Assembly (NCBI RefSeq): GCF_000473265.1
Contig: NZ_KI421511.1
Coordinates: 8,592,415-8,656,414, forward strand
Direction: 5' to 3'
From: Amycolatopsis thermoflava N1165
Lineage (GTDB): Bacteria; Actinomycetota; Actinomycetes; Mycobacteriales; Pseudonocardiaceae
Length of the DNA stretch: 64,000 bases
Part shown: piece by piece, positions 1 through 64,000 of the stretch
Position numbering within the stretch: the first letter of the stretch is position 1
Layout of the letters: every line of letters starts with the position of its first letter
Position numbers and translations under genes: made by a program
The notes under the pieces: generated by a model
What the model saw: the letters and a program-made list of their open reading frames with translations, nothing else
The model's database searches: none
Told to the model about the DNA's origin: nothing

Positions 1-137
1 AGCGCCAGCGCGACCACCACCGGCAGCAACAGCACGACCGAGATTTTCGTGCGCAGGCTCCAGCCGCGCGGATGCCATGCCCCAGGGCCGGAGCCCGCTG
101 TATCCATTTCTTCCTTGCCCGCCCGATTCGTGTCCAT
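1..137 (-). CDS. N-terminal fragment of a membrane protein, possibly a sensor histidine kinase
   Basis: Reading the minus strand from the ATG at 137 gives about 45 residues before the window edge: a polar Gly-rich stretch, then a WSLRTKISVV segment followed by a Leu/Val-rich membrane helix. The basic stretch followed by a hydrophobic helix resembles the N-terminus of actinomycete nitrate/nitrite-sensing-type histidine kinases, but the fragment is too short to prove it. A second in-frame ATG lies at 107. Everything downstream is outside the window, so only the existence of a membrane-anchored reading frame is supported. Confidence 0.5.
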   Translation of the reverse strand, partial: MDTNRAGKEEMDTAGSGPGAWHPRGWSLRTKISVVLLLPVVVALA

Positions 138-515
138 GCCCCGTTCCGCGCGGGATCGCGGCGAAAGCGGAACGCGGTGATTAGCTTCCCCAGGTGATCG
201 GTGTCAGGAGAAAACCGCAGCCGGGCGACGTTGTCAACCCTGCGCGTCGCACCTGGTGAACGACGTTCGGCCAAATGTCGCAATGGCCCTCTGTCGTGAT
301 CGGCGAGCTGTTTCCGGGCGGTCACCGAGAGTCCTCCGGTTAATGGCGGGTGAATGGGCGCCGCCGTGGGTAAAACGACCCGCGATGCCGGGTGAAAACC
401 TAATTCCGGTATTGGTCGGTGAAACATTTTCCGGTGACGTCGAATCCACATGCGACCGCCGTTTCCGCACCGTCTAGGCTGCACCGGTGACGACGAGACC
501 GGTGGCCGCCCGACC
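138..515. other. Intergenic region, no gene recognised
   Basis: This 378-base gap lies between the divergent membrane-protein fragment and the esterase lipoprotein. Both strands carry short overlapping open frames here (for example about 234-477), but none has a convincing ribosome binding site or recognisable protein features. It should hold the two divergent promoters. I could not assign -10/-35 elements with confidence. Confidence 0.4.
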
Positions 516-2006
516 GTGACGCGCCTGCTCCTGCTCCTCACCGTCGTCCTGGCCGCCTGCTCGGCGCCCGCGCCCGCCCCGCCGGAGGTCGTGTCCCTCG
601 CCGCCGGGCAGGTCCGCGGCACGGTGGACGGCGGCCACCGGCTGTTCCAAGGCATCCCGTACGCCACCGCGGCGCGCTGGCAGCCACCCGCGCCCGCTCC
701 CGTGTGGACCGGCGTGCGGGACGCCACCGCGCCGGGCCCGCGGTGCCCCCAGCCGGGTGAGGCGGGCAGCGAGGACTGCCTGTTCCTGAACGTCACCACG
801 CCGGAGGCCGTCGCCGGGCCGCTCCCGGTGCTGGTCTGGATCCACGGCGGCGCGTTCGTCGGGGGCAACGGCGACTCCTACGACGCGCGGGACCTGGCCG
901 CGCGCGGACTGGTGGTCGTCACCGTCAACTACCGGCTCGGCGCGCTCGGCTGGCTCGCGCACCCGGCGCTCGGGCACGACGGCGGCACCGGCAACTTCGG
1001 CCTGCTCGACCAGCAGGCGGCGCTGCGGTGGGTGCGGGACAACATCGCCGCGTTCGGCGGCGACCCGGCGCGGGTCACCCTCGCCGGCGAGTCCGCCGGG
1101 GCGATGTCGGTGTGCGACCACCTGGTCTCGCCGGGCTCGGCCGGACTGTTCCACGCCGCGATCGTCCAAAGCGGACCGTGCCAGGCGCACGCCACGGCCA
1201 CGGTGGCGGAAACGGCGAGCACGGCGTACGCGGCGGGACTCGGCTGCGCTGATCCGGCGACCGCCGCCGCGTGCCTGCGTGCCCTGCCGCCGTCCCGGCT
1301 GCTCACCCCGCCGCGCTACTACGACCTCGCCGGTGTCCCGGTCGCGGGCCCGGTGACCGGCGGCGGCGCGCTGCCCGTCAACCCGGTCGACGCGATGCGC
1401 GACGGCGACGCGGCCAGGGTGCCGGTGCTCGTCGGCGTGACGCGGGACGAGTTCACCCTGTTCCTGGCCCAGCAGTACGCGGCGACCGGGAAGACGGTCA
1501 CCGCCGACGGCTATCCGGCGGCGCTGGCGCGCGCGTTCGGGGCGGACGCCGCGGCCGTGGCCGCCGAGTACCCGCTCGCGGCCCACGGCGGCTCGGCCCC
1601 GCGCGCGCTGGCGGCGGCGCTCACCGACGCCGCGTTCGCGTGCCCGGCGCGGGACATGGCGGGCGCGTTGTCCCGCACCGGCCCGGTCTACGCCTACGAG
1701 TTCGGCGACTCGCGCGCCCCGGTCCCGGACACCCTGTCGCGCACGCCGTTCCCGCTCGGCGCCGCGCACAGCCTGGAGCTGTCCTACCTGTTCGGCGGCG
1801 GCGCGTCGTTCGACGACGGTCAGCGGCGGTTGTCGGCGCGGATGGTCGCCGACTGGGCGTCGTTCGTGCGCACCGGCGCGCCCGGTGCGGACTGGCCGCG
1901 CTACGACCCAGCGCACGAGCAGGTGCGCGCGCTCGCCCCCGACGGCCCTCGCACGATCGGTGACTTCGCCGCTGCGCACCACTGCGGGTTCTGGCGGGAC
2001 CGCTAG
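516..2006 (+). CDS. Secreted lipoprotein carboxylesterase (type B, COesterase family)
   Basis: A 496-residue alpha/beta hydrolase of the type B carboxylesterase family, expected to hydrolyse carboxylic esters outside the membrane. The GTG start at 516 is chosen over the upstream ATG at 450 because it begins a clean lipoprotein signal: basic start, Leu-rich core and the lipobox LAAC. Family features seen: the oxyanion-hole region VWIHGGAF, a conserved EDCLFLNV, and the nucleophile elbow GESAGAMS. Cysteines in the RCPQ and EDCL segments match the disulfide usual in this family. The 3' end lies only 10 bases from the next gene, so the two may be co-transcribed. The natural substrate cannot be read from sequence. 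Confidence 0.88.
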   Translation: MTRLLLLLTVVLAACSAPAPAPPEVVSLAAGQVRGTVDGGHRLFQGIPYATAARWQPPAPAPVWTGVRDATAPGPRCPQPGEAGSEDCLFLNVTTPEAVAGPLPVLVWIHGGAFVGGNGDSYDARDLAARGLVVVTVNYRLGALGWLAHPALGHDGGTGNFGLLDQQAALRWVRDNIAAFGGDPARVTLAGESAGAMSVCDHLVSPGSAGLFHAAIVQSGPCQAHATATVAETASTAYAAGLGCADPATAAACLRALPPSRLLTPPRYYDLAGVPVAGPVTGGGALPVNPVDAMRDGDAARVPVLVGVTRDEFTLFLAQQYAATGKTVTADGYPAALARAFGADAAAVAAEYPLAAHGGSAPRALAAALTDAAFACPARDMAGALSRTGPVYAYEFGDSRAPVPDTLSRTPFPLGAAHSLELSYLFGGGASFDDGQRRLSARMVADWASFVRTGAPGADWPRYDPAHEQVRALAPDGPRTIGDFAAAHHCGFWRDR

Positions 2007-2016
2007 GTTCGCCGTC

Positions 2017-3015
2017 ATGCGGTTCGGGGTTTTTGTCCTCGCCGGACGGTTTCCGGGGCAGGACGACGGGGAGGCGCTCGCGCGGTCGCTGGACGTGGTC
2101 GAGCGCGCGGAGGCGGCTGGGTTCGACGACGCGTGGATCGCCGAGCACCACTTCATGTCCTACGGGGTGTGCCCGTCGGCGGTGACGTTCGCCGCGCACG
2201 CCCTGGGCCGGACGCGGCGGATCACGGTCGGGACGGCGGTGAGCGTGCTGTCCAGCGCACACCCCGTCGCGCTGGCCGAGCAGGCCGCGATGCTGGACCG
2301 GGTGTCCGGCGGGCGGTTCCGGCTCGGTGTCGGTCGCGGCGGGCCGTGGGTGGACCTCGAAGTCTTCGGCACCGGGCCGGACCGGTACGAGCGGGGGTTC
2401 GCCGAGGGGCTGGACCTGCTGGTGCAAGCGCTTTCCTCGGCCGCGGTGGGCGCCGCGGGCGAGTTCTTCGCGTTCCGCGAGGTGCCGGTGGTGCCGCGGC
2501 CGGTGTCGCTGCCGCCGGTGACCGTGGCGTGCACGTCGCGGGAGACGGTGGAGCTGGCGGCCGCGCGCGGGCTGCCGATGCTGCTGGGGATGCACATCGG
2601 CGACGACGAGAAGGCCGCGATGGTGGCGCACTACGGGAAGGCGGCGGCCGCGGCCGGACAGGACCCGTCGGCTCCGCACGTGTCCGCGGTGCTGGCGCAG
2701 GTGGGCGACTCGCGCGCGGCCGCGGAGGCCGAGCTGCGCGCGTCGATGCCGGGCTGGCTGCGCGAGGGGCTGGCCGGGTACGTGCCGGTGGACGGCCGCC
2801 CGTACCGCCCGCGCGACGCGGTGGAATACACCGACCTGCTGTGCCGGCTGCACCCGGTCGGCGGCCCCCGCGCGTGCGCCGACCGGCTGGCCGCGGCGGC
2901 GGAGCGGACGGGCATCGCGCACACGATCCTGTTCGTCGAGGGCGCCGGCGCGCGGGAGCGGGTGCTGGCGAACGTGACGCGGCTCGGCGCGGAGGTGCTG
3001 CCGCTGCTCCGCTGA
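2017..3015 (+). CDS. Luciferase-like (LLM class) flavin or F420-dependent oxidoreductase
   Basis: A 332-residue TIM-barrel oxidoreductase of the bacterial luciferase-like superfamily. The ATG at 2017 begins MRFGVFVLAG, the typical first beta strand. Later motifs include DAWIAEHHF, a TAVSVLSSAHPVALAEQAAMLD segment and SGGRFRLGVGRG, the usual signature of this superfamily. Whether it uses FMN or coenzyme F420 is not clear from sequence; actinomycetes use both. It follows the esterase with a 10-base gap and no visible ribosome binding site, so it is probably translated as the second gene of that unit. Substrate unknown. Confidence 0.82.
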   Translation: MRFGVFVLAGRFPGQDDGEALARSLDVVERAEAAGFDDAWIAEHHFMSYGVCPSAVTFAAHALGRTRRITVGTAVSVLSSAHPVALAEQAAMLDRVSGGRFRLGVGRGGPWVDLEVFGTGPDRYERGFAEGLDLLVQALSSAAVGAAGEFFAFREVPVVPRPVSLPPVTVACTSRETVELAAARGLPMLLGMHIGDDEKAAMVAHYGKAAAAAGQDPSAPHVSAVLAQVGDSRAAAEAELRASMPGWLREGLAGYVPVDGRPYRPRDAVEYTDLLCRLHPVGGPRACADRLAAAAERTGIAHTILFVEGAGARERVLANVTRLGAEVLPLLR

Positions 3016-3161
3016 GCCCGCCGGCAACCGTACCGCGGCCGCAGAAGCCCCGTACCGGCCCTGATCCCGGCCGCGCGCGCCCGACGACGTCGTGTCGGCG
3101 TCCGGCCACCGGGATCGGCCAACCTTGGTCGGATCCAAGCACGAGAAGGGTCAGGAAAGCC

Positions 3162-3632
3162 ATGACGACATCGAGCAAGCGGTGGGTCCGCGCCGGACTC
3201 GTCGCGACGGCCGCGATCGCGGGTGTGGTGGCCGCGGCGCCGGCCGCCGGTGCGGCCGGCGCCGACTACATGGAGATCTGCCAGAGCGCGAAGGTGTCCT
3301 GTCAGAACGGCGCGAAGGTCTCGGGTCCCGGTTCGTACGACCGTTGCGGCACGACGACCGCGGCCGCGTCCTACACGCAGGTGTGCGTCGAGTACGACGG
3401 CGACGTGGTATACGTCAAGGATGGATCGGCCGACGGGTCCTCGTCGTTCGGCAAGGTCTCGTCCACCTCCGGCACCGCCTACCGGTTCTGCCGCAACCCG
3501 CACGGCGCGGGTACCTGGGCCAAGTGCGACTTCGACTGGTCGGAGGCCGCCGACAAGCAGGTCTACGGCGGTGTGAAGCTGAGCTACACCAACTTCAACG
3601 ACCAGTACCTGTTCAGCTTCACCAACGGGTGA
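3162..3632 (+). CDS. Small secreted cysteine-rich protein, function unknown
   Basis: A 156-residue protein with an n-region containing KRW, an Ala/Val-rich signal peptide and a likely cut after an AGA motif near residue 33. The mature part is about 120 residues, rich in Ser, Thr, Tyr and Gly, with six cysteines (CQSAKVSC, RCG, QVC, FC and KCDF contexts) that could form three disulfides. This suggests a compact extracellular beta-rich domain. AGAAGG lies 14 bases before the ATG. I do not recognise the family. A strong hairpin follows at 3642-3673, indicating a single-gene transcript or the end of one. Confidence 0.72.
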   Translation: MTTSSKRWVRAGLVATAAIAGVVAAAPAAGAAGADYMEICQSAKVSCQNGAKVSGPGSYDRCGTTTAAASYTQVCVEYDGDVVYVKDGSADGSSSFGKVSSTSGTAYRFCRNPHGAGTWAKCDFDWSEAADKQVYGGVKLSYTNFNDQYLFSFTNG

Positions 3633-3641
3633 ACGCACGGC

Positions 3642-3673
3642 GGGCGCGTCCCCTCGGGGGAGAGGACGCGCCC
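3642..3673. terminator. Hairpin between convergent genes
   Basis: A perfect 10-bp stem (GGGCGCGTCC / GGACGCGCCC) with a 12-base loop sits between the secreted protein ending at 3632 and the minus-strand DUF6801 gene ending at 3689. It is followed by GTTTCCG rather than a clear U-tract, as is common in high-GC actinomycetes. Its position suggests bidirectional termination. Confidence 0.6.
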
Positions 3674-3688
3674 GTTTCCGTCAGCGGA

Positions 3689-5008
3689 TCAGGACTCCTT
3701 GGGGGACAGGGTGACGTCGATCGTGTTGCCGGGGCCGGTCGCCAGTGGGCTGATCAGCCCGGTCAGCGGACCGCAGTTCTCCAGCGGGGCGATCTCGTAG
3801 GTGCCGCTGAGGTCACCGCCCGCCAGTGGGTCGAACCCGGGGCCGGAGGTGAGGTTGATCTCCGACGGCTCCGAGCTCTGGCACTTCGGCGACTTGCTGA
3901 TCGGGAAGCCGAAGACCTTCACGCTGGGCAGCTTGATGGTGGTGTGGCTGGTGGAGTTCAGCACACCGCCCGCCAGCGTCCCGGTCGTCTTGCCCGCCTG
4001 CTCGAAGGCCACCTTCGCGGTGATCGGGATGAAGTGGAACAGCGTGGCCTTCAGCTTCGACGGCTCCAGCGACAGGTCGGCCGTGAAGTTCCCGGACGCC
4101 AGGTCGAGGTTCGCGTCGATCCCGCCGGACAGCGGCACCGTGGCGTTGAGCTTCTTGACCACCGAATCGCCTTCGAGGGCGTAGCTGTAGTCGATCCCGG
4201 TCGGCGGGTTGCTGGTGGTGGTCGTCGGCTCGGTCGTGCTGGGCTCGCTGGTCGTGGGCTCGGTCGTGGTCGGTTCGGTGGTCGTGGGCTCGGTCGTGGT
4301 GGGGTCCGTCGTCGTCGGTTCCGTGGTGGTCGGTTCCGTCGTCGTCGGCTCGGTGGTCGTGGGCTCGGTGGTGGTCGGTTCGGTCGTCGTGCCGCCGTTG
4401 ATCGTGATGTTGGCGAGCGTGTTGTTCTGACCGGCCACCTGGGTGCACTGCGAGTCGAAGACGCCCAGCCCGGTGTCGGTGCCGTCGGCGCGCTTCGGGT
4501 GCAGGGTCAGCAGGATGTCGCCGACGGTGATCGTCGCCTGCCCGGCCTGGGTGAAGGTCAGGGACGGCGCGTCACCGGTGGCCACCGTGTCGAACGAGCC
4601 CGACGCGGGCACCGGGGTGACCGGGATCGTCGCCGGCACGGTCACCGGGATGGTGGCCTCCGGCGCCGTCACGGTCGAGCTCGCCTGGGCGGAGCCCTCG
4701 ACCGTGGCCGCCCCGACGAGGGTCAGGCCCTGCGTCGCGGTCGGCGGGACGGTCGCCACGGCGGTGACCGTGAAGGCCGGGGTCGGCTCGCCCACGTTCA
4801 CGGTCGTCGGGATGTCCGCGCTGATCACGATCTGCAGGGTCTGGGTACCGATCAGCGGGAACGGGCAGCTGTAGTTCAGGGTCAGCGAGACCGGATCGGC
4901 CGCACTGGTCCCGGCGCCGGCCAGCACGGCCGTGAGCGCCGCACCGGTCGCGACGGTCGCCGACGCGGCCGCCGCGACCATCCTTCTCATTCTGGTTCTA
5001 GTTCGCAC
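3689..5008 (-). CDS. Secreted DUF6801-like protein with Thr-rich linker
   Basis: A 439-residue secreted protein. GTG at 5008 is chosen because GGAGG lies six bases upstream and the reading begins with Arg residues followed by a signal peptide ending at TSAADP. Residues about 40-205 form a DUF6801-like domain (YSCPFPLIG start, conserved Cys near its end). Next comes a linker of about ten TTTEP pentapeptides, then a C-terminal domain of about 170 residues starting GIDYSYALEG and ending at GPGNTIDVTL. The same C-terminal domain type closes the first gene of the mce operon (8030-9223), so the two are distant paralogues. The linker suggests the C-terminal domain is held away from the cell surface. 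No membrane anchor or sortase signal is visible. Function unknown. Confidence 0.72.
   Translation of the reverse strand: MRTRTRMRRMVAAAASATVATGAALTAVLAGAGTSAADPVSLTLNYSCPFPLIGTQTLQIVISADIPTTVNVGEPTPAFTVTAVATVPPTATQGLTLVGAATVEGSAQASSTVTAPEATIPVTVPATIPVTPVPASGSFDTVATGDAPSLTFTQAGQATITVGDILLTLHPKRADGTDTGLGVFDSQCTQVAGQNNTLANITINGGTTTEPTTTEPTTTEPTTTEPTTTEPTTTDPTTTEPTTTEPTTTEPTTSEPSTTEPTTTTSNPPTGIDYSYALEGDSVVKKLNATVPLSGGIDANLDLASGNFTADLSLEPSKLKATLFHFIPITAKVAFEQAGKTTGTLAGGVLNSTSHTTIKLPSVKVFGFPISKSPKCQSSEPSEINLTSGPGFDPLAGGDLSGTYEIAPLENCGPLTGLISPLATGPGNTIDVTLSPKES
4213..4395 (-). repeat. 15-bp coding repeat (TTTEP linker)
   Basis: Roughly twelve imperfect 15-base units encode TTTEP with variants TTTDP, TTSEP and STTEP. 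The period is a multiple of three and the frame is kept, so this is a low-complexity protein linker and not an intergenic array. Copy number may vary between strains by slippage. Confidence 0.85.
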
Positions 5009-5344
5009 ACCTATCCTCCGGTGTATCGGCAGTGATACGAAAACCACGCGACAGCAAGGGAAACTGCCGGCGAGGTCATCGGAATTGGTTGCTACCGATG
5101 GGTAAGCTAGTTTCGCGGCGTCGGCATTGGCAATATGTGCGCCGATAAAGTCGTTGCGGGCCAAGGAAGTTGTCACCGGCCGATGGGACGGCGCCGGTCC
5201 GACCCGCACGGCACGGACAATGTTCGGCGGCCGTCGGCGGAAGCACTCACCGGGGTGACAAGAATCGGCTCACCGGCTCGCGCGGGGGTGTCAAGAACGT
5301 GTGGCCGGCCTTGACCGGGAGGGGGCCAGGCTTACTTTCCGCGG
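5009..5344. other. Divergent intergenic region with a small inverted repeat
   Basis: A 336-base region between the divergent DUF6801-like gene and the acyl-CoA ligase. It is less GC-rich than its surroundings between about 5040 and 5160. GTATC-N6-GATAC at 5023-5038 is an inverted repeat just upstream of the GGAGG of the minus-strand gene and could be an operator. No convincing gene is seen. Confidence 0.45.
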
Positions 5345-7417
5345 ATGCCCGACTGCGTCACGTTCGACCTGTTCTCCGACCAGCCGCGGGTCGCGCTGTG
5401 GCCGCTGCTCGGCTCGCCGGAACTGTACCCCCGGTTCTTCCGGGGCGTCGGGTCGGTCGAGCGGACGGGCACGACCGGACGCCACCCGCGCTACCGGATC
5501 CGGCTGACGCTGAGCGGGCGGCCGGTCGAGCACGACATGCGGGTGCTGCTGAGCCGCCGCGAGGAACAGCTGGTGCTGGAAACGGTGCCGGACACCGGCG
5601 GTTGCCTGTCGGTACGCCTGTTCGACGATCCCCACGGCACCCGGCTCAAGGTCATCTACTTCCGCCCCGGCGTGCCCAGCCCCGGCCGCGCGCCCGGACC
5701 GGCCGACGTGCGGTCCTGGGCGCAGGACGGTCTCGAACGGATCCACCGCCACCTGCGGGGCACCGCGGAAGCGTGGCCGCCGGACCGCCCACCGTCGACC
5801 CGGCAGGTCGCCAACACGCTGATCGCGGCGGGAATCCTGACGCCGGCCCGGCCCGACCGCGTGGTCCGGCAGCTGCGTGCGCTGGCCCGGTGGGGCGCCA
5901 CCCTCGCCGGCGGCTACACCGCGGCCGCCGCCCGCTCACCCCGCGGTGTCGCGGTGATCGACGAGGACGGCGCCCGCACCACGTTCGCCGCGCTCAGCAC
6001 CGACGCCAACCGGCTCGCGGCCGCACTGCGGGCGGTCGGCGTCGGCCCGCACGGCACCGTGGCGATCATGGCGCGCAACCACAGCGCGATGGTGAAGACG
6101 CTGCTGGCGTGCGGGCGGCTCGGCGCGAGCACCGTGCTGCTCAACACCGGCCTCGCCCGGCCGCAGGTCGCCCACGCGGTGGACCGGCACGACGTGCGCG
6201 TGCTGGTGGCCGACGGCGAGTTCGCGCCGCTGGTCGCCGGGCTGCCGCTCACCGCGGTCCTGCTCACCGGAGCCGACGACGGCCCGCCGGGCCAGCCGAC
6301 GCTGACCGAGGTCATCGCCGACACCCCGGACGCCGAGTTCGCCCCGCCGGAGCGGCCCGCGCCGATCGTCGTCCTCACCTCGGGTACCACCGGCACGCCG
6401 AAGGGCGCGCGGCGCCCCACTCCGAAGGGCCTCGGCGCCGCGGTGGCGCTGCTGTCGCGGATCCCGTTGCGGGCGGGGGAGCGGATCCTGATGGCCGCGC
6501 CGCTGTTCCACAGCTGGGGCCTGTCCGCGCTGCAGGTCGGCATGCCGCTGCGCGCGACGCTGGTGATGCAGCGCCGGTTCGACCCGGAGGCGTGCCTGCG
6601 GGCGATCCAGGAACACCGGTGCACCGCGGTGTTCGCCGTTCCGGTGATGCTGCAACGCATCATGGCGCTGCCCGAGGAGGTGCGGGCGCGGTACGACACC
6701 AGCAGCCTCCGGATCGTGGCCAGCAGCGGGTCGGCCCTGCCCGCCTCGCTCGTCACCGCGTTCCAGGACGCCTTCGGCGACGTGCTCTACAACTTCTACG
6801 GCTCGACCGAGGTGTCCGCCGCCTCCGTCGCGACACCGGCCGACCTGCGCGCCGCCCCCGCCACCGCCGGGCACCCGCCGCTCGGCACGCGACTGGCGGT
6901 GCTGGGTCCGGCGGGCGAACCGGTGCCGCCCGGCACGGTCGGGGCCATCTTCGTGGGCAACGACCTGCTCTTCGACGGCTACACCGACGGCACCAGCCGG
7001 GCCACCCGCCGCGAGCTGATGGACACCGGTGACCGCGGCTACCTCGACGCCGAGGGCCGGTTGTTCGTCGCGGGCCGGGACGACGACATGATCGTCTCCG
7101 GCGGGGAGAACGTGTTCCCGCGGCCGGTGGAGGAGGCGCTCGCCGAGCTGCCCGGCGTCGCCGACGCGGCCGTGGTCGGCGTGCCCGACGACGAGTTCGG
7201 GCAGCGGCTGGTCGCGTTCGTGACCGTGCGGCCGGGCGCCCGGCTCGACGAGGACATCGTGCGCGCGTACCTGCGCCGCCGGGTGGCGCGGTTCGCGATC
7301 CCGCGGGAGGTCGTGTTCGTCGACGAGCTGCCGCGTACCCCGACCGGGAAGGTGCTCAAACGGCTGCTGCTGGAGGAGGAGTGGGCGCCTGCCGCCGGGA
7401 ACACCCACTTCCGGTAG
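5345..7417 (+). CDS. Acyl-CoA ligase (AMP-binding) with N-terminal SRPBCC-like domain
   Basis: A 690-residue fusion. Residues about 1-140 resemble an SRPBCC/START-type hydrophobic-ligand domain (SPELYPRFFRGV, a common early signature of such domains). Residues about 195-680 are an ANL-superfamily adenylating enzyme: P-loop TSGTTGTPKG, YGSTE, the TGDRGY hinge region, GRDDDMI and the C-terminal catalytic lysine in RTPTGKVLK. It should activate a carboxylic acid to acyl-AMP and acyl-CoA. The extra domain may bind or present a bulky lipid substrate. The ATG at 5345 has only a distant purine-rich stretch upstream, so the start is less sure than the frame. Its 3' end runs 379 bases into the opposite-strand GtrA frame. 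Confidence 0.82.
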   Translation: MPDCVTFDLFSDQPRVALWPLLGSPELYPRFFRGVGSVERTGTTGRHPRYRIRLTLSGRPVEHDMRVLLSRREEQLVLETVPDTGGCLSVRLFDDPHGTRLKVIYFRPGVPSPGRAPGPADVRSWAQDGLERIHRHLRGTAEAWPPDRPPSTRQVANTLIAAGILTPARPDRVVRQLRALARWGATLAGGYTAAAARSPRGVAVIDEDGARTTFAALSTDANRLAAALRAVGVGPHGTVAIMARNHSAMVKTLLACGRLGASTVLLNTGLARPQVAHAVDRHDVRVLVADGEFAPLVAGLPLTAVLLTGADDGPPGQPTLTEVIADTPDAEFAPPERPAPIVVLTSGTTGTPKGARRPTPKGLGAAVALLSRIPLRAGERILMAAPLFHSWGLSALQVGMPLRATLVMQRRFDPEACLRAIQEHRCTAVFAVPVMLQRIMALPEEVRARYDTSSLRIVASSGSALPASLVTAFQDAFGDVLYNFYGSTEVSAASVATPADLRAAPATAGHPPLGTRLAVLGPAGEPVPPGTVGAIFVGNDLLFDGYTDGTSRATRRELMDTGDRGYLDAEGRLFVAGRDDDMIVSGGENVFPRPVEEALAELPGVADAAVVGVPDDEFGQRLVAFVTVRPGARLDEDIVRAYLRRRVARFAIPREVVFVDELPRTPTGKVLKRLLLEEEWAPAAGNTHFR

Positions 7418-7812
7418 GCCCACCAGCGGAACACCGCGCCCAGCAGGGTGCCGACGACCATGCCGCTGACGAAGTCCGCGGCCTCCTGCGTCACGAGCGG
7501 CACCTCCGGCACCCGCAGGTCCAGCGCGTACCGGGAAACCAGCGGTGGCACCAGGTTCAGCCCGACCGCGAGCGCGTTGACGAGGAAGAACAACGCGGCC
7601 TCGGCGGGCTTCGTGCGGCCGCCGCGCGTGTCGAACGACCATTCCCGGGACAGGACATAGGAAACGGCGGTGGCCACGACCGTCGCGATCGCGAGCGCGG
7701 TCACCGGTTTGTCCGTCAGCACCGTCAGTTTCAGCGCGTAGTTGAGCGCGGTGGTCAGGACGAAGGTGGCGGCGCCGACGGTGGCGAACCGGAACAGCTG
7801 CCGCCGTCGCAT
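7039..7812 (-). CDS. GtrA family membrane protein with overextended C-terminus
   Basis: GtrA proteins are four-helix membrane proteins linked to lipid-linked sugar translocation in cell-envelope polysaccharide synthesis. The ATG at 7812 follows GAGGAGG by five bases. Residues 1 to about 130 show the family pattern: MRRRQLFRFATVGAATF start, four hydrophobic helices, a VLSREWSF motif and an end at WWAYRKWVFP. No stop follows. The frame continues another 120 or so Ser/Arg-rich residues antisense to the acyl-CoA ligase, which looks like non-selected sequence. The functional domain therefore ends near 7400; the true C-terminus is uncertain. Confidence 0.72.
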   Translation of the reverse strand: MRRRQLFRFATVGAATFVLTTALNYALKLTVLTDKPVTALAIATVVATAVSYVLSREWSFDTRGGRTKPAEAALFFLVNALAVGLNLVPPLVSRYALDLRVPEVPLVTQEAADFVSGMVVGTLLGAVFRWWAYRKWVFPAAGAHSSSSSSRLSTFPVGVRGSSSTNTTSRGIANRATRRRRYARTMSSSSRAPGRTVTNATSRCPNSSSGTPTTAASATPGSSASASSTGRGNTFSPPETIMSSSRPATNNRPSASR

Positions 7813-8029
7813 CGCCACCTCCTCGTCGCGGGATGGCGAAACGCTAGTCCACCAACCGGTTTCCGCCCACCCCGAACCGGATTCTGTCGGCGGGTGGTGA
7901 CAGGCGGCGGAGCGGTATTTCGTAGCCCGGTGACAAGAAACGCGGCCGGCGCGGAAGATCGAACGGGAAGCGTTGTGGCGCTGGTTGACCCGCCGGTAAC
8001 GTCCTCGCGGTCCGCTACCGGAGGGTTCG

Positions 8030-9223
8030 ATGACGCAAACCCGGTCACGTCGCGCCGCTGTCGCCGCGCTGGGACTGGCTCTCGTGGCCGCCGCGCCGGC
8101 GCCCGCCACGACGGCCGTCGCCACCGCGGCAACCCGCGGCGGCACGAGCACGTGCCAGGCCGGCGGGCCGGTCGAGGTGCCGGTGTCCTTCAGCGCCACG
8201 TTCGCCGAAACCGTTGCGCAGGGCGCGAACGTGCCGGTTTCCGACGCCGCCGTGACCATCGTCGTGCCGGCTGCCGCGGTGGACGCGCTGCGGGATTCGG
8301 GCGGCACTTCGGTAGACGCGTCCGCCGCGGTGGAGCTGAGCGTCGCCCAGCAGGCGGGCACCCAGGAACTGACCGTCACCGGACTGTCCACATCGGAGAT
8401 CCCGCTCCCTGCCGACGGTGAGCTGCGGATCACGCTGCCGGGCCGGGTTCCGCCGATCGCGGCCGGCGCCGGTCCGGTGACGGTCTCCCTCACCTCGCTG
8501 GCCCCCAAGCTGGTCGTGCGAGGGGAGACGTTGCACGCCGACCTCGCCTGCACCACCGATCCGGCGGCGAACGGGGAGCTGGCGCGGGTGGCGGTGACCG
8601 CTCCCGCGGCGCCCCCGATACCCGACGTCGTGGTGCCCGACGTCGCGGCGGCGGTGGCGGAAGCGCCGTTGCTGACGGCGAAGTTCCTCGTCGACGGCAC
8701 CTCGCACATCGCGAAGATGGGCTCGGACCTGGTGCTGGAGCAGGGCACGTTCGACGCGGGCCTGTTCACCGGCGACGTGCCGAACACGATTCGCATCGAG
8801 GGCGACCTGAACCTGCCGAAGTCGAGCAGCTACTTCGTGGCGTTCCGGTTCATGCCGGTGGCCAGCGACGTCGAACTGCCACAGGACGGCAAGGCGACGG
8901 GCACCGCGGACATCAGCGGCGGCCTGTTCACGCCCACGATCGACATGACGGTCCGGGTGAACCTGGTGGTGAGCAACGTGAAGCAGGACGGCGTGCCGAT
9001 CGCGGTCGGGCCGGATTGCCGCACGGTGTCGCCGCTGGTGATCCCGATGAAGGGGCAGACGTCGCTGGTGCCCGGCAGCAAGTCGACGATGGAGTCCACT
9101 TTCGACATCCCGGCGTTCTCCGGCTGCGGCGTGAGCGAGGACCTGGACCCGCTCCTGACGGGCCTGATCTCCGGCCCGGGCAACAGGATGACCACGACGC
9201 TGACCGCGCAGGGGGTGGGCTGA
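8030..9223 (+). CDS. Secreted DUF6801-like protein heading the mce operon
   Basis: A 397-residue exported protein with an Arg-rich start and an Ala-rich signal peptide (cut near residue 30-38). Residues about 40-185 form a DUF6801-like domain bounded by two cysteines (STCQAG and DLACTTD). Residues about 210-395 form a second domain ending LISGPGNRMTTTL, related to the C-terminal domain of the protein encoded at 3689-5008. GGAGGG lies four bases before the ATG. Its stop is one base before the yrbEA start, so it is the first gene of the mce operon. I infer a periplasmic or envelope accessory role, for example substrate delivery to the Mce complex. It has no lipobox and no membrane anchor after the signal. 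Confidence 0.72.
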   Translation: MTQTRSRRAAVAALGLALVAAAPAPATTAVATAATRGGTSTCQAGGPVEVPVSFSATFAETVAQGANVPVSDAAVTIVVPAAAVDALRDSGGTSVDASAAVELSVAQQAGTQELTVTGLSTSEIPLPADGELRITLPGRVPPIAAGAGPVTVSLTSLAPKLVVRGETLHADLACTTDPAANGELARVAVTAPAAPPIPDVVVPDVAAAVAEAPLLTAKFLVDGTSHIAKMGSDLVLEQGTFDAGLFTGDVPNTIRIEGDLNLPKSSSYFVAFRFMPVASDVELPQDGKATGTADISGGLFTPTIDMTVRVNLVVSNVKQDGVPIAVGPDCRTVSPLVIPMKGQTSLVPGSKSTMESTFDIPAFSGCGVSEDLDPLLTGLISGPGNRMTTTLTAQGVG

Positions 9224-9224
9224 G

Positions 9225-10007
9225 ATGACCGCCCCCGTCACCGCCGCCCGCAACGCCGTCGGCGAGTTCGGCAAGCTCTTCGGCCTCGCGCTGGACATCG
9301 TCGTCGCGATGTTCAAGCGGCCCTTCCAATTCCGCGAGTTCGTGCAACAGTTCTGGTTCGTCGCGAGCGTGTCGATCCTGCCCGCCGCCCTCGTCAGCAT
9401 CCCGTTCGGCGCCGTGATCACGCTCCAGCTCGGCGGCCTCACCAGCCAGCTGGGCGCCGAGTCGTTCAACGGCGCAGCCAGCGTCCTTGCCGTCATCCAG
9501 CAGGCCAGCCCGATCGTCACCACCCTCGTCGTCGCCGGGGCGGGCGGCTCCGCGATCTGCGCGGAACTAGGGTCACGCACCATCCGCGAGGAGATCGACG
9601 CCATGGAGGTCCTCGGCGTCTCCCCGATCCAGCGACTCGTGGTGCCGCGGGTGCTCGCCGCGATGGCCGTCGCCGTCCTGCTGAACGGCATGGTCAGCTT
9701 CGTCGGCGTCACCGGCGGCTACGTGTTCAACGTGCTGCTGCAGGGCGGCACCCCGGGCGCGTTCCTCGCCAGCTTCTCCGCGCTGGCGCAGCTGCCCGAC
9801 CTGTGGGTGGGCGAGGTCAAGGCGGTGATCTTCGGGTTCCTCGCCGGGCTCGTCGCCTCCTACCGCGGTCTCCACCCGAAGGGCGGCGCCAAGGGCGTCG
9901 GCGACGTCGTCAACCAGTCCGTCGTCATCACGTTCCTGCTGCTGTTCTTCGTGAACTTCGTGATCAGCGTGATCTACCTGCGCGTCGTGCCTGCGAAGGG
10001 AGCCTGA
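9225..10007 (+). CDS. yrbEA: MlaE-family permease YrbEA of the Mce lipid importer
   Basis: A 260-residue integral membrane protein of the MlaE/YrbE permease family, the first of two permease subunits of the Mce transporter. Seen: several long hydrophobic helices and the hallmark segment ELGSRTIREEIDAMEVLGV, the cytoplasmic EExDAxxxxG-like loop where the MceG ATPase docks. It lies one base after the secreted first gene and four bases before yrbEB, showing tight coupling. No ATPase gene (mceG/mkl) is present in the window; in actinomycetes it is normally encoded elsewhere and shared between Mce systems. Confidence 0.92.
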   Translation: MTAPVTAARNAVGEFGKLFGLALDIVVAMFKRPFQFREFVQQFWFVASVSILPAALVSIPFGAVITLQLGGLTSQLGAESFNGAASVLAVIQQASPIVTTLVVAGAGGSAICAELGSRTIREEIDAMEVLGVSPIQRLVVPRVLAAMAVAVLLNGMVSFVGVTGGYVFNVLLQGGTPGAFLASFSALAQLPDLWVGEVKAVIFGFLAGLVASYRGLHPKGGAKGVGDVVNQSVVITFLLLFFVNFVISVIYLRVVPAKGA

Positions 10008-10011
10008 GCCA

Positions 10012-10839
10012 GTGACCCACCGGTTGCTGAACCCCGAGCGCCCGATGAACGGCCTGGTGCGACTCGGCGACCAGCTCGCGTTCTACCTGCGCGCCCTCGC
10101 CTGGGCGCCGCGCACCCTCACCCGCTACGGCCGCGAGGTGGTCCGGCTGCTCGCCGAGGTCGCGTTCGGCAGCGGCGCGCTCGCCGTCATCGGCGGCACC
10201 ATCGGCGTGATGGTCGGCATGTGCGTGTTCACCGGCACCGTCGTCGGCCTGCAGGGTTTCTCCGCGCTCGACCAGCTGGGCACGTCGGCGTTCGCCGGGT
10301 TCCTCTCGGCCTACTTCAACACCCGCGAGATCGCCCCGCTGGTCGCCGCGCTCGCGTTGTCCTCCACCGTCGGCTCCGGGTTCACCGCCCAGCTCGGCGC
10401 GATGCGCATCTCCGAGGAGATCGACGCGCTCGAGGTGATGGCCGTGCGCAGCATGCCCTACCTGGTGACCACCCGGATCATCGCCGGGTTCGTCGCGATC
10501 ATCCCGCTGTACGTGATCGGCCTGCTCACCTCCTACCTCGCGGCCCGCACGATCACCGTCACCGTCTACGGCCAGTCCGGCGGCACCTACGACCACTACT
10601 TCAGCCTGTTCCTGCCGCCCGAGGACGTGCTCTGGTCGTTCGCGAAGGTGATGGTGTTCAGCGTCGCGATCATCCTCACCCACTGCTTCTACGGCTACCG
10701 CGCCGGCGGCGGGCCTGCCGGGGTCGGCGTCGCGGTGGGACGCTCGGTGCGCACCTCGATCGTCGTGGTCAGCGTGCTCGACTTCTTCCTCAGCCTGGCG
10801 ATCTGGGGCGCCACCACGACCGTGCGGGTGGCGGGATGA
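10012..10839 (+). CDS. yrbEB: MlaE-family permease YrbEB of the Mce lipid importer
   Basis: A 275-residue second permease subunit, homologous to the preceding gene. The coupling-loop signature appears as QLGAMRISEEIDALEVMAV. The start is GTG at 10012, four bases after the yrbEA stop, with GAAGGGA upstream overlapping the end of yrbEA. The last four bases overlap the mceA start (ATGA). Together with YrbEA it should form the heterodimeric inner-membrane channel through which the Mce proteins pass hydrophobic cargo. Confidence 0.92.
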   Translation: MTHRLLNPERPMNGLVRLGDQLAFYLRALAWAPRTLTRYGREVVRLLAEVAFGSGALAVIGGTIGVMVGMCVFTGTVVGLQGFSALDQLGTSAFAGFLSAYFNTREIAPLVAALALSSTVGSGFTAQLGAMRISEEIDALEVMAVRSMPYLVTTRIIAGFVAIIPLYVIGLLTSYLAARTITVTVYGQSGGTYDHYFSLFLPPEDVLWSFAKVMVFSVAIILTHCFYGYRAGGGPAGVGVAVGRSVRTSIVVVSVLDFFLSLAIWGATTTVRVAG

Positions 10840-12017
10840 GCGAGCAGCGCAGGCGCCTGGTGTTCGGCGCGCTCGGCCTGGTGTTCATCGCGCTGCTCGG
10901 CGCGATGGGGTGGTTCGCGGTCGCGATCTACGGCAAGACGTTCAGCTCCGCGGTCCCGGTGGTGCTGCGCGCCGAGCGGGCGGGCACGCAGCTGAAGGAG
11001 AACGCCGACGTCAAGGTCCGCGGGGTGCTCGTCGGGTCGGTGCGCTCGATCGACGTCAAACCCGGCTGGGTCGACGTGGAGCTGGCGATGGACCCGGACC
11101 GGATCCACGACATCCCGGCGAACGTGTCCGCCCGGCTGCTGCCGAAGACGTTGTTCGGCCAGCGTTACGTCAGTCTGGTGATCCCGCCCGCGCCCGCGCC
11201 GCGCGCGTTGTCGGCCGGCGCGGTGATCCAGGAGGACCGCAGCACGCAGGCGGTCGAGGTCGAGCAGGCGCTGCGCGATCTGCTGCCGGTGCTGCAGACC
11301 GTGCAGCCGCAGAAGCTCGCGAGCACCCTCGGCGCGGTGTCGCAGGCGCTGGAGGGCCGCGGCCCCGAGCTGGGCACGACCCTGGTGTCGCTCGGCGACT
11401 ACCTGGGCAGGCTCAACCCGGAGGTGCCGGAGCTGCGCACCGCGATCACCAAGCTCGCCGACACCGTGCACACCTACTCCACCGCCGCGCCGGACCTGGT
11501 GGACGCGATGGCCGACCTGCGCACCACCGCGACCACCCTGACCCGGCAGCAGCAGGACCTCGCCGCGTTGTTCACCACGGTCACCGCCGCCGGCGACGAC
11601 GCGCACGGCTTCCTCGACGCCAACGACGACACACTGGTCGACCTGTCCGCGGACAGCAGGCCGGTGCTCGACCTGCTCGCCGAATACAGCCCGGAGATCC
11701 CGTGCGTCGCCGACGCGGCCGCCCGGTTGAAGCCGGTCGTCGAGCGGGCCCTGGGGGTGGGCACGGCCGAACCCGGCCTGCACGTGGACCTCACGGTGCG
11801 GCCGCCGAAACCGGGCGGCGCCCCGCCGCCCGCGGCGGACGGACCGCGGTGTCCCACGGCCGGGTCGGCCGCGCCGGGGGCGGACACCCCGGCGGCGCAG
11901 CGGTTCCTGGCCGAGCTGCTCGCCCCCGTGCTGGGGGAGCGGCCGTCCGAGATCCCCGGCTGGAGCGGACTGCTGATGAACCCGCTGCTGCGTGGCGCGG
12001 AGGTGACGCTGAAATGA
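10836..12017 (+). CDS. mceA: Mce-family protein, MceA position
   Basis: A 393-residue Mce protein. Residues about 10-32 form an N-terminal membrane helix; residues about 38-115 form the MlaD/Mce beta domain (NADVKVRGVLVGSVRSI), followed by a helical coiled region to about 300 and a Pro/Ala-rich C-terminal tail. Mce proteins assemble as a heterohexamer with a hydrophobic tunnel. Position directly after the two permeases identifies this as the MceA equivalent. It overlaps yrbEB and mceB by ATGA junctions. Confidence 0.9.
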   Translation: MSEQRRRLVFGALGLVFIALLGAMGWFAVAIYGKTFSSAVPVVLRAERAGTQLKENADVKVRGVLVGSVRSIDVKPGWVDVELAMDPDRIHDIPANVSARLLPKTLFGQRYVSLVIPPAPAPRALSAGAVIQEDRSTQAVEVEQALRDLLPVLQTVQPQKLASTLGAVSQALEGRGPELGTTLVSLGDYLGRLNPEVPELRTAITKLADTVHTYSTAAPDLVDAMADLRTTATTLTRQQQDLAALFTTVTAAGDDAHGFLDANDDTLVDLSADSRPVLDLLAEYSPEIPCVADAAARLKPVVERALGVGTAEPGLHVDLTVRPPKPGGAPPPAADGPRCPTAGSAAPGADTPAAQRFLAELLAPVLGERPSEIPGWSGLLMNPLLRGAEVTLK

Positions 12018-13018
12018 TCCGACCGCTGGTCAAGGGCCTGATCTTCGCGGTCGTCACGGTGCTGGCGACCGGGCTGCTGGCCGTCACGATCGCCAACCGC
12101 GGCGACGGCGGCACGGTCACCTACCGCGCCTGGTTCAGCGACGTCACCTCGCTCAACTCCGGTGACGACGTCCGCATGTCCGGCGTCCGCATCGGGCAGG
12201 TCACCGGCATCGAGATCGTCGACCGCCGCATCGCCGAGGTGTCCTTCGAAGTCGACAAGGACCGCGCGCTCAGCGCGACGGTCACCGCGGCCGTGAAGTA
12301 CCGCAACCTCATCGGCCAGCGCTACATCACGCTCGACCAGGGCGTCGGCACCGGACGGCTGGACCCGGGCGGGCTGATCCCGCTCGAACGCACCCGGCCC
12401 GCGCTGGACCTGACCGCGGTGTTCAACGGGTTCAAGCCACTGTTCCAGGCGCTGTCCCCGCAGGACGTCAACCAGCTCGCCGGCGAGATCGTGCAGGTGC
12501 TGCAGGGCGAGGGCGGCACGGTCGCGGACCTGTTGCGGCACACCGCATCGCTGACGTCGTCGCTGGCCGGCCAGGACCAGGTGATCGGCCAGGTGATCAC
12601 GAACCTCAACGAGGTCCTCGACCGCGTCAACGCCCGCGACGGGCAGCTCGCGCAGCTGCTCGACGCCACGCAGCAGCTGGTGTCCGGGCTCGCCGCGAAC
12701 TCCGGGCCGATCGGCGAGGCGATCGACGGTATCGCCGACCTCACCACCGCCACCGCCGGGCTCGTGCAGGACGCGCGGGAACCGCTGCGGGCCGACATCA
12801 ACGCGCTTGAGGAGCTGGCGAGGACCTTGGGCGACAACACACCGGAGTTCGAGAGGTTCCTGAACAACCTGCCCGTCAAGTACGAGTCGATCGGCCGGAT
12901 CGCGTCCTACGGCTCGTGGCTGAACTTCTACCTGTGCTCGGTGCGCTCCGACGCCGCCCCGGCGCCCGGTGGCGGCCCGGTCGGCGTGCCCGTGACCGAG
13001 GCGAGGTGCCGCCGGTGA
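12014..13018 (+). CDS. mceB: Mce-family protein, MceB position
   Basis: A 334-residue Mce protein with a membrane helix at about residues 7-27 and an MlaD domain at about 37-115 (SGDDVRMSGVRIGQVTGI, then NLIGQRYITLDQG). The helical region follows to about residue 290, ending in a short Cys-containing tail (YLCSVRS and ARCRR). It starts inside the last codons of mceA (ATGA) and overlaps the GTG start of mceC. The order matches standard actinomycete mce operons. Confidence 0.9.
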   Translation: MIRPLVKGLIFAVVTVLATGLLAVTIANRGDGGTVTYRAWFSDVTSLNSGDDVRMSGVRIGQVTGIEIVDRRIAEVSFEVDKDRALSATVTAAVKYRNLIGQRYITLDQGVGTGRLDPGGLIPLERTRPALDLTAVFNGFKPLFQALSPQDVNQLAGEIVQVLQGEGGTVADLLRHTASLTSSLAGQDQVIGQVITNLNEVLDRVNARDGQLAQLLDATQQLVSGLAANSGPIGEAIDGIADLTTATAGLVQDAREPLRADINALEELARTLGDNTPEFERFLNNLPVKYESIGRIASYGSWLNFYLCSVRSDAAPAPGGGPVGVPVTEARCRR

Positions 13019-14007
13019 AGTCGTTCCGGTCACGCAACTCCTTCCGCCTCGGCCTCGCCGGGCTGGCCCTGATGCTCGTGCTCGGCGGGCTCACCCTGTT
13101 CTGGGACCGCCTGCCCGCGCTGGGCGGCACCACCTACACCGCGGAGTTCACCGAAGCCGCCGGCCTCAAGAGCGGGGACGAGGTGCGCGTCGCGGGCGCG
13201 AAGGTCGGCGAGGTCACCGGCGTCTCGCTGGACGGCGACCACGTCAAGGTCACCTTCCGTGTCACCGACACGTGGGTCGGCGACGAGAGCACCGTCTCGG
13301 TGCGGATCAAGACGTTGCTGGGGGCCAAGAACCTCGCGCTCGACCCGCGTGGCGAACGTGAGCAGGACCCGGACCAGCCGATCCCGCGCGACCGCACGGT
13401 CACGCCGTACGACGTCAACGACGCCTTCGCCGACCTCGCCCGCACCACCGGCGAACTGGACACCGACCAGCTGGCGGCGAGCTTCCGCACGCTCGCGCAG
13501 ACCTTCGACGCCGCCACCCCGCAGGACGTGCAGTCCGCTTTGGACGGTCTGGCCGCGTTGTCGCAGACCATTTCCTCACGCGACACGGAGTTGAAGCAGT
13601 TGCTGAGCGGCACCGCCGAGCTGAGCGGCACGGTCGCCGAGCGCACCGACCAGCTCGCCCGCCTGATCACCGACGGGAACGTGCTGCTGACCGAGTTCGA
13701 CCAGCGCCGGTCCGCGCTCGACCAGCTGCTGCGCGGCACCCGCGACCTCTCGCAGCAGGTGCGCGGGCTGATCGAGGAGAACAACGCGCAGCTGCAGCCC
13801 GCGCTGGAACAGCTCGACCGCGTCACCGACGTGCTGCAGCGCAACCAGAACACGCTCGACCGCAGCCTGAGCCTGTCCGGCCCGTTCTACCGGCTCCTCG
13901 GCGACGCGATCGGCAACGGCAACTGGATCGACACCTACCTGTGCGGGCTGATCGTCCCCGCCGACGGCGGCCCGTGCATGCCACCGAAACCGGGAGGGGG
14001 CGGCTGA
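13015..14007 (+). CDS. mceC: Mce-family protein, MceC position
   Basis: A 330-residue Mce protein. GTG at 13015 overlaps the mceB stop by four bases (GTGA). The N-terminus is basic (KSFRSRNSFR) followed by one membrane helix, then the MlaD domain (SGDEVRVAGAKVGEVTGV), and a long helical region with heptad-like Leu spacing. The C-terminus has a Cys-Pro-rich tail (PCMPPKPGGGG). An in-frame upstream start at 12916 exists but lies inside mceB and is rejected. Confidence 0.9.
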   Translation: MKSFRSRNSFRLGLAGLALMLVLGGLTLFWDRLPALGGTTYTAEFTEAAGLKSGDEVRVAGAKVGEVTGVSLDGDHVKVTFRVTDTWVGDESTVSVRIKTLLGAKNLALDPRGEREQDPDQPIPRDRTVTPYDVNDAFADLARTTGELDTDQLAASFRTLAQTFDAATPQDVQSALDGLAALSQTISSRDTELKQLLSGTAELSGTVAERTDQLARLITDGNVLLTEFDQRRSALDQLLRGTRDLSQQVRGLIEENNAQLQPALEQLDRVTDVLQRNQNTLDRSLSLSGPFYRLLGDAIGNGNWIDTYLCGLIVPADGGPCMPPKPGGGG

Positions 14008-15008
14008 TGGCGGTATCCCGCCTTGGCAGGTGGCTGCGCTGGGGCGCGCTCGTCGTGATCATCGCGACGCTGGCCACCGCGATCGTGATCGTCGTGCGCG
14101 ACAGCGGGCGCGGCAAGCACCTCACCGCGTACTTCACCGCCGCCGTCGGCATCTACCCCGGATCGGAGGTGCGGATCCTCGGGGTGCCGGTCGGCACGGT
14201 GGACACGGTCGAGCCGCAGGGGCAGCAGGTGGAGGTCGGGTTCACGGTGGACCGCGGCATCCGGGTGCCCGCCGACGCGGCCGCGCTGGTCGTGACGCCG
14301 AGCCTGGTCAGCGACCGGTACGTGCAGCTCGCGCCGGTCTACCGGGGCGGCCCGGAGATCGCCGACGGCACGGTGATCCCGGTGGCCCGCACCGCGGTGC
14401 CGGTGGAGCTGGACCAGCTGTTCGCGAGCCTGGACCGGCTGACCACCGCGCTCGGCCCGCAGGGCGCCAACGGCGACGGCGCGCTGTCGGCCCTGCTCAG
14501 CAGCGCGGCGGAGGACCTCACCGGCAACGGCGCGCAGCTCGGCGAGATGATCCGGCAGCTCGGCCAGGCCGCCACCACCCTGAGCGGCTCGCGCGACGAC
14601 CTGTTCGCCACCGTCGACAACCTGCAGCGGTTCACCACGATGCTCGCCGACAACGACGACCAGGTGGGCAGGCTGGCCGACCTGCTCGCGCGGGTGTCGG
14701 CGTTCCTCGCCTCGGAACGGGACGTCTTTGGCGCGTCGCTGGACGAGCTGGCCGGCGCGCTCGGGCAGATCCAGCAGTTCGTGCGGGACAACCGCGGCCG
14801 GGTCAAATCCAATGTGGACAAGCTGATGGGCACCACCCAGGTGCTCGCGAACCAGCGCGCGTCGCTGTCCGAGGCGCTGACCACCGCGCCGGACGCGCTG
14901 AACCGGCTGCTCGCCGCCTACGACCCGGCCAACTCGACGATCTACAGCCGCGCCGACCTCAACGAGTTCAGCATGGGCCCGGTCCTGCCGCTGGGAGGCG
15001 GCCGATGA
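14007..15008 (+). CDS. mceD: Mce-family protein, MceD position
   Basis: A 333-residue Mce protein. The ATG at 14007 shares its A with the mceC stop (TGATG). It has a membrane helix at about residues 12-32, the MlaD domain (YPGSEVRILGVPVGTVDTV, SLVSDRYVQL), then a helical barrel-forming region and a short tail ending PLGGGR. Fourth of six mce paralogues in this operon. Confidence 0.9.
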   Translation: MAVSRLGRWLRWGALVVIIATLATAIVIVVRDSGRGKHLTAYFTAAVGIYPGSEVRILGVPVGTVDTVEPQGQQVEVGFTVDRGIRVPADAAALVVTPSLVSDRYVQLAPVYRGGPEIADGTVIPVARTAVPVELDQLFASLDRLTTALGPQGANGDGALSALLSSAAEDLTGNGAQLGEMIRQLGQAATTLSGSRDDLFATVDNLQRFTTMLADNDDQVGRLADLLARVSAFLASERDVFGASLDELAGALGQIQQFVRDNRGRVKSNVDKLMGTTQVLANQRASLSEALTTAPDALNRLLAAYDPANSTIYSRADLNEFSMGPVLPLGGGR

Positions 15009-16027
15009 AGCGCACCCCACTGGCCGCGGCCCTGCTGGCCGCGCTGGCGCTGCTGACCGGCTGCTCGTTCGGCGGGCTCTACGACACCCCGCTGCCCGGC
15101 GGCGCGGACCTCGGCGACCACCCGTACCGGGTCGTCGTCGGGTTCCGGGACGTGCTCGACCTGGTGCCGCAGTCCGCGGTCCAGGTCGACGACGTGCCGG
15201 TCGGGCGGGTCGAGCGGATCGACCTGTCCGCCGACGGCCGCACCGCGCAGGTCACGCTGCTGGTCAACGGCTCGGTGCGGCTGCCGGCGAACGCGGAGGC
15301 GTGGCTGCGGCAGAGCAGCCTGCTCGGCGAGAAGTTCGTCGAGCTGGGGCCGCCCGCGGCAGGCGAACCGCAGGGCGCCCTCGCCGACGGCGCCCGGATC
15401 CCGGTCGAGCGGACCAACCGCAACCCGCAGGTCGAGGAGGTGCTCGGCGCGCTGTCGATGCTGCTCAACGGCGGCGGCGTGGGCCAGGTGCAGCAGATCA
15501 GCCGCGAGCTCAACGCCGCGCTGGGCGGCAACGAGGCGGAGATCCGCGACCTGCTGACCGAGGTGAACACCTTCGTCGCCGGGCTGGACCAGCACCGCGG
15601 CGAGATCACCAGGGCGCTCAACGGGATCGACCGGCTGTCCGCGTCGCTGTCCGCGCGCAAGGACCAGATCACCGGGGTGCTGGACGACCTCACGCCCGGC
15701 ATCGACGTGCTGGCCAGGCAGCACGAGCAGCTGGTCACCATGCTCACCTCGCTGGACCACCTCTCCGGCGTCGCGGTCGACACCGTGAACCGCGGCAAGG
15801 ACGACCTGATCGCGGACCTGCGGGCGCTGGAGCCGACGCTGCGGCAGCTGACCGTGGCCGGACAGCAGCTGCCGGAGGCGATGGAGATGCTGCTGACGTT
15901 CCCGTTCCCGGACGCCGCCCTCGACGCGATCAAGGGCGACTATCTCAACCTGTTCCTGGACTTCGACTCCCGAACCTCAGGGACGAGCCCGCAGTCCGCG
16001 CCGCTCCCGCTGGGTGGTGGTTCCTAG
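15005..16027 (+). CDS. mceE: Mce-family lipoprotein, MceE (LprK-like) position
   Basis: A 340-residue Mce protein that differs from its neighbours in being a lipoprotein: the signal peptide ends with the lipobox LTGC at about residue 20. In actinomycete operons the fifth Mce protein is typically the lipidated one (LprK in mycobacteria). The MlaD domain follows (SAVQVDDVPVGRVERI, SSLLGEKFVEL), then a long helical region. It overlaps mceD by ATGA and ends directly before mceF. Confidence 0.9.
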   Translation: MKRTPLAAALLAALALLTGCSFGGLYDTPLPGGADLGDHPYRVVVGFRDVLDLVPQSAVQVDDVPVGRVERIDLSADGRTAQVTLLVNGSVRLPANAEAWLRQSSLLGEKFVELGPPAAGEPQGALADGARIPVERTNRNPQVEEVLGALSMLLNGGGVGQVQQISRELNAALGGNEAEIRDLLTEVNTFVAGLDQHRGEITRALNGIDRLSASLSARKDQITGVLDDLTPGIDVLARQHEQLVTMLTSLDHLSGVAVDTVNRGKDDLIADLRALEPTLRQLTVAGQQLPEAMEMLLTFPFPDAALDAIKGDYLNLFLDFDSRTSGTSPQSAPLPLGGGS

Positions 16028-17080
16028 ATGCTGACCCGCAAGGTGCGTGTGCAGGTCATCGTGTTCGCGTTGATCGCGCTGGCCGGGATCACCTACGTCG
16101 GCGCCCGCTACGCCGGGCTGGACCGGCTCTTCGGCGGCGGCGGGTACGTGGTGCGCGTCGAGCTGGCCGACTCCGGCGGCATCTTCGCAGGCGCCGAAGT
16201 CACCTACAACGGCGTGCCGATCGGCCGCGTCGGCGAGCTGCGGCTCACCGGCTCCGGGCTGGAGGCCGACCTGCGGATCGACGACGGCGCCCCGCCGGTG
16301 CCCGCGGACGTCGAGGCGGTGGTGACCAACCGGTCGGCGGTGGGGGAGCAGTACGTCGACCTGCGGCCACGCAGCTCCGGCGGCCCGGTGCTGGCCGACG
16401 GCTCGGTGATCGCGTTGTCCCGCACGCGGCTGCCGCTGCCGAACGAGCAGCTGGTGCTGAACCTGGACCGGTTGGTCGCGTCGGTGCCGCGGGACGCGCT
16501 GCGGTCGGTGGTGGACGAGTTGTACGACGCGACGCTGGACACCGGACCGAGCCTGCAGGCGCTGCTCGACGCGACCTCCGGGTTCACCCAGTCGGCCTCG
16601 GCGCATCTGCCGCAGACGATCCAGCTGATCACCGACGCGGACACCGTGCTGACCACGCAGATCGAGAACTCCGGCGCGATCACGGCGTTCGGCGCGGACG
16701 CCAAGCGCATCGCCGCGATGCTGCGCGACTCGGACGCGGACCTGTCGACGATCCTGTCCGCCGCGCCGCCCGCCGCCGGGCAGATCAGCGGGCTGCTGCG
16801 GGAGACCGGCCCGAACCTGACCACCCTGCTGACGAACCTGCTCACGACGTCCGAGGTGCTGCTGACCCACCGGAACGGGGTCGAGCAGCTGCTGGTGGCC
16901 GCGCCGACGGCGATCGAGGCGGGCAGCACGGTCATCGCGGGCGACTCCGCCGGTTTCGGCCTGGCCACGACGTTCTTCGATCCGCTGCCGTGCACCGCCG
17001 GGTACGAGGGCACCCGGTACCGCAACGGCCTCGACACCACACCCGCGCCGCTGAACACGGCGGCCGGGTGCCGACGCTGA
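16028..17080 (+). CDS. mceF: Mce-family protein, MceF position
   Basis: A 350-residue Mce protein whose ATG follows the mceE stop with no gap. It has a membrane helix at about residues 9-27, the MlaD domain (FAGAEVTYNGVPIGRVGEL, SAVGEQYVDLRP) and a helical region. The tail holds two cysteines (LPCTAG and GCRR). Last of the six mce paralogues. The complete A-F set with no frameshift indicates a functional transporter. Confidence 0.9.
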   Translation: MLTRKVRVQVIVFALIALAGITYVGARYAGLDRLFGGGGYVVRVELADSGGIFAGAEVTYNGVPIGRVGELRLTGSGLEADLRIDDGAPPVPADVEAVVTNRSAVGEQYVDLRPRSSGGPVLADGSVIALSRTRLPLPNEQLVLNLDRLVASVPRDALRSVVDELYDATLDTGPSLQALLDATSGFTQSASAHLPQTIQLITDADTVLTTQIENSGAITAFGADAKRIAAMLRDSDADLSTILSAAPPAAGQISGLLRETGPNLTTLLTNLLTTSEVLLTHRNGVEQLLVAAPTAIEAGSTVIAGDSAGFGLATTFFDPLPCTAGYEGTRYRNGLDTTPAPLNTAAGCRR

Positions 17081-17093
17081 GGAGATGGTTCTG

Positions 17094-17636
17094 GTGAGAG
17101 CTGTGTTGGTCGCCGGCGCGCTGGCCGGTCTGGCGGTGCTGGCCGGCTGCGGGCCGGACAAGGCCGCGCCGGAGGAGAACACCGCCGCGATCACCTGGTC
17201 CGACCACGTGTGCGCGGTCGTCCGCGACGGCGGCACGAAGCTGTCGCAGCTGCCCGGCGTGGACGCCTCCGACGTGGCCAAGGCGCGGGAGGGCCTGGTC
17301 ACCTACCTGGCGTCGCTGTCGCAGGCGCTGACCGACCTGGGCGACGGCATCACCCGCGAGGGCCCGCCCCCGGTGACCGACGGCCAGGCCACGGTGCAGC
17401 GCGCGATGGAGACCCTGAACACGACGAAGGCCTCCGTCGACGAGGCCCGCACGGCGCTGGCGTCCGCGCCGGTCAGCGACCAGGCCACATTCGAGCAGGC
17501 GGTCCGCGGCGCCAGCGACGCCTTCGCCAAACTCGGCAACACCACCGAAGGCCCGACCAAGGACCTCACCGACAACCCGGAACTGGCCAAGGCGTTCCAG
17601 AAGGCACCGACCTGCCAGGCCCTCGAAGGCGCGTAG
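17094..17636 (+). CDS. Small lipoprotein at the end of the mce operon
   Basis: A 180-residue lipoprotein: signal peptide with lipobox LAGC, then a mature domain of about 155 residues that is largely helical and has two cysteines (HVCAVV near the start and PTCQAL near the end). GTG at 17094 is preferred over ATG at 17085 because GGAG (17081-17084) is at normal spacing from the GTG but touches the ATG. It is the last gene before a strong terminator hairpin, so it belongs to the mce transcript. Such Mce-associated lipoproteins are common at this position; the molecular role is unknown. Confidence 0.75.
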   Translation: MRAVLVAGALAGLAVLAGCGPDKAAPEENTAAITWSDHVCAVVRDGGTKLSQLPGVDASDVAKAREGLVTYLASLSQALTDLGDGITREGPPPVTDGQATVQRAMETLNTTKASVDEARTALASAPVSDQATFEQAVRGASDAFAKLGNTTEGPTKDLTDNPELAKAFQKAPTCQALEGA

Positions 17637-17678
17637 CCCGGCGTCCCGGGCGCCCGCCGCGGCGGGCACCCGGGCTAC
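17633..17678. terminator. Bidirectional terminator hairpin after the mce operon
   Basis: GTAGCCCGG at 17633 pairs with CCGGGCTAC ending at 17678, with an inner GCCCGCCGCGGCGGGC hairpin. The outer stem contains the stop codons of both convergent genes: the lipoprotein (TAG) and the PucR-type regulator (TAG on the minus strand). A shared stem across two stops is an economical bidirectional terminator. Confidence 0.7.
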
Positions 17679-18979
17679 TTCTCCAGCAACTGGGCGGCCC
17701 GCAGGGCGATCTCCAGGTCCGACCGGCTCTCCGGATCGTTGAGCCGCTCCCCGAACAACTCCTCCAGCTGCCGCATCCGGTACCGCACGGTCTGCGGGTG
17801 CACCCCCAGCCGGTCCGCCATGTCCGGCGCGGTCCCGCTGGACTGCAGCCAGGCGAGCAGGGTCTGGCCCAGCCGGGTCCGCTGCTTGTCGGTCAGCCCG
17901 CTCAGCGGCGCGAGGCACCGCCGGATCAGCTCCTTCACCAGGAACTCGTCCGACAGCAGCCACAGCGTCGCCAGGTGGTCGGTCGCCCGCGCCAGCGGCG
18001 GCGCGTCGATCACCCCGCGGCGCGCCAGGTCCACGGTGCGGCGTGCCCAGCGCAGCGACATCGCCGCGTCACCCAGCTTTACCTCGGGCCCGATCACCGC
18101 GCGCCACCCGGCCAGCGCCGGCTCCAGCGACCCGGCCGTGACCAGCTGCGGATCGGCCAGCAGGCACGGCTGCGGCCCCTCCAGGTCCATGAGCACCTCG
18201 CTGTCCAGCGACGGCGGCTCGCGGTGGTGCTGGTCGGCGCGCGGTTCCAGGGCCACCGCCACGACCCGCTCCGGCAGCCGCCACCCGGCCGTCGCGGCCA
18301 GGCGGGCGATCGCCTTCGGCGACGCGGGCGGGTCGGCCAGGATCAGCTCCAGCAACTGCCGCCGCTGCCGCGCCCGGGTGCCCGCCGCCCGTTTCTGCGC
18401 GGCCGCGTACCCCTGCAGCGACAGCGCCGAGATCTCGTCGACGTAGGCGAAGATCGCCTCCGCCCCGACGCACAGGAAATCCGTCGACAGTCCCAGCGAC
18501 TGGCTCACCGACGCGACGTACCGCCACGCCACCCGCCCGCCGACGCGGTAGGCGGTCTGCAGCTGGTCCAGCGTCCGGCCCTCGCTGAACTCGACCTTGC
18601 CCAGGTGCCGGAACACGCCGATCCACGCCTCCTGTGGCGCGGCCGGGTTGCCCAGGTTGTCCATGCAGTGCCGGACCGCCTGCTGGATGCTGCGCACGAT
18701 GGTGCGCCCGAACGGGCCTTCCAGCGGCCGCGCGTATTCGGGCACCGCGAGCTGGATCTCCCGCAGGATCTCGGCCGTCATGGCGTCGGCGTGCGGCCGG
18801 AACGCCTTCGCCAGCTCACGGGGCAGCGAGGCCCACAGCCTGCTGGCGCGTCCGATGCCGGCGGTGACGTCCGGCGCGTTCTGGCGCTGGCGCGGGGGGA
18901 GTCCCGGCGCGCGGGGCGGTCTTCGGGAGGCGTTCTTCCGCACGGTGTTCCCGTGCCGGTAACCGGCATCGGTCGTCAT
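17675..18979 (-). CDS. PucR/CdaR-type transcriptional regulator (first of two paralogues)
   Basis: A 434-residue regulator. The N-terminal part, about residues 45-190, is a helical sensor domain; the middle, about 195-330, resembles the degenerate GGDEF-like region of CdaR proteins; the C-terminal 60 residues form the PucR-type HTH (LLAWLQSSGTAPDMADRLGVHPQTVRYRMRQLEELFG). ATG at 18979 is chosen because GAGG lies five bases upstream; an ATG seven codons earlier lacks a site. It is convergent with the mce operon and tandem with a close paralogue at 19215-20450. The pair may control mce expression, which is inference from position only. Confidence 0.82.
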   Translation of the reverse strand: MTTDAGYRHGNTVRKNASRRPPRAPGLPPRQRQNAPDVTAGIGRASRLWASLPRELAKAFRPHADAMTAEILREIQLAVPEYARPLEGPFGRTIVRSIQQAVRHCMDNLGNPAAPQEAWIGVFRHLGKVEFSEGRTLDQLQTAYRVGGRVAWRYVASVSQSLGLSTDFLCVGAEAIFAYVDEISALSLQGYAAAQKRAAGTRARQRRQLLELILADPPASPKAIARLAATAGWRLPERVVAVALEPRADQHHREPPSLDSEVLMDLEGPQPCLLADPQLVTAGSLEPALAGWRAVIGPEVKLGDAAMSLRWARRTVDLARRGVIDAPPLARATDHLATLWLLSDEFLVKELIRRCLAPLSGLTDKQRTRLGQTLLAWLQSSGTAPDMADRLGVHPQTVRYRMRQLEELFGERLNDPESRSDLEIALRAAQLLEK

Positions 18980-19214
18980 GATTACCTCTGATCGCAACGA
19001 AAATTGGCGGCGCTGCCCTCGCAGCCGATCGATTCGGTCGTCCGGGTAACCTCGATTTCACTTGTCGGGAGGAACAACATCGCACCACGCCCCGTGCTTG
19101 GCAAGGATCTCTTGCGTGAGCGGAGCAACCGGGCAGCGCGATCGGACCAGCGCACCCCACCCCGGTGAGTGCCCGCCTTCCGGTTTCCCTCACCAAAGTG
19201 ACAAATCCGCGTGC

Positions 19215-20450
19215 TCACGACGGCTCACCCCGCGCGGCGAGCCGTTGCGCGCGCAACGCCAGGTGCATGCTGAACCGGTCCTCGCTGTCGTCCAGCCGGT
19301 CGCCGAACAGCTCGCGCAACTGGTGCAGCCGCGCCCGCACGGTCTGCGGGTGCACCTGCAGCCGCTTGGCGATTTCCGGTGCGCCGCCACGGGTTTCCAG
19401 CCACGCGAGCAGTGTCTCGCCGAGACGGTCGCGTTGCTTGCCGCCCAGTTCGTCCAGCGGCCGCAACGCCTGCCGCGCCACCTCGGCGGCGAGGAAGTCC
19501 TCGCCGAGCAACCACAACGCGGACAGCCGGTCGACGCACCAGGTGATCGGCTCGTCGGCCGAGCACGCGGGCAGCAGCGCGAGAGCGCGCCGGGCGGTGC
19601 GGTGCGCGGCGGGCGCGTCGGCGAGCGGGACCGTCGGCGAAACCGCCGCGCGCCAGCCGTTCCAGCGCCCGGTGAGCGGGAACAGCTGCCGTTTCGGCCG
19701 GGTCGTCAGCAGGCACGGCTGCGCGCTCTCCAGGTCCACCAGCACCTCGTCGTCCAGCAGCTCGACGGGGAAGTCGGCGGTGCCCTCGGCGCGTTCCAGC
19801 GCGACGATCGCGGCCTTGTCCGGCAGGGCCCAGCCCGCGCCCTTCGACATGTTCGCCAGCGTTTCCGGCCCGGCCGGGCGGCCGGACAGGATCAGCTCCA
19901 GCAACTGCCGCCGCCGCCGCTCGATGGTGCCGCCGGAACTGGACTGCGCCTCGTGGAACCCGTCCAGCGCGATGGCGGACAGGTCCTCCACGTAGGCGAA
20001 GATGATTTCCGCCGCGTGCGCCAGCACCTGCGGCGACGCGCCCGCCTTGCGCAGCACCGGCGCGACGTACTGCCACGCCACCCGCGCGCCGATGCGGGCC
20101 GCCGCCTGCAAGGCGTCGAGGCTGCGGCCGTCTGCGAACTCCCGCCTGCCCTGCTCGCGGAACAGCTCGATCCAGTCGTGGTGCTTGATCGCCGGGTTGC
20201 CGATGCTCTCGATGACGTGCCGGACCGCCTGCTCGACGCCCTCGGTGAACGCGCGGCCGAACGTCCCGGTGAGCGGACGCGCGTAGGCCGGCACCGACCG
20301 CCGGACCTCCTGCATGATCGCGGCCGCGATCCGCCCGGCGTGCGGGCGCAGTTCGACGGCGACCCAGCGCGGCCCGGAGGCGAGCAGCTCCGCGTTCCGG
20401 TTCTCTACCAGGACGAACGACCCCCTTCGTGACCTCGGGCAGTCGTTCAT
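19215..20450 (-). CDS. PucR/CdaR-type transcriptional regulator (second paralogue)
   Basis: A 411-residue regulator with the same layout as the gene at 17675-18979. Shared segments include VPAYARPLTGTFGRAF, IGNPA, RRRQLLELIL, the LDDEVLVDLE...QPCLL stretch, and the HTH LLAWLETRGGAPEIAKRLQVHPQTVRARLHQLRELFGDRL. The start at 20450 lacks a clear ribosome binding site; the conserved region begins around residue 20, so a later non-ATG start is possible. It is tandem with its paralogue across a 235-base gap and divergent from the SDR gene. Confidence 0.78.
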   Translation of the reverse strand: MNDCPRSRRGSFVLVENRNAELLASGPRWVAVELRPHAGRIAAAIMQEVRRSVPAYARPLTGTFGRAFTEGVEQAVRHVIESIGNPAIKHHDWIELFREQGRREFADGRSLDALQAAARIGARVAWQYVAPVLRKAGASPQVLAHAAEIIFAYVEDLSAIALDGFHEAQSSSGGTIERRRRQLLELILSGRPAGPETLANMSKGAGWALPDKAAIVALERAEGTADFPVELLDDEVLVDLESAQPCLLTTRPKRQLFPLTGRWNGWRAAVSPTVPLADAPAAHRTARRALALLPACSADEPITWCVDRLSALWLLGEDFLAAEVARQALRPLDELGGKQRDRLGETLLAWLETRGGAPEIAKRLQVHPQTVRARLHQLRELFGDRLDDSEDRFSMHLALRAQRLAARGEPS

Positions 20451-20556
20451 GTTACGGCCGATCACGGCAAGCGGAAGGAGCCGAACGTCATTCGGTCCGC
20501 GAGGCACGATATTTGTCACGCTGCGACGAAGTCCGGCGCCGGATAGGTTTTCCCCC

Positions 20557-21303
20557 GTGCGAAAGCGGATTCTGATCACCGGCGCCAGCGCCGGGCTCGG
20601 CGAGGAGATGGCGCGGCAGTTCGGGGCGCTCGGCCGGGATCTCGCCCTGTGCGCGCGGCGGGTCGAGCGGCTCGAAGCCCTGCGCGGGGAAGTGACGTCG
20701 GCGCATTCCGGTGTCACAGTAGCGGTTCGCGGTCTGGACGTCACCGACCACGACGCGGTGTTCCGGGTGTTCCGCGAACTGCGCGACGAACTGGGCGGAC
20801 TGGACCGGATCATCGTCAACGCCGGGCTGGGCAAGGGGCAGCCGCTGGGCACCGGGTACTTCGCCGCGAACCGGCAGACGGCGGAGGTGAACTTCGTCGC
20901 CGCGCTCGCCCAGTGCGAGGCCGCGATGGAGATCTTCCGCGAGCAGGGGGCCGGGCACCTGGTGGTGATCTCGTCGATGAGCGCGATGCGCGGGTTGCCG
21001 CGCAACCTCACCACCTACGCGGCGAGCAAGGCCGGGGTGGCCGCGCTGGCCGAGGGCATCCGCGCCGACACGCTCGGCACGGACATCCGGGTGACGACGA
21101 TCTTCCCCGGCTACATCCGGTCCGAGATGAACGCGCGGGTGCGCAAGACGCCGCTGCTGGTCGACACCAAGCCCGGCGTGGCGTCGATGGTGAAGGCGAT
21201 CGAGCGGGAACGGGCCGAGGCGTACACGCCGGCCTGGCCGTGGGCCCCGCTGCGCTTCGCCATGCGGCACCTGCCGCTGGGCTGGGTCGCGAAGCTGTCC
21301 TGA
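20557..21303 (+). CDS. Short-chain dehydrogenase/reductase
   Basis: A 248-residue classical SDR. The Rossmann start ILITGASAGLGEE, the NAG motif (IIVNAGLGKG), the catalytic Ser in VVISSMSA and YAASKAG with Tyr and Lys are all present. GTG at 20557 is taken as the start since it gives the standard length. A -10-like TAGGTT at 20544-20549 lies only seven bases upstream, suggesting a leaderless transcript. It should reduce or oxidise a hydroxyl/keto group with NAD(P)H. It is divergent from the PucR-type gene, so that regulator might also act here. Confidence 0.85.
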   Translation: MRKRILITGASAGLGEEMARQFGALGRDLALCARRVERLEALRGEVTSAHSGVTVAVRGLDVTDHDAVFRVFRELRDELGGLDRIIVNAGLGKGQPLGTGYFAANRQTAEVNFVAALAQCEAAMEIFREQGAGHLVVISSMSAMRGLPRNLTTYAASKAGVAALAEGIRADTLGTDIRVTTIFPGYIRSEMNARVRKTPLLVDTKPGVASMVKAIERERAEAYTPAWPWAPLRFAMRHLPLGWVAKLS

Positions 21304-21305
21304 GT

Positions 21306-21334
21306 GGCCGGGGACCCGGCGCGGGTCCCCGGCC
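21306..21334. terminator. Bidirectional terminator hairpin
   Basis: A perfect 12-bp stem (GGCCGGGGACCC / GGGTCCCCGGCC) with a five-base loop fills the 36-base gap between the SDR gene ending at 21303 and the convergent metallophosphoesterase ending at 21340. No U-tract. Confidence 0.7.
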
Positions 21335-21339
21335 CGCGC

Positions 21340-23169
21340 TCACCGCGTCAGGAACTGGTCCGGCCGCAGGGCCCGCGACACGATGCGCGTGTCGCCCAGC
21401 CAGCCGTAGTAGCCCTGGCCGTACTTCTCGGCGAACTGGGTCCCGCCGATCGCGAACGGCTTGCCCAGCGTGGTGATGCCCTTCGAGTCCTCGGCGGCGT
21501 TGCGCGCGATGCGGGAGCCGTCGACGTAGGTCACCGTGCGGCGCCCGTCGTTGACCACCGCGACGTGCGTCCAGCGGCCCACCGGCAGCGCGTGGCTCCA
21601 CGACGTCGGGTCGGCGTCCCGGTCGACCGGGTACACCACGAACTGCAGAAAACGCTCTCCGGACAGGTTGAGGCTGCACGTCGGCTCGTCCTGCGACCAC
21701 CCGCTGGTCTTGCCCGCGTCGCCGCTGCGGCCCTCCCAGCTCAGGATGCCCATGAACGCGTGGTCGCCGACGAACGGGTCGGGCAGCTTGATGAACGTCT
21801 CGATGGTGTAGCCGTTCTCGAACCGCGCGCGGGCGAGCGGCGCGCTCGCGCTGGTCCGCAGCACCGCGCCGCGGTCCGGGTTCTGCCCGCCGTCGAAACG
21901 CAGGCTCCCGTGCCCGGGGGCGGCGCGGTGGTGGTCGGCGGAGAAGGTGAGCACGTCGGCGGGTCCGTCGTGCAGGCGGGTGACCGTGAGGTCGTTGCCG
22001 TTGCCGGACAGGTCCCGCGCCACGGCGCCGGCCGCGACCGGGCTGCCGTCCGCGCCGGTGAGCCCCTCGCCGTCGAAGCGCCAGTACGCGACCGTGCCGG
22101 GGATGACGACCTTCGCGGCGGGCCGGGCGGGCAGCGGCGCGGGCGGGAACCGGCGGTCGAAGTCGACCTCGACGGTGAACCGGTCGGTGTCGCCGGTCAG
22201 CTCGTGGGTCTCGGCTTCCAGCGCCGTCGGGTCGCGCCGCGCCTGCAGCCAGGGGGAGAAGGTGCTGACGTCGATCACACCGCGCACCAGGTCGAAGGCG
22301 TAGTACCGCAGCATGCCCGCGCCGCCGTAGTAGCGGTCCTGGTAGTTGGTGATGTGCAGGTCCACGGGGTTGCCGTGGTCGTTGGTCAGCGTCGTGCGGC
22401 CGGTGGGCCAGTAGTGCCCGCCCATCGCGAGGAAGATCTGGTCGTGGCGGCGGATGACCTGGTCCCACAGCCGCTGCCCGTGGTCGGACAGGTGCGCGCC
22501 GCCGCCGTCTTCGGGGTAGACGAGGTCGTGGGTGGTGAGGATCGTCGGCAGCCCCCGGTGCGCGTCCAGGACGCCCTTCGTCCAGGCGATCCCGGCGTCC
22601 GAGACGCGCCAGTCCAGCGCGAGCAGCAGCCACTGCCGCCCGGCAGCGTGGAAGATGCGGAAGCTGTTGTACCCGTCGGGCGAGGAGCCCTGGTAGGTGG
22701 CGGAGCGGGCGAAGCGCCGCGGGCCGAACGTCCGCAGGTAGGGCGTGTCGCCGCGCTGGTCGTCGCCGGAGACGTCGTGGTTGCCGCCGAGCACGCTGTA
22801 GGGCATGCGGCCGTCGATCGTGCGGAAGACGTCGTCGGCGAGGCGCATCTCGGTCGTCGTGCCGTGCTCGGTGACGTCGCCGAGGTGCGCGAGGAAGACG
22901 ATGCCGTCCTCCCGGCGCCGGTCGATGACGTGGCGGAAGGTCGCCCGGACCGGCTCCGGGTCGGAGCCGCCCTCGTCGAACAGGTACTGGGTGTCGGGCA
23001 CGACCGCGAGGGTGAACCGCGGGCTCTCGGCGTCGGCCGGGCCGCCCGCGGCCTCGGCGGCCTGAACGGGCTGCGCGCCGAGCACGGCCGCCGCCGCGAC
23101 GGGGGTGCCCACCGCGGCCTGCAGCAGGGTCCGGCGAGCGAGACCGGGGGATGGGGATCTGTCGGACAT
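21340..23169 (-). CDS. Tat-exported metallophosphoesterase with LamG-like C-terminal domain
   Basis: A 609-residue exported enzyme. The N-terminus has an ARRTLL twin-arginine-like motif with an Ala-rich core and an AQA cleavage region. Residues about 50-310 form a calcineurin-like phosphoesterase: VVPDTQYL, HLGDVTEHG, GGNHDVS, a TTHDLVY and a GGHYWPTG segment supply the metal ligands. Residues about 390-605 form a LamG/concanavalin-like domain (GTVAYWRFDGEGL, ENGYTIETFIKLP, GRWTHVAVV, YVDG, FAIGGTQF, YGWLGDTRIVSRAL), probably carbohydrate- or surface-binding. AGGAGG lies upstream of the ATG. Likely a secreted phosphodiesterase; the substrate is unknown. Confidence 0.87.
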   Translation of the reverse strand: MSDRSPSPGLARRTLLQAAVGTPVAAAAVLGAQPVQAAEAAGGPADAESPRFTLAVVPDTQYLFDEGGSDPEPVRATFRHVIDRRREDGIVFLAHLGDVTEHGTTTEMRLADDVFRTIDGRMPYSVLGGNHDVSGDDQRGDTPYLRTFGPRRFARSATYQGSSPDGYNSFRIFHAAGRQWLLLALDWRVSDAGIAWTKGVLDAHRGLPTILTTHDLVYPEDGGGAHLSDHGQRLWDQVIRRHDQIFLAMGGHYWPTGRTTLTNDHGNPVDLHITNYQDRYYGGAGMLRYYAFDLVRGVIDVSTFSPWLQARRDPTALEAETHELTGDTDRFTVEVDFDRRFPPAPLPARPAAKVVIPGTVAYWRFDGEGLTGADGSPVAAGAVARDLSGNGNDLTVTRLHDGPADVLTFSADHHRAAPGHGSLRFDGGQNPDRGAVLRTSASAPLARARFENGYTIETFIKLPDPFVGDHAFMGILSWEGRSGDAGKTSGWSQDEPTCSLNLSGERFLQFVVYPVDRDADPTSWSHALPVGRWTHVAVVNDGRRTVTYVDGSRIARNAAEDSKGITTLGKPFAIGGTQFAEKYGQGYYGWLGDTRIVSRALRPDQFLTR

Positions 23170-23273
23170 ACCGCCTCCTGGGCTGAAAAGTCGCGCCCAG
23201 CCTGGTGATCATGTCTGACGTCCCGATGTCCCCTCGTGGAACGATCCCCGCCCGCGGAGTGAACCTTGGCGCG

Positions 23274-23369
23274 CCGGCGCCGCCGCTTGCCCGCAAGTCC
23301 CGCGTCACCTACCCGCGAGTCCCGCGCTCCGGCCTGCGAGCCCCCGTTCTCGCGCGAGTCCCGCGCTCA
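23274..23369. repeat. Degenerate intergenic repeat array (GCGAGTCCCGCGCT family)
   Basis: Four imperfect units of about 20-23 bases carrying the core GCGAGTCCCGCG follow one another here: GCAAGTCCCGCG, GCGAGTCCCGCG, GCGAGCCCCCG and GCGAGTCCCGCG. The last unit runs into the TGA stop of the DUF3072 gene (tca at 23367-23369). The same family reappears at about 54166-54375, next to the mimR stop codon. Confidence 0.65.
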
Positions 23370-23567
23370 GGAATCCGCGCCGCGGCCGGTCTTCTCCTGC
23401 AGCCGGTCGATGAGCTGCGACGCCTCGGCCTTGGTCAGGTCCGCCGGCAGCTCCTCACCGGCCTCGCGGGCCAGTGTCTGCAGGTACGAGCGCTGCGGGC
23501 CGGTCATCTGCTCCTCGCCCGTCGTCCAGTCCTGCGGGTCCTTCTCCGGGTTCTGCGGTCCGGTCAC
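23367..23567 (-). CDS. DUF3072 family small protein
   Basis: A 66-residue soluble, charged protein. The core MTGPQRSYLQTLAREAGEELPADLTKAEASQLIDRLQ matches the DUF3072 family, a short helical domain of unknown function common in actinomycetes. GTG at 23567 has GGAGG at proper spacing. Residues 1-20 are polar and acidic. It sits downstream of the amino-acid uptake operon on the same strand, across a 55-base gap, and could be weakly co-transcribed. No function is assigned. Confidence 0.75.
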   Translation of the reverse strand: MTGPQNPEKDPQDWTTGEEQMTGPQRSYLQTLAREAGEELPADLTKAEASQLIDRLQEKTGRGADS

Positions 23568-23622
23568 CCCTGCCTCCGTTCGCCGGTGTGTTCGAAACCG
23601 GCTTACCCCGGAGAACGCCCGC

Positions 23623-25344
23623 TCATGCCTCGGCGCGGATTTCGTTCAGGTAGTTGTAGATCGTGTAGCGGGTGACCTCCAGCTCACCGGCGAGGAAGTC
23701 CACCGCGTCCTTGATGAGGAAGAACCCGGCCTCGTCGAGCTCCCGCACCACCGCGGCCTTGTGCTTCTTCTTCATCAGCCCCACCGGGATCCCGGCCTGC
23801 GCGACCGCCCGGTCGACCAGGAACCGCTGGAGGCTGTCCACGTCCGGCGGGAAGCTCTCGGCCCGCACCTCGCTCGCCGGCCCCTGCGTCACCTCGCTGT
23901 TCACGCACAGGCAGCCGATCGCCACGCCGTCCGGATCGCGCAGGAAGATCGTCGACGAGCGGATCGGCCTGCCGTCCGGGCCGTGGGTCTCGTAGTTGGT
24001 CAGGTCATGCGTCGTGCCGCGGCGGACCAGCCCGAGCAGCAGGTCCGTCATCGGTCCGCCGGGTTCGCGGCCGGTGATGCCGCCCGCGATGGCGACGATC
24101 GAGTCGGGCAGCTTGGACAGGTCGTGCAGCACGACCTCGTTGCCGGGGCCGAGCATCGCGGCCAGTCCGCTCACCGCCGGGACCAGCGCGGACAGCACCG
24201 AATCGGTGGCGGCCGCGGACGGCACCCGGCTGGCGGGCAGCGGGCGGGACAGGTGCTCCAGCGCGGTGCGGACGGCCTCGACGGCCGACACCGGCGTGGA
24301 GGCGTGCGGGGAGAGCCGCACGTGCTCGGTGCGCACGGTCGCCGCGATGCCCTCCGTGGCCAGCACCGCCCCGACCCGCTCCGCCGGGTGCCCGGGCAGG
24401 CTGAACGCGAGGATCCCGGCGCGCCGGTCGGTCGCCGACACGATCTCCGCGCCGAGCGAGCGCAGCATCTCCTCGAGCTCGCCAACGCGCTCGGCGATGC
24501 GCGACTCGATGGCCGCCACCCCGGCCTCCTCGACCAGTTCCAGCGCCGCGGCGAACGCGCCCGACGTCACCGGGCTCAGGTTGCTCACCGACCACGACGC
24601 CGCGAACTCCGCGGGCGGGTGGATCTCGTCGTCGAACAGCCCGGCGTCGTGTGCGCCGGTCCAGCCCGACAGCACGGGCCGCATCCGCTCCAGCGCCCGG
24701 TCCGACAGCACCGCGAACCCGGTGCCCCAGCCCGCGCGCAGCCACTTCTGGCCGCCGACGACCAGCACGTCCGCCGCGTCCCACGGCGCGTCGACCACCC
24801 CGAAGCCCTGGATGCCGTCGACCACGAGCAGCCGGTCGCCCACGGTTTCCCGCAGCGCGGCGAGGTCTGCGCGGTAGCCGGTGCGGAAGTCGACCGCGCT
24901 GACCGACACCACCGCCGTGTCCGGGCTCAGCTCCGTCGCCACGACCTCCGGGGTCACGTGGCGGCAGCGCATCCGCCGCAGCGTGATCCGCCCGGCCTCC
25001 TCGGCCCGCGCCCACGGGTAGGTGTTGGCCGGGAACTCCGCGGCCGACACCAACACCTCGCCCGCCGGGGCGTTGAACGCGGCCTGGAACAGGCCCTGGC
25101 TGGTGTTGGGCAGCAGGACGACGTGGTCGGTGTCGGTGCCGCACAACCGCGCCACGGCCGCCTTCGCGCGGATCTCCTGCCGCATCAGGTCGTCCACTGT
25201 GGACGGGCCGGCCTTGGCCGAGGCGTGCAGCAGGCGTGCGGTGGTGTCCACGACGGCGTGCGAGGGCGGGCCGTAGCGGGCGAAGTCCAGGTAGCCGGCA
25301 GGCTCGTCGAACTGAAGCAGGTAGCTGGGCGAGATCCTGGCCAT
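23623..25344 (-). CDS. Class V aminotransferase fused to YheO-type PAS and HTH domain
   Basis: A 573-residue fusion. Residues 1 to about 370 are a fold-type I, class V PLP enzyme: LLPNTSQGLFQAAF (phosphate cup), D176 in VVDGIQG and the presumed Schiff-base lysine K200 in VVGGQKWLRAGWGTG. Residues about 385-500 form a YheO/DauR-type PAS domain (GNEVVLHDLSKLPDSIVAI, GAIGCLCVN-like IGCLCVNSEV). Residues about 515-570 are the matching HTH (KHKAAVVRELDEAGFFLIKDAVDFLAGELEVTRYTIYNYL). ATG at 25344 overlaps the ATPase stop (TGATG), so it is translated with the amino-acid importer. It resembles MocR regulators in logic but with the order reversed and a different aminotransferase class. Both halves look intact. 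I infer an amino-acid-responsive regulator, an enzyme, or both. Confidence 0.85.
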   Translation of the reverse strand: MARISPSYLLQFDEPAGYLDFARYGPPSHAVVDTTARLLHASAKAGPSTVDDLMRQEIRAKAAVARLCGTDTDHVVLLPNTSQGLFQAAFNAPAGEVLVSAAEFPANTYPWARAEEAGRITLRRMRCRHVTPEVVATELSPDTAVVSVSAVDFRTGYRADLAALRETVGDRLLVVDGIQGFGVVDAPWDAADVLVVGGQKWLRAGWGTGFAVLSDRALERMRPVLSGWTGAHDAGLFDDEIHPPAEFAASWSVSNLSPVTSGAFAAALELVEEAGVAAIESRIAERVGELEEMLRSLGAEIVSATDRRAGILAFSLPGHPAERVGAVLATEGIAATVRTEHVRLSPHASTPVSAVEAVRTALEHLSRPLPASRVPSAAATDSVLSALVPAVSGLAAMLGPGNEVVLHDLSKLPDSIVAIAGGITGREPGGPMTDLLLGLVRRGTTHDLTNYETHGPDGRPIRSSTIFLRDPDGVAIGCLCVNSEVTQGPASEVRAESFPPDVDSLQRFLVDRAVAQAGIPVGLMKKKHKAAVVRELDEAGFFLIKDAVDFLAGELEVTRYTIYNYLNEIRAEA

Positions 25345-26108
25345 CAGAGGATGCGCGCCAGGAACTGACGGGTGCGCTCGTGCTCCGGCGCGCCCAGGAC
25401 CTGCGCGGGCGGCCCGGTCTCCACGACCGCACCGTCGGCCATGAAGACGACCTCGTCGGCCACCTCCCGCGCGAACCCCATTTCGTGTGTCACGACGACC
25501 ATTGTCATCCCTTCGGCCGCGAGCGAGGTCATCACCTCCAAAACCTCGCCGACCAGTTCCGGGTCCAGCGCCGAGGTCGGCTCGTCGAACAGCATCAGCT
25601 TCGGTTTCATGGCCAGCGCCCGCGCGATCGCGACGCGCTGCTGCTGGCCGCCGGAGAGCTGGTCGGGGTGGGCGTCGGCGCGGTGCGCGAGGCCGACCCG
25701 GTCCAGCAGGTCCAGCGCGGTGCGGCGGGCCTGGGCGGGGGACAGTCCGCGCACCCGGACCGGGCCCTCGGTGACGTTCTGCAGCACGGTGCGGTGCGCG
25801 AACAGGTTGAACCGCTGGAACACCATGCCGATGTCCCGCCGCTGCCGGGCGACCTCGCGCTCGCGCAGCTCGTGCAGCTTCCCGCCGCGCAGGCGGAAAC
25901 CGACCGGCTCGCCGTCCACCCACACCTGGCCGCCGTCGATGGTCTCCAGGTGGTTGACGCAGCGCAGGAACGTGCTCTTGCCCGCGCCGGACGGGCCGAG
26001 CAGGCAGACCACCTGTCCCTTGTGGACGGAAAGGTCGACCCCGCGCAGCACCTCCGTGCCGGCGAAGTGCTTGCGCACGCCGACCGCGCGCAGCAGGGGT
26101 TCGGTCAT
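25344..26108 (-). CDS. Polar amino-acid ABC transporter ATP-binding protein
   Basis: A 254-residue GlnQ/HisP-type ATPase. Walker [11 protein letters not shown]-loop in VFQRFNLF, signature LSGGQQQR, Walker [14 protein letters not shown] and switch VVTHEMGF are all intact. It couples ATP hydrolysis to import with the permease at 26110-27021 and the binding protein at 27008-27952. The ATG is one base after the permease stop; its own stop overlaps the start of the aminotransferase fusion. Confidence 0.93.
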
Positions 26109-26109
26109 G

Positions 26110-27021
26110 TCAGGCCCTCCGCAGCGTGGTCAGGGCGCGGCCGACGCGCGACCACGGCCGCGCGGACCGCTGGTCGCCCGCGAACGCGCGTTCCAGGTAG
26201 TGCTGGCCGACGCTGGCGACGGTGACCACGACCATGTACCAGATCGCCGCCGCCAGCAGCGTCTCCATGACCAGCAGGTTGTTGGACGAGATGTTGTTGG
26301 CCGCGTGGATCAGCTCGGTCACGCCGATCACCGACGCCATCGAGGTGCCCTTGAGCATGTTGATGAAGTCGTTGCCGGTCGGCGGGATGATCACCCGCAT
26401 CGCCTGCGGCAGCACGATCCGCCGCAGCGTCATCGCCGGGGTCATACCGATCGACTTCGCCGCCTCGGTCTGCCCGCGGTCGACGCTGTTCAGGCCGGCG
26501 CGCACGATCTCGGCCATGTAGGCGCTTTCGTTGAGCGCGAGGCCGAGCAGCGCGGCGACGAACGCGCTGACGACGACGTTGGTCGGCTCGTGCACCAGGT
26601 AGCCGCCGCCGAACGGCAGCGGGATCGAGACGAACTCGAACACCAGCGCCAGGTTGAACCAGATCAGGATCTGCAGCAGCACCGGCAGCCCGCGGAACAG
26701 CCAGATGTAGACCGCGGCGACGACGCGCGCGACCGGGTTGGCCGACCGGCGCATCAGCGCGATCACCACGCCGATGACGATCGCCACGGCCTGCGCGATC
26801 ACCGCGAGCAGGACGGTGTTGAGCAGGCCGACCAGCATCACGTGGTACCACAGGAACTCCGGCACCGTGTCGTACTGGATCTGCGCCTGCGCGAGCACCA
26901 CGCCGAGCCCGGCGAGCAGGGCGACGATGACCACCGCCGACACCCAGCGACCCCAATGCCGCAGGCGCACGATGGGCAGTTCGGCCTGCGGCGCCCGGGT
27001 GGTCAGGTCAGCTTCCGGCAT
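26110..27021 (-). CDS. Polar amino-acid ABC transporter permease
   Basis: A 303-residue HisM/GlnP-type permease with about five membrane segments. The conserved EAA-type loop appears as [34 protein letters not shown]. An extended N-terminal polar region precedes the first helix. It overlaps the 3' end of the binding-protein gene by 14 bases. Only one permease is encoded, so it probably acts as a homodimer. Confidence 0.92.
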
Positions 27022-27952
27022 TGACGGTCACCTTCGTGATCGCGCCCTGCTTGACCCCCCACGCGTCGAGGATCCGGCCGTACGTGCCGTCGTCGACGAG
27101 CGCGGTCAGTGCGGCGGCGACGGCGTCCCGCAGCTGCGGGTTGGCCTTGTTGACGCCGATGCCGTACGGCCCGCCGTTGATCGGCTCGCCCGGCACGACC
27201 TCGAAGAACTCGCCGCCGCCCGCGTTCTTGCTGACGTAGGCCGCGGTCGGCAGGTCGTTGAGGATGGCGGCGACGCGGCCGGTGCGCAGCTGGTTCTGGT
27301 TCTGCGAGTCGCTGTCCGTGGCCGTCGTGGTGACCTCCGGCTTGCCTGCCTGGACGCACTTGGCGCTCTGCTCGGCGGCGAAGGTCTGGTGGCTGGTGCC
27401 CTGCACGACCGCGACGGTCTTGCCGCACAGCGAGTCCGGGCCGGTGATGCCGTCCGGGTTGCCCTTGCGGACCATGATCGTGATGCCGGAGGTGAAGTAG
27501 TCCACGAAGTCGATCTGCTGCTGGCGGGCCTGGGTGTCGTTCATCCCGGCCATGGTCAGGTCGAGGCGACCGGACTGCAGGCTGGTGATCAGCGAGCCGA
27601 AGGCCATGTCGGTGTGCTGGACCGTCAGGCCCAGCTTGGCCGCGACGGCCTTGGCGATGTCCACCTCGAACCCGACCGGCGTCTTGCCGTCGGCGGAGTA
27701 GAAGTTGTTCGGCGCGGACTGCATGTTCGAGCCGATGTTGAGCTTGCCTGCCTGGGCGACCGGAGCAGGTAGGCCCGCGGCGAGCTGCGGGTCCTTCGTG
27801 ACGCCCTGCAGGATCGCCGCAGTGTCCGGCACGCCCGATCCGGTGGTGGTGGCGCTCCCGGCGCCGTCGGACCCGCCACCGCAGGCTGCCGTGAGCAGCA
27901 GGCAGCCGACGACCACCGCGCCCCAGCGCGTCACCCGTGACCTCGCAGACAT
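27008..27952 (-). CDS. Amino-acid ABC transporter substrate-binding lipoprotein
   Basis: A 314-residue family 3 extracellular solute-binding protein. Lipobox LTAAC near residue 24, then the SBP fold: LNIGSNMQSAPNNFYSADGKTPVGFEVDIAKAVAAKLGL, SLQSGRLDLTMAGMNDT and a VVPGEPINGGPYGIGV segment. It captures a polar amino acid or opine-like compound; the ligand cannot be read by eye. It is the first gene of the four-gene minus-strand operon and lies about 40 bases downstream of the promoter at 27987-28015. Confidence 0.92.
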   Translation of the reverse strand: MSARSRVTRWGAVVVGCLLLTAACGGGSDGAGSATTTGSGVPDTAAILQGVTKDPQLAAGLPAPVAQAGKLNIGSNMQSAPNNFYSADGKTPVGFEVDIAKAVAAKLGLTVQHTDMAFGSLITSLQSGRLDLTMAGMNDTQARQQQIDFVDYFTSGITIMVRKGNPDGITGPDSLCGKTVAVVQGTSHQTFAAEQSAKCVQAGKPEVTTTATDSDSQNQNQLRTGRVAAILNDLPTAAYVSKNAGGGEFFEVVPGEPINGGPYGIGVNKANPQLRDAVAAALTALVDDGTYGRILDAWGVKQGAITKVTVNAGS

Positions 27953-27986
27953 CGCATCTCCTCACCCGATCGAACGATGAGCAGGG

Positions 27987-28015
27987 ACGCTACAACTGCG
28001 TGTTGAAGACGTCAA
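27987..28015 (-). promoter_or_regulatory. Promoter of the amino-acid uptake operon
   Basis: On the minus strand TTGACG (28010-28015) and TAGCGT (27987-27992) are separated by exactly 17 bases, a good match to the vegetative sigma-70-type consensus. The start codon of the binding-protein gene is 34 bases beyond the -10. The two operator-like repeats at 27992-28006 and 28012-28026 overlap the spacer and the -35. Confidence 0.65.
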
Positions 28016-28026
28016 CTGTGAGTTGA
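27992..28026. promoter_or_regulatory. Twin 15-bp operator-like palindromes
   Basis: TCAACTGTGAGTTGA (28012-28026) is a perfect 6+3+6 palindrome. ACAACTGCGTGTTGA (27992-28006) matches it at 12 of 15 positions and is displaced by exactly 20 bp, about two helical turns. Both overlap the promoter of the operon that encodes the aminotransferase-PAS-HTH protein, so they are the natural candidate sites for that regulator and would suit repression. Confidence 0.6.
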
Positions 28027-28036
28027 AATCCGTGGG

Positions 28037-28819
28037 TCAGGTGGCCGGGAAGTCGAACTGGTACCCCTGCGCCACGAGCCAGGGCAGCAGCTCGGCGAGG
28101 GCGGCGACGGTCTGCCGCCGCTGGCCGCCGCCGTCGTGGAGCAGGATCACCGCGCCGGGGTGCACGGCCTGCCGCACCGTCGCCACGATCGCGGGCGACC
28201 CCGGAAGCGTCCAGTCACGCGAATCGACCGACCAGCCCAACGGCGCCATCCCTTCGCGGGAAGCGATCGCGATGATCGTTTCCGACCAGTTGCCGCCGGG
28301 CGCGCGGAAATAGGGAACCGGAACGTCACCGTCGGCCGCGAGCCGCAGATCCGACAGCGCTCCGGTGATGTCCGCGGAAATGCGCGCCTCGTTGCGTTTC
28401 GCCAGTTCTTCGTCGTGGCTGACCGTGTGGTCGCACAGGCGCATTCCGCGCCGCACGACCAGCTCCACCAATTCGGGGTGGCGGCGCACCTGGGTGCCGA
28501 CCATGCAGAAGGTGGCCACCGCGCCGTGCTGGGCGAGCAGGTCGAGGATCTGCGGTGTGTAGGCGGGATCGGGGCCGTCGTCGAAGGTCAGCGCCACGAA
28601 CCGGCCCTGTCTGGCGGTCGTCCGCACGGGCGCGCCGGGCGCGGGCGGCGGGGTGGAGGTGGCGCGGATCGGTTGTCCGGGTTCGGGGTGAGATGCGACG
28701 GGACTGCCTTCGGCGCCGGACCAGGACAGCGAAATGATCAGCGAGATCGTCACGAGCACCACGGAGATCAGGACGGCCCAGCGGTAGCAGTACGGCGGGC
28801 GCAGCACCTGATAACGCAT
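28037..28819 (-). CDS. Membrane-anchored polysaccharide deacetylase (NodB domain)
   Basis: A 260-residue protein with an N-terminal membrane helix (about residues 13-33), a Pro-rich linker and a NodB homology domain. Motifs seen: TFDDGPD (catalytic base and metal Asp), DHTVSHDE (metal His pair), RAPGG, DSRDW and LLHDGGG. It should de-N-acetylate peptidoglycan or another envelope polysaccharide. ATG at 28819 is chosen because GGAGG lies five bases upstream; an in-frame GTG at 28831 overlaps that site. Confidence 0.88.
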   Translation of the reverse strand: MRYQVLRPPYCYRWAVLISVVLVTISLIISLSWSGAEGSPVASHPEPGQPIRATSTPPPAPGAPVRTTARQGRFVALTFDDGPDPAYTPQILDLLAQHGAVATFCMVGTQVRRHPELVELVVRRGMRLCDHTVSHDEELAKRNEARISADITGALSDLRLAADGDVPVPYFRAPGGNWSETIIAIASREGMAPLGWSVDSRDWTLPGSPAIVATVRQAVHPGAVILLHDGGGQRRQTVAALAELLPWLVAQGYQFDFPAT

Positions 28820-28910
28820 GGGCACCTCCACGAATCGCGGCGTCGCCCGCGCACCATAGAGTGAAAAGTGCCTCGATCGGGGGAATTCCGGGCGTGTCCG
28901 AAAAGGCGGA

Positions 28911-30419
28911 TCAGTAGAAGTGCCGTAGTTGCGGCCAGAGTTCCGACCACGGCCGGGTGAGCACGCCGCACACGGTGACGACGGTGCCCTGCTCGTCGTT
29001 GTCGAGGCCGAGCCCGTTGTCGTGTTCCGCGGCGACGCGGCAGTCTTCGACGCCGGCCATGGTGGTCGCGCCGACCAGGACGACCGGGCCGGTGTGGCTG
29101 TCCGGCGGCGGGCCCCAGTCGGCGTAGGACATGCGGCCGGAATAGGGCCGCGGCAGCCCGAGGTCCGTGCCGTAGCGCTCGATGGCCCCGGCCTGGCCGT
29201 AGTTGCGCGTCAGGATCACCGCCGTGGCCCGCCGCGGCTCCGGAATCTGCCGCCAGGCCGCGGCGACCGTCGCGGTGAACTCCGGCCAGCCGACCTGCTC
29301 GCCCTGTTCCTTGTTCATCGCCAGCACCGGGTTCAGCCCGTCCGGCGGCAGCACCGGCAGCGCCACGACGAGCGACATCGCGGCCCCGAGCACCACGAGG
29401 GCGCCGGCCAGGGCCCGCCGGGCCGCGCGCCGTCCGCGGGCGAGCCAGCGCACCGTGGGTTCGGCGCCCGCGGCCATCAGCAGCACCAGCAGCGGGATCG
29501 AGTAGTACGGCTTGCCGCCGAGGACCAGCAGTTCCACGCACACCACGAAGTAGGCCACGACGAGCGCGCGGGCCCAGCGCAGCCGCGGGTCGCGCCACAG
29601 CCGCACCATCCCGGCGATCCACACCGGCACCAGCACCGGCGACAGGTAGACCAGCTGGAGCGGGACGAACAGGATGCGGTTCTCCGCGCCGTCGTCCTCG
29701 CTGATGCCGCCTGCGACGGTGAGCAGCGGCCAGCCGTGGGTGGCCTGCCACCACACGACCGGCGCGGCGAGCACCGCGGCGACGAGGATGCCCGCGGGCA
29801 GCCACGCGCTGCGGAACACGTGCCGCGGCCCGGTGATCAGCACGGCGATGCCGAGCGCGGACAGGAGCAGCAGGACCAGCCACTTGTTGGCCAGGCCCAC
29901 GCCGGCGACCGCGCCGATCGCGAGCCACCACCGGCCGTCGCCCGTGCGCAGTAGTCGTAGCGCCAGCAGTCCGATCGCCACCCACACCAGCAGGTCGAAG
30001 GTCGCGGTGCCGAGCATGTGGCCGACGACGAGGACGAAGGCGGACAGCGCCGCCGCGCCTGCCGCGAGGGTCTGCGCGCTGCGCCCGCCGCCCAGTTCGC
30101 GGGCGACGAGCGCGACGAGGAGGACGGTGGCGAGCGCCGCGACCGTGGCCAGCGCGCGGACACCGGCCGGGCTGTCGCCGAACACGGCGGCTCCGGCCCT
30201 GGCGAGCAACGGTGTGACCGGCGGCTGGTCGACATATCCCCAGTCGAGCCGCTTCCCCGCGGCGAGGAAGTACAGCTCGTCGCGGTGGAACCCGTACCGC
30301 CCGGACAACAGGCTGAGCACGAGGGCCTGCACCACGAGCACGACGCCCACCGGCCCGGCGGCGAACTGGGGTAGCGGATGGATGGCCGGCGCGGCGGCCC
30401 GCGCCGCGGTCCCGGTCAT
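28911..30419 (-). CDS. GT39/ArnT-like membrane glycosyltransferase
   Basis: A 502-residue polytopic membrane protein of the PMT/ArnT type (GT-C fold), which transfers sugar from a polyprenyl-phosphate donor. The first luminal loop carries the conserved acidic motif in [30 protein letters not shown]. About ten hydrophobic helices follow, then a soluble C-terminal domain of about 150 residues. The ATG overlaps the stop of a small upstream ORF (ATGA). A role in glycosylating cell-envelope lipids or exported proteins is likely. Confidence 0.85.
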
Positions 30420-30688
30420 CGCGCGGCCCGCGTAGGTGCGTGGGGCGGGCGCGCGGCGGTGCCGCCCCCGTCAGGGGGCGTGCGCGGCGGGTAGCCGCCG
30501 GGCAGGGCGATCGACGGTCGCTGCCCCGGCCCCGGAACCCGATCCACCCCGGGCGGGACGATCGGAAGTGGCCGCTCCAGAACTCGGCCCACCACAGGCA
30601 AGCCGTCCGGAAGGTCCAACCCTCCGCTGAGCGGACGAGCCGGGAGCGCTCCCACTTCTCTGCCCAACCTGCTCGCTGCCTCGGTCAT
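30416..30688 (-). CDS. Small Pro-rich hypothetical protein coupled to GT39
   Basis: A possible 90-residue protein rich in Pro, Gly and Arg ([21 protein letters not shown] core). It has no signal peptide or membrane segment. Support: an ATGA overlap with the glycosyltransferase start and a GGGAG stretch upstream of the ATG. Against: high Pro/Arg content is also what random high-GC frames give. I do not recognise it. Confidence 0.35.
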
Positions 30689-30849
30689 GCCGCACTCCCG
30701 CCCCCCGGCGGGCACCTGCCCGCAAGCCCCACCGTGGCCCCCCATCCGGGGCCGCGCAAGGCTCCAAACGGTCGCACCTGCCGCAACTCCTAGCCATGCG
30801 CCTCCGCTCCACCACCGACACCCGGGTACGTGTCGTGATCGGACGGTCA

Positions 30850-32046
30850 CTAGTCGGGCAGCAGGGGCACCGTCGGGCCGTCGTCGCGGCCGAGGAGCAT
30901 CGCCCGGGTGACCGCTTTCGACCCATAGCGGTCGCGGACCTGGTCGAGCGCGGCGTCGAGCGCGTCGGGCTGGTGTTCGCCGAAGGGCAGCTCCAGTTGC
31001 AGCGGCGTGTCGTTGTCCAGGTTGGACAGTGCGAGGCCGATCAGCGTGATCCCCCGCTCGCGGATCATCGGCATCGCGGCGGCCAGCAGGCCCCGCGCGG
31101 TGGCCAGGACGTCCTCGGTGTGCGCCGTCGGGTGCGGCACCGTCTGCGACCGCGTCGCGCGGGTGTAGTCGGCGAACCGCATCCGCAGCACCACCGTCCG
31201 GCACACCCGGTGCGCGGCCCGCAGCCGCCGCGCCAGCCGGTCGGTCAGCGCGGCCAGGATCTCGTCCAGCTCGTCCGGCGACCGTGCCCGCCGCCCCAAC
31301 GCCCGCTGCGCCCCGATCGACCGCCGCCGCCGTCCGACGACCACCGGGCGCGGATCCCGGTTGTGCGCCAGCGCGAACAGGTGCCGCCCGCCGGCCCGCC
31401 CCAGCAGCGCCACCAGTTCCGCCTCGCCCCGCTCGGCGACCTGCCCCACCGTCCGGATGCCGCGCGCGTGCAGCTTCTCCGCCGTCACCTTCCCCACGCC
31501 CCACAGCCGCTCGACCGGCAGCGGGTGCAGGAACTCCAGCTCGCGGTCGTGCGGCACCACCAGCAGCCCGTCCGGCTTCGCCACCCCGCTGGCCACCTTC
31601 GCGAGGAACTTCGTGCGCGCCACCCCGACCGTGATCGGCAGCCCGACCCGCTCCGCCACCGCCCGGCGCAGATCGGCCGCGATCCGGCTGGGCGTGCCGG
31701 AAATCCGGGCCAGCCCGCCGACGTCGAGGAACGCCTCGTCGATCGAGAGCCCTTCCACCAGCGGCGTGGTGTCCTCGAACACCGCGAACACCGCCTTGCT
31801 CGCCGCGCTGTAGGCCGCCATCCGCGGCGGCACCACCACCGCCGCCGGGCACAGCCGCAGCGCCTGCGCGCACCCCATCGCCGTGCGCACCCCGCGCGCC
31901 TTGGCCTCGTAGCTCGCCGCGAGCACCACCCCGCCGCCGACGATCACCGGCCGCCCGCGCAGCGACGGGTCGTCACGCTGCTCGACCGACGCGTAGAACG
32001 CGTCCAGGTCGGCGTGCAGGATCGGGCCCTCGTTCGTCACGAACAC
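30850..32046 (-). CDS. dinB: DNA polymerase IV (Y-family translesion polymerase)
   Basis: A 398-residue Y-family polymerase. Catalytic motifs: HADLDAFYASVE, the GLSIDEAFLDV motif with the Asp-Glu pair, and the SYEAKARGVRTAMG finger segment. HhH motifs follow (LWGVGKVTAEKLHARGIRTVGQVA), then the little-finger domain. The C-terminus lacks an obvious clamp-binding peptide of the canonical form, though QLELPFG resembles one (QLxLPF). The GTG start at 32046 is chosen just before VFVTNEGPILHADLD; a GTG two codons later is possible. It supports error-prone bypass of lesions. Confidence 0.93.
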   Translation of the reverse strand: MFVTNEGPILHADLDAFYASVEQRDDPSLRGRPVIVGGGVVLAASYEAKARGVRTAMGCAQALRLCPAAVVVPPRMAAYSAASKAVFAVFEDTTPLVEGLSIDEAFLDVGGLARISGTPSRIAADLRRAVAERVGLPITVGVARTKFLAKVASGVAKPDGLLVVPHDRELEFLHPLPVERLWGVGKVTAEKLHARGIRTVGQVAERGEAELVALLGRAGGRHLFALAHNRDPRPVVVGRRRRSIGAQRALGRRARSPDELDEILAALTDRLARRLRAAHRVCRTVVLRMRFADYTRATRSQTVPHPTAHTEDVLATARGLLAAAMPMIRERGITLIGLALSNLDNDTPLQLELPFGEHQPDALDAALDQVRDRYGSKAVTRAMLLGRDDGPTVPLLPD

Positions 32047-32098
32047 ATGTTCGCACCCGCCACCGACATTTTCCGGTCCGCGGTGGAAGGCTGTCCGC

Positions 32099-32671
32099 AT
32101 GACCGAGACCGACCCGAAGGACGATCTGCACCGGTACCTCCAGCAGGCGCGCGAGGTGATGCTCTGGAAGCTCGACGGCCTCTCCGAGTACGACCTGCGC
32201 CGCCCCATGACGCCGACCGGCACCAACCTGCTCGGGCTGGTCAAGCACCTGATCGGCTGCGAGCTCGGGTACTTCGGCGCCACCTTCGGACGCCCGTTCG
32301 GCCGCGAACTGCCCTGGCTCGCCGACGACGAGCCCAACGCCGACATGTGGGCGCGCGCGGACGAGTCCACCGCGGAGATCGTCGCGCTCTACCGCCAGGC
32401 CTGGGCGCACGCCGACGCCACCATCGGCGCGCTCGCGCTGGACGCCGTCGGGCACATCCCGGGCCGGGAACCCGTCACGCTGCACCGGGTCCTCGTGCAC
32501 ATGATCGCCGAGACCTCCCGCCACGCCGGGCACGCGGACATCATCCGCGAACTCGTCGACGGCGCCGCCGGGATGCGCCGCGACACCGGCAACCTGCCGG
32601 ACGCCGACGCGCAGTGGTGGGCGGACTACCGGGAGCGCCTGGAGCGGGTCGCGCGCGAATCCTTGCCTTGA
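32099..32671 (+). CDS. DinB-fold (DUF664) putative metalloenzyme
   Basis: A 190-residue four-helix protein of the DinB/DUF664 superfamily, which includes mycothiol-dependent enzymes. Seen: TNLLGLVKHLIGCELGYFG with the first metal His, and VLVHMIAETSRHAGHADIIRELVDG with the second His cluster. It has no relation to the polymerase encoded on the other side despite the shared name. The ATG at 32099 lies 52 bases from the divergent polymerase start. The substrate is unknown. Confidence 0.8.
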   Translation: MTETDPKDDLHRYLQQAREVMLWKLDGLSEYDLRRPMTPTGTNLLGLVKHLIGCELGYFGATFGRPFGRELPWLADDEPNADMWARADESTAEIVALYRQAWAHADATIGALALDAVGHIPGREPVTLHRVLVHMIAETSRHAGHADIIRELVDGAAGMRRDTGNLPDADAQWWADYRERLERVARESLP

Positions 32672-32700
32672 CGTCAGCGGCAACCTTTACGCTCGATCAC

Positions 32701-33438
32701 ATGCGAATCGGGGAGCTGGCGCAGCGGGCCGGGACCACCACGCGCGCGCTGCGGTTCTACGAGTCACAGGGGCTGCTGTCCGCGCGGCGCGCGGCCAACG
32801 GCTACCGCGAGTACGGCGAGGACGACTTCCGGCTCGTCCGCGAGATCCAGACGCTCCAGGCGGTCGGGTTCAGCCTCGACGACACCCGGCCGTTCGTGGA
32901 GTGCCTGCGGGCGGGCCACGAGACCGGGGACTCGTGCGCCGACTCGATCGAGGTGTACGAGCGCAAGCTCGCCGAGGTCGAGGCCTGCCTGGACCGGTTG
33001 CAGGCCGTGCGCGACGACCTGCGCGCCAAGCTCACCGAAGCGCTCGACCGAGAGCCCGGGCCCGTGCCGGGTCACCACGTCCTTCGAGGAGTCCCGATGA
33101 CCACCACCACCGGCGCCGTGCTCGCCGTGACCGACGAGACCTTCGAGGCGGAGGTGCTGCGCCACGACGGGCCCGTGCTGGTCGATTTCTGGGCGCAGTG
33201 GTGCCCGCCGTGCCACATGATCGCGCCGGTGCTCGCCGAGATCGCCGCCGAGCGTGCCGGCGACCTGACCATCCGCAAGATCAACTCCGACGAGAACCCC
33301 CGCACCGCGCGTGACCTGCAGGTGATGTCGCTGCCGACGCTGGTGCTGTTCCGCGACGGCGAGCGGGTGGCGCAGTGGGTGGGCGCGCGGCCGAAGGCCC
33401 GGTTGCTCGCCGAACTCGACGCGGCACTGAACGCATAA
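32701..33438 (+). CDS. MerR-type regulator fused in frame to thioredoxin
   Basis: One open frame of 245 residues. Residues 1-70 are a MerR winged helix (MRIGELAQRAGTTTRALRFYESQGLL), 70-120 the dimerisation helix with three cysteines (FVECL, DSCADS, EACL). Residues about 133-245 are a thioredoxin with active site WCPPC instead of WCGPC, cis-Pro in MSLPTLVLF and a full-length fold. GAGGAG precedes an internal ATG at 33097 at good spacing, so free thioredoxin could also be made from the same frame. In relatives the two are usually separate adjacent genes. A redox-sensing role with thioredoxin as partner is inference. Confidence 0.8.
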   Translation: MRIGELAQRAGTTTRALRFYESQGLLSARRAANGYREYGEDDFRLVREIQTLQAVGFSLDDTRPFVECLRAGHETGDSCADSIEVYERKLAEVEACLDRLQAVRDDLRAKLTEALDREPGPVPGHHVLRGVPMTTTTGAVLAVTDETFEAEVLRHDGPVLVDFWAQWCPPCHMIAPVLAEIAAERAGDLTIRKINSDENPRTARDLQVMSLPTLVLFRDGERVAQWVGARPKARLLAELDAALNA

Positions 33439-33463
33439 CCCGCGCGCCCCAGGGTAGCCGCGG

Positions 33464-34407
33464 CCCGGAGGTGCGCCGGGCGCCGCGATCGGCGTCGGGA
33501 TCGCGGCGTTCGCCGACGAGACGGTGTTCCACCAGTGGCTGAACTGGCACCACTTCCACGACAAGTCCACTTCGGACGCCGGGCTGGTGTCCGACGGGCT
33601 GTTCCACGCGTTCGGCTGGTTCGCCACCGTGCTCGGCCTGGTGCTGGTGGCCGGCCTGCGGCGGCGTGCGGCGCTGTCCGGCCGCGCGCTGATGGGCGGC
33701 ATCCTCGCCGGGGCAGGCGCGTTCCAGCTCTACGACGGGACGATCCAGCACAAGCTGCTGACCCTGCACCAGATCCGCTACCACGTCGACCTCGTGCCCT
33801 GCGACTGGGCGTGGAACGTGATCGCGGTGGCGTTGCCGGCCGCGGGCGTGGCGCTGTTGGTGCGGGAGCGCGCGCCTGACCACACCACCGGCACCTGGCC
33901 GATCGCACTGGCGGTGGCCGTCGCGCTGGTGGGTTACCTGTGCGCGGCGCGCCGCCTCGTTCACGGTGGGCGCGCTCGCGGTCGTCGTGGCGCTGCCGTT
34001 CCCGGCGCACACGTTCAGCGCCCACCTGGCGCAACACCTCGTGGTCGGCATGGCCGGTCCGCTGCTGCTGGTGCTCGGCAGGCCGGTCACGCTCGCGTTG
34101 CGGGCCTGGCGTGGCCGCCGCGCGCCGGCACGGCCCGGCGTTGCGCGGGGCGACGCTCGTGCTGGCCGGCGCGGCGCACGGCATCCTCGCCAAGGCCCTG
34201 TACGCGGACGGCTTCCGCGCCGGGGCACAGGTCCTGTACTACGGCGGCGACGCCGTCGAAATCGCGCTCGCGCTGGTGGTCTGCCTGCAGTGGTACCGGC
34301 GTCAGTCCCGCAGGCGCGCGCGGGCGACCAGCGTCGACACCCCGGTCACGGCGGCCCTCCCGGCGCCGCGCACGCTCGAGGCGAGCACGGTCGCCCAGTC
34401 GAAGTAG
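33464..34407 (+). pseudogene. Decayed DUF2243/CtaG-type membrane protein
   Basis: Three successive frames carry parts of one ancestral protein. Frame 2, from about 33464 to 33945, gives a DUF2243 domain (IGVGIAAFADETVFHQWLNWHHF, HHDLVPCDW-like region), but a TAG precedes it and no start codon is available before the GTG at 33524. Frame 3, about 33950-34110, gives the start of a CtaG domain (PFPAHTFSAHLAQHLVVGMAGPLLLVLG). Frame 1, about 34130-34302, gives its C-terminal helix region (GILAKALYADGF, LYYGGDAVEIALALVVCLQWYRR). The centre of CtaG is missing. At least two frame changes and a deletion indicate a pseudogene; assembly error could explain the frame changes but not the deletion. Confidence 0.72.
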
Positions 34408-34736
34408 TCCCGCCACAACACGATCCGGCCGTCGCGCACCTCGAACGTGCCGCACACCCAGAACCGCGTGTCCCAGGACCCGACGCGCAGCACGTCGGTC
34501 CGCTCGGTCAGCACGATCGGGCCGTCCGCGGCGATGTGGTGCACGCGCGCCTCGAAGCCGATGTGGTAGCGGCTGAGCAGGCGCAGCTGCTTCTCCACGG
34601 CCGCGATGCCGCGCGCCGGGGGCAGCGGGACGTTCTGGTACACCACCTCCGGGGCGGCGAAGCTCAGCGCGCCTTCCACGTCGTCGCGTTCGAGGGCCGT
34701 CAGGAACGAGGTGACCGTGCTCTTCGGGTCCGCCAT
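34302..34736 (-). CDS. Limonene-epoxide-hydrolase-like SnoaL-fold protein
   Basis: A 144-residue NTF2/SnoaL-fold protein. The pattern GIAAVEKQLRLL, ERTDVLRVGS and VCGTFEVRDGRIVLWRDYFDW matches limonene-1,2-epoxide hydrolases, with Arg and Asp in ERTD and Asp in WRDYFD in the places of the catalytic Asp-Arg-Asp triad. It likely hydrolyses an epoxide. The last 30 residues are Ala/Arg-rich and run into the remnant of the CtaG pseudogene on the other strand. It lies 16 bases after the dioxygenase gene and is probably co-transcribed with it. Confidence 0.8.
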   Translation of the reverse strand: MADPKSTVTSFLTALERDDVEGALSFAAPEVVYQNVPLPPARGIAAVEKQLRLLSRYHIGFEARVHHIAADGPIVLTERTDVLRVGSWDTRFWVCGTFEVRDGRIVLWRDYFDWATVLASSVRGAGRAAVTGVSTLVARARLRD

Positions 34737-34752
34737 GGCCCCAGGCTAACGG

Positions 34753-35688
34753 TCAGAACGGACGATCACCGGCGATCGCGACGCGCTCCGCGATCCGCGC
34801 GTGCGGGTGGTAGTCGTTGACGGCGTAGTGCTGCGTCGCGCGGTTGTCCCAGAACGCGACCGTGTCCGGGCGCCAGGAGAACCGCACCTGGTACTCGGGC
34901 ACGTGCGCCTGCGCGAACAGCAACCGCAGCAGGCGATCGCTCTCCGCGCGGTCCATGCCGACGATGTGCGTGGTGAAGGCCTGGTTGACGAACAGCGTCT
35001 TCCGCCCGGTCTCCGGGTGCACGCGTACGACCGGATGCTCGACCGGCGGGAAGCGGTCCTGCCAGCGCGCCAGCAGGTCGTGGTCGGCGAAGCGGGCGAA
35101 GCCGGGCACGAAGTCGTGCACCGCGCGCAGGCCGTCGATCCGTTCGCGGACGCCGGCGGGCAGGTTGTCGTAGGCCGCGGCCATGTCGGCCCACAGCGTG
35201 TCCCCGCCCAGCGGCGGCACCTCGACCAGGCGCAGGACCGACCCGAGCGCCGGCTCCGGGCGCCAGGTGGTGTCGGCGTGCCAGATGTTCTCGAAACCCG
35301 GCATCCCCGCGCCGCGCGCGAAACGGGTGACCTCGCCGGAGTCGCCGGCGGGCAGGAACGGGTTGGTCTCCAGCGGGCCCCAGTTGCGCGCGAACGCCCG
35401 CTGCTGCTCCGGGGTGATGCGCTGGTCGCGGAAGAACAGCACCTTCCACTCCAGCAGCGCGCGGTTCAGCTCGTCGCGCAGCCGCGGGGTGAGGGGCCTG
35501 CTGAGGTCCACGCCGGTGATCTCGGCGCCGATCAGGCGTCCCAGCGGGCGCGAGGTGAACATCTCGTACTCGCGCGACTGTGCATCTTCGTGAAGTCGCG
35601 AGAGGTGCCGCGGACCCTCCAGGATGCCGTCCGCGGGGACCTCGGCGGAGCGCAGGGCGCGGACGCGTTCGGGCAGCTCGACGGACAT
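34753..35688 (-). CDS. TauD/TfdA family 2-oxoglutarate-dependent dioxygenase
   Basis: A 311-residue Fe(II)/2-oxoglutarate dioxygenase. Metal facial triad: His and Asp in NIWHADTTW and the distal His in NRATQHYAVND; the 2-oxoglutarate Arg lies in the C-terminal HARIAERV. The N-terminal 45 residues extend beyond the usual start of the family (about MFTSRPLGRLIGAEITGVDL), so translation may begin later, near 35565. Family members oxidise sulfonates, phenoxyacetates or alkyl sulfates; which applies here is unknown. First gene of a two-gene operon with the epoxide-hydrolase-like gene. Confidence 0.87.
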   Translation of the reverse strand: MSVELPERVRALRSAEVPADGILEGPRHLSRLHEDAQSREYEMFTSRPLGRLIGAEITGVDLSRPLTPRLRDELNRALLEWKVLFFRDQRITPEQQRAFARNWGPLETNPFLPAGDSGEVTRFARGAGMPGFENIWHADTTWRPEPALGSVLRLVEVPPLGGDTLWADMAAAYDNLPAGVRERIDGLRAVHDFVPGFARFADHDLLARWQDRFPPVEHPVVRVHPETGRKTLFVNQAFTTHIVGMDRAESDRLLRLLFAQAHVPEYQVRFSWRPDTVAFWDNRATQHYAVNDYHPHARIAERVAIAGDRPF

Positions 35689-35832
35689 TTTCGCGGACCT
35701 CCCGCAGCGATCGTGGACGGGCTCCGATGATCACCGCGGAGGGCCGCGAGCGGCAAGGTGGGTCCAGTATGTGGTCTCCTCGTGCGGGAAAGTTCTGATC
35801 CTGGAACGCTGCCAGGCCGTAGTGTTTGCGGC

Positions 35833-37491
35833 GTGAGCCTGCCCATCCTCATGACCGTCGACGACGACCCGGCCGTGTCCCGGTCGGTCGCCCGTGACCT
35901 CCGCCGTCGTTACGGCCAGGACTACCGCGTCGTGCGCGCCGCCTCCGGGGCGGACGCGCTCGAAGCCCTGCGCGAGATCAAGCTGCGCGGGGACGCCGTC
36001 GCGGCCATCCTCGCCGACTACCGCATGCCGCAGATGGACGGCATCACCTTCCTGGAGCAGGCGATGGACCTGTTCCCGTACGCGCGGCGCGCCCTGCTGA
36101 CCGCCTACGCCGACACCGACGCGGCGATCCAGGCGATCAACGTCGTCGACGTCGACCACTACCTCCTCAAGCCGTGGGACCCGCCGGAGGAGAAGCTGTA
36201 CCCGGTGGTCGACGCGCTGGTGGACGCGTGGCGCGCGGCCGGCGACCGGCCGGTCGAGGAGACGAAGGTGATCGGGCACCGCTGGTCCTCGCCGTCCTAC
36301 AAGGTGCGCGACTTCCTGGCCCGCAACTCCGTGCCCTACCGCTGGTACTCCGTCGAGGAGCCGGAGGCCTGCCGCCTGCTCGAAGCGGCGGACTGCGCCG
36401 CCGACGACATCCCGGTGCTGATCACCCCGGACGGGACCGTGCTGCGCAAACCGGACGGCGAGCAGATCGCCGACGCCGTCGGGTTGTCGACGCGGCCCGC
36501 CTCGGAGTTCTACGACCTGGTGGTGATCGGCGGCGGCCCGGCCGGGCTCGGCGCGGCCGTCTACGGCGCCTCCGAAGGGCTGCGCACGGTCCTGGTCGAG
36601 CGCCGGGCGACCGGCGGGCAGGCCGGGCAGAGCTCCCGGATCGAGAACTACCTCGGCTTCCCGGACGGGGTTTCCGGGGCGCAGCTGACCGACCGGGCCC
36701 GCAGGCAGGCGCAGAAGTTCGGCGCGGAGGTGCTGACCGCGCGGGACGTGACCGGCCTGGAGGCCCGCGGTTCGGCGCGGGTGGTGCGGTTCGGGGACGG
36801 CAGCGAGATCGCGGCACACGCCGTCGTGCTCGCCACCGGCGTGTCCTACCGGGCGCTGGAGGCCGAGGGCGTGGCCGAGCTGACCGGCCGCGGCGTGTTC
36901 TACGGCTCGGCCGCCACCGAGGCACCCGAGTGCGAGGGCGAGCACGTCTACATCGTCGGCGGCGCCAACTCCGCCGGGCAGGCCGCCGTGTTCTTCTCCC
37001 GCTACGCCAAGGAGGTCTCGATCCTGGTGCGGGGGCCGTCGCTGCAGGCGTCCATGTCGCACTACCTCATCGAGCAGATCGAGGCGATCGGCAACATCCA
37101 CGTCCGCACCCGCACCACCGTGGTGCGCGCGCACGGCACCGACCACCTCGAAGAGCTGACCCTGTGCGACGAGGAGCAGGGCATCACCGAGACGGTGCCG
37201 ACCGGGCACCTGTTCGTGTTCATCGGCGCGGCGCCGCGCACCGAGTGGCTGGGTGACGACGTGCTGCGCGACGACCACGGTTTCGTGTGCACGGGCCCGG
37301 ACCTGATGGTCGACGGCAAGCGACCGCCGGGGTGGACGCTCGACCGGGACCCGCACCACCTGGAGTCGTCCATCCCGGGTGTGTTCGTGGCCGGCGACGT
37401 CCGCTCGCAGTCGGTCAAGCGCGTCGCCTCTGCCGTCGGCGAGGGCGCGATGGCCGTCTCGCTCGTGCACCGCTACCTGGAGGCACGATGA
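35833..37491 (+). CDS. Response regulator-thioredoxin reductase-like fusion
   Basis: A 552-residue fusion. Residues 1-130 form a receiver domain with acidic pocket TVDDDP, phosphoacceptor D62 in ILADYRMPQMDG and the Lys in LLKPWD. Residues about 148-220 look like a glutaredoxin/thioredoxin-type domain (SYKVRDFLARNSVPYRWY, IPVLITPDGTVL) without a CxxC. Residues about 225-552 form a thioredoxin-reductase-like flavoprotein with FAD motif VVIGGGPAGLGAAVYGASEG, NAD motif YIVGGANSAGQAA and GVFVAGDVR. The CxxC redox pair of true thioredoxin reductase is replaced by GSAATE. GTG at 35833 is used because it places the receiver at the N-terminus. The ATGA overlap with the kinase at 37488 makes a co-translated sensor pair. 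Confidence 0.87.
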   Translation: MSLPILMTVDDDPAVSRSVARDLRRRYGQDYRVVRAASGADALEALREIKLRGDAVAAILADYRMPQMDGITFLEQAMDLFPYARRALLTAYADTDAAIQAINVVDVDHYLLKPWDPPEEKLYPVVDALVDAWRAAGDRPVEETKVIGHRWSSPSYKVRDFLARNSVPYRWYSVEEPEACRLLEAADCAADDIPVLITPDGTVLRKPDGEQIADAVGLSTRPASEFYDLVVIGGGPAGLGAAVYGASEGLRTVLVERRATGGQAGQSSRIENYLGFPDGVSGAQLTDRARRQAQKFGAEVLTARDVTGLEARGSARVVRFGDGSEIAAHAVVLATGVSYRALEAEGVAELTGRGVFYGSAATEAPECEGEHVYIVGGANSAGQAAVFFSRYAKEVSILVRGPSLQASMSHYLIEQIEAIGNIHVRTRTTVVRAHGTDHLEELTLCDEEQGITETVPTGHLFVFIGAAPRTEWLGDDVLRDDHGFVCTGPDLMVDGKRPPGWTLDRDPHHLESSIPGVFVAGDVRSQSVKRVASAVGEGAMAVSLVHRYLEAR

Positions 37492-38912
37492 GCGAGACGC
37501 AGCTGACCCGCGAGTTCCTGCGGGAGTTGTTCCTGTTCACCGATCTGTCGGACGCCCAGCTCGACTGGATCCTCGACCACGCCAAGCTCGAGCAGTACGC
37601 CGCGGACACCGCGATCATCAGCGAGGGCGACCCGGCGACGTGCTTCTACGTGCTGCTGTCCGGCGCGCTCCGGATGACGCGGCTGGTCGGCGGCAGCGAG
37701 GTGGAGACCGTCCGCTCCGACCAGCGCGGCGCCTACTGCGGGGCGACGCAGTTCTTCTACGGGCAACAGCAGCAGCGCTACGGCGCCTCGGTGTACGCGG
37801 TCACCGACCTGATGTTCCTGACGTTGCCCGCGAAGGAGTTCGCCGACCAGTTCCGCAGCTGGTTCCCGATGGCCACGCACCTGCTGGAGGGTTCGTACCT
37901 GGGCTGGCGCAACACCGACGCGCTGATCGGGCAGCGGCGGCGGCTGCTCGCACTCGGCGAGATGTCGGCGGGGCTGACCCACGAGCTGAACAACCCGGCG
38001 GCCGCGGCGGTCCGCGCCACCGCGGCGCTGCGTGAACGGGTCGCCGGGATGCGGCACAAGCTGGCGATACTGGCGAAGCGGGACATCGAGCCCGATCTGC
38101 TGGAGCTGCTGCTCGACGTGCAGGAACGGCTGGTCAAGCAGGTGGCCGACGCGCCACCGCTGACCGCGATGCAGCAGGCCGACCGCGAGGACGAGATCGG
38201 CGACTGGCTCGAAGAGCGCGACATCGAGCAGGGCTGGGACCTGGCCCCGATCTTCGTCGCGGCCGGGCTGTCCGCCGAGAGTCTCGACCACGTCCTGGAG
38301 TCCGTCGGCGACGGCCTGCTGGACGGCGCCCTGCGGTGGCTGGCGTACGCGCTGGAGACCGAGATGCTGATGGGGGAGATCGAGGACTCGACGACTCGCA
38401 TTTCGGCGCTGGTCGGCGCGGCGAAGCAGTACTCGCAGATGGACCGCGCGCCGCACCAGTGGATCGACGTGCACGACGGGCTGGATTCGACGCTGGTGAT
38501 GCTGGCGGGCAAGATCGGCACCGGGGTCAAGGTCGTCAAGGAGTACGACCGGTCGCTGCCGACGGTGCCGGCTTACGCGGGCGAGCTGAACCAGGTGTGG
38601 ACGAACATCATCGACAACGCGGTCAGCGCCATGGACGGCACGGGCACGCTGACGCTGCGCACCAGCCGCGACGGCGACCGGGTGGTGGTCGAGATCGGCG
38701 ACACCGGCCCTGGCATCTCGGCGGAGACCAAGCAGCGGATCTTCGAACCGTTCTTCACGACGAAGCCGGTGGGGGAGGGCACGGGCCTCGGGCTGGACAT
38801 CTCGTGGCGCATCGTGGTGGACCGCCACCGAGGCGACCTGCGAGTCGAGTCCGAACCGGGCGACACCCGTTTCCGCGTCTACCTCCCGACGACGGAACAA
38901 GCCTCCGAGTGA
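37488..38912 (+). CDS. Sensor histidine kinase with cyclic-nucleotide-binding-like domain
   Basis: A 474-residue soluble kinase. Residues about 10-130 form a CRP/cNMP-binding-like domain (LFTDLSDAQLDWILDHAKLEQY, GDPATCFYVLLSGALRM). The H-box is ALGEMSAGLTHELNNP with H165; a long helical insert follows before the HATPase domain (N-box QVWTNIIDNAVSAM, G1 GDTGPGIS, FEPFFTTKPVGEGTGLGL). No membrane helices. It is translationally coupled to the receiver-flavoprotein gene and should phosphorylate it. The ligand could be a nucleotide or a redox state; this is not readable. A terminator hairpin follows. Confidence 0.9.
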   Translation: MSETQLTREFLRELFLFTDLSDAQLDWILDHAKLEQYAADTAIISEGDPATCFYVLLSGALRMTRLVGGSEVETVRSDQRGAYCGATQFFYGQQQQRYGASVYAVTDLMFLTLPAKEFADQFRSWFPMATHLLEGSYLGWRNTDALIGQRRRLLALGEMSAGLTHELNNPAAAAVRATAALRERVAGMRHKLAILAKRDIEPDLLELLLDVQERLVKQVADAPPLTAMQQADREDEIGDWLEERDIEQGWDLAPIFVAAGLSAESLDHVLESVGDGLLDGALRWLAYALETEMLMGEIEDSTTRISALVGAAKQYSQMDRAPHQWIDVHDGLDSTLVMLAGKIGTGVKVVKEYDRSLPTVPAYAGELNQVWTNIIDNAVSAMDGTGTLTLRTSRDGDRVVVEIGDTGPGISAETKQRIFEPFFTTKPVGEGTGLGLDISWRIVVDRHRGDLRVESEPGDTRFRVYLPTTEQASE

Positions 38913-38918
38913 CGGCGA

Positions 38919-38945
38919 GCCGCTCCGCCCCGCCGGCGGAGCGGC
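38919..38945 (+). terminator. Terminator hairpin after the histidine kinase gene
   Basis: An 11-bp perfect stem (GCCGCTCCGCC / GGCGGAGCGGC) with a five-base loop begins seven bases after the kinase stop. Followed by ACCCCG, no U-tract. Confidence 0.6.
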
Positions 38946-39079
38946 ACCCCGTCCGGGGGGACAGGTCGGCCCATGGGCCGTCACATCTAAACGAGAGGGC
39001 GCCGCGCGGGCGGCACCACTGACGCGCCCGCCCTACTTCGATCGCGCAAGCGAACCGGGTGGGTCAGCGCAAGTGCCCC

Positions 39080-39275
39080 GTCGTGGCTCTCGGGCCCAAT
39101 CGGCCCATGTGTCCGGTGCCGCTTCCACGTCGTGGCTCTGGGGCCCGATCGGCTCGTGTGTGCGGTGCCGCTTCCACGTCGTGGCTCTGGGGCCCGATCG
39201 GCTCGTGTGTGCGGTGCCGCTTCGACGTCGTGGCTCTGGGGCCCGATCGGCTCGTGTGTCCGGTGCCGCTTCCAC
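39080..39275. repeat. Tandem repeat, four units of 49 bp
   Basis: Four contiguous units of exactly 49 bp begin at 39080, 39129, 39178 and 39227, each starting GTCGTGGCTCT and ending GTGCCGCTTCCAC or a one-base variant. Units two to four are almost identical; the first has several differences. The period is not a multiple of three. The array lies between convergent genes, 12 bases past the stop end of the anti-sigma kinase gene. Each unit contains GGGCCC and CGATCGG self-complementary cores. Confidence 0.9.
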
Positions 39276-39287
39276 CGGCAGTCGCGG

Positions 39288-39725
39288 CTACTGGGCCTGC
39301 GCGACGTCCATCCGCAGCCGTGTCGGCGTGGCCGGCACCGGCCAGCGCATCCGCACCGTCGTGCCCTCCGGGCCCGGCGCGATCTCCGCCCGGTCGGACA
39401 GCGCCTGGATCAGCGGCAGCCCCCGGCCGTGCAGGGGGCCGGGATCCGCGGCGGGCGGCTGCCACCGCCCCTGGTCGCTCACCGTGACGTCCACCGCGTT
39501 GCCGCGCAGCTCCGCGGACAGCTCCAGCGGGCCCTCGGCCTGGGCGGGGTACGCGTGGGTCACCACGTTGATCATGGCCTCGTACGCCGCGAGCGCCATT
39601 GCGTCGGTGGTGGCGTCGGGCAGCTCCACGGCGTTCGCCCACTGGGTGAGGACGTGCCTCAAAGTCGTCGCGTTGCGCGAGCGCGCCGTCACCAGTCGGT
39701 GGAGGCGTTGGTCTCCGGCGTGCAT
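39288..39725 (-). CDS. Anti-sigma regulatory factor (RsbW-like ATP-binding protein)
   Basis: A 145-residue HATPase_c_2 domain protein. The N-box AYEAMINVVTHAYP, the G1 box SDQGRW and the G2 segment GRGLPLIQALSD match serine-kinase anti-sigma factors of the RsbW/SpoIIAB group. It would phosphorylate an anti-anti-sigma protein or bind a sigma factor. It is encoded 84 bases after the PP2C phosphatase gene on the same strand, the usual pairing of kinase and phosphatase in partner-switching. Confidence 0.85.
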   Translation of the reverse strand: MHAGDQRLHRLVTARSRNATTLRHVLTQWANAVELPDATTDAMALAAYEAMINVVTHAYPAQAEGPLELSAELRGNAVDVTVSDQGRWQPPAADPGPLHGRGLPLIQALSDRAEIAPGPEGTTVRMRWPVPATPTRLRMDVAQAQ

Positions 39726-39809
39726 CGAAGTCCCCTCGGCGTGTTCCTCGTCGGCCGGGGGTTACCCCCCGTGCACGGTTTACACACCTGTTGTTCCCCG
39801 GATCCGGGG

Positions 39810-41963
39810 TCACCTCGTCGTGAGCTCCGCCCACACGACCTTGCCGTTGGGCGTGGTGCGCGTGCCCCACCTCGCCGCGGCCGCGTCGATCATCCGCAGC
39901 CCGTCGTGTTCGATTCCGCCGGTCGCGAGGATGTGCGGCAGCGCCCCCGTGCGGTCGGCGACGTCCACCGTCAGCCGCGTGCCGTCGTGGAACAGGCGCA
40001 GCGTCAGCGGCGCCGAAGCGTGCCGCATCGCGTTCGTCACCAGCTCGGTGGCGACCTTCACCGCGCGGTCGGCCACCTCCGCCAGCCCCCACCGCGCCAT
40101 CCGCCCGGCCACGAACTTGTGCACGGCGTCCAGCGGCACCTCCGGGACCAGCGCCATCGACGCGACCCGCCGGTCCGCGCCCCGGTGCTCGACGTACAGC
40201 AGGGCGACGTCGTCGTCGTGCCTGCCGCCGGTCAGCCGCCCGATCAGCTCGTCGCACGCCGCGCCAAGGTCACCGTCACGAGGCAGCGACGTGAGCTCCG
40301 CCAGCAGCGCGTCGATGCCCACACCGAGCTCCCGCTCCCGGCTCTCCACCAGCCCGTCGGTGTACAGCACGAGCCGCATCCCGGGCGGGAACGGCGTCTG
40401 CTCCTGCGGGTACTGCTCCCCGACGCCCAGCGGCATGCCCAGGGCCTCCGCGATCTGCCGGGTCGACCCGTCGGCCGCGATCAGCACCGCGGGCAGGTGA
40501 CCGGCGTTGGCGTAGGTGAGGGAGTCGTCGATCGGGTCGTGCACCGCGTACAGGCACGTGATGAACTTGGCGCCGGGCGTGGTCCGCGCCAGCTGGGACA
40601 CGTTGTGCAGCACGTCGGACGGTGGCAGGTCCAGCAGCGCGTACGACCGGATCGCGGTGCGCATCTGACCCATCACCGCCGCCGCGGGCACGCCGCGCCC
40701 CACCACGTCGCCGATCACGAACGCCGTCCGCCCGCCGGGCAGCTCGATCACGTCGAACCAGTCCCCGCCGACCTCGGCCCCGGCCGACGCGGGCAGGTAC
40801 CGCGACACGATCCGCAGGCCGGGGATCTCCGGCACCACGGGCAGCATGCTGCGCGCCAGCTCGGTCGCCATCGACCGGTGCCGCGCGAACATCCGCGCGT
40901 TGTCCAGCGCGATCGCGGTGTAGCTCGCGATCCCGGCCGCCACCTGCTCGTGCCGCGCGGTGAACCGCCCCGGCTCGGGGTGGGCGAAGAAGAACCCGCC
41001 CAGCACCTCTCGCGTGATCGGCGTGATCACCGGGACGGCCAGGTAGCTGCGCACCGGCAGGTGCCCCTCCGGCATGCCGTGGTGCGGCTCGTTGTGCCCG
41101 TAGCGCGGGTCCTTGGTGATGTCGTCGCTGCGGACGATCCCGCTGCCGTTGAACGTGGGCGCGAAAACCGCCGTGTTGCGCGGCATCGGGAACCCGTCGA
41201 AAGCCTCCTTGGGAACCCCGGACAGCGTGTAGAGCGTGTAGGACTCGCCGAACTCGTCGATCAGGTTGTAGAAGAACGCCCCGAACCCCGCGCCGGTGCC
41301 GCGCGTGGCCGCGTCCGTGGCGTCCTGGACGAGGGTGTCGATGTCGAGCTGCGCGGTCAGCCGCTGCCCGATCGCCTGCAGCGAGTCGCCGAGCTCGACC
41401 TTGGCGCCTGCCCGGCCCGCCGCGTCCTCCAGCGCCGCGCCCTCCACCCGTGAGGTGCGCTCCAGCAGCTCGGCGTAGTCCCGGAGCGCCTCCGCGCGGT
41501 CCTCGGCCGGACCGTGCGCCAGCAGCCCGGCGCGGACACTCACCGCGATCGAGCGGGCCGTCGCGGCCGGCAGCGCGGCCGACGAGGGCAGCACGATCCA
41601 GAACGCGCGGCCCCCGGCGAGCGGCCCGCCGAACGCCAGCGCGCCGGGCAACGGGATCACCGGAAAGCGTTCGCCCGCCGGCGCCGCGGCCGGCGCGCCA
41701 CCGGTTCGCGGCTCCCCGGCCGCCGCGACGAGCACCGTGGAACCGCCTTCGTCCACTGTGTACAACTCGGCCGACATCGGCCGTCCCGCGACGGCGAACC
41801 CGTCCCGCAGCCGCCGGACGAGGGCCCGCGCTGCGGCGGTGAAATCGGGGGCGTTCTCGGCTTCGGCGCGCAGCACCGCGGCGACCCGGACGGTGTCCGA
41901 CAGGCCGAAGGCCGCGGGGCTGGTGGGCCCCGCGGCCGCGTTCTCGGCTCGCGGTCCGGTCAT
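39810..41963 (-). CDS. GAF-PP2C (SpoIIE-type) phosphatase with C-terminal ATPase domain
   Basis: A 717-residue multi-domain signalling protein. Residues about 1-180 are a variable sensor region; about 195-345 a GAF domain ([37 protein letters not shown]); about 365-575 a SpoIIE/PP2C domain ([72 protein letters not shown]); about 590-717 a HATPase_c_2 anti-sigma domain ([12 protein letters not shown]). The phosphatase half has intact metal-binding Asp residues. It should dephosphorylate an anti-anti-sigma factor in response to a GAF signal. It lies upstream of the separate anti-sigma kinase, giving two ATPase domains in one unit. Confidence 0.88.
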
Positions 41964-42046
41964 CGGACGCGTCCCCTTCCCGTCGGCGGTTGCCAGCCTA
42001 ACCCCGCGGGAGCGACCGTGACCCGGTTTGCGCGCGATTCCGGTGT

Positions 42047-43081
42047 TCAGTTCACGCAGGAATCCGGTGCTGACGTGCCCGAGTGCGGCAGGTCCGCCAC
42101 GAACGTGCGGACTTCCCCGGGGGCGAGACCGATCACCGCGCCGTACGGCGTGTCGAGGTCCGAGCCCGTGATCGGCACGGTCCCGATCCGCAGGTCGGCC
42201 GGGCGGGTGTCCCGCACCAGCGCGGCGAAGGACAGCAGGTCCCAGCCGGGGTCGGTGCGCACGTTGCGCTGCACGGTGCTGATCAGCGCGGACACGAAGG
42301 CCGGGTCGGCGAGCCTGCCCCCGCCGATCACCTCGTTCGCGGCCGAGCGCAGGTACGCCTGGAGCCGGGCGATCCGGTCGAGATCGCCGTTGGGCAGCCC
42401 GGTGCGCTGCCGGAGGAAGGCCAGCGCCTTCGTCTCGTCCAGGACCTGCTCACCGGCGGGGAACGAGGCACCGGCCCGCGAGTCGTGCGTGGCCGCGCGC
42501 AGGCAGACGGGGACGCCCTGCAGGACGTGGGCGAGCTGGCCGAACGCCGCCATGCCGACCACGGCGTAGTGGTCCACGTGCGTCCCGGTGAGCTGCTGCA
42601 CGGTGTCGACGAGCGTGCGGGCGCCCGCCTCGGCCGCGGCGTTCTCGTCGCGGCCCTGCTGCTGGGCGGCTTCCTTGCCGCGGCTGTACGCGCTGTTCAG
42701 CTTGCCCTGGCCGAAGCCGGGGATGTCGACCAGCGAGTCGCGGGGGATCGAGGCGAGCGCGGCGGTGCCGTCCCGTCCGAAGCGGCCGAGCACGACCGAG
42801 TCGGTGGTGTCGTGGTCGTCCAGACCGGCCAGCAGAACGGTCTGGTCGGTGGCCGGCGCCGTGCCCACGACGGGGGCGCTGCGCTGGAGCATCCGCGGCA
42901 CCAGGACTGCCGCGACGGCCACCGCGACGACCGCCGCGGCCGCGACGACCAGGAGTGGCGTCCGGCTGCGGCGCGGCTGCGCCTGCCGCAGCCCGGCGAG
43001 CACCACCCGCGGGTCGGGGCGGCGGTCGGCCTCGGCGTGCAGCGCCGAGCGGATGAGCTGTTCGGTGGGGTCGGTGGTCAT
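42047..43081 (-). CDS. LytR-CpsA-Psr (LCP) family protein with anti-sigma-like N-terminus
   Basis: A 344-residue membrane protein. The cytoplasmic N-terminus (about 40 residues, [19 protein letters not shown]) and single helix (about residues 44-65) look like those of small anti-sigma-type proteins found after SigE-family sigma genes. The extracellular part is an LCP domain: [56 protein letters not shown] and AFLRQR. LCP enzymes attach glycopolymers to peptidoglycan. ATGA overlap with the sigma factor gene shows obligate coupling. It might combine envelope work with control of the sigma factor; that is inference. Confidence 0.82.
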
Positions 43082-43599
43082 GACAGCGCCTCCGTGACGG
43101 GCAGGCCCCGGCGGCGGCCGCCCTCGGCGGCGCGCAGCGTGCTCAGGGCGCGGGAGATGTGGCTGCGGACGGTGCCCGCCGAGCAGCCGAGCGCCTCGGC
43201 GATCTCGGCGTCGGTGCAGTCCTCGTAGAACCGGAGCACGATCGCGGCGCGCTGTTTGCGGGGCAGCGCGGCGATGCGGGCGCGCATGGCGTCCCGTTCG
43301 GCGTAGTGCTCTGCGGGGTCCGCGGTGGGCGTCCCGATGGCGTCGAGCGTGCTGTGGGCGGCGGTGACGTTGCGCGAGGCCTTCCGGCGCCGCCACGACA
43401 GGAACTCGTTGGTGATCATCTTGCGCACGTAGCTCTCGGGCGCCTGCAGCCCGGCGATGCGGGCCCAGCGGTGCTGGGCGCGCAGCAGGGTCTCCTGCAC
43501 GATGTCCTGCGCGAGGTGGGGGTCGCAGGTCAGGGCCGTGGCGTAGCGGAGGAGGCGGTCGAGGCGCTGCGCCACGAAATCGTCGAAGCGGTCCCGCAC
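43078..43599 (-). CDS. SigE-family ECF RNA polymerase sigma factor
   Basis: A 173-residue group 4 sigma factor with no extra domains. Region 2: LDRLLRYATALTCDPHLAQDIVQETLLRAQHRW and ESYVRKMITNEFLSWRRR. Region 4: ALPRKQRAAIVLRFYEDCTDAEIAEALGCSAGTVRSHISRAL. It overlaps the LCP-like gene by ATGA. Upstream, TTCAAC and GTTGAA (about 43630-43670) form an inverted repeat in the divergent promoter region that could be an autoregulated promoter. Confidence 0.92.
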   Translation of the reverse strand: MRDRFDDFVAQRLDRLLRYATALTCDPHLAQDIVQETLLRAQHRWARIAGLQAPESYVRKMITNEFLSWRRRKASRNVTAAHSTLDAIGTPTADPAEHYAERDAMRARIAALPRKQRAAIVLRFYEDCTDAEIAEALGCSAGTVRSHISRALSTLRAAEGGRRRGLPVTEALS

Positions 43600-43702
43600 C
43601 GGTGTTCCTTTCGGTTTTCGGTTGACGGGCCTTCAACGCGCCGGGGCCCCCAGGTTGTTGAATCCGGCCGGGAGGAATTTTCGCAGCCGGTAGGGTCGGG
43701 CC

Positions 43703-44464
43703 ATGACGGTCCTCGCGCACCTGTCCGATCTGCACCTCGACGGCGGTTCGCGGAACGCGGACCGGGCCGCGCGGGTGGTGGGCCACCTGCGCGAGCTGCC
43801 GCGGCCGGTGGACGCGGTGCTGGTGACCGGGGACCTGGCCGATCACGGCGAGCCGGCCGAGTACGCCGAGGTCGCGAAGCTGCTGGACACGTTGCCGTAC
43901 CCGGTGTTCCACTGCCCCGGCAACCACGATTCGCGGGCCGCCTACCGTTCGGTCCTGCTCGGCGAGGAGCCGTCGGACGGGCCGGTCAACCAGGTCGGCG
44001 AGGCGGCCGGGGCGGTGTTCGCGCTGTGCGACACGAGCATCCCGGGAAGCGGCTCGGGGCGGATGGACGACTCGACGATCGCCTGGCTGGACGAGGTGCT
44101 GGCGGAGGCGGCGGGGCGGCCGGCGTTCGTGGCGTTCCACCACCCGCCGTCGGTGCTGCACCACCCGCTGCTGGACGAGATCCGGCAGCACGAAGCGGCC
44201 CGGCTGGCGGAGGTGGTGGCGCGGCACCCGGACGTGGTGGGGTTGTTCTGCGGGCACGCGCACACGCCCGCGGTGACGACTTTCGCCGGGCGGCCGCTGG
44301 TGGTGGCGCCCGGGGTGGTCTCGGCGCTGGCCCTGCCGTGGGAACCGGGCGGGGACGCCGGCTGGGCGGAGGGCGGACCGCTCGACTACGAGCGGCCGCC
44401 CGGGCTGGCCTTCCACGTGGTGGACGACCGTCGCCTGACCACGCACTTCCGGTTCTGCCCGTAG
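43703..44464 (+). CDS. Calcineurin-like phosphodiesterase (CpdA/Rv0805 type)
   Basis: A 253-residue cytosolic metallophosphoesterase. Metal motifs: HLSDLHLD, VTGDLADHG, CPGNHDS, FHHPP and CGHAHTP, all intact. This set is typical of class III cyclic-nucleotide phosphodiesterases such as CpdA and Rv0805, though these enzymes are promiscuous. ATG at 43703 gives the normal start immediately before the first motif. It is divergent from the sigma factor gene and convergent with the ring-cleavage operon. Confidence 0.85.
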   Translation: MTVLAHLSDLHLDGGSRNADRAARVVGHLRELPRPVDAVLVTGDLADHGEPAEYAEVAKLLDTLPYPVFHCPGNHDSRAAYRSVLLGEEPSDGPVNQVGEAAGAVFALCDTSIPGSGSGRMDDSTIAWLDEVLAEAAGRPAFVAFHHPPSVLHHPLLDEIRQHEAARLAEVVARHPDVVGLFCGHAHTPAVTTFAGRPLVVAPGVVSALALPWEPGGDAGWAEGGPLDYERPPGLAFHVVDDRRLTTHFRFCP

Positions 44465-44594
44465 CGGCCACAGGCGCCCGAAGGTGATGCGGTCCCTGGT
44501 GCAGCGGGCATTCCGCGGGTGCCGAGGAAGGCGTGGGTGCCGCCCGGTGGGGCATGCCGCCGGAGTTTTTCGCCGGAGTGGGCGCCGTGCCGGC

Positions 44595-44628
44595 CCACGT
44601 CGCGGCCGGACAGCGCGCCGCGACGTGG
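44595..44628. terminator. Bidirectional terminator hairpin
   Basis: A perfect 12-bp stem (CCACGTCGCGGC / GCCGCGACGTGG) with a ten-base loop lies between the phosphodiesterase ending at 44464 and the minus-strand operon ending at 44643. It sits 15 bases past the operon stop codon. Confidence 0.6.
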
Positions 44629-44642
44629 CGCACCCTCTGGCG

Positions 44643-45812
44643 TCAGCCCTTCAGCTCCAGGAACTCCCAGTGCGCCTCCGGCGCCAGGCCGGCCATCCAG
44701 CGGCCGCAGTTCTGCAGCACGACCGGCCCCGACGTGATGTGCTGCGTCCCCGCGTGGAGGTCTCTGAAGAAGCGCTGCAGGTCGCCCCTTCGCAGCGCCG
44801 CCGTGGCCGCCCACTTGTACACCGCCTGGCCCGCCGCGTGCACCGACCACGTCGTGTTGTTCAGCATCAGCCGGGTCAGCGTCTCCTGCTCCGTGGTCAG
44901 CAGCGACCCACCGTCCAGGGTCGCCTCGTTGGCCTCCCACACCTCCATCGCCCACGCCCGCGCCGAGCGCACCGCGGCCTCTGCCTGCGCGTACTCCGCG
45001 TGGAACTGCCCGGTGTCGACCGACGCGCCCGGCGCCCCGGACTTCCGCGCGGCCAGCGCCCGCATCTCGTCGAGCATCCGGCGCCCCACCCCGAGCGCCC
45101 AGCCGGTGTGACACACGCCGGCCATGTTCGCCAGGCCCATCCGGTAGATCGCACCGCCGTGGCGCGCCGCCATCGTGGTGATCTCGTACACGTGCGTCGA
45201 TGGCACGAACACGTCCTCGCACACGTAGTCGATGCTGCTGGTCGCCTTCAGGCCCATCACGTCCCAGTTGTCGACGAGCGTCGCCTGCTCCTTGGGGAAC
45301 GTGAAGATCAGCGCCTGCCCGGTCTCCTCGCACAACGCCGCGGTGTGGATGTGGGTGGCCATCGAGATCCCGGACGCGAAGCTCCACTGCCCGTTGATCA
45401 CGTACCCGCCGTCGACCCGCCGCGCGGCGCCCAGCCGCGTGCCCTGCCCCGCCATCAGCGCGTACCGGTTGCCGGCCACGTCCGGGAACAACTCCGCCGC
45501 CGCCTCGTCGCCGAGGTAGGCGGCCGTGGTGCCGGTGACCATCTGCAACGCCATGAACGACCACCCGGCGGAGGCGTCCGAGTAGGAGATCTTCGCGATC
45601 GTCTCGATGACCTGGCGCGGCGAGAACTCGTACCCGCCAAGGTCGCGCGGGATGCCGATCTTCAGCGCGCCCGTCTCGTGCAGCACCTGCGCGACCTCGT
45701 CGGTGAGCCGCCCCAGTTCCTCGCCCTTCTCGGCGTTCGCGGCGAGCACCGGCGCGGCCTCGTCCAGGCGCGCCATCAACCCGTCGAACTCGTCGCTGAC
45801 GTGCAGGCTCAT
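44643..45812 (-). CDS. Acyl-CoA dehydrogenase-fold flavin-dependent monooxygenase (HsaA-like)
   Basis: A 389-residue acyl-CoA dehydrogenase-fold protein of the group D flavin monooxygenase type (HsaA/HpaB-C-like): RDLGGYEFSPRQVIETIAKISYSDASAGWSFMAL, GQWSFASGISMATHIHTAAL, DNWDVMGLKATSSIDY, and a C-terminal FRDLHAGTQHI segment resembling the HsaA active-site region. Such enzymes hydroxylate phenols using reduced FMN from a separate reductase, which is not in this cluster. It is third in the minus-strand operon after the dioxygenase and hydrolase. ATG at 45812 has GGAGGGG upstream. Confidence 0.82.
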   Translation of the reverse strand: MSLHVSDEFDGLMARLDEAAPVLAANAEKGEELGRLTDEVAQVLHETGALKIGIPRDLGGYEFSPRQVIETIAKISYSDASAGWSFMALQMVTGTTAAYLGDEAAAELFPDVAGNRYALMAGQGTRLGAARRVDGGYVINGQWSFASGISMATHIHTAALCEETGQALIFTFPKEQATLVDNWDVMGLKATSSIDYVCEDVFVPSTHVYEITTMAARHGGAIYRMGLANMAGVCHTGWALGVGRRMLDEMRALAARKSGAPGASVDTGQFHAEYAQAEAAVRSARAWAMEVWEANEATLDGGSLLTTEQETLTRLMLNNTTWSVHAAGQAVYKWAATAALRRGDLQRFFRDLHAGTQHITSGPVVLQNCGRWMAGLAPEAHWEFLELKG

Positions 45813-45838
45813 GCGTCCGTCCCCTCCAGTCCGCGGAT

Positions 45839-46789
45839 TCAGTCGATGACCGGCCGCACCGTCTCGTCGGAATTGGCTTCGAAGATCAGTCCGTGCCCGT
45901 TGCCCTTGACGCCGTGGTCGGGCAGGTGCAGCCGCGCCGCGTCGGCGCCCGCGTCGCGCAGGAAGTCCACGACCTGCGGCGCGAAGTCCGCGAACGCCGA
46001 CGCGCCACCGGTCACGACCACGACGGGTTTGCCCGCCAGCGCGGGGATCCGCATCCCCTCGCGCACCTCGGCCGGGTCGGAAACCGGCGGTTCGTAGGTG
46101 ATCGGCGCCGAGGTCAGCCCCCAGTCCAGCGAGCCCATCCCGGGGATCTCGGCGAAGGCCGGGCCGACCGGTTCGACCGCCACGATCGCGACCACCGCAT
46201 CGGGGCGCGCGTCCGCCGCGAGCCATCCGACCGGACCGCCCGCGGAGTGGGTCACCAGCACCGCGGGGCCGGTGCGGTCCAGCAACCGGCCCAGCCGGTC
46301 GGCGTCCATGCGCTGCGACTCGGCGAGATCGGCGGGCAGCGGGCCCATCGGGCACAGCAGCTGGTCGACCTCCGCCTCGCCGTAGGTCCACTGGACCTGC
46401 TCGCCGCGCCGCTCCTCGGGCAGGAACAACGCCCGCGCCGCCTCGTAGGGGAACGGCGGGCCCATCGGCGCCACGACGTCCGGGTGGTACGGCGAACGCC
46501 CGTGGCCGCAGCGGTCCACCACGTACACGGCGAACCCGGCCTCCACGAAGCGCGTCGCCCAGCCCGGCCGCCCGTCCGGGGTGCCGGTCCAGTCGGTGCC
46601 CTGCCCGCCGCCGCCGTGCACCAGCACCAGCGGGTAGGGCCGGGTCACCTGCGGCGGCGCCTCCCACTGCACGAACATCGGCGCCCGCTGCACGGTCACG
46701 CCGCCGGCTGCCACCCGCTCGCCCGGGATCCAGAACTGCCCGCGCCGCACGGTGATCTCGTGGCCGCCGGTCACATGTGGTGCGGCCAT
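45839..46789 (-). CDS. Alpha/beta hydrolase of the ring-cleavage operon
   Basis: A 316-residue alpha/beta hydrolase. Oxyanion region LVLVHGGGGQGTDW, nucleophile elbow VLVTHSAGGPVGWL (T-H-S-A-G in place of G-H-S-x-G) and a C-terminal His in LPDHGVKGNGHGLI. In context it may cleave a C-C bond or ester of a ring-fission product, as in meta-cleavage pathways. It is one base after the dioxygenase stop and 26 bases before the monooxygenase gene. Confidence 0.82.
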   Translation of the reverse strand: MAAPHVTGGHEITVRRGQFWIPGERVAAGGVTVQRAPMFVQWEAPPQVTRPYPLVLVHGGGGQGTDWTGTPDGRPGWATRFVEAGFAVYVVDRCGHGRSPYHPDVVAPMGPPFPYEAARALFLPEERRGEQVQWTYGEAEVDQLLCPMGPLPADLAESQRMDADRLGRLLDRTGPAVLVTHSAGGPVGWLAADARPDAVVAIVAVEPVGPAFAEIPGMGSLDWGLTSAPITYEPPVSDPAEVREGMRIPALAGKPVVVVTGGASAFADFAPQVVDFLRDAGADAARLHLPDHGVKGNGHGLIFEANSDETVRPVID

Positions 46790-46790
46790 C

Positions 46791-47744
46791 TCAGATCTCG
46801 ATCGGCTCGAGCCGGGCGAGGATCTCCTCGCGGCGGTGCTCGAACTGCTCGGGCAGCTGGAACCGCGTGCCGAGCTCCTTCGGCGACTCGTCGCACGTCC
46901 AGCCGCCTTCGGGGTGCGTCACGGCCAGCTCGAACAACGCGCCGCCGGGCGTGCGGACGTACACGCTCTTGAAGTACTTGCGGTCCTTCAGTTCGGAGAT
47001 GTCGGTGTAGCCGCGGCCTTCGATGTCGAACTTGACCTCGTCCTGGTTGCGCAGGTTGCCGACGTTCCACGCGAAGTGGTGGTAGGTGCCGGCGCCGTAG
47101 CCCCAGGTGCCCTGGTCGTCGGTGCGGTTGACCGTCAGCTCGAGGTGGTTGCCGTACTTGGCGTTGCCGATCTGCAGCGCGGCGCGGTCGCCCTCCTCGG
47201 CCAGGCGGCCCTGGGAGAAGAACGATTCCTCGGCGAACTCGACCATCCGGTCCGGCGTCGCGACGTGGACGCCCACGCCGTGGATGCCGTGGATCGCGCA
47301 CTCCGGCGGGACGCCGTAGCCGGCGTGCCCGACGCGGTCGTCACCGGTGTTGCCGACGAAGACGTACTCGATGCCGGACGGGTGCCGGAATGCCAGCCGC
47401 CGCTGCCCGAACACCTCGATGTTGCCGACCTCGACCTCGTGCTCGGTCAGGCGCCGGTGCCAGAAGTCCAGCGAATCGTGCGGCACCGACAGCAGCACCT
47501 CGCGCGCCTGGTTCGTGCCGCGTTTGCCGAAGAACCCGGCCTGCGCCCACGGGAACGTGGTGACCACGCTGCTGGGGTCGCCTGCGGCGTTGGAGTAGTA
47601 GAGGTGGTAGATCGGCAGCGAGCCGTCGAACAGCACGGTGCGCTTGATCAGGCGCATGCCCAGCACCTTGACGTGGAAGTCCACGTCCTCCTGTGCGCCC
47701 GCGACGGACAACGTGACGTGGTGGGAACCTTCGACGAACGCCAT
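46791..47744 (-). CDS. VOC-family ring-cleaving dioxygenase (MhqO/PcpA-like)
   Basis: A 317-residue protein of two VOC (glyoxalase/extradiol) modules. Metal ligands are likely His in GSHHVTLSV, His in IHGVGVHVA and Glu in GGALFELAVTHPEGG. The opening GSHHVTLSVAGAQEDVDFHVKVLGMRLIKRTV followed by YHLYYSN is typical of MhqO/PcpA hydroquinone-type dioxygenases. ATG at 47744 is chosen since GGAGG lies six bases before it. First gene of the operon and divergent from the AraC regulator. Confidence 0.85.
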   Translation of the reverse strand: MAFVEGSHHVTLSVAGAQEDVDFHVKVLGMRLIKRTVLFDGSLPIYHLYYSNAAGDPSSVVTTFPWAQAGFFGKRGTNQAREVLLSVPHDSLDFWHRRLTEHEVEVGNIEVFGQRRLAFRHPSGIEYVFVGNTGDDRVGHAGYGVPPECAIHGIHGVGVHVATPDRMVEFAEESFFSQGRLAEEGDRAALQIGNAKYGNHLELTVNRTDDQGTWGYGAGTYHHFAWNVGNLRNQDEVKFDIEGRGYTDISELKDRKYFKSVYVRTPGGALFELAVTHPEGGWTCDESPKELGTRFQLPEQFEHRREEILARLEPIEI

Positions 47745-47861
47745 GAAACGCCTCCACACTGAGGTTTTCCGCGGTGGTGTCGCAACGGTAGATTCGGCGG
47801 ACGGCGCCCGTCATGAACGACGAGCGCACACCGCTGTCGAATGCGCGCACAACCGGTGGGG

Positions 47862-48818
47862 ATGACGATGACGTCACTCGCGGACGTGGTGGCCGTGGCG
47901 CCCCCGGCCTCCGGGCCGAAGGTCGAGTTCGGTTCGTGGACGCACCAGGTGGAGCGCAGCGTGCTGCGGTTCCACTTCGACTGCGAGCGCCCGCGCGCGT
48001 TCGCCGGCGTCGTCAGCAACCGCCCGCTCGCCGACGTCAACTTCGTCGACATGGAGAGCGGGCGCCACGCCGCCTACCGCGACGCGGCCACGATCTCGCC
48101 GGACGAGCAGGACTTCTACGTGATGACCCTGCAGCTGTCCGGGCAGCTGCGCCTGGCGCAGGACGGGCGGATCGCGGTCCTGAAGCCGGGGCACTTCGCC
48201 ATCTACGACTCCGCGAAACCGGCCACGATCGTCTCCAGCGACGACTACCGCAGCACCTGCGTCCGGTTCCCCAAGCGGTACCTGCCCGCGCCGCCGCCCG
48301 GGATCACCGCGACCGCCTTCGAGTGCGAGCCAGGGCTGCCGTCGACGGTGTGGGGCATGCTGCTCAGCCTCAACCGGAACGTGGAGTCACTGGGCCCGCA
48401 CGGCCCGCGCGCGGTGCGCACGGTGATGGACCTGGTGACCGTGATGCTGCACGGCACGCGCTTGCTGCCCGGACGGCGCGAGGTGCTGCTGGAGCAGGTG
48501 CGCGAGTGGATCGACGCGCACCTGGGCGATCCGGACCTGGACCCGAACGCGGTCGCCGCCGCGCACTACATCTCGCCCCGGCACCTGCACAACCTGTTCG
48601 CGGGCACCGGGTTCACGGTTTCGTCGTGGATCCGCGCCCGCCGCGTCGAGGGCTGCCGCCGCGACCTGGCGGACCCGCGACTGGCCGCGACGCCGGTCGC
48701 CGCGATCGCCGCGCGCTGGGGGTTCAAGGGCGCGTCCCACTTCGGCCAGGTCTTCAAGCGCGAGACGGGCCGCACCCCCGCGGAGTTCCGCGCGGAGTCG
48801 CTGGCGGACCTGCGGTAG
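47862..48818 (+). CDS. AraC-family transcriptional regulator
   Basis: A 318-residue regulator with an AraC-binding-like N-terminal domain (VMTLQLSGQLRLAQDGRIAVLKPGHFAIYDSAKP) and a C-terminal double HTH (VAAAHYISPRHLHNLFAGTGFTVSSWIRARRVE and AIAARWGFKGASHFGQVFKRETGRTPAEFR). GGTGGGG precedes the ATG at 47862; a second ATG follows two codons later. It is divergent from the ring-cleavage operon across 117 bases and is its likely activator. Confidence 0.87.
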   Translation: MTMTSLADVVAVAPPASGPKVEFGSWTHQVERSVLRFHFDCERPRAFAGVVSNRPLADVNFVDMESGRHAAYRDAATISPDEQDFYVMTLQLSGQLRLAQDGRIAVLKPGHFAIYDSAKPATIVSSDDYRSTCVRFPKRYLPAPPPGITATAFECEPGLPSTVWGMLLSLNRNVESLGPHGPRAVRTVMDLVTVMLHGTRLLPGRREVLLEQVREWIDAHLGDPDLDPNAVAAAHYISPRHLHNLFAGTGFTVSSWIRARRVEGCRRDLADPRLAATPVAAIAARWGFKGASHFGQVFKRETGRTPAEFRAESLADLR

Positions 48819-49026
48819 CGCGGTAATGTCCTGGGCACCAGCCGTTCCGCGTGGTGCTGTGGCGGCCGCGCGGTGGCACCACGTTCCCGTGCAGTCCGCC
48901 CTCCGCGGACCAGTGCAGGAACTCCTCTTCCCACGGCCGGTTTTCCAGGTCGCGGCGCTCGGCGAGCTCGATCTGCGTGGCAGCGAACTCCCGTAGCCCG
49001 GCGAGGATTCGGCTGAGCTTTCCCAC
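48754..49026 (-). CDS. Possible small conserved protein antisense to the AraC gene end
   Basis: From the GTG at 49026 the minus strand encodes KLSRILAGLREFAATQIELAERRDLENRPWEEEFLHWSAEGGLHG and then NGWCP. This has ordered, low-redundancy composition with W and F residues unlike the Arg/Ala-rich shadow frames around it. It resembles a short protein I associate with actinomycete genomes, about 60-70 residues in length. The frame runs on to 48754, overlapping 65 bases of the AraC gene, so the true end is unclear. Ribosome binding site weak. Confidence 0.42.
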   Translation of the reverse strand: MGKLSRILAGLREFAATQIELAERRDLENRPWEEEFLHWSAEGGLHGNVVPPRGRHSTTRNGWCPGHYRATAGPPATPRGTPRGCGPSRA

Positions 49027-49184
49027 ACCTGGAGCGTGCTCCAGCCGGCCCGGCGGCACGAGTGGCAGAACCGTACGTGTTCGCCAAGATCCTGCCAAAG
49101 CCTTCTTCCGTGGGGCGAACCCGAGGGTGACTTCCGTCGCTCCAGGAGGCATGATCGCGAAGTATCCGTAGTGGGAGGCCAGTT

Positions 49185-51425
49185 TTGAGCATCGTCGGCA
49201 CCAGGGTGGTCCGCATCGAGGACCAGCAGCTGATCACGCAGGGCGGGACCTACGTCGAGGATCTACGGGTGGAGGCGCTGACCGGCGCGGTGCACGCGAT
49301 GTTCGTGCGCAGCCCGATCGCGCACGCCCGCATCGCCTCGATCGACACGTCGGCCGCGCTGGAGGCGCCCGGCGTCGTCGCGGTCTACACGGCCGCCGAC
49401 ATCGATCTCGCCCCGCACAAGGCGGGCCCGGTCGTCGAACCGTGGCTCGCCGACGGCGTGGTCCGCTACGTCGGTGAGCCCGTCGCGCTCGTGCTCACCG
49501 AGGAGCGCTACCAGCTCGCGGACGCCGCCGAACTCGTGGACATCGACTACGACCCGCTGGACGTGGTCGCGAGCATCGACAGCGCGCTCAGCGACGAGAC
49601 TGTGCTGTTCGAGGACCAGGGCACGAACGTGCTGCAGACCACCGGCGGCGAGTTCGACGACAAGGCTTTCGACGACTGCGAGGTCGTGGTCACGCAGACG
49701 ATCCTGAACCAGCGCGTCGCCCCGGCGCCGCTGGAGGTGCGCGGCGCGGCCTGCGCGTGGGGCGAGGACGGCCGCCTGACGCTGTGGCTGTCCACGCAGA
49801 ACGCGCAGATCTCGCGGTCCACCGTGGCGAAGGGGCTCGGCGTCGAGTCGAAGGACGTCCGCGTCATCACGCCGGACGTCGGCGGCGGGTTCGGCGCGAA
49901 GATCGGCTCCGACCCGGAGGCGGTCGTGCTCGGCTGGGCGTCGAAACGGTCCGGGCGGCCGGTCCGCTGGGTGGAGACCCGCAGCGAGAACCTGGTGTCG
50001 ATGACGCACGGCCGCGCGCAGCAGAACACCGTCACCATCGGCGGCCGCCGCGACGGCACGGTGCTCGCGTTCCGGCTGGAGGTCGTGCAGGACGCGGGCG
50101 CCTACCCGCGCACGATGTTCCTGCCGACGCTCACCGAGCTGATGGGCACCGGCGTCTACCACTTCCCGAAGGTGGAGACGAGCAGCCGGGCCGTGGTCAC
50201 CAACACGACGCCGATCGCGGCCTACCGGGGCGCGGGCCGTCCCGAGGCGACCGCCGCGATCGAGCGCGCGATGGACCTGTTCGCCACCGAGATCGGCATG
50301 GACCCGGCCGAGGTCCGGCGGGTCAACTTCATCCGGCCGGAGGAGTTCCCGTACTCCTCGCCGACCGGCGCCACCTACGACACCGGCGAGTACGCCAAGG
50401 CGCTGGACAAGGTCCTGGAGGCCGGCGGGTACGCCGACCTGCGCGCCGAGCAGGCGCGCCGCCGCGAGGCTGGCGACCCGGTGGCGCTCGGGCTCGGCAT
50501 CGCCGCCTACGTCGAGATCACCGGCGGCGACTCGGGCGGCGAGAGCGGGCGACTGCTGATCAACCTGGACGGCTCCGTCACCGCCTACACCGGGTCCTCG
50601 CCGCACGGCCAGGGCCTGGACACCACGCTGACCATGCTGCTGTCCGACCAGCTCGGCGTCCCGATGGACAAGATCACCATCCGGCACGGCGACACCGACG
50701 AGGTGCCCAAGGCGATCGGCACGTTCGGGTCGCGATCGCTGCAGCTGGGCGGTTCCGCCCTGCGCCAGGCCGCCGACCAGGTCATCGAGCAGGCCCGCGC
50801 GCTGGCCGCGGACCGGCTGGAGGCGTCCCCGGACGACGTCGAACTGTCCGAGGGGGCGTTCCAGGTGCGGGGCGCGCCCGCCAGCGGCTCGGTGACCTGG
50901 GCGCAGCTGGCCGAACAGGCCGAGCTGACCGCGGACGTGTGGTTCGGCGACGGCACCCCGACGTTCCCGTTCGGCGCGCACCTCGCCGTCGTCGAGGTCG
51001 ACACGCTCACCGGGAAGGTCGAGCTGAAGCGGATCATCGCGTGCGACGACGCGGGCCCGATCGTCAACCCGCTCGCCTTCCAGGGCCAGCGGCACGGCGG
51101 GCTCGGCCAGGGCGCGGCACAGGCGCTGCTGGAGGTCATGAACTACGACGCCGACGGCAACCCGACCACAGCAACCCTGGCGGACTACTCGTTCATCACG
51201 GCGACCGAGCTGCCCGACTTCGAGCTGGTCGACTCCGAGACCCCGACGACGCGGAACCTGCTTGGCGTCAAGGGGATCGGCGAGGCGGCGACCATCGGCT
51301 CGACCCCCGCGGTGCACAACGCGGTCGTCGACGCGCTGTCCCACCTGGGCGTGCGTCATCTCGACATGCCCACCACCCCGCTGCGGGTCTGGCAGGCTCT
51401 CACCGACGCGAGGAAGGCGAACTGA
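49185..51425 (+). CDS. Molybdenum hydroxylase large subunit (CoxL/xanthine dehydrogenase family)
   Basis: A 746-residue molybdopterin-binding subunit of the xanthine oxidase family. Seen: GTYVEDLRV near the start, VGGGFGAKIG (Moco-binding), the AYRGAGRPEA loop, GSSPHGQGLDTTL, and the catalytic Glu in GVKGIGEAATIG. The loop is AYRGAGR rather than the AYRCSFR of true form I CO dehydrogenase, so it is a form II-like or other aldehyde/heterocycle hydroxylase. The start is TTG at 49185, with GGGAGG six bases upstream. Order is large-small-medium. The medium and small subunits overlap or follow directly. No maturation genes (coxDEF, mob) are in the window. Confidence 0.87.
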   Translation: MSIVGTRVVRIEDQQLITQGGTYVEDLRVEALTGAVHAMFVRSPIAHARIASIDTSAALEAPGVVAVYTAADIDLAPHKAGPVVEPWLADGVVRYVGEPVALVLTEERYQLADAAELVDIDYDPLDVVASIDSALSDETVLFEDQGTNVLQTTGGEFDDKAFDDCEVVVTQTILNQRVAPAPLEVRGAACAWGEDGRLTLWLSTQNAQISRSTVAKGLGVESKDVRVITPDVGGGFGAKIGSDPEAVVLGWASKRSGRPVRWVETRSENLVSMTHGRAQQNTVTIGGRRDGTVLAFRLEVVQDAGAYPRTMFLPTLTELMGTGVYHFPKVETSSRAVVTNTTPIAAYRGAGRPEATAAIERAMDLFATEIGMDPAEVRRVNFIRPEEFPYSSPTGATYDTGEYAKALDKVLEAGGYADLRAEQARRREAGDPVALGLGIAAYVEITGGDSGGESGRLLINLDGSVTAYTGSSPHGQGLDTTLTMLLSDQLGVPMDKITIRHGDTDEVPKAIGTFGSRSLQLGGSALRQAADQVIEQARALAADRLEASPDDVELSEGAFQVRGAPASGSVTWAQLAEQAELTADVWFGDGTPTFPFGAHLAVVEVDTLTGKVELKRIIACDDAGPIVNPLAFQGQRHGGLGQGAAQALLEVMNYDADGNPTTATLADYSFITATELPDFELVDSETPTTRNLLGVKGIGEAATIGSTPAVHNAVVDALSHLGVRHLDMPTTPLRVWQALTDARKAN

Positions 51426-51426
51426 A

Positions 51427-51897
51427 GTGAAGGTCTCGATCGAGATCAACGGCACGACGGTCTCCGAGGAGGTCGAGGACCGCACCCTGCTGGTCCACTT
51501 CGTGCGGGAGCAGGCCGGGCTGACGGCGACGAACATCGGCTGCGACACCACGTCCTGCGGCGCGTGCACGGTGCTGCTCGACGGTGAGTCCGTGAAGTCG
51601 TGCACTGTCCTGGCCGCGCAGGCCGACGGGCACTCGGTCACCACGCTGGAAGGCCTGCACGGCGAGGACGGCGACCTGCACCCGGTGCAGCGCGCGTTCC
51701 GCGAGGAGCACGGCCTGCAGTGCGGGTTCTGCACGCCCGGGATGATCATGGCGTCGGTATCGCTGCTGGACCACAACCCGAAGCCGACGCGCCAGGAGGT
51801 GCGCGCGGGGCTGGAGGGGAACCTGTGCCGCTGCACGGGTTACCACAACATCGTCAACGCGGTGATGAACGCGTCCGGGCAGGAGGTCCAGCGGTGA
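51427..51897 (+). CDS. Molybdenum hydroxylase [2Fe-2S] small subunit (CoxS-like)
   Basis: A 156-residue iron-sulfur subunit. The plant-type cluster cysteines are in GCDTTSCGACTVLLDGESVKSC, and the second cluster cysteines in QCGFCTPGM and LCRCTGYH. GTG at 51427 lies one base after the large-subunit stop; the stop overlaps the medium-subunit GTG (GTGA). It passes electrons from the molybdenum site to FAD. Confidence 0.92.
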   Translation: MKVSIEINGTTVSEEVEDRTLLVHFVREQAGLTATNIGCDTTSCGACTVLLDGESVKSCTVLAAQADGHSVTTLEGLHGEDGDLHPVQRAFREEHGLQCGFCTPGMIMASVSLLDHNPKPTRQEVRAGLEGNLCRCTGYHNIVNAVMNASGQEVQR

Positions 51898-52706
51898 TCC
51901 CGGCCCAGTTCACCTACCGGCGGGTGTCCTCTGTGGACGAGGCGCTGGCCGCGGTCGCCGAGCACGGTGACGACGCCAAGCTGCTGGCGGGCGGGCAGTC
52001 CCTGCTGCCGCTGATGAAACTGCGCTTCGCCGCGCCCGAGGTGGTCATCGACATCGGCCCGCTCGACGAGCTGCGGTACGTGCGGGCCGAGGGCGGCGAG
52101 ATCGCGATCGGCGCCATGTCGCGCTACCACGACCTGCACCGCGACCCGGTGCTGGCCGAGCACGCGCCGCTGCTCGCGCACGTCGCGGGCGAGGTGGGGG
52201 ACCAGCAGGTGCGCCACCGCGGCACGATCGGCGGCTCGCTGGTCCACGCCGACCCGGCCGCCGACCTGCCCGCGGCGGTCCTCGCCGTGGACGGGGTCCT
52301 GGTCGCGCGCGGCCCGGACGGCGAGCGGCGGATTCCGGCGGCCGAGTTCTTCCAGGGGCCGTTCGAGACGCCGCTCGCGCCGGAGGAGCTGCTGACCGAG
52401 GTGCGGATCCCGGCGCAGGGCGGCGCCGGGTGGGGGTTCGAGAAGTTCACGCGGCGGTCGATCGACTGGGCGATCGTCGGGGTCGTCGTCGCCGGGAGCG
52501 CCGTGTCCTTGATCAACATGGGCGGCACCCCGCTGCGTGCTTCGGCGACCGAGGCGGCACTGGCCGACGGCGCTTCGGCCGCCGAGGCCGCCGCGCTGGC
52601 CGCGGAGGGCACCTCCCCGGCCGACGAGGCCCACGCGACGGCCGAGTACCGGCAGCACCTGGCGCGGGTGCTCACCGAGCGGGCGCTGGTTTCCGCAGGT
52701 CGTTGA
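51894..52706 (+). CDS. Molybdenum hydroxylase FAD-binding medium subunit (CoxM-like)
   Basis: A 270-residue FAD-binding PCMH-type subunit. Motifs: LLAGGQSLLPLMKLR (FAD pyrophosphate) and RHRGTIGGSLVHADPAADLP (isoalloxazine loop). GTG at 51894 overlaps the small-subunit stop. It completes the L-S-M heterotrimer. The gene ends before a strong hairpin shared with the convergent rraA gene. Confidence 0.9.
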   Translation: MIPAQFTYRRVSSVDEALAAVAEHGDDAKLLAGGQSLLPLMKLRFAAPEVVIDIGPLDELRYVRAEGGEIAIGAMSRYHDLHRDPVLAEHAPLLAHVAGEVGDQQVRHRGTIGGSLVHADPAADLPAAVLAVDGVLVARGPDGERRIPAAEFFQGPFETPLAPEELLTEVRIPAQGGAGWGFEKFTRRSIDWAIVGVVVAGSAVSLINMGGTPLRASATEAALADGASAAEAAALAAEGTSPADEAHATAEYRQHLARVLTERALVSAGR

Positions 52707-52710
52707 GTCC

Positions 52711-52735
52711 GGGGCGGGCCGGTTGGGCCCGCCCC
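52711..52735. terminator. Bidirectional terminator hairpin
   Basis: GGGGCGGGCC (52711-52720) and GGCCCGCCCC (52726-52735) form a perfect 10-bp stem with a five-base loop between the medium-subunit gene ending at 52706 and the convergent rraA-like gene ending at 52740. Confidence 0.7.
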
Positions 52736-52739
52736 TCGC

Positions 52740-53210
52740 TCAGCTCTCCAGCAGCACGATGCCGTCGTCGTCGGCGTAGAGCATGTCGCCGGGGTGGAAG
52801 GTGATCCCGCCGAAGCCGACCGGCACGTCGACCGCGCCGTTGCCCGCCTTGCTGCTCTTGCGCGGGTTGGTGCCCAGCGCCTTGATGCCGATGGGCAGGC
52901 CGGCGAGCACCGCGCTGTCCCGCACCGCCCCGTTGATCACCAGGCCGGCCCAGCCGTTCTCCACCGCCGAGCCTGCGATGAGGTCGCCGGTGAGCGCGGT
53001 GTGCAGCGAGCCGCGCCCGTCGACCACCAGCACCGCGCCCTCGCCCGGTGTCGCGAGCACCTGCTTGACCAGGCCGTTGTCCTGGTAGCACGAGACGGTC
53101 CGGACCCGGCCGGAGAACACCCGCTGCCCGCCGAACTGGCGGAACTGCGTGTCGCACACCCGGAGCTTGTCGCCGTGCTCGTCGACCAGGTCGGCGGTGG
53201 AGGAGGTCAC
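52740..53210 (-). CDS. rraA: RraA-family protein (HMG aldolase / RNase E inhibitor family)
   Basis: A 156-residue RraA-fold protein: [74 protein letters not shown] and [10 protein letters not shown]. The family includes 4-hydroxy-4-methyl-2-oxoglutarate/oxaloacetate aldolases and RraA RNase E inhibitors; the GD...R/D pattern allows either. GTG at 53210 overlaps the stop of the ArsR gene (GTGA), so the two are translated together. Confidence 0.83.
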
Positions 53211-53506
53211 TCGGATCGCCTTTCGTCGTGGTGGGCCTGCCGGATGGAGTCCAGGAGGCCGGGGAACCGCGCGCTGACCTCGTCCCGGCGCAGCCGCACG
53301 AAACTGCCGTTGCCGGCGTCCCGCTGGTGGATGAGCCCGGCCTGCCGCAGCACGCGCCAGTGGTGGGTGCGGGTCGACTTGGCGACCGGCAGGTCGAACG
53401 AGGCGCACGCGTGCTCGCCGTCCGGCCGGTCCAGCAGGTCGACGACCACCCCGCGCCGGTGCGGGTCGGCGAGCGCCGACAGCACGGTGCCGAGATCGAG
53501 GTCCAT
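53207..53506 (-). CDS. ArsR-family HTH regulator
   Basis: A 99-residue winged-helix protein: [70 protein letters not shown] single Cys (EHACASF) is present and no classic metal-box, so the signal is unclear. ATG at 53506 is chosen; the longer upstream frame overlaps the divergent HAD gene. It is the first gene of the arsR-rraA pair and faces an AGGTAC palindrome just upstream. Confidence 0.85.
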
Positions 53507-53522
53507 CGCGTCCCCTTGTCGT

Positions 53523-53544
53523 AGGTACGAAGATGATAGTACCT
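53523..53544. promoter_or_regulatory. Palindromic operator between arsR and the HAD gene
   Basis: AGGTAC (53523-53528) and GTACCT (53539-53544) form a perfect inverted repeat separated by ten bases, in a 46-base gap between the two divergent starts. It is a good candidate ArsR-family site controlling both directions. Confidence 0.6.
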
Positions 53545-53552
53545 TGCCCGGC

Positions 53553-54158
53553 ATGCTCATGGTCTTCGACATCAACGAAACCCTGCTCGACCTCGCGCCG
53601 CTGGACGACGTCCTCGGCGGCGCGGAGGTCCGCACGCGGTGGTTCGACCTGCTCATCCACACCGCGCTGGTGGTCACCGCGAGTGGCCGGTACCAGGACT
53701 TCGCGCAGCTCGCCGGCGCGTGCGCCCGGACCGTCGCCCCCGAGGCGGACGTGCCACGGCTCGCGGCGACGCTGCGATCCCTGCCGCCGCACCCGGATGT
53801 GGAGCCCGCGCTGGCCGAGCTGCGCGACCAGGGGCACCGGCTGGTGGCGCTGGGGAACTCGCCGCAGGCGGTGATCGAGGCGCAACTCGGGGACCTCGGT
53901 TTCGACGCGATCTACTCGGCCGAGTCGGCGGGCGCGCTCAAGCCGTCCCCGGCGGCCTACGCGCTGGTCGAACACGCCGGCGAGCCGCCGGTGATGATCG
54001 CCGCGCACGACTGGGACATCGCCGGCGCGCAAGCCGCGGGAATGCGCACGGCCTTCGTCACCCGCGACGGCCGCCGTCCGCTGCCCGCCCACCCGAATCC
54101 GGATTGGACGGTCACCGACCTCGCCGAGTGGGCCCGCTCCCTGCGCACCACCAGCTGA
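53553..54158 (+). CDS. HAD-superfamily hydrolase (haloacid dehalogenase type II-like)
   Basis: A 201-residue HAD hydrolase. Motif [11 protein letters not shown] with the nucleophilic Asp, motif [10 protein letters not shown], and the Lys/Asp motifs in [13 protein letters not shown] and [16 protein letters not shown]. The DxNETLLD variant and overall length fit L-2-haloacid dehalogenases, so it may process haloacids or phosphates. ATG at 53553 starts ten bases after the operator palindrome, so the transcript leader is very short. It is divergent from arsR-rraA and convergent with mimR. Confidence 0.85.
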
Positions 54159-54165
54159 GTCCGCA

Positions 54166-54375
54166 GGTGTCCGCTCGCGCCCGCGAGTCCGCGTTCCCCC
54201 GGCGCAAGTCGCGCGCTCGCGCGCGCGAGGTGCCGCTCGCGAGTCCCGCCTTCCCGCGCGAAAGTCCACGTTCCTTACCGCGAACGCTCCCCGCTGAATG
54301 CAGAACTCACGACGCTGAACGTGGAACTCGGCGTGCTGAACGTGGGACTCGCGGCGGTGAGCGTGGGACTCGCGT
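54166..54375. repeat. Composite intergenic repeat array (GTGGGACTCGCGG family)
   Basis: The gap between the HAD gene and mimR is filled by repeats. Positions 54292-54375 hold four direct 21-bp units with core GAACGTGGGACTCGCGG; the last ends at the mimR stop codon. Positions about 54166-54290 carry the reverse orientation of the same core (GCGAGTCC, GCAAGTCGCGCG, GCGAGTCCCGCC, GCGAAAGTCCACG). The same family is at 23274-23369. Confidence 0.75.
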
Positions 54376-56174
54376 CAGTGGACCGGCGTGACGATTCCGT
54401 ACTCGTGGATCTTGCGGTAGATCGTCGCGCGGGAGATGCCCAGCAGTTGTGCCGCGCGGGCCTTGTTGCCGCCCGCGTCCTCCAGGCTGCGCACGATCGC
54501 GTCGCGCTCCACCGCCTCGAAACGGTTCAGTGGGCGGCGCGCGATGGTGTGGTACTCGGCCGGCAGGTCGGTCGGGCGGATGGTGCCCGTGCGGCGCCGC
54601 TGGGTGATCTCCCGCAGCACCTGGTGCAGCTGCGCCGTGTTGCCCGGCCAGGACGCCCGCATCAGCAGGTGCATCGCCTCCGGTGAGCACGTGACCTGAC
54701 CGCCGTGTGACAGCTTGCTGAGGAACAGCGGCACCAGCTCGGCCAGGTCCTCCACGTGCCGCCGCAGCGACGGCACCCCGACCGTCCGCGGGAAGAACGC
54801 GAGCAGCTCCGCCAGCCGCGGGCTGCTCTCGGCCTCCGGCGTCAGCGTCAGCGCCACCCACGGCCCGTCCGGCCGCGGCACCTGCCGCAGCGCGGCGACC
54901 AGCGCACGCAGGTCCTCGTCGCCCAGCCGGTCGGCGTGCCGGATCACCAGCGTGTCCACCGGGTCGTCGAGCAGCTCGTGCCGCACGTCCGCGGCCCAGT
55001 CCGGTCCCGCCTCTGCCGCGTCGAGCGTGTGCAGCCGCCCGGCCGGGTTGCGCCGCCGGTGCACGCCCTGCGCCAGCGTGTGCTTCCCGACCCCCGGCTC
55101 GCCGGCCAGCACCAGCCACTCGCCGCTGGTGAAGCTGCTGTCGACGGCGTGGCAGCTGCGCGACCACGTCGGCGCCGACCCGGCCACGCCGGGCAGGAAC
55201 ATCGGCACGGCGGGCAGCGTGACGCCCGCGCCCCCGTCGTCGGTGTCGACGAGCTGCACCGACAGCACGCCGCCGGCGATCTCGCCGGTCCGCTCGCCCG
55301 CCACGCGACGGCAGTACATGCGCACCTTGCCGCCGCTGGACAACACGATCGTCTCGGTGGCGCGCCGGGCCGCGGACAGCGCCTGCTTGGCGTGCCCGAG
55401 CACGAGCGACTGGTCGGCCGGGTCGAGGAGCTGGCGGGCGGCGTCGTTCATCATCACCACGTCGTCGTTGAACGCGATCACGATCCCGGTGGTGCGACGG
55501 CAGGCCTGCAGGTAGGTCTGGAACAGCACCAGTTCGCGCATGGTGCTGTGGGTGAGCAGCGCCTGCCGGATCTGCTCGGCGGTCGACCTGGCGAGCGCGA
55601 CGAGCAGCCCGCCTGCGTCCTTGCGCCAGCAGGTCAGGTCGACGGCGCCGATCGTCTTGCCGGAGATCGGGTGCTGGATCGGCACGCCGGCGCACGCCAG
55701 GTTCTCCAGGTTCTCCGCGTAGTGCTCGTGCCCGAACACCTGCGTCGGCCGCCCGTCGGCGAGCGCGGTGCCGATCCCGTTGGTGCCGACGAACCTCTCG
55801 CCGTAGCTGAACCCGGGCGCCAGCTCCACGCGCTGCAGGTGCCGGTGCAGGTCGTGGTCGCCGGTGCGCTGCGTGAGCACGACCCCGGACTGGTCGGTGA
55901 GGATCATGCTGATCGGCTGCCCCTCGAGCTGGTCGCCGAGCCGTTCGAGCACCGGTTGCGCGCCGCGGATCAGCGGGGTGTCCAGGTCCTGGTCGCCGGT
56001 GTAGGGCAGGTCGATGCGGTCGGCGGGCACCTGGAACTCGCGGGAGCGCCACCAGGACGCGAGGATCGCTTCGCGGACCTGCCCGGGCTCGACCGCCTCG
56101 GCGGTGAGGAAACGCAAACGGGTGCGCGCCAGCGTGACGTCGTCGAGCACCGCGCTGCCCCGGTCGTGGTCCAC
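54375..56174 (-). CDS. mimR: MimR-like activator of the propane monooxygenase operon
   Basis: A 599-residue AcoR/MimR-type regulator. Residues about 60-230 form a GAF-like sensor (GFSYGERFVGTNGIGTAL, HPISGKTIGAVDLTCW), about 235-330 a PAS-like region, about 370-525 an AAA+ domain with Walker A GEPGVGKHTLA but no GAFTGA loop, and about 555-599 a Fis-type HTH (LEDAGGNKARAAQLLGISRATIYRKIHEYGI). In sigma-54 activators GAFTGA contacts sigma-54, which actinomycetes lack, so this one must work differently. GTG at 56174 is chosen because GGAGG is five bases upstream. It is divergent from the mim operon and faces GTCTCA-type palindromes. Confidence 0.88.
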   Translation of the reverse strand: MDHDRGSAVLDDVTLARTRLRFLTAEAVEPGQVREAILASWWRSREFQVPADRIDLPYTGDQDLDTPLIRGAQPVLERLGDQLEGQPISMILTDQSGVVLTQRTGDHDLHRHLQRVELAPGFSYGERFVGTNGIGTALADGRPTQVFGHEHYAENLENLACAGVPIQHPISGKTIGAVDLTCWRKDAGGLLVALARSTAEQIRQALLTHSTMRELVLFQTYLQACRRTTGIVIAFNDDVVMMNDAARQLLDPADQSLVLGHAKQALSAARRATETIVLSSGGKVRMYCRRVAGERTGEIAGGVLSVQLVDTDDGGAGVTLPAVPMFLPGVAGSAPTWSRSCHAVDSSFTSGEWLVLAGEPGVGKHTLAQGVHRRRNPAGRLHTLDAAEAGPDWAADVRHELLDDPVDTLVIRHADRLGDEDLRALVAALRQVPRPDGPWVALTLTPEAESSPRLAELLAFFPRTVGVPSLRRHVEDLAELVPLFLSKLSHGGQVTCSPEAMHLLMRASWPGNTAQLHQVLREITQRRRTGTIRPTDLPAEYHTIARRPLNRFEAVERDAIVRSLEDAGGNKARAAQLLGISRATIYRKIHEYGIVTPVH

Positions 56175-56265
56175 CCTGACCTCCTGCCGCTGCCCCGAAC
56201 AGGGTAGTCGAACACCGCCGTTGTGTCCCGGGTCACAAGGTAACCCTCCACGGCGGTCGCACCGC

Positions 56266-56280
56266 GTCTCAAATTGAGAC
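56266..56280. promoter_or_regulatory. GTCTCA-type palindrome, upstream copy
   Basis: GTCTCAAATTGAGAC is a perfect 7+1+7 palindrome in the space between mimR and the small ORF at 56315. Its near-copy lies at 56549-56563. It is the most likely MimR binding site. Confidence 0.65.
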
Positions 56281-56314
56281 ACGCCCCCGTCCGGGGCAGG
56301 CGTGGGATGGGTCC

Positions 56315-56560
56315 ATGCCCGAGGAAACGTACAACCCGTGGACGGTCGTGAACGTCGTGTTCCACCACCTCGTCGACCAGGGCCTGCACCCCACCTTCGG
56401 GGACGGGCACCCCGGCGATCCGGCGGCGGAACTGTTGCGCGCCCTCGGTATCACGCCGGAAGCGGAGGGCGACGCCCGGCAGAAGACCGCGGTGCACGAC
56501 CACCTCGCCGAGCTGCGCCGATCCGTGTTCGGCGAACCTGAACCGCCTGTCTCATATTGA
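56315..56560 (+). CDS. Small conserved protein between mimR and mimA
   Basis: An 81-residue soluble acidic protein ([21 protein letters not shown] and [34 protein letters not shown]) with no signal peptide. Composition and helical pattern look like a real gene. It lies in the mim operon between the two GTCTCA palindromes, the second of which covers its stop codon. I do not recognise a domain; a role in regulation or monooxygenase assembly is possible. Confidence 0.7.
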
Positions 56561-56563
56561 GAC
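56549..56563. promoter_or_regulatory. GTCTCA-type palindrome, downstream copy
   Basis: GTCTCATATTGAGAC differs from the upstream copy in one base and overlaps the TGA stop (56558-56560) of the small ORF. It is 65 bases upstream of the mimA start and 283 bp from the upstream copy, centre to centre. Confidence 0.62.
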
Positions 56564-56627
56564 CCGCACGCGCCGGTGCGCGGCCTCCAATAGACGGTGT
56601 AGGACTTGTGCCCACCTAGGAGTGATC

Positions 56628-58277
56628 ATGAGCCGCCAAAGTGTGGCGAGAGCCCATCAGAAGATCCAGGAACTGTCCTGGGAACCGGCCTACCACGAGC
56701 CGGTATCGCAGTACGGGACGGACTACACGTTCCGCAAGGCGAAGAAGAAGGATCCGCTCAAGCAGGTCCTGCGGTCCTATTTCCCGATGCAGGAGGAGAA
56801 GGACCACCGCGTGTACGGCGCCGAGGACGGCGCGATCCGCGGCAACATGTTCCGCCAGGTCCAGGAGCGCTGGCTGGAGTGGCAGAAGTTGTTCCTGAGC
56901 ATCATCCCGCTGCCGGAGATCTCGGCGGCGCGCGCGATGCCGCTGCTGTTCCGCACCGTGCCGAACCCCGAGCTGCACAACGGCCAGGCGATCCAGATGA
57001 TCGACGAGGTCCGGCACTCGACGATCCAGCAGAACCTCAAGCGCCTCTACATGAACAACTACATCGACCCGGCCGGCTTCAACTCGAGCCTGCGCAACTT
57101 CCAGAACGACTACTGCGGCACCATCGGCCGCCAGTTCGCGGAAGGCTTCATCACCGGTGACGCCATCACCGCGGCGAGCATCTACCTGACGATCGTCGCC
57201 GAGACCGCGTTCACCAACACGCTGTTCGTGGCCATGCCGGCGGAGGCCGCGGCGAACGGCGACTACCTGCTGCCGACGGTCTTCCACTCGGTGCAGTCCG
57301 ACGAGTCCCGGCACATCAGCAACGGTTACGCCACGCTGCTGATGGCGCTGTCCGACGAAAGCAACCACCAGCTGCTCGAACGCGACCTGCGCTACGCGTG
57401 GTGGAACAACCACGCCGTGGTCGACGCCGCGATCGGCACGTTCATCGAGTACGGCACCAAGGACCGCCGCAAGGACCGCGAGTCCTACGCCGAGATGTGG
57501 CGCCGCTGGATCTACGACGACTACTACCGCAGCTACCTCGTGCCGCTGGAGAAGTACGGCCTGGTCATCCCGCACGACCTGATCGAGGAGGCCTGGAACC
57601 GCATCTGGAACAAGGGCTACGTGCACGAGGTCGCGCAGTTCTTCGCCACCGGGTGGCTCGCCAACTACTGGCGCATCGACCCGATGACCGACGAGGACTT
57701 CGAGTGGTTCGAGCACAAGTACCCCGGCTGGTACGACAAGTACGGGAAGTGGTGGGAGAACTACAACCGGCTGTCCGTGCCGAACGGGCACCACCCGATC
57801 GTCGCCGAGGACGTCGACTACGTGTACCCGCACCGGTGCTGGACCTGCATGGTGCCGTGCCTCATCCGCGAGGACACCGTGATCGACAAGGTCGACGGGC
57901 AGTGGCGCACCTACTGCTCGGAGCCGTGCCGCTGGACCGACGCGGAAGCGTTCCGCCCGGTCTACCAGGGCAGGCAGACGCCGAACATGGGCCAGCTGGT
58001 CGGCTCCCGCGAGTGGGAGACCCTCTACCACGGCTGGAACTGGGCCGACGTCGTTTCCGACATGGGTTTCGTGCGCGACGACGGCAAGACGATGGTCGCG
58101 CAGCCGCACCTGAACCTCGACCCGAAGAAGATGTGGACGCTGGACCACCTGCGGCGCATGCCGGAGGTGCAGAGCCCCAACGTGCTGCTCAACCAGATGA
58201 CCGACGACGAGCGGTCGGCCTTCATCGCCGACTACAACCGCCAGGGACCGGCCGGGCGGCCGGCTCCGGCGAACTGA
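56628..58277 (+). CDS. mimA: Soluble diiron propane/methane-type monooxygenase, large hydroxylase subunit
   Basis: A 549-residue alpha subunit of a soluble diiron monooxygenase of the MimA/PrmA group (group 5/6). Both metal motifs are present: E97 ([10 protein letters not shown]), E127 and H130 in DEVRH, E192 in AETAF, E226 and H229 in DESRH. ATG at 56628 is chosen because TAGGAG lies five bases before it. It oxidises propane, related short alkanes or phenols in mycobacterial relatives. It heads the structural operon mimABCD-amidohydrolase-DUF59-adh-groEL. Confidence 0.93.
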
Positions 58278-58283
58278 TCGCAC

Positions 58284-58312
58284 CGCGGGCCCCGGGCGAA
58301 CCGGGGCCCGCG
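58284..58312 (+). promoter_or_regulatory. Intercistronic hairpin between mimA and mimB
   Basis: A perfect 12-bp GC-only stem (CGCGGGCCCCGG / CCGGGGCCCGCG) with loop GCGAA occupies the 58-base space between mimA and mimB. No U-tract follows, so it is more likely an RNA-processing, stability or partial-termination element than a full terminator. It would raise MimA relative to downstream products. Confidence 0.62.
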
Positions 58313-58335
58313 CGCCGGGACACGAAGGGGTGTCG

Positions 58336-59376
58336 ATGGGCGACAAGCACGTGGTGCGCTTCGAGCCGGTGGGGATCGAGATCGAGGTCGACGAGGACCA
58401 GACCGTCCTCCGGGCCGCCGCCGAGCAGGGCGTGATGCTCATGCACGGCTGCAAGGAGGGGCAGTGCGCCTCGTGCAAGTCGTTCATCCTCGAGGGCGAC
58501 GACGTGGAGCTCGAAAGGTACTCCACGTTCGCGCTGCCGGATTTCGAGAAGGAGGAAGGGTTCACGCTGCTGTGCCGGGCGCACGCGTACGAGGACCTGA
58601 CCATCGAACTGCTCAACTACGACGAGGAGATGATCCACTCCGGACTGCCGATCCAGACCGCGGTGGCCGAGGTCGTGGCCAACGAGCCGGTCACGCACGA
58701 CATGCGCCACCTCGTGCTGAAGCTGGTCGAACCGGCCGCGCTGAAGTACTTCCCCGGCCAGTACCTGGACTTCGCGGTGCCCGGCACGGACGAGACGCGC
58801 TCGTTCTCCATGGCCGGCCTGCCGACCGACGGGCACCTCGAGTTCGTGGTCAAGATCTACCCCGGCGGCCTGTTCTCGCAGTTCCTGGACTCCGGTGTCG
58901 CGGTCGGTGACCGGCTGGAGGTGACCGGGCCGTTCGGGGTGTTCACCCTGCGGGACGCGCCCGGCGCGCCACTGGTGTTCGTCGGCGGCGGGGCGGGCAT
59001 GGCGCCGATCCTGTCGTTGCTGCGGTCGATGGCCGCCCGCGGCGGCGAGGTGGCCGCGCGCCGGACCACGTTCTACTACGGCGCCCGCCGCAAGCAGGAC
59101 CTCTGCTTCGAGGCGGAGCTCCACGGGCTGGAGCAGGCCCTGCCCGCGTTCACCTACGTGCCCGCGCTGTCCGAGCCCGGCGACGACGACTGGGACGGCG
59201 AGACCGGGCTGATCACCGACGTCGTGCGCCGCCACGAGACGGACCTCGCCGGCGCCGACGCCTACGTGTGCGGGCCGCCGCCGATGGTCGAGGCGGCCCT
59301 GGAACTGCTGCCCGCGCTCGGGGTCGCGGACCGGCGGATCTTCTACGACAAGTTCACCACCACCGGCGACGAGTGA
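58336..59376 (+). CDS. mimB: Diiron monooxygenase reductase subunit
   Basis: A 346-residue electron-transfer flavoprotein. N-terminal [2Fe-2S] ferredoxin with C39, C44, C47 ([10 protein letters not shown]) and C80 (LLCRAH); FAD-binding [12 protein letters not shown]-binding [14 protein letters not shown] and [13 protein letters not shown]. It passes electrons from NADH to the hydroxylase. ATG at 58336 is chosen over GTG at 58330, which sits on the AAGGGG ribosome binding site. Confidence 0.93.
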
Positions 59377-59388
59377 AGGAACAAGCCC

Positions 59389-60558
59389 ATGACAGCGACG
59401 CAGGAACGCAGCGTGCCCAAGCCCGTCTTCACCGACGCCGAAGCGGGCGCCAAGGTCTTCCCGGACTCCGGGGCGCGCCGGTTCAACTACTTCAACCCGG
59501 CCAAGCGCAAGCAGAGCCACTACGAGGACGTCACCGTCGAGGTGCAGCCCGACCCGCGGCACTACCTGTCCCAGGGCTGGTTGTACGCCTTCGCCGACGG
59601 GCGCGGCGGCTACCCGCTCGAATGGACCGCGCTCAAGGCGTGGGGCTCGGACCGGCCGGTGCCGGAACGCGGGCCGGGCTCGGGCGGCAAGGGCTACGAC
59701 TGGCCCGCGCTGGGCTGGCACGAGTTCCGCGACCCGAACGAGGAGTGGGAGCTCACGCTCTACCGCTACAACGCCAACGTGGTGCGCCAGCTCAACCAGA
59801 ACGTCGAGGCGGCCCGCCAGTCGAACGCCTTCGACCAGTGGAACCGCAACTGGACCCAGTTCGTGGCGCAGCACGTCGGGGCGTGGATGCACGTCGACCA
59901 CGGGCTGGGCCTGTACCTGTTCGCCAACGCCAACCGGCGCGCCCCGACGAACATGCACAACAACGCGATCTCGGTCAACAGCATGCACAAGATCCGGGCC
60001 GCCCAGGACCTGGCGCTGTACAACCTCACCCTCACCGAGGAGATCGAGGGCTTCGACGGCACCGCGCACCTGGCGACGTGGAACGACGACCCGGCCTGGC
60101 AGGGTGTCCGCGAGGTCGCCGAGCAGCTGACCGCGATCGACGACTGGTGCGAGGCCGTCTTCGCGGCCAACGTCGTGTTCGAGCCGCTGGTCGGGGAGCT
60201 GTTCCGCAGCAACCTCGTGCAGCAGGCGGCGCCGGCCAACGGCGACTTCGTGACCCCGACCCTCATCGGGGCCGAGGAGTACGACTACGCCGAACGCGAC
60301 CTGCGCTACACGCGCGCCATGTTCGAGCTGCTCGTGAACGATCGCGAGTTCGCCGAGCACAACACGAAGATCATGCAGGACTGGCTGAGCACCTGGGTGC
60401 CCCGCTGCATCAGCGCCGCCAGGACGCTGCAGCCGCTCTGGTCGCAGCCCGACGCCAAACCGTCCCGCTTCGAGGACGGACTCGACCGCGTGAAGAGCCG
60501 CTTCAGCGGCATCCTGTCCGACCTGCGTCTGCAAGCACCGAAGGAGCTGGCCCAGTGA
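59389..60558 (+). CDS. mimC: Diiron monooxygenase small (beta) hydroxylase subunit
   Basis: A 389-residue beta subunit of the hydroxylase, structurally like the alpha subunit but lacking metal ligands. Seen: [35 protein letters not shown] start, [16 protein letters not shown], and [19 protein letters not shown]. It forms the alpha2beta2 core with MimA. It is 12 bases after mimB and overlaps mimD by GTGA. Confidence 0.92.
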
Positions 60559-60926
60559 CTACCCAAGTGCGCGCCGAGAGCCCGTTCAAGTCCGACAACA
60601 CCGCGTCCAACATGTGCGGCTTCACCTTGATGAACAACCAGGTCGGCGTGATCGTGGCCGAGGTGATGGGCGCCAAGGACAACGTGCAGATCACCCACCT
60701 GCCGTCGATGATCCGCGTGGACGCCCGCAACCGGATGGACGTGGTCTACAGCGAGATCGACGAGGCCGCCGGCGAGGAGGAGGGCTGGTTCAACTCCGCC
60801 GAGTTCGAGGAGAGCATGTCCACCCACTATGGCCGGATGGTGCACCTGGACGACCGCACGATCATGTTCGCCAACCCCGAGGACGCGGCCGAGTACCTCG
60901 ACTTCGACCTCAAACCGATCCGCTGA
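60555..60926 (+). CDS. mimD: Diiron monooxygenase coupling/effector protein
   Basis: A 123-residue cofactor-free effector of the MmoB/DmpM type: [44 protein letters not shown] and [24 protein letters not shown]. It binds the hydroxylase and tunes turnover and O2 activation. GTG at 60555 overlaps the mimC stop. Confidence 0.92.
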
Positions 60927-60959
60927 CGCCGACCACCACAACGGAGTGAGGGCAGGAGA

Positions 60960-61997
60960 ATGTACGAAAAGGACGGCGAGAAGTACTTCGTGGTCGACGG
61001 GCACACCCACTTCTGGGACGCCAGCCCGGAGAACTGGGTCGAGGGGCAGGAGGAGTACGCCAAGGGCTGGATCGAATGCTTCCACGCCTACCAGGGCCTC
61101 GGCCCGGCGGACACGCACTGGCCGATCGACCGGTTCCAGAAGTACTCCGAGGAACTGATGATGCACGACCTGTTCGAGGCCGGGCACGTCGACGTCGCGA
61201 TCTTCCAGCCGACGAACCTGCGCCAGTGGTACAAGAACGGCTTCAACACGACCGAAGTCGACGCGGCGCTGGCCGAGAAGCACCCTGGCAAGTTCCTCGT
61301 CAACACCTACTTCGACCCGCGGGAGGGCGACGCGGGCATGAAGGCTTTCGAGGAACGCGTCAAGCGCTACGGCTGCAAGGGCGTCAAGCTCTACACCGCC
61401 GAGTGGCTGGGCGACTCCCGCGGCTGGAGCCTGAAGGACCCGGAGGCGTTCCGCTACCTGGAGAAGTGCGAGGAGCTGGGCGTCAAGAACATCCACGTGC
61501 ACAAGGGCCCGACGATCTGGCCGCTGGACAAGGACGCGTTCGACATGTCCGATGTGGACCGCGCATCGACCAGCTTCCAGGGGCTCAACTTCATCGTCGA
61601 GCACGTCGGTCTCCCGCGCATCGAGGACTTCTGCTTCATGGCGACGCAGGAGCGCAACGTCTACGCCGGCCTCGCGGTCGTCGTCGGCGGGCTCATGCAC
61701 GCCCGGCCGAAGTTCTTCGCGAAGGTGATGGGCGAGCTGATGTTCTGGCTCGGCGAGGACAAGCTGATCTTCGGCGCCGACTACGCGATCTGGGAGCCGA
61801 AGTGGCAGGTCGAAGGCTTCGTCGACTGGCAGATGCCCGCCGACGAGGAGCTGTCCGACTTCGCGCCGCTGACGGTGGAGCAGAAGAAGAAGATCCTCGG
61901 ACTGAACGCCGCCCGGCTCTACGACATCGACGTGCCAGCGGAGCTCCGGCTCGAGGCGCCGAAGGTGGTCGAGCCCGTCGGCGTGCCGAACCCGTGA
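60960..61997 (+). CDS. Amidohydrolase-family protein of the mim operon
   Basis: A 345-residue amidohydrolase-2 family TIM barrel. The HxH metal motif is in VDGHTHFWD; other likely ligands are in NIHVHKGPT, FIVEHVGLPR and IFGADYAIWEP. The family includes decarboxylases and lactonases; in mim/prm clusters this gene is conserved but its role is not settled. GGCAGGAGA sits directly upstream of the ATG. It overlaps the next gene by GTGA. Confidence 0.87.
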   Translation: MYEKDGEKYFVVDGHTHFWDASPENWVEGQEEYAKGWIECFHAYQGLGPADTHWPIDRFQKYSEELMMHDLFEAGHVDVAIFQPTNLRQWYKNGFNTTEVDAALAEKHPGKFLVNTYFDPREGDAGMKAFEERVKRYGCKGVKLYTAEWLGDSRGWSLKDPEAFRYLEKCEELGVKNIHVHKGPTIWPLDKDAFDMSDVDRASTSFQGLNFIVEHVGLPRIEDFCFMATQERNVYAGLAVVVGGLMHARPKFFAKVMGELMFWLGEDKLIFGADYAIWEPKWQVEGFVDWQMPADEELSDFAPLTVEQKKKILGLNAARLYDIDVPAELRLEAPKVVEPVGVPNP

Positions 61998-62706
61998 CCG
62001 CCATCGAGGAGGTCCGCGCGTGCCACGCCGCGGTGTGGCACGCGCTCGGCACGGTCCGCGATCCCGAGCTGGACGAGCCGCTCACCGATCTCGGGTTCGT
62101 CGCGCGGTGCGAGGTGGACGGCGGCCGGGCGGCGGTGGAGCTGCGGTTGCCGACCTACTTCTGCGCGCCGAACTTCGCGTTCCTGATGGTCGCCGACGCC
62201 TACGACGCCGTGTCCGCGGTGCCCGGCGTCCGGAGCGTCGAGGTGCGCCTGGTCGACCACTTCGCGGCCGAGGCGATCAACCGGGGCGTCGCGGCGCGGG
62301 CGGGGTTCGTCGCCTCCTTCGCGGGCGAGGCGGTGAACGAGCTGGACGAGCTGCGGGCCACGTTCGTCCGCAAGGCGGTGCTGGCCGGCACCGACCGGGT
62401 CTGCCGGGCGCTGATGAAGTCCGGAGTGGACGGTGACCGGCTGGCACGGATGACGCTGGGCGAGGTGCCCGCGAGCCAGGACCGGGAACGGCTCCGGGCC
62501 AGGCGCCGGGAACTCGGGCTGCCGTGCGGGGACGGTGACCCGCTGCTTGTCGACCCGGAGACCGGCGAGGCGGTGCCACCGTCGGACGCGGCGCGGCACC
62601 TGGGATTCGCGCGGCTGACGCGGGCCGGCCAGGAGGCCAACTCCGGGGTCTGCCGGGACATGCTGCGCGTGCGGTACCCGCACATCGGAGAACAGGAGGG
62701 CGCACG

Positions 62707-62710
<4 letters not shown>
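61994..62710 (+). CDS. DUF59/MIP18-type metal-sulfur assembly factor of the mim operon
   Basis: A 238-residue protein. Residues about 10-95 match the DUF59/MIP18 domain (ALGTVRDPELDEPLTDLGFVARCEV, LRLPTYFCAPNFAFLM with a Cys), which elsewhere assists Fe-S or metal-centre assembly. The C-terminal 130 residues are mostly helical with no recognised domain. GTG at 61994 overlaps the amidohydrolase stop and the stop overlaps the adh ATG. Likely helps metallate or fold the monooxygenase together with GroEL. Confidence 0.83.

Positions 62711-64000
<1,290 letters not shown>

Follow-up and report, generated by a model that had tools for sequence, protein, structure and literature searches.

The gene at 23623..25344 on the minus strand of the window, by which we mean the whole 64-kb stretch of DNA analysed, codes for one chain with a class V PLP domain, a YheO-like PAS and an HTH, probably a bifunctional, PutA-like "trigger enzyme": a PLP enzyme of an import-and-degrade operon that doubles as the operon's repressor. 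At the level of sequence this reading is supported by the fusion itself, the operon, the gene coupling, the active site, the overlap of operator and promoter, the match between recognition helix and operator, and the loss of the regulatory half in relatives. From these we infer DNA binding, repression, a PAS acting as sensor, lyase chemistry and a feedback loop for the fusion. The protein is laid out as follows:

23623..25344, minus strand: fusion gene, 573 aa, class V PLP, YheO-like PAS and HTH (open reading frame and Pfam)
24337..25254, minus strand: Aminotran_5, residues 31-336 (Pfam E 4.7e-26, above the curated cut-off)
24747-24745, minus strand: codon of K200, inside the Aminotran_5 domain
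23884..24192, minus strand: PAS_6 (YheO-like PAS), residues 385-487, putative effector sensor (Pfam E 8.9e-29, 100.1 bits)
23644..23820, minus strand: HTH_22, residues 509-567 (Pfam E 1.1e-19, 70.7 bits)
within HTH_22 of the fusion, minus strand: recognition helix VTRYTIYNYLNEI (helix comparison)

The first-pass annotation had claimed a class V PLP domain, a YheO-type PAS and an HTH in a single intact frame of 573 aa, and this was confirmed; 25344-23623 is open for 573 codons without a stop, and PAS_6 is followed by HTH_22, both above their curated cut-offs, as in the YheO/DauR architecture. The homologue search gave 1708 proteins at E <= 1e-10 among 7998 scored candidates. As the same three Pfam domains were found in all of the 120 best homologues listed, and the same operon in 67 of 77 loci, the fusion is genuine and no artefact of the frame. 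The active site also looks as intact as proposed from K200 and D176: an alignment of 16 fused proteins shows no change at D176, Q179, K200, R343 or H347, the last two lying just beyond the Pfam Aminotran_5 match. The fold comparison covered residues 1-373; for the PAS-HTH half the fold searches taught us nothing, and a sequence search of the PDB at E <= 1 gave no match for it.

The nearest named relatives are from Amycolatopsis. Taking the best 80 of 93 candidates from a scan of species genomes, we obtained 77 loci, 67 of them with the order SBP (solute-binding protein), permease, ATPase, fusion and 10 without the importer; it should be noted that the 67 are related, mostly Amycolatopsis and relatives, and hence not independent. 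Among 296 genomes of the class 20 had a match at E <= 1e-30, with a full-length match to the fusion in the window's own genome only, and among 246 genomes of the phylum PAS_6 was found in 15 and joined to this PLP domain again only in the window's own. A 1346-aa open frame around PAS_6 in one genome (G089) was rejected as a fusion, since its YheO stands alone beside a threonine-synthase-like gene, and a split pair could not be taken as a feature of the genus of G208, which was alone among 150 genomes at E <= 1e-60. The annotation had asked whether the architecture is common and already characterised. Common it is, in Pseudonocardiaceae, Nocardiaceae and Mycobacteriaceae, but the literature searched, including that on YheO with RidA or selenocysteine lyase, held no description of it. 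One source already labels such proteins "selenocysteine lyase/cysteine desulfurase/predicted transcriptional regulator YheO", and the architecture may be among the five PAS6 architectures that, according to PMC4519771, are given in its supplement. In the tree, the copies of L056 (titled Rhodococcus rhodnii NRRL B-16535) and L065 (Nocardia sp. NRRL S-836) lie very near those of Kibdelosporangium and Lentzea, and these two genomes may be mislabelled.

The fusion gene is the last of an operon on the minus strand, preceded by three importer genes:

25344..26108, minus strand: ABC importer ATPase, polar amino-acid type (Pfam, NCBIfam)
26110..27021, minus strand: ABC importer permease, HEQRo_perm_3TM subfamily domain above cut-off (Pfam, NCBIfam)
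27008..27952, minus strand: family 3 SBP, nearest solved relatives AncQR and glutamine-binding proteins

The postulated coupling to an amino-acid ABC importer was clearly seen. The fusion ATG overlaps the stop of the ATPase gene (TGATG), and in all 67 related loci the nearest in-frame start codon of the fusion is at most 3 bases from the end of the ATPase stop. No Ribonuc_L-PSP (RidA) match was found in the five proteins scanned, which were those of the four operon genes and of the next gene upstream. The scores of the SBP were 144.0 for the Lys/Arg/Orn model, 116.1 for Gln and 65.8 for EhuB, all below cut-off, the top-scoring row being StpK7, an unrelated-looking kinase model, at 161.1 (cut-off 900). 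Import of ectoine was not supported; the ATPase resembles EhuA (319.3 bits, cut-off 345.4), yet the SBP scores better against the Lys/Arg/Orn and Gln models than against EhuB. DauR responds to D-arginine, a lead to which nothing in the present results points. Homoserine (Rhizobium pRL8, L155) was dropped as substrate; passages of the pRL8 literature do not name the PLP gene.

Two further class V relatives were observed. A stand-alone class V enzyme, 38-44% identical, sits in a conserved cluster in 12 genomes of family f38 (L108-L115, L117-L120), beside genes that we take to be uppS and phoH; the conserved cluster indicates vertical inheritance, so these relatives are uninformative about the substrate. 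A distant class V relative (42% identity) is found at L159:8001-9077 on Rhizobium sp. ACO-34A plasmid pRACO34Ad, in a stretch that also holds ABC transporter, nitrilase, radical SAM and FAD oxidoreductase genes and is perhaps a biosynthetic cluster.

Upstream of the SBP gene we detected a tandem motif and a predicted promoter:

27993..28027, minus strand: tandem predicted operator, sites 20 bp apart (motif search)
28027-28013, minus strand: operator site 1, TTCAACTCACAGTTG (TTCAACN5GTTG)
28007-27993, minus strand: operator site 2, TTCAACACGCAGTTG (TTCAACN5GTTG)
27987..28015, minus strand: predicted promoter, -35 TTGACG at 28015-28010, 17-bp spacer, -10 TAGCGT at 27992-27987

Site 1 overlaps the predicted -35, and site 2 fills the 17-bp spacer up to the -10. 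The region 27992-28026, to which DNA binding had been proposed, thus holds two TTCAACN5GTTG sites and qualifies as a predicted operator; elsewhere in the 64-kb window the motif does not occur. The tandem pattern at 0-1 mismatch was found in one place of the 8.69-Mb genome, before the fusion operon, the next best places having 3 mismatches. In the stretch from 260 b before to 60 b after the estimated SBP start, all 67 loci have one or more exact CAACN5GTTG sites ahead of the SBP gene, against a background of 15 in the 1,148,318 b making up the rest of the same loci (0.004 per 320 b). The consensus of the 104 exact sites is TTCAACN5GTTG: position -1 is T in all of them and position -2 in 103. 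The spacing to a further exact site is 20 bp in 35 of the 67 loci and 22 bp in 2; in the remaining 30 the second site deviates at one of eight positions (24 loci) or at two (6 loci). At most one mismatch is reached by 0.5% of shuffles and at most two by 5%, hence the second sites in the 6 two-mismatch loci may be due to chance. Directly 3' of the proximal site T[AG]NNNT is present in 67 of 67, preceded at 16-19 b by a -35-like triplet in 66 of 67 under a loose rule.

The tandem site could bind another protein than the fusion. Querying plasmids with the unfused L122 regulator gave 22 records, 19 of which were examined; H77, H80 and H81 were left out, each equal in match identity and coverage to an examined record. 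In four of the 19 loci (L153, L172, L176, L177) the regulator has an exact site no more than 400 b upstream, with 8 sites in these four and a background expectation of 0.22, the regulator starts being estimated in seven unannotated records. L170 has two sites between RidA and an amino-acid permease, and L122, outside the 19, one before a permease. The helix R[FY][TS][IV]YNYL[NDE]E is found in all 7 loci, that of the window among them, whose module has a site, and in none of 25 other YheO regulators, all of them without a site within 400 b upstream. For this association Fisher's test gave p 3e-7, or 1e-5 when L131 and L175, with a site elsewhere in the locus and the helix absent, are counted as site-bearing; the rows are not independent, and the helix was first noticed in three of the seven site loci. 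Near-miss helices go without a site, as in L174 and L178 (SRFTVYSYL), L181 and L184 (SRASIYNYL) and L121 (SRVTAYNYL). The YheO paralogue of the window's own genome (L123) was rejected as reader of the site, having a different helix and no site; its matched stretch contains 1 TAG. CAACN5GTTG is a candidate cross-phylum operator of one YheO subfamily. The motif occurs in unfused YheO loci (L153, L170, L172, L176, L177) of Rhodococcus, Streptomyces and Betaproteobacteria, L153 being from Rhodococcus and L172 from Variovorax. For E. coli YheO, ChIP-exo on pyruvate medium is described in PMC6892915.

That the operator belongs to another regulator while the fused HTH acts elsewhere is very improbable: some YheO modules (L174, L178) do lack the site, but the site tracks one YheO recognition helix into other genera and Betaproteobacteria, and the single tandem place of the genome adjoins the fusion operon.

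RidA proteins remove enamines and imines, and a PLP enzyme partnered by one is hence probably a lyase or deaminase. RidA lies within the stretch in 12 of the 19 plasmid YheO loci, by annotation in L153, L171-L175, L177, L178, L180, L183 and L187 and by tblastn (37% identity) in L170. In 9 of the 19 it is accompanied by an annotated PLP enzyme, which is of class V in L153, L172, L174, L177 and L178, threonine synthase in L171 and L187, alanine racemase in L173 and MalY/PatB in L175. Seven of the 19 records are unannotated and were searched with 22 query proteins only, which found no RidA in six of them; the annotated L182 has neither RidA nor a PLP enzyme. Split modules of YheO, class V PLP enzyme and RidA are seen in L122, L153, L172, L174, L177 and L178, and in Phyllobacterium L174 and Rhizobium L178 they form an unfused analogue with SBP, two permeases, class V enzyme, RidA and YheO. 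This company of unfused YheO genes, often beside a PLP enzyme and RidA, suggests a lyase or deaminase; as the window's operon has no RidA, the suggestion is carried by unfused relatives whose PLP domain is 27-32% identical. An IS26-family transposase on an E. coli plasmid is closely followed by a cassette of YheO, alanine racemase, M20 peptidase and RidA genes in this order (L173:4989-8414). In Campylobacter, PMC4519771 describes a YheO-type regulator (CfiR) that represses an adjacent RidA-family gene, the genes being always linked. Unlike in that paper, where an adjoining RidA gene is general, the link is missing in the window's operon and in 7 of the 19 plasmid loci.

In the mechanism that we favour, the operon would import an alpha-amino acid and then degrade it. 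The N-terminal class V PLP domain would be the active part in this, with an eliminating lyase or deaminase more probable than a transaminase. The C-terminal YheO-type PAS-HTH half would be the repressor of the operon, with fusion dimers on the tandem TTCAACN5GTTG sites overlapping the -35 and the spacer and blocking transcription. A PAS ligand, either the imported compound or its PLP product, would take the repressor off the DNA. With enzyme and repressor on one chain, each repressor would also remove inducer, so that the operon would be shut off once the substrate is gone. The earlier idea that the fusion could both sense and process the imported compound is consistent with all of this. Against the trigger enzyme stand the L174 and L178 modules without the site and L131 and L175 with the site but not the helix.

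Of known systems, PutA is among the closest. As described in PMC5293562, trifunctional proline utilization A is a single chain acting as catabolic enzyme and autogenous repressor of its regulon. The fusion likewise carries an enzyme-type and a DNA-binding domain on one chain, with binding and catalysis predicted, but has class V PLP, YheO PAS and a C-terminal HTH_22. The YheO/DauR/CfiR regulators share PAS_6-HTH_22 with it and often lie beside amino-acid PLP genes and RidA, but usually stand alone, whereas here the regulator is tied to a PLP domain in an operon without RidA. The Rhizobium mimosine module MidABC and MidD, an ABC importer and an aminotransferase degrading an imported non-protein amino acid according to PMC3333776, is likened to it by description. 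SufS/CsdA cysteine desulfurases, the cystine C-S lyase C-DES and kynureninase are class V PLP enzymes at about 20% identity. The fusion has the PLP-binding Lys with Asp and Gln of a cysteine desulfurase, and was nevertheless rejected as one for low family scores (NCBIfam sufS 56.3 bits, cut-off 475.1) and for a segment, RLSPHAST, without the catalytic Cys of the C-terminal loop; in the alignment its F104 takes the place of His121 in B. subtilis SufS, which is the position altered in 7ceq.

The label "mirror-image MocR" given at first pass did not hold, as HTH type, domain order and the separate PAS sensor all differ. MocR/GabR/EnuR/PdxR do have, like the fusion, an HTH and a fold type I PLP domain in one chain, but with an N-terminal GntR wHTH, an AAT-like (class I) effector domain at the C-terminus and no PAS, according to PMC6677901. 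The fusion has an N-terminal Aminotran_5 and no GntR wHTH, its sole HTH above cut-off being the C-terminal HTH_22 at 509-567. Class V alone would not exclude a MocR, since Aminotran_5 makes up 0.09-5.64% of the matches of MocR groups in a table of the same paper. In a MocR-like mode of action the PLP domain would be the sensor, and the external aldimine of the imported amino acid would cause a change of shape that is passed to the C-terminal HTH. The PLP domain joined to an HTH beside an importer, and the Lys retained as in MocR, speak for it. We nevertheless hold it to be unlikely, as the separate PAS sensor means that the PLP domain need not be the sensor, the full active-site set beyond the Lys is invariant in the 16 fused proteins, unfused class V partners adjoin RidA, and the PLP domain exists alone in 8 loci, with purifying selection in the pairs tested.

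These last loci are among the 10 without importer, 8 of which have the PLP domain without a PAS-HTH match in the locus (L070, L072, L075, L076, L077, L079, L081, L082). L071 has a stop after the PLP domain and a broken remnant of the PAS-HTH half, while in L084 the PAS is gone and HTH_22 is still in frame. The complete three-domain fusion was not found at E <= 1e-20 in any of these 10 genomes, of which that of L079 is a metagenome bin. In a tree of 56 PLP domains, including 28 fused rows chosen from 68, starred branches put regulator-less copies inside groups of fused ones five times: L070 in the clade of the window, L072 beside L036, L071 beside L043, L084 beside L051, and Actinophytocola with L079 inside a starred clade of 25; the placement of L081 and L082 is less sure. 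The tree indicates that the regulatory half was lost, wholly or partly, at least five times. The remnants prove the loss in L071 and L084, and for the other regulator-less loci loss is a simpler reading than repeated fusion. F104, D176, Q179, K200, R343 and H347 are kept in all 10 PLP domains of these loci, and in the other ten listed columns the changes are E103 to D in L082 and R154 to H and L256 to P in L081. In hand-chosen pairs omega was 0.10-0.31 (eight pairs with regulator-less copies) and 0.13-0.20 (three fused pairs). With the active site kept and purifying selection after the loss, the PLP domain probably has a function independent of the regulatory half, and its conservation points to catalysis.

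Alternatively, the two halves may both be active without mutual influence, the fusion merely fixing a 1:1 ratio. Both halves exist apart elsewhere (L122, L153, L174), in L122 with the regulator gene first, opposite to the fused order, and the linker is of low confidence at 370-375 (pLDDT < 50). Such mere co-expression seems quite unlikely to us because the fusion is kept across three families despite its easy loss (10 of 77 loci).

Further, we speculate, as a doubtful extension of the trigger enzyme, that the fused PAS might sense the product of its own PLP domain within the chain, and that a cross-phylum TTCAACN5GTTGAA YheO family exists. The product would be an enamine/imine or 2-oxo acid, so that catalysis itself would set the DNA switch, and the YheO family would run modules of PLP enzyme, Rid protein and importer for toxic or unusual amino acids.

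According to PMC4519771, it is scarcely known what YheO-type regulators sense. For such regulators the present family brings together a predicted operator, its cognate helix and an enzyme on the same chain, hence the substrate of the enzyme would point to the ligand of the regulator, and vice versa. If the trigger enzyme reading is true, a PLP member would be added to the enzymes that repress their own operon, and the repeated natural splitting would serve as a ready-made experiment on what makes such fusions arise and come apart.
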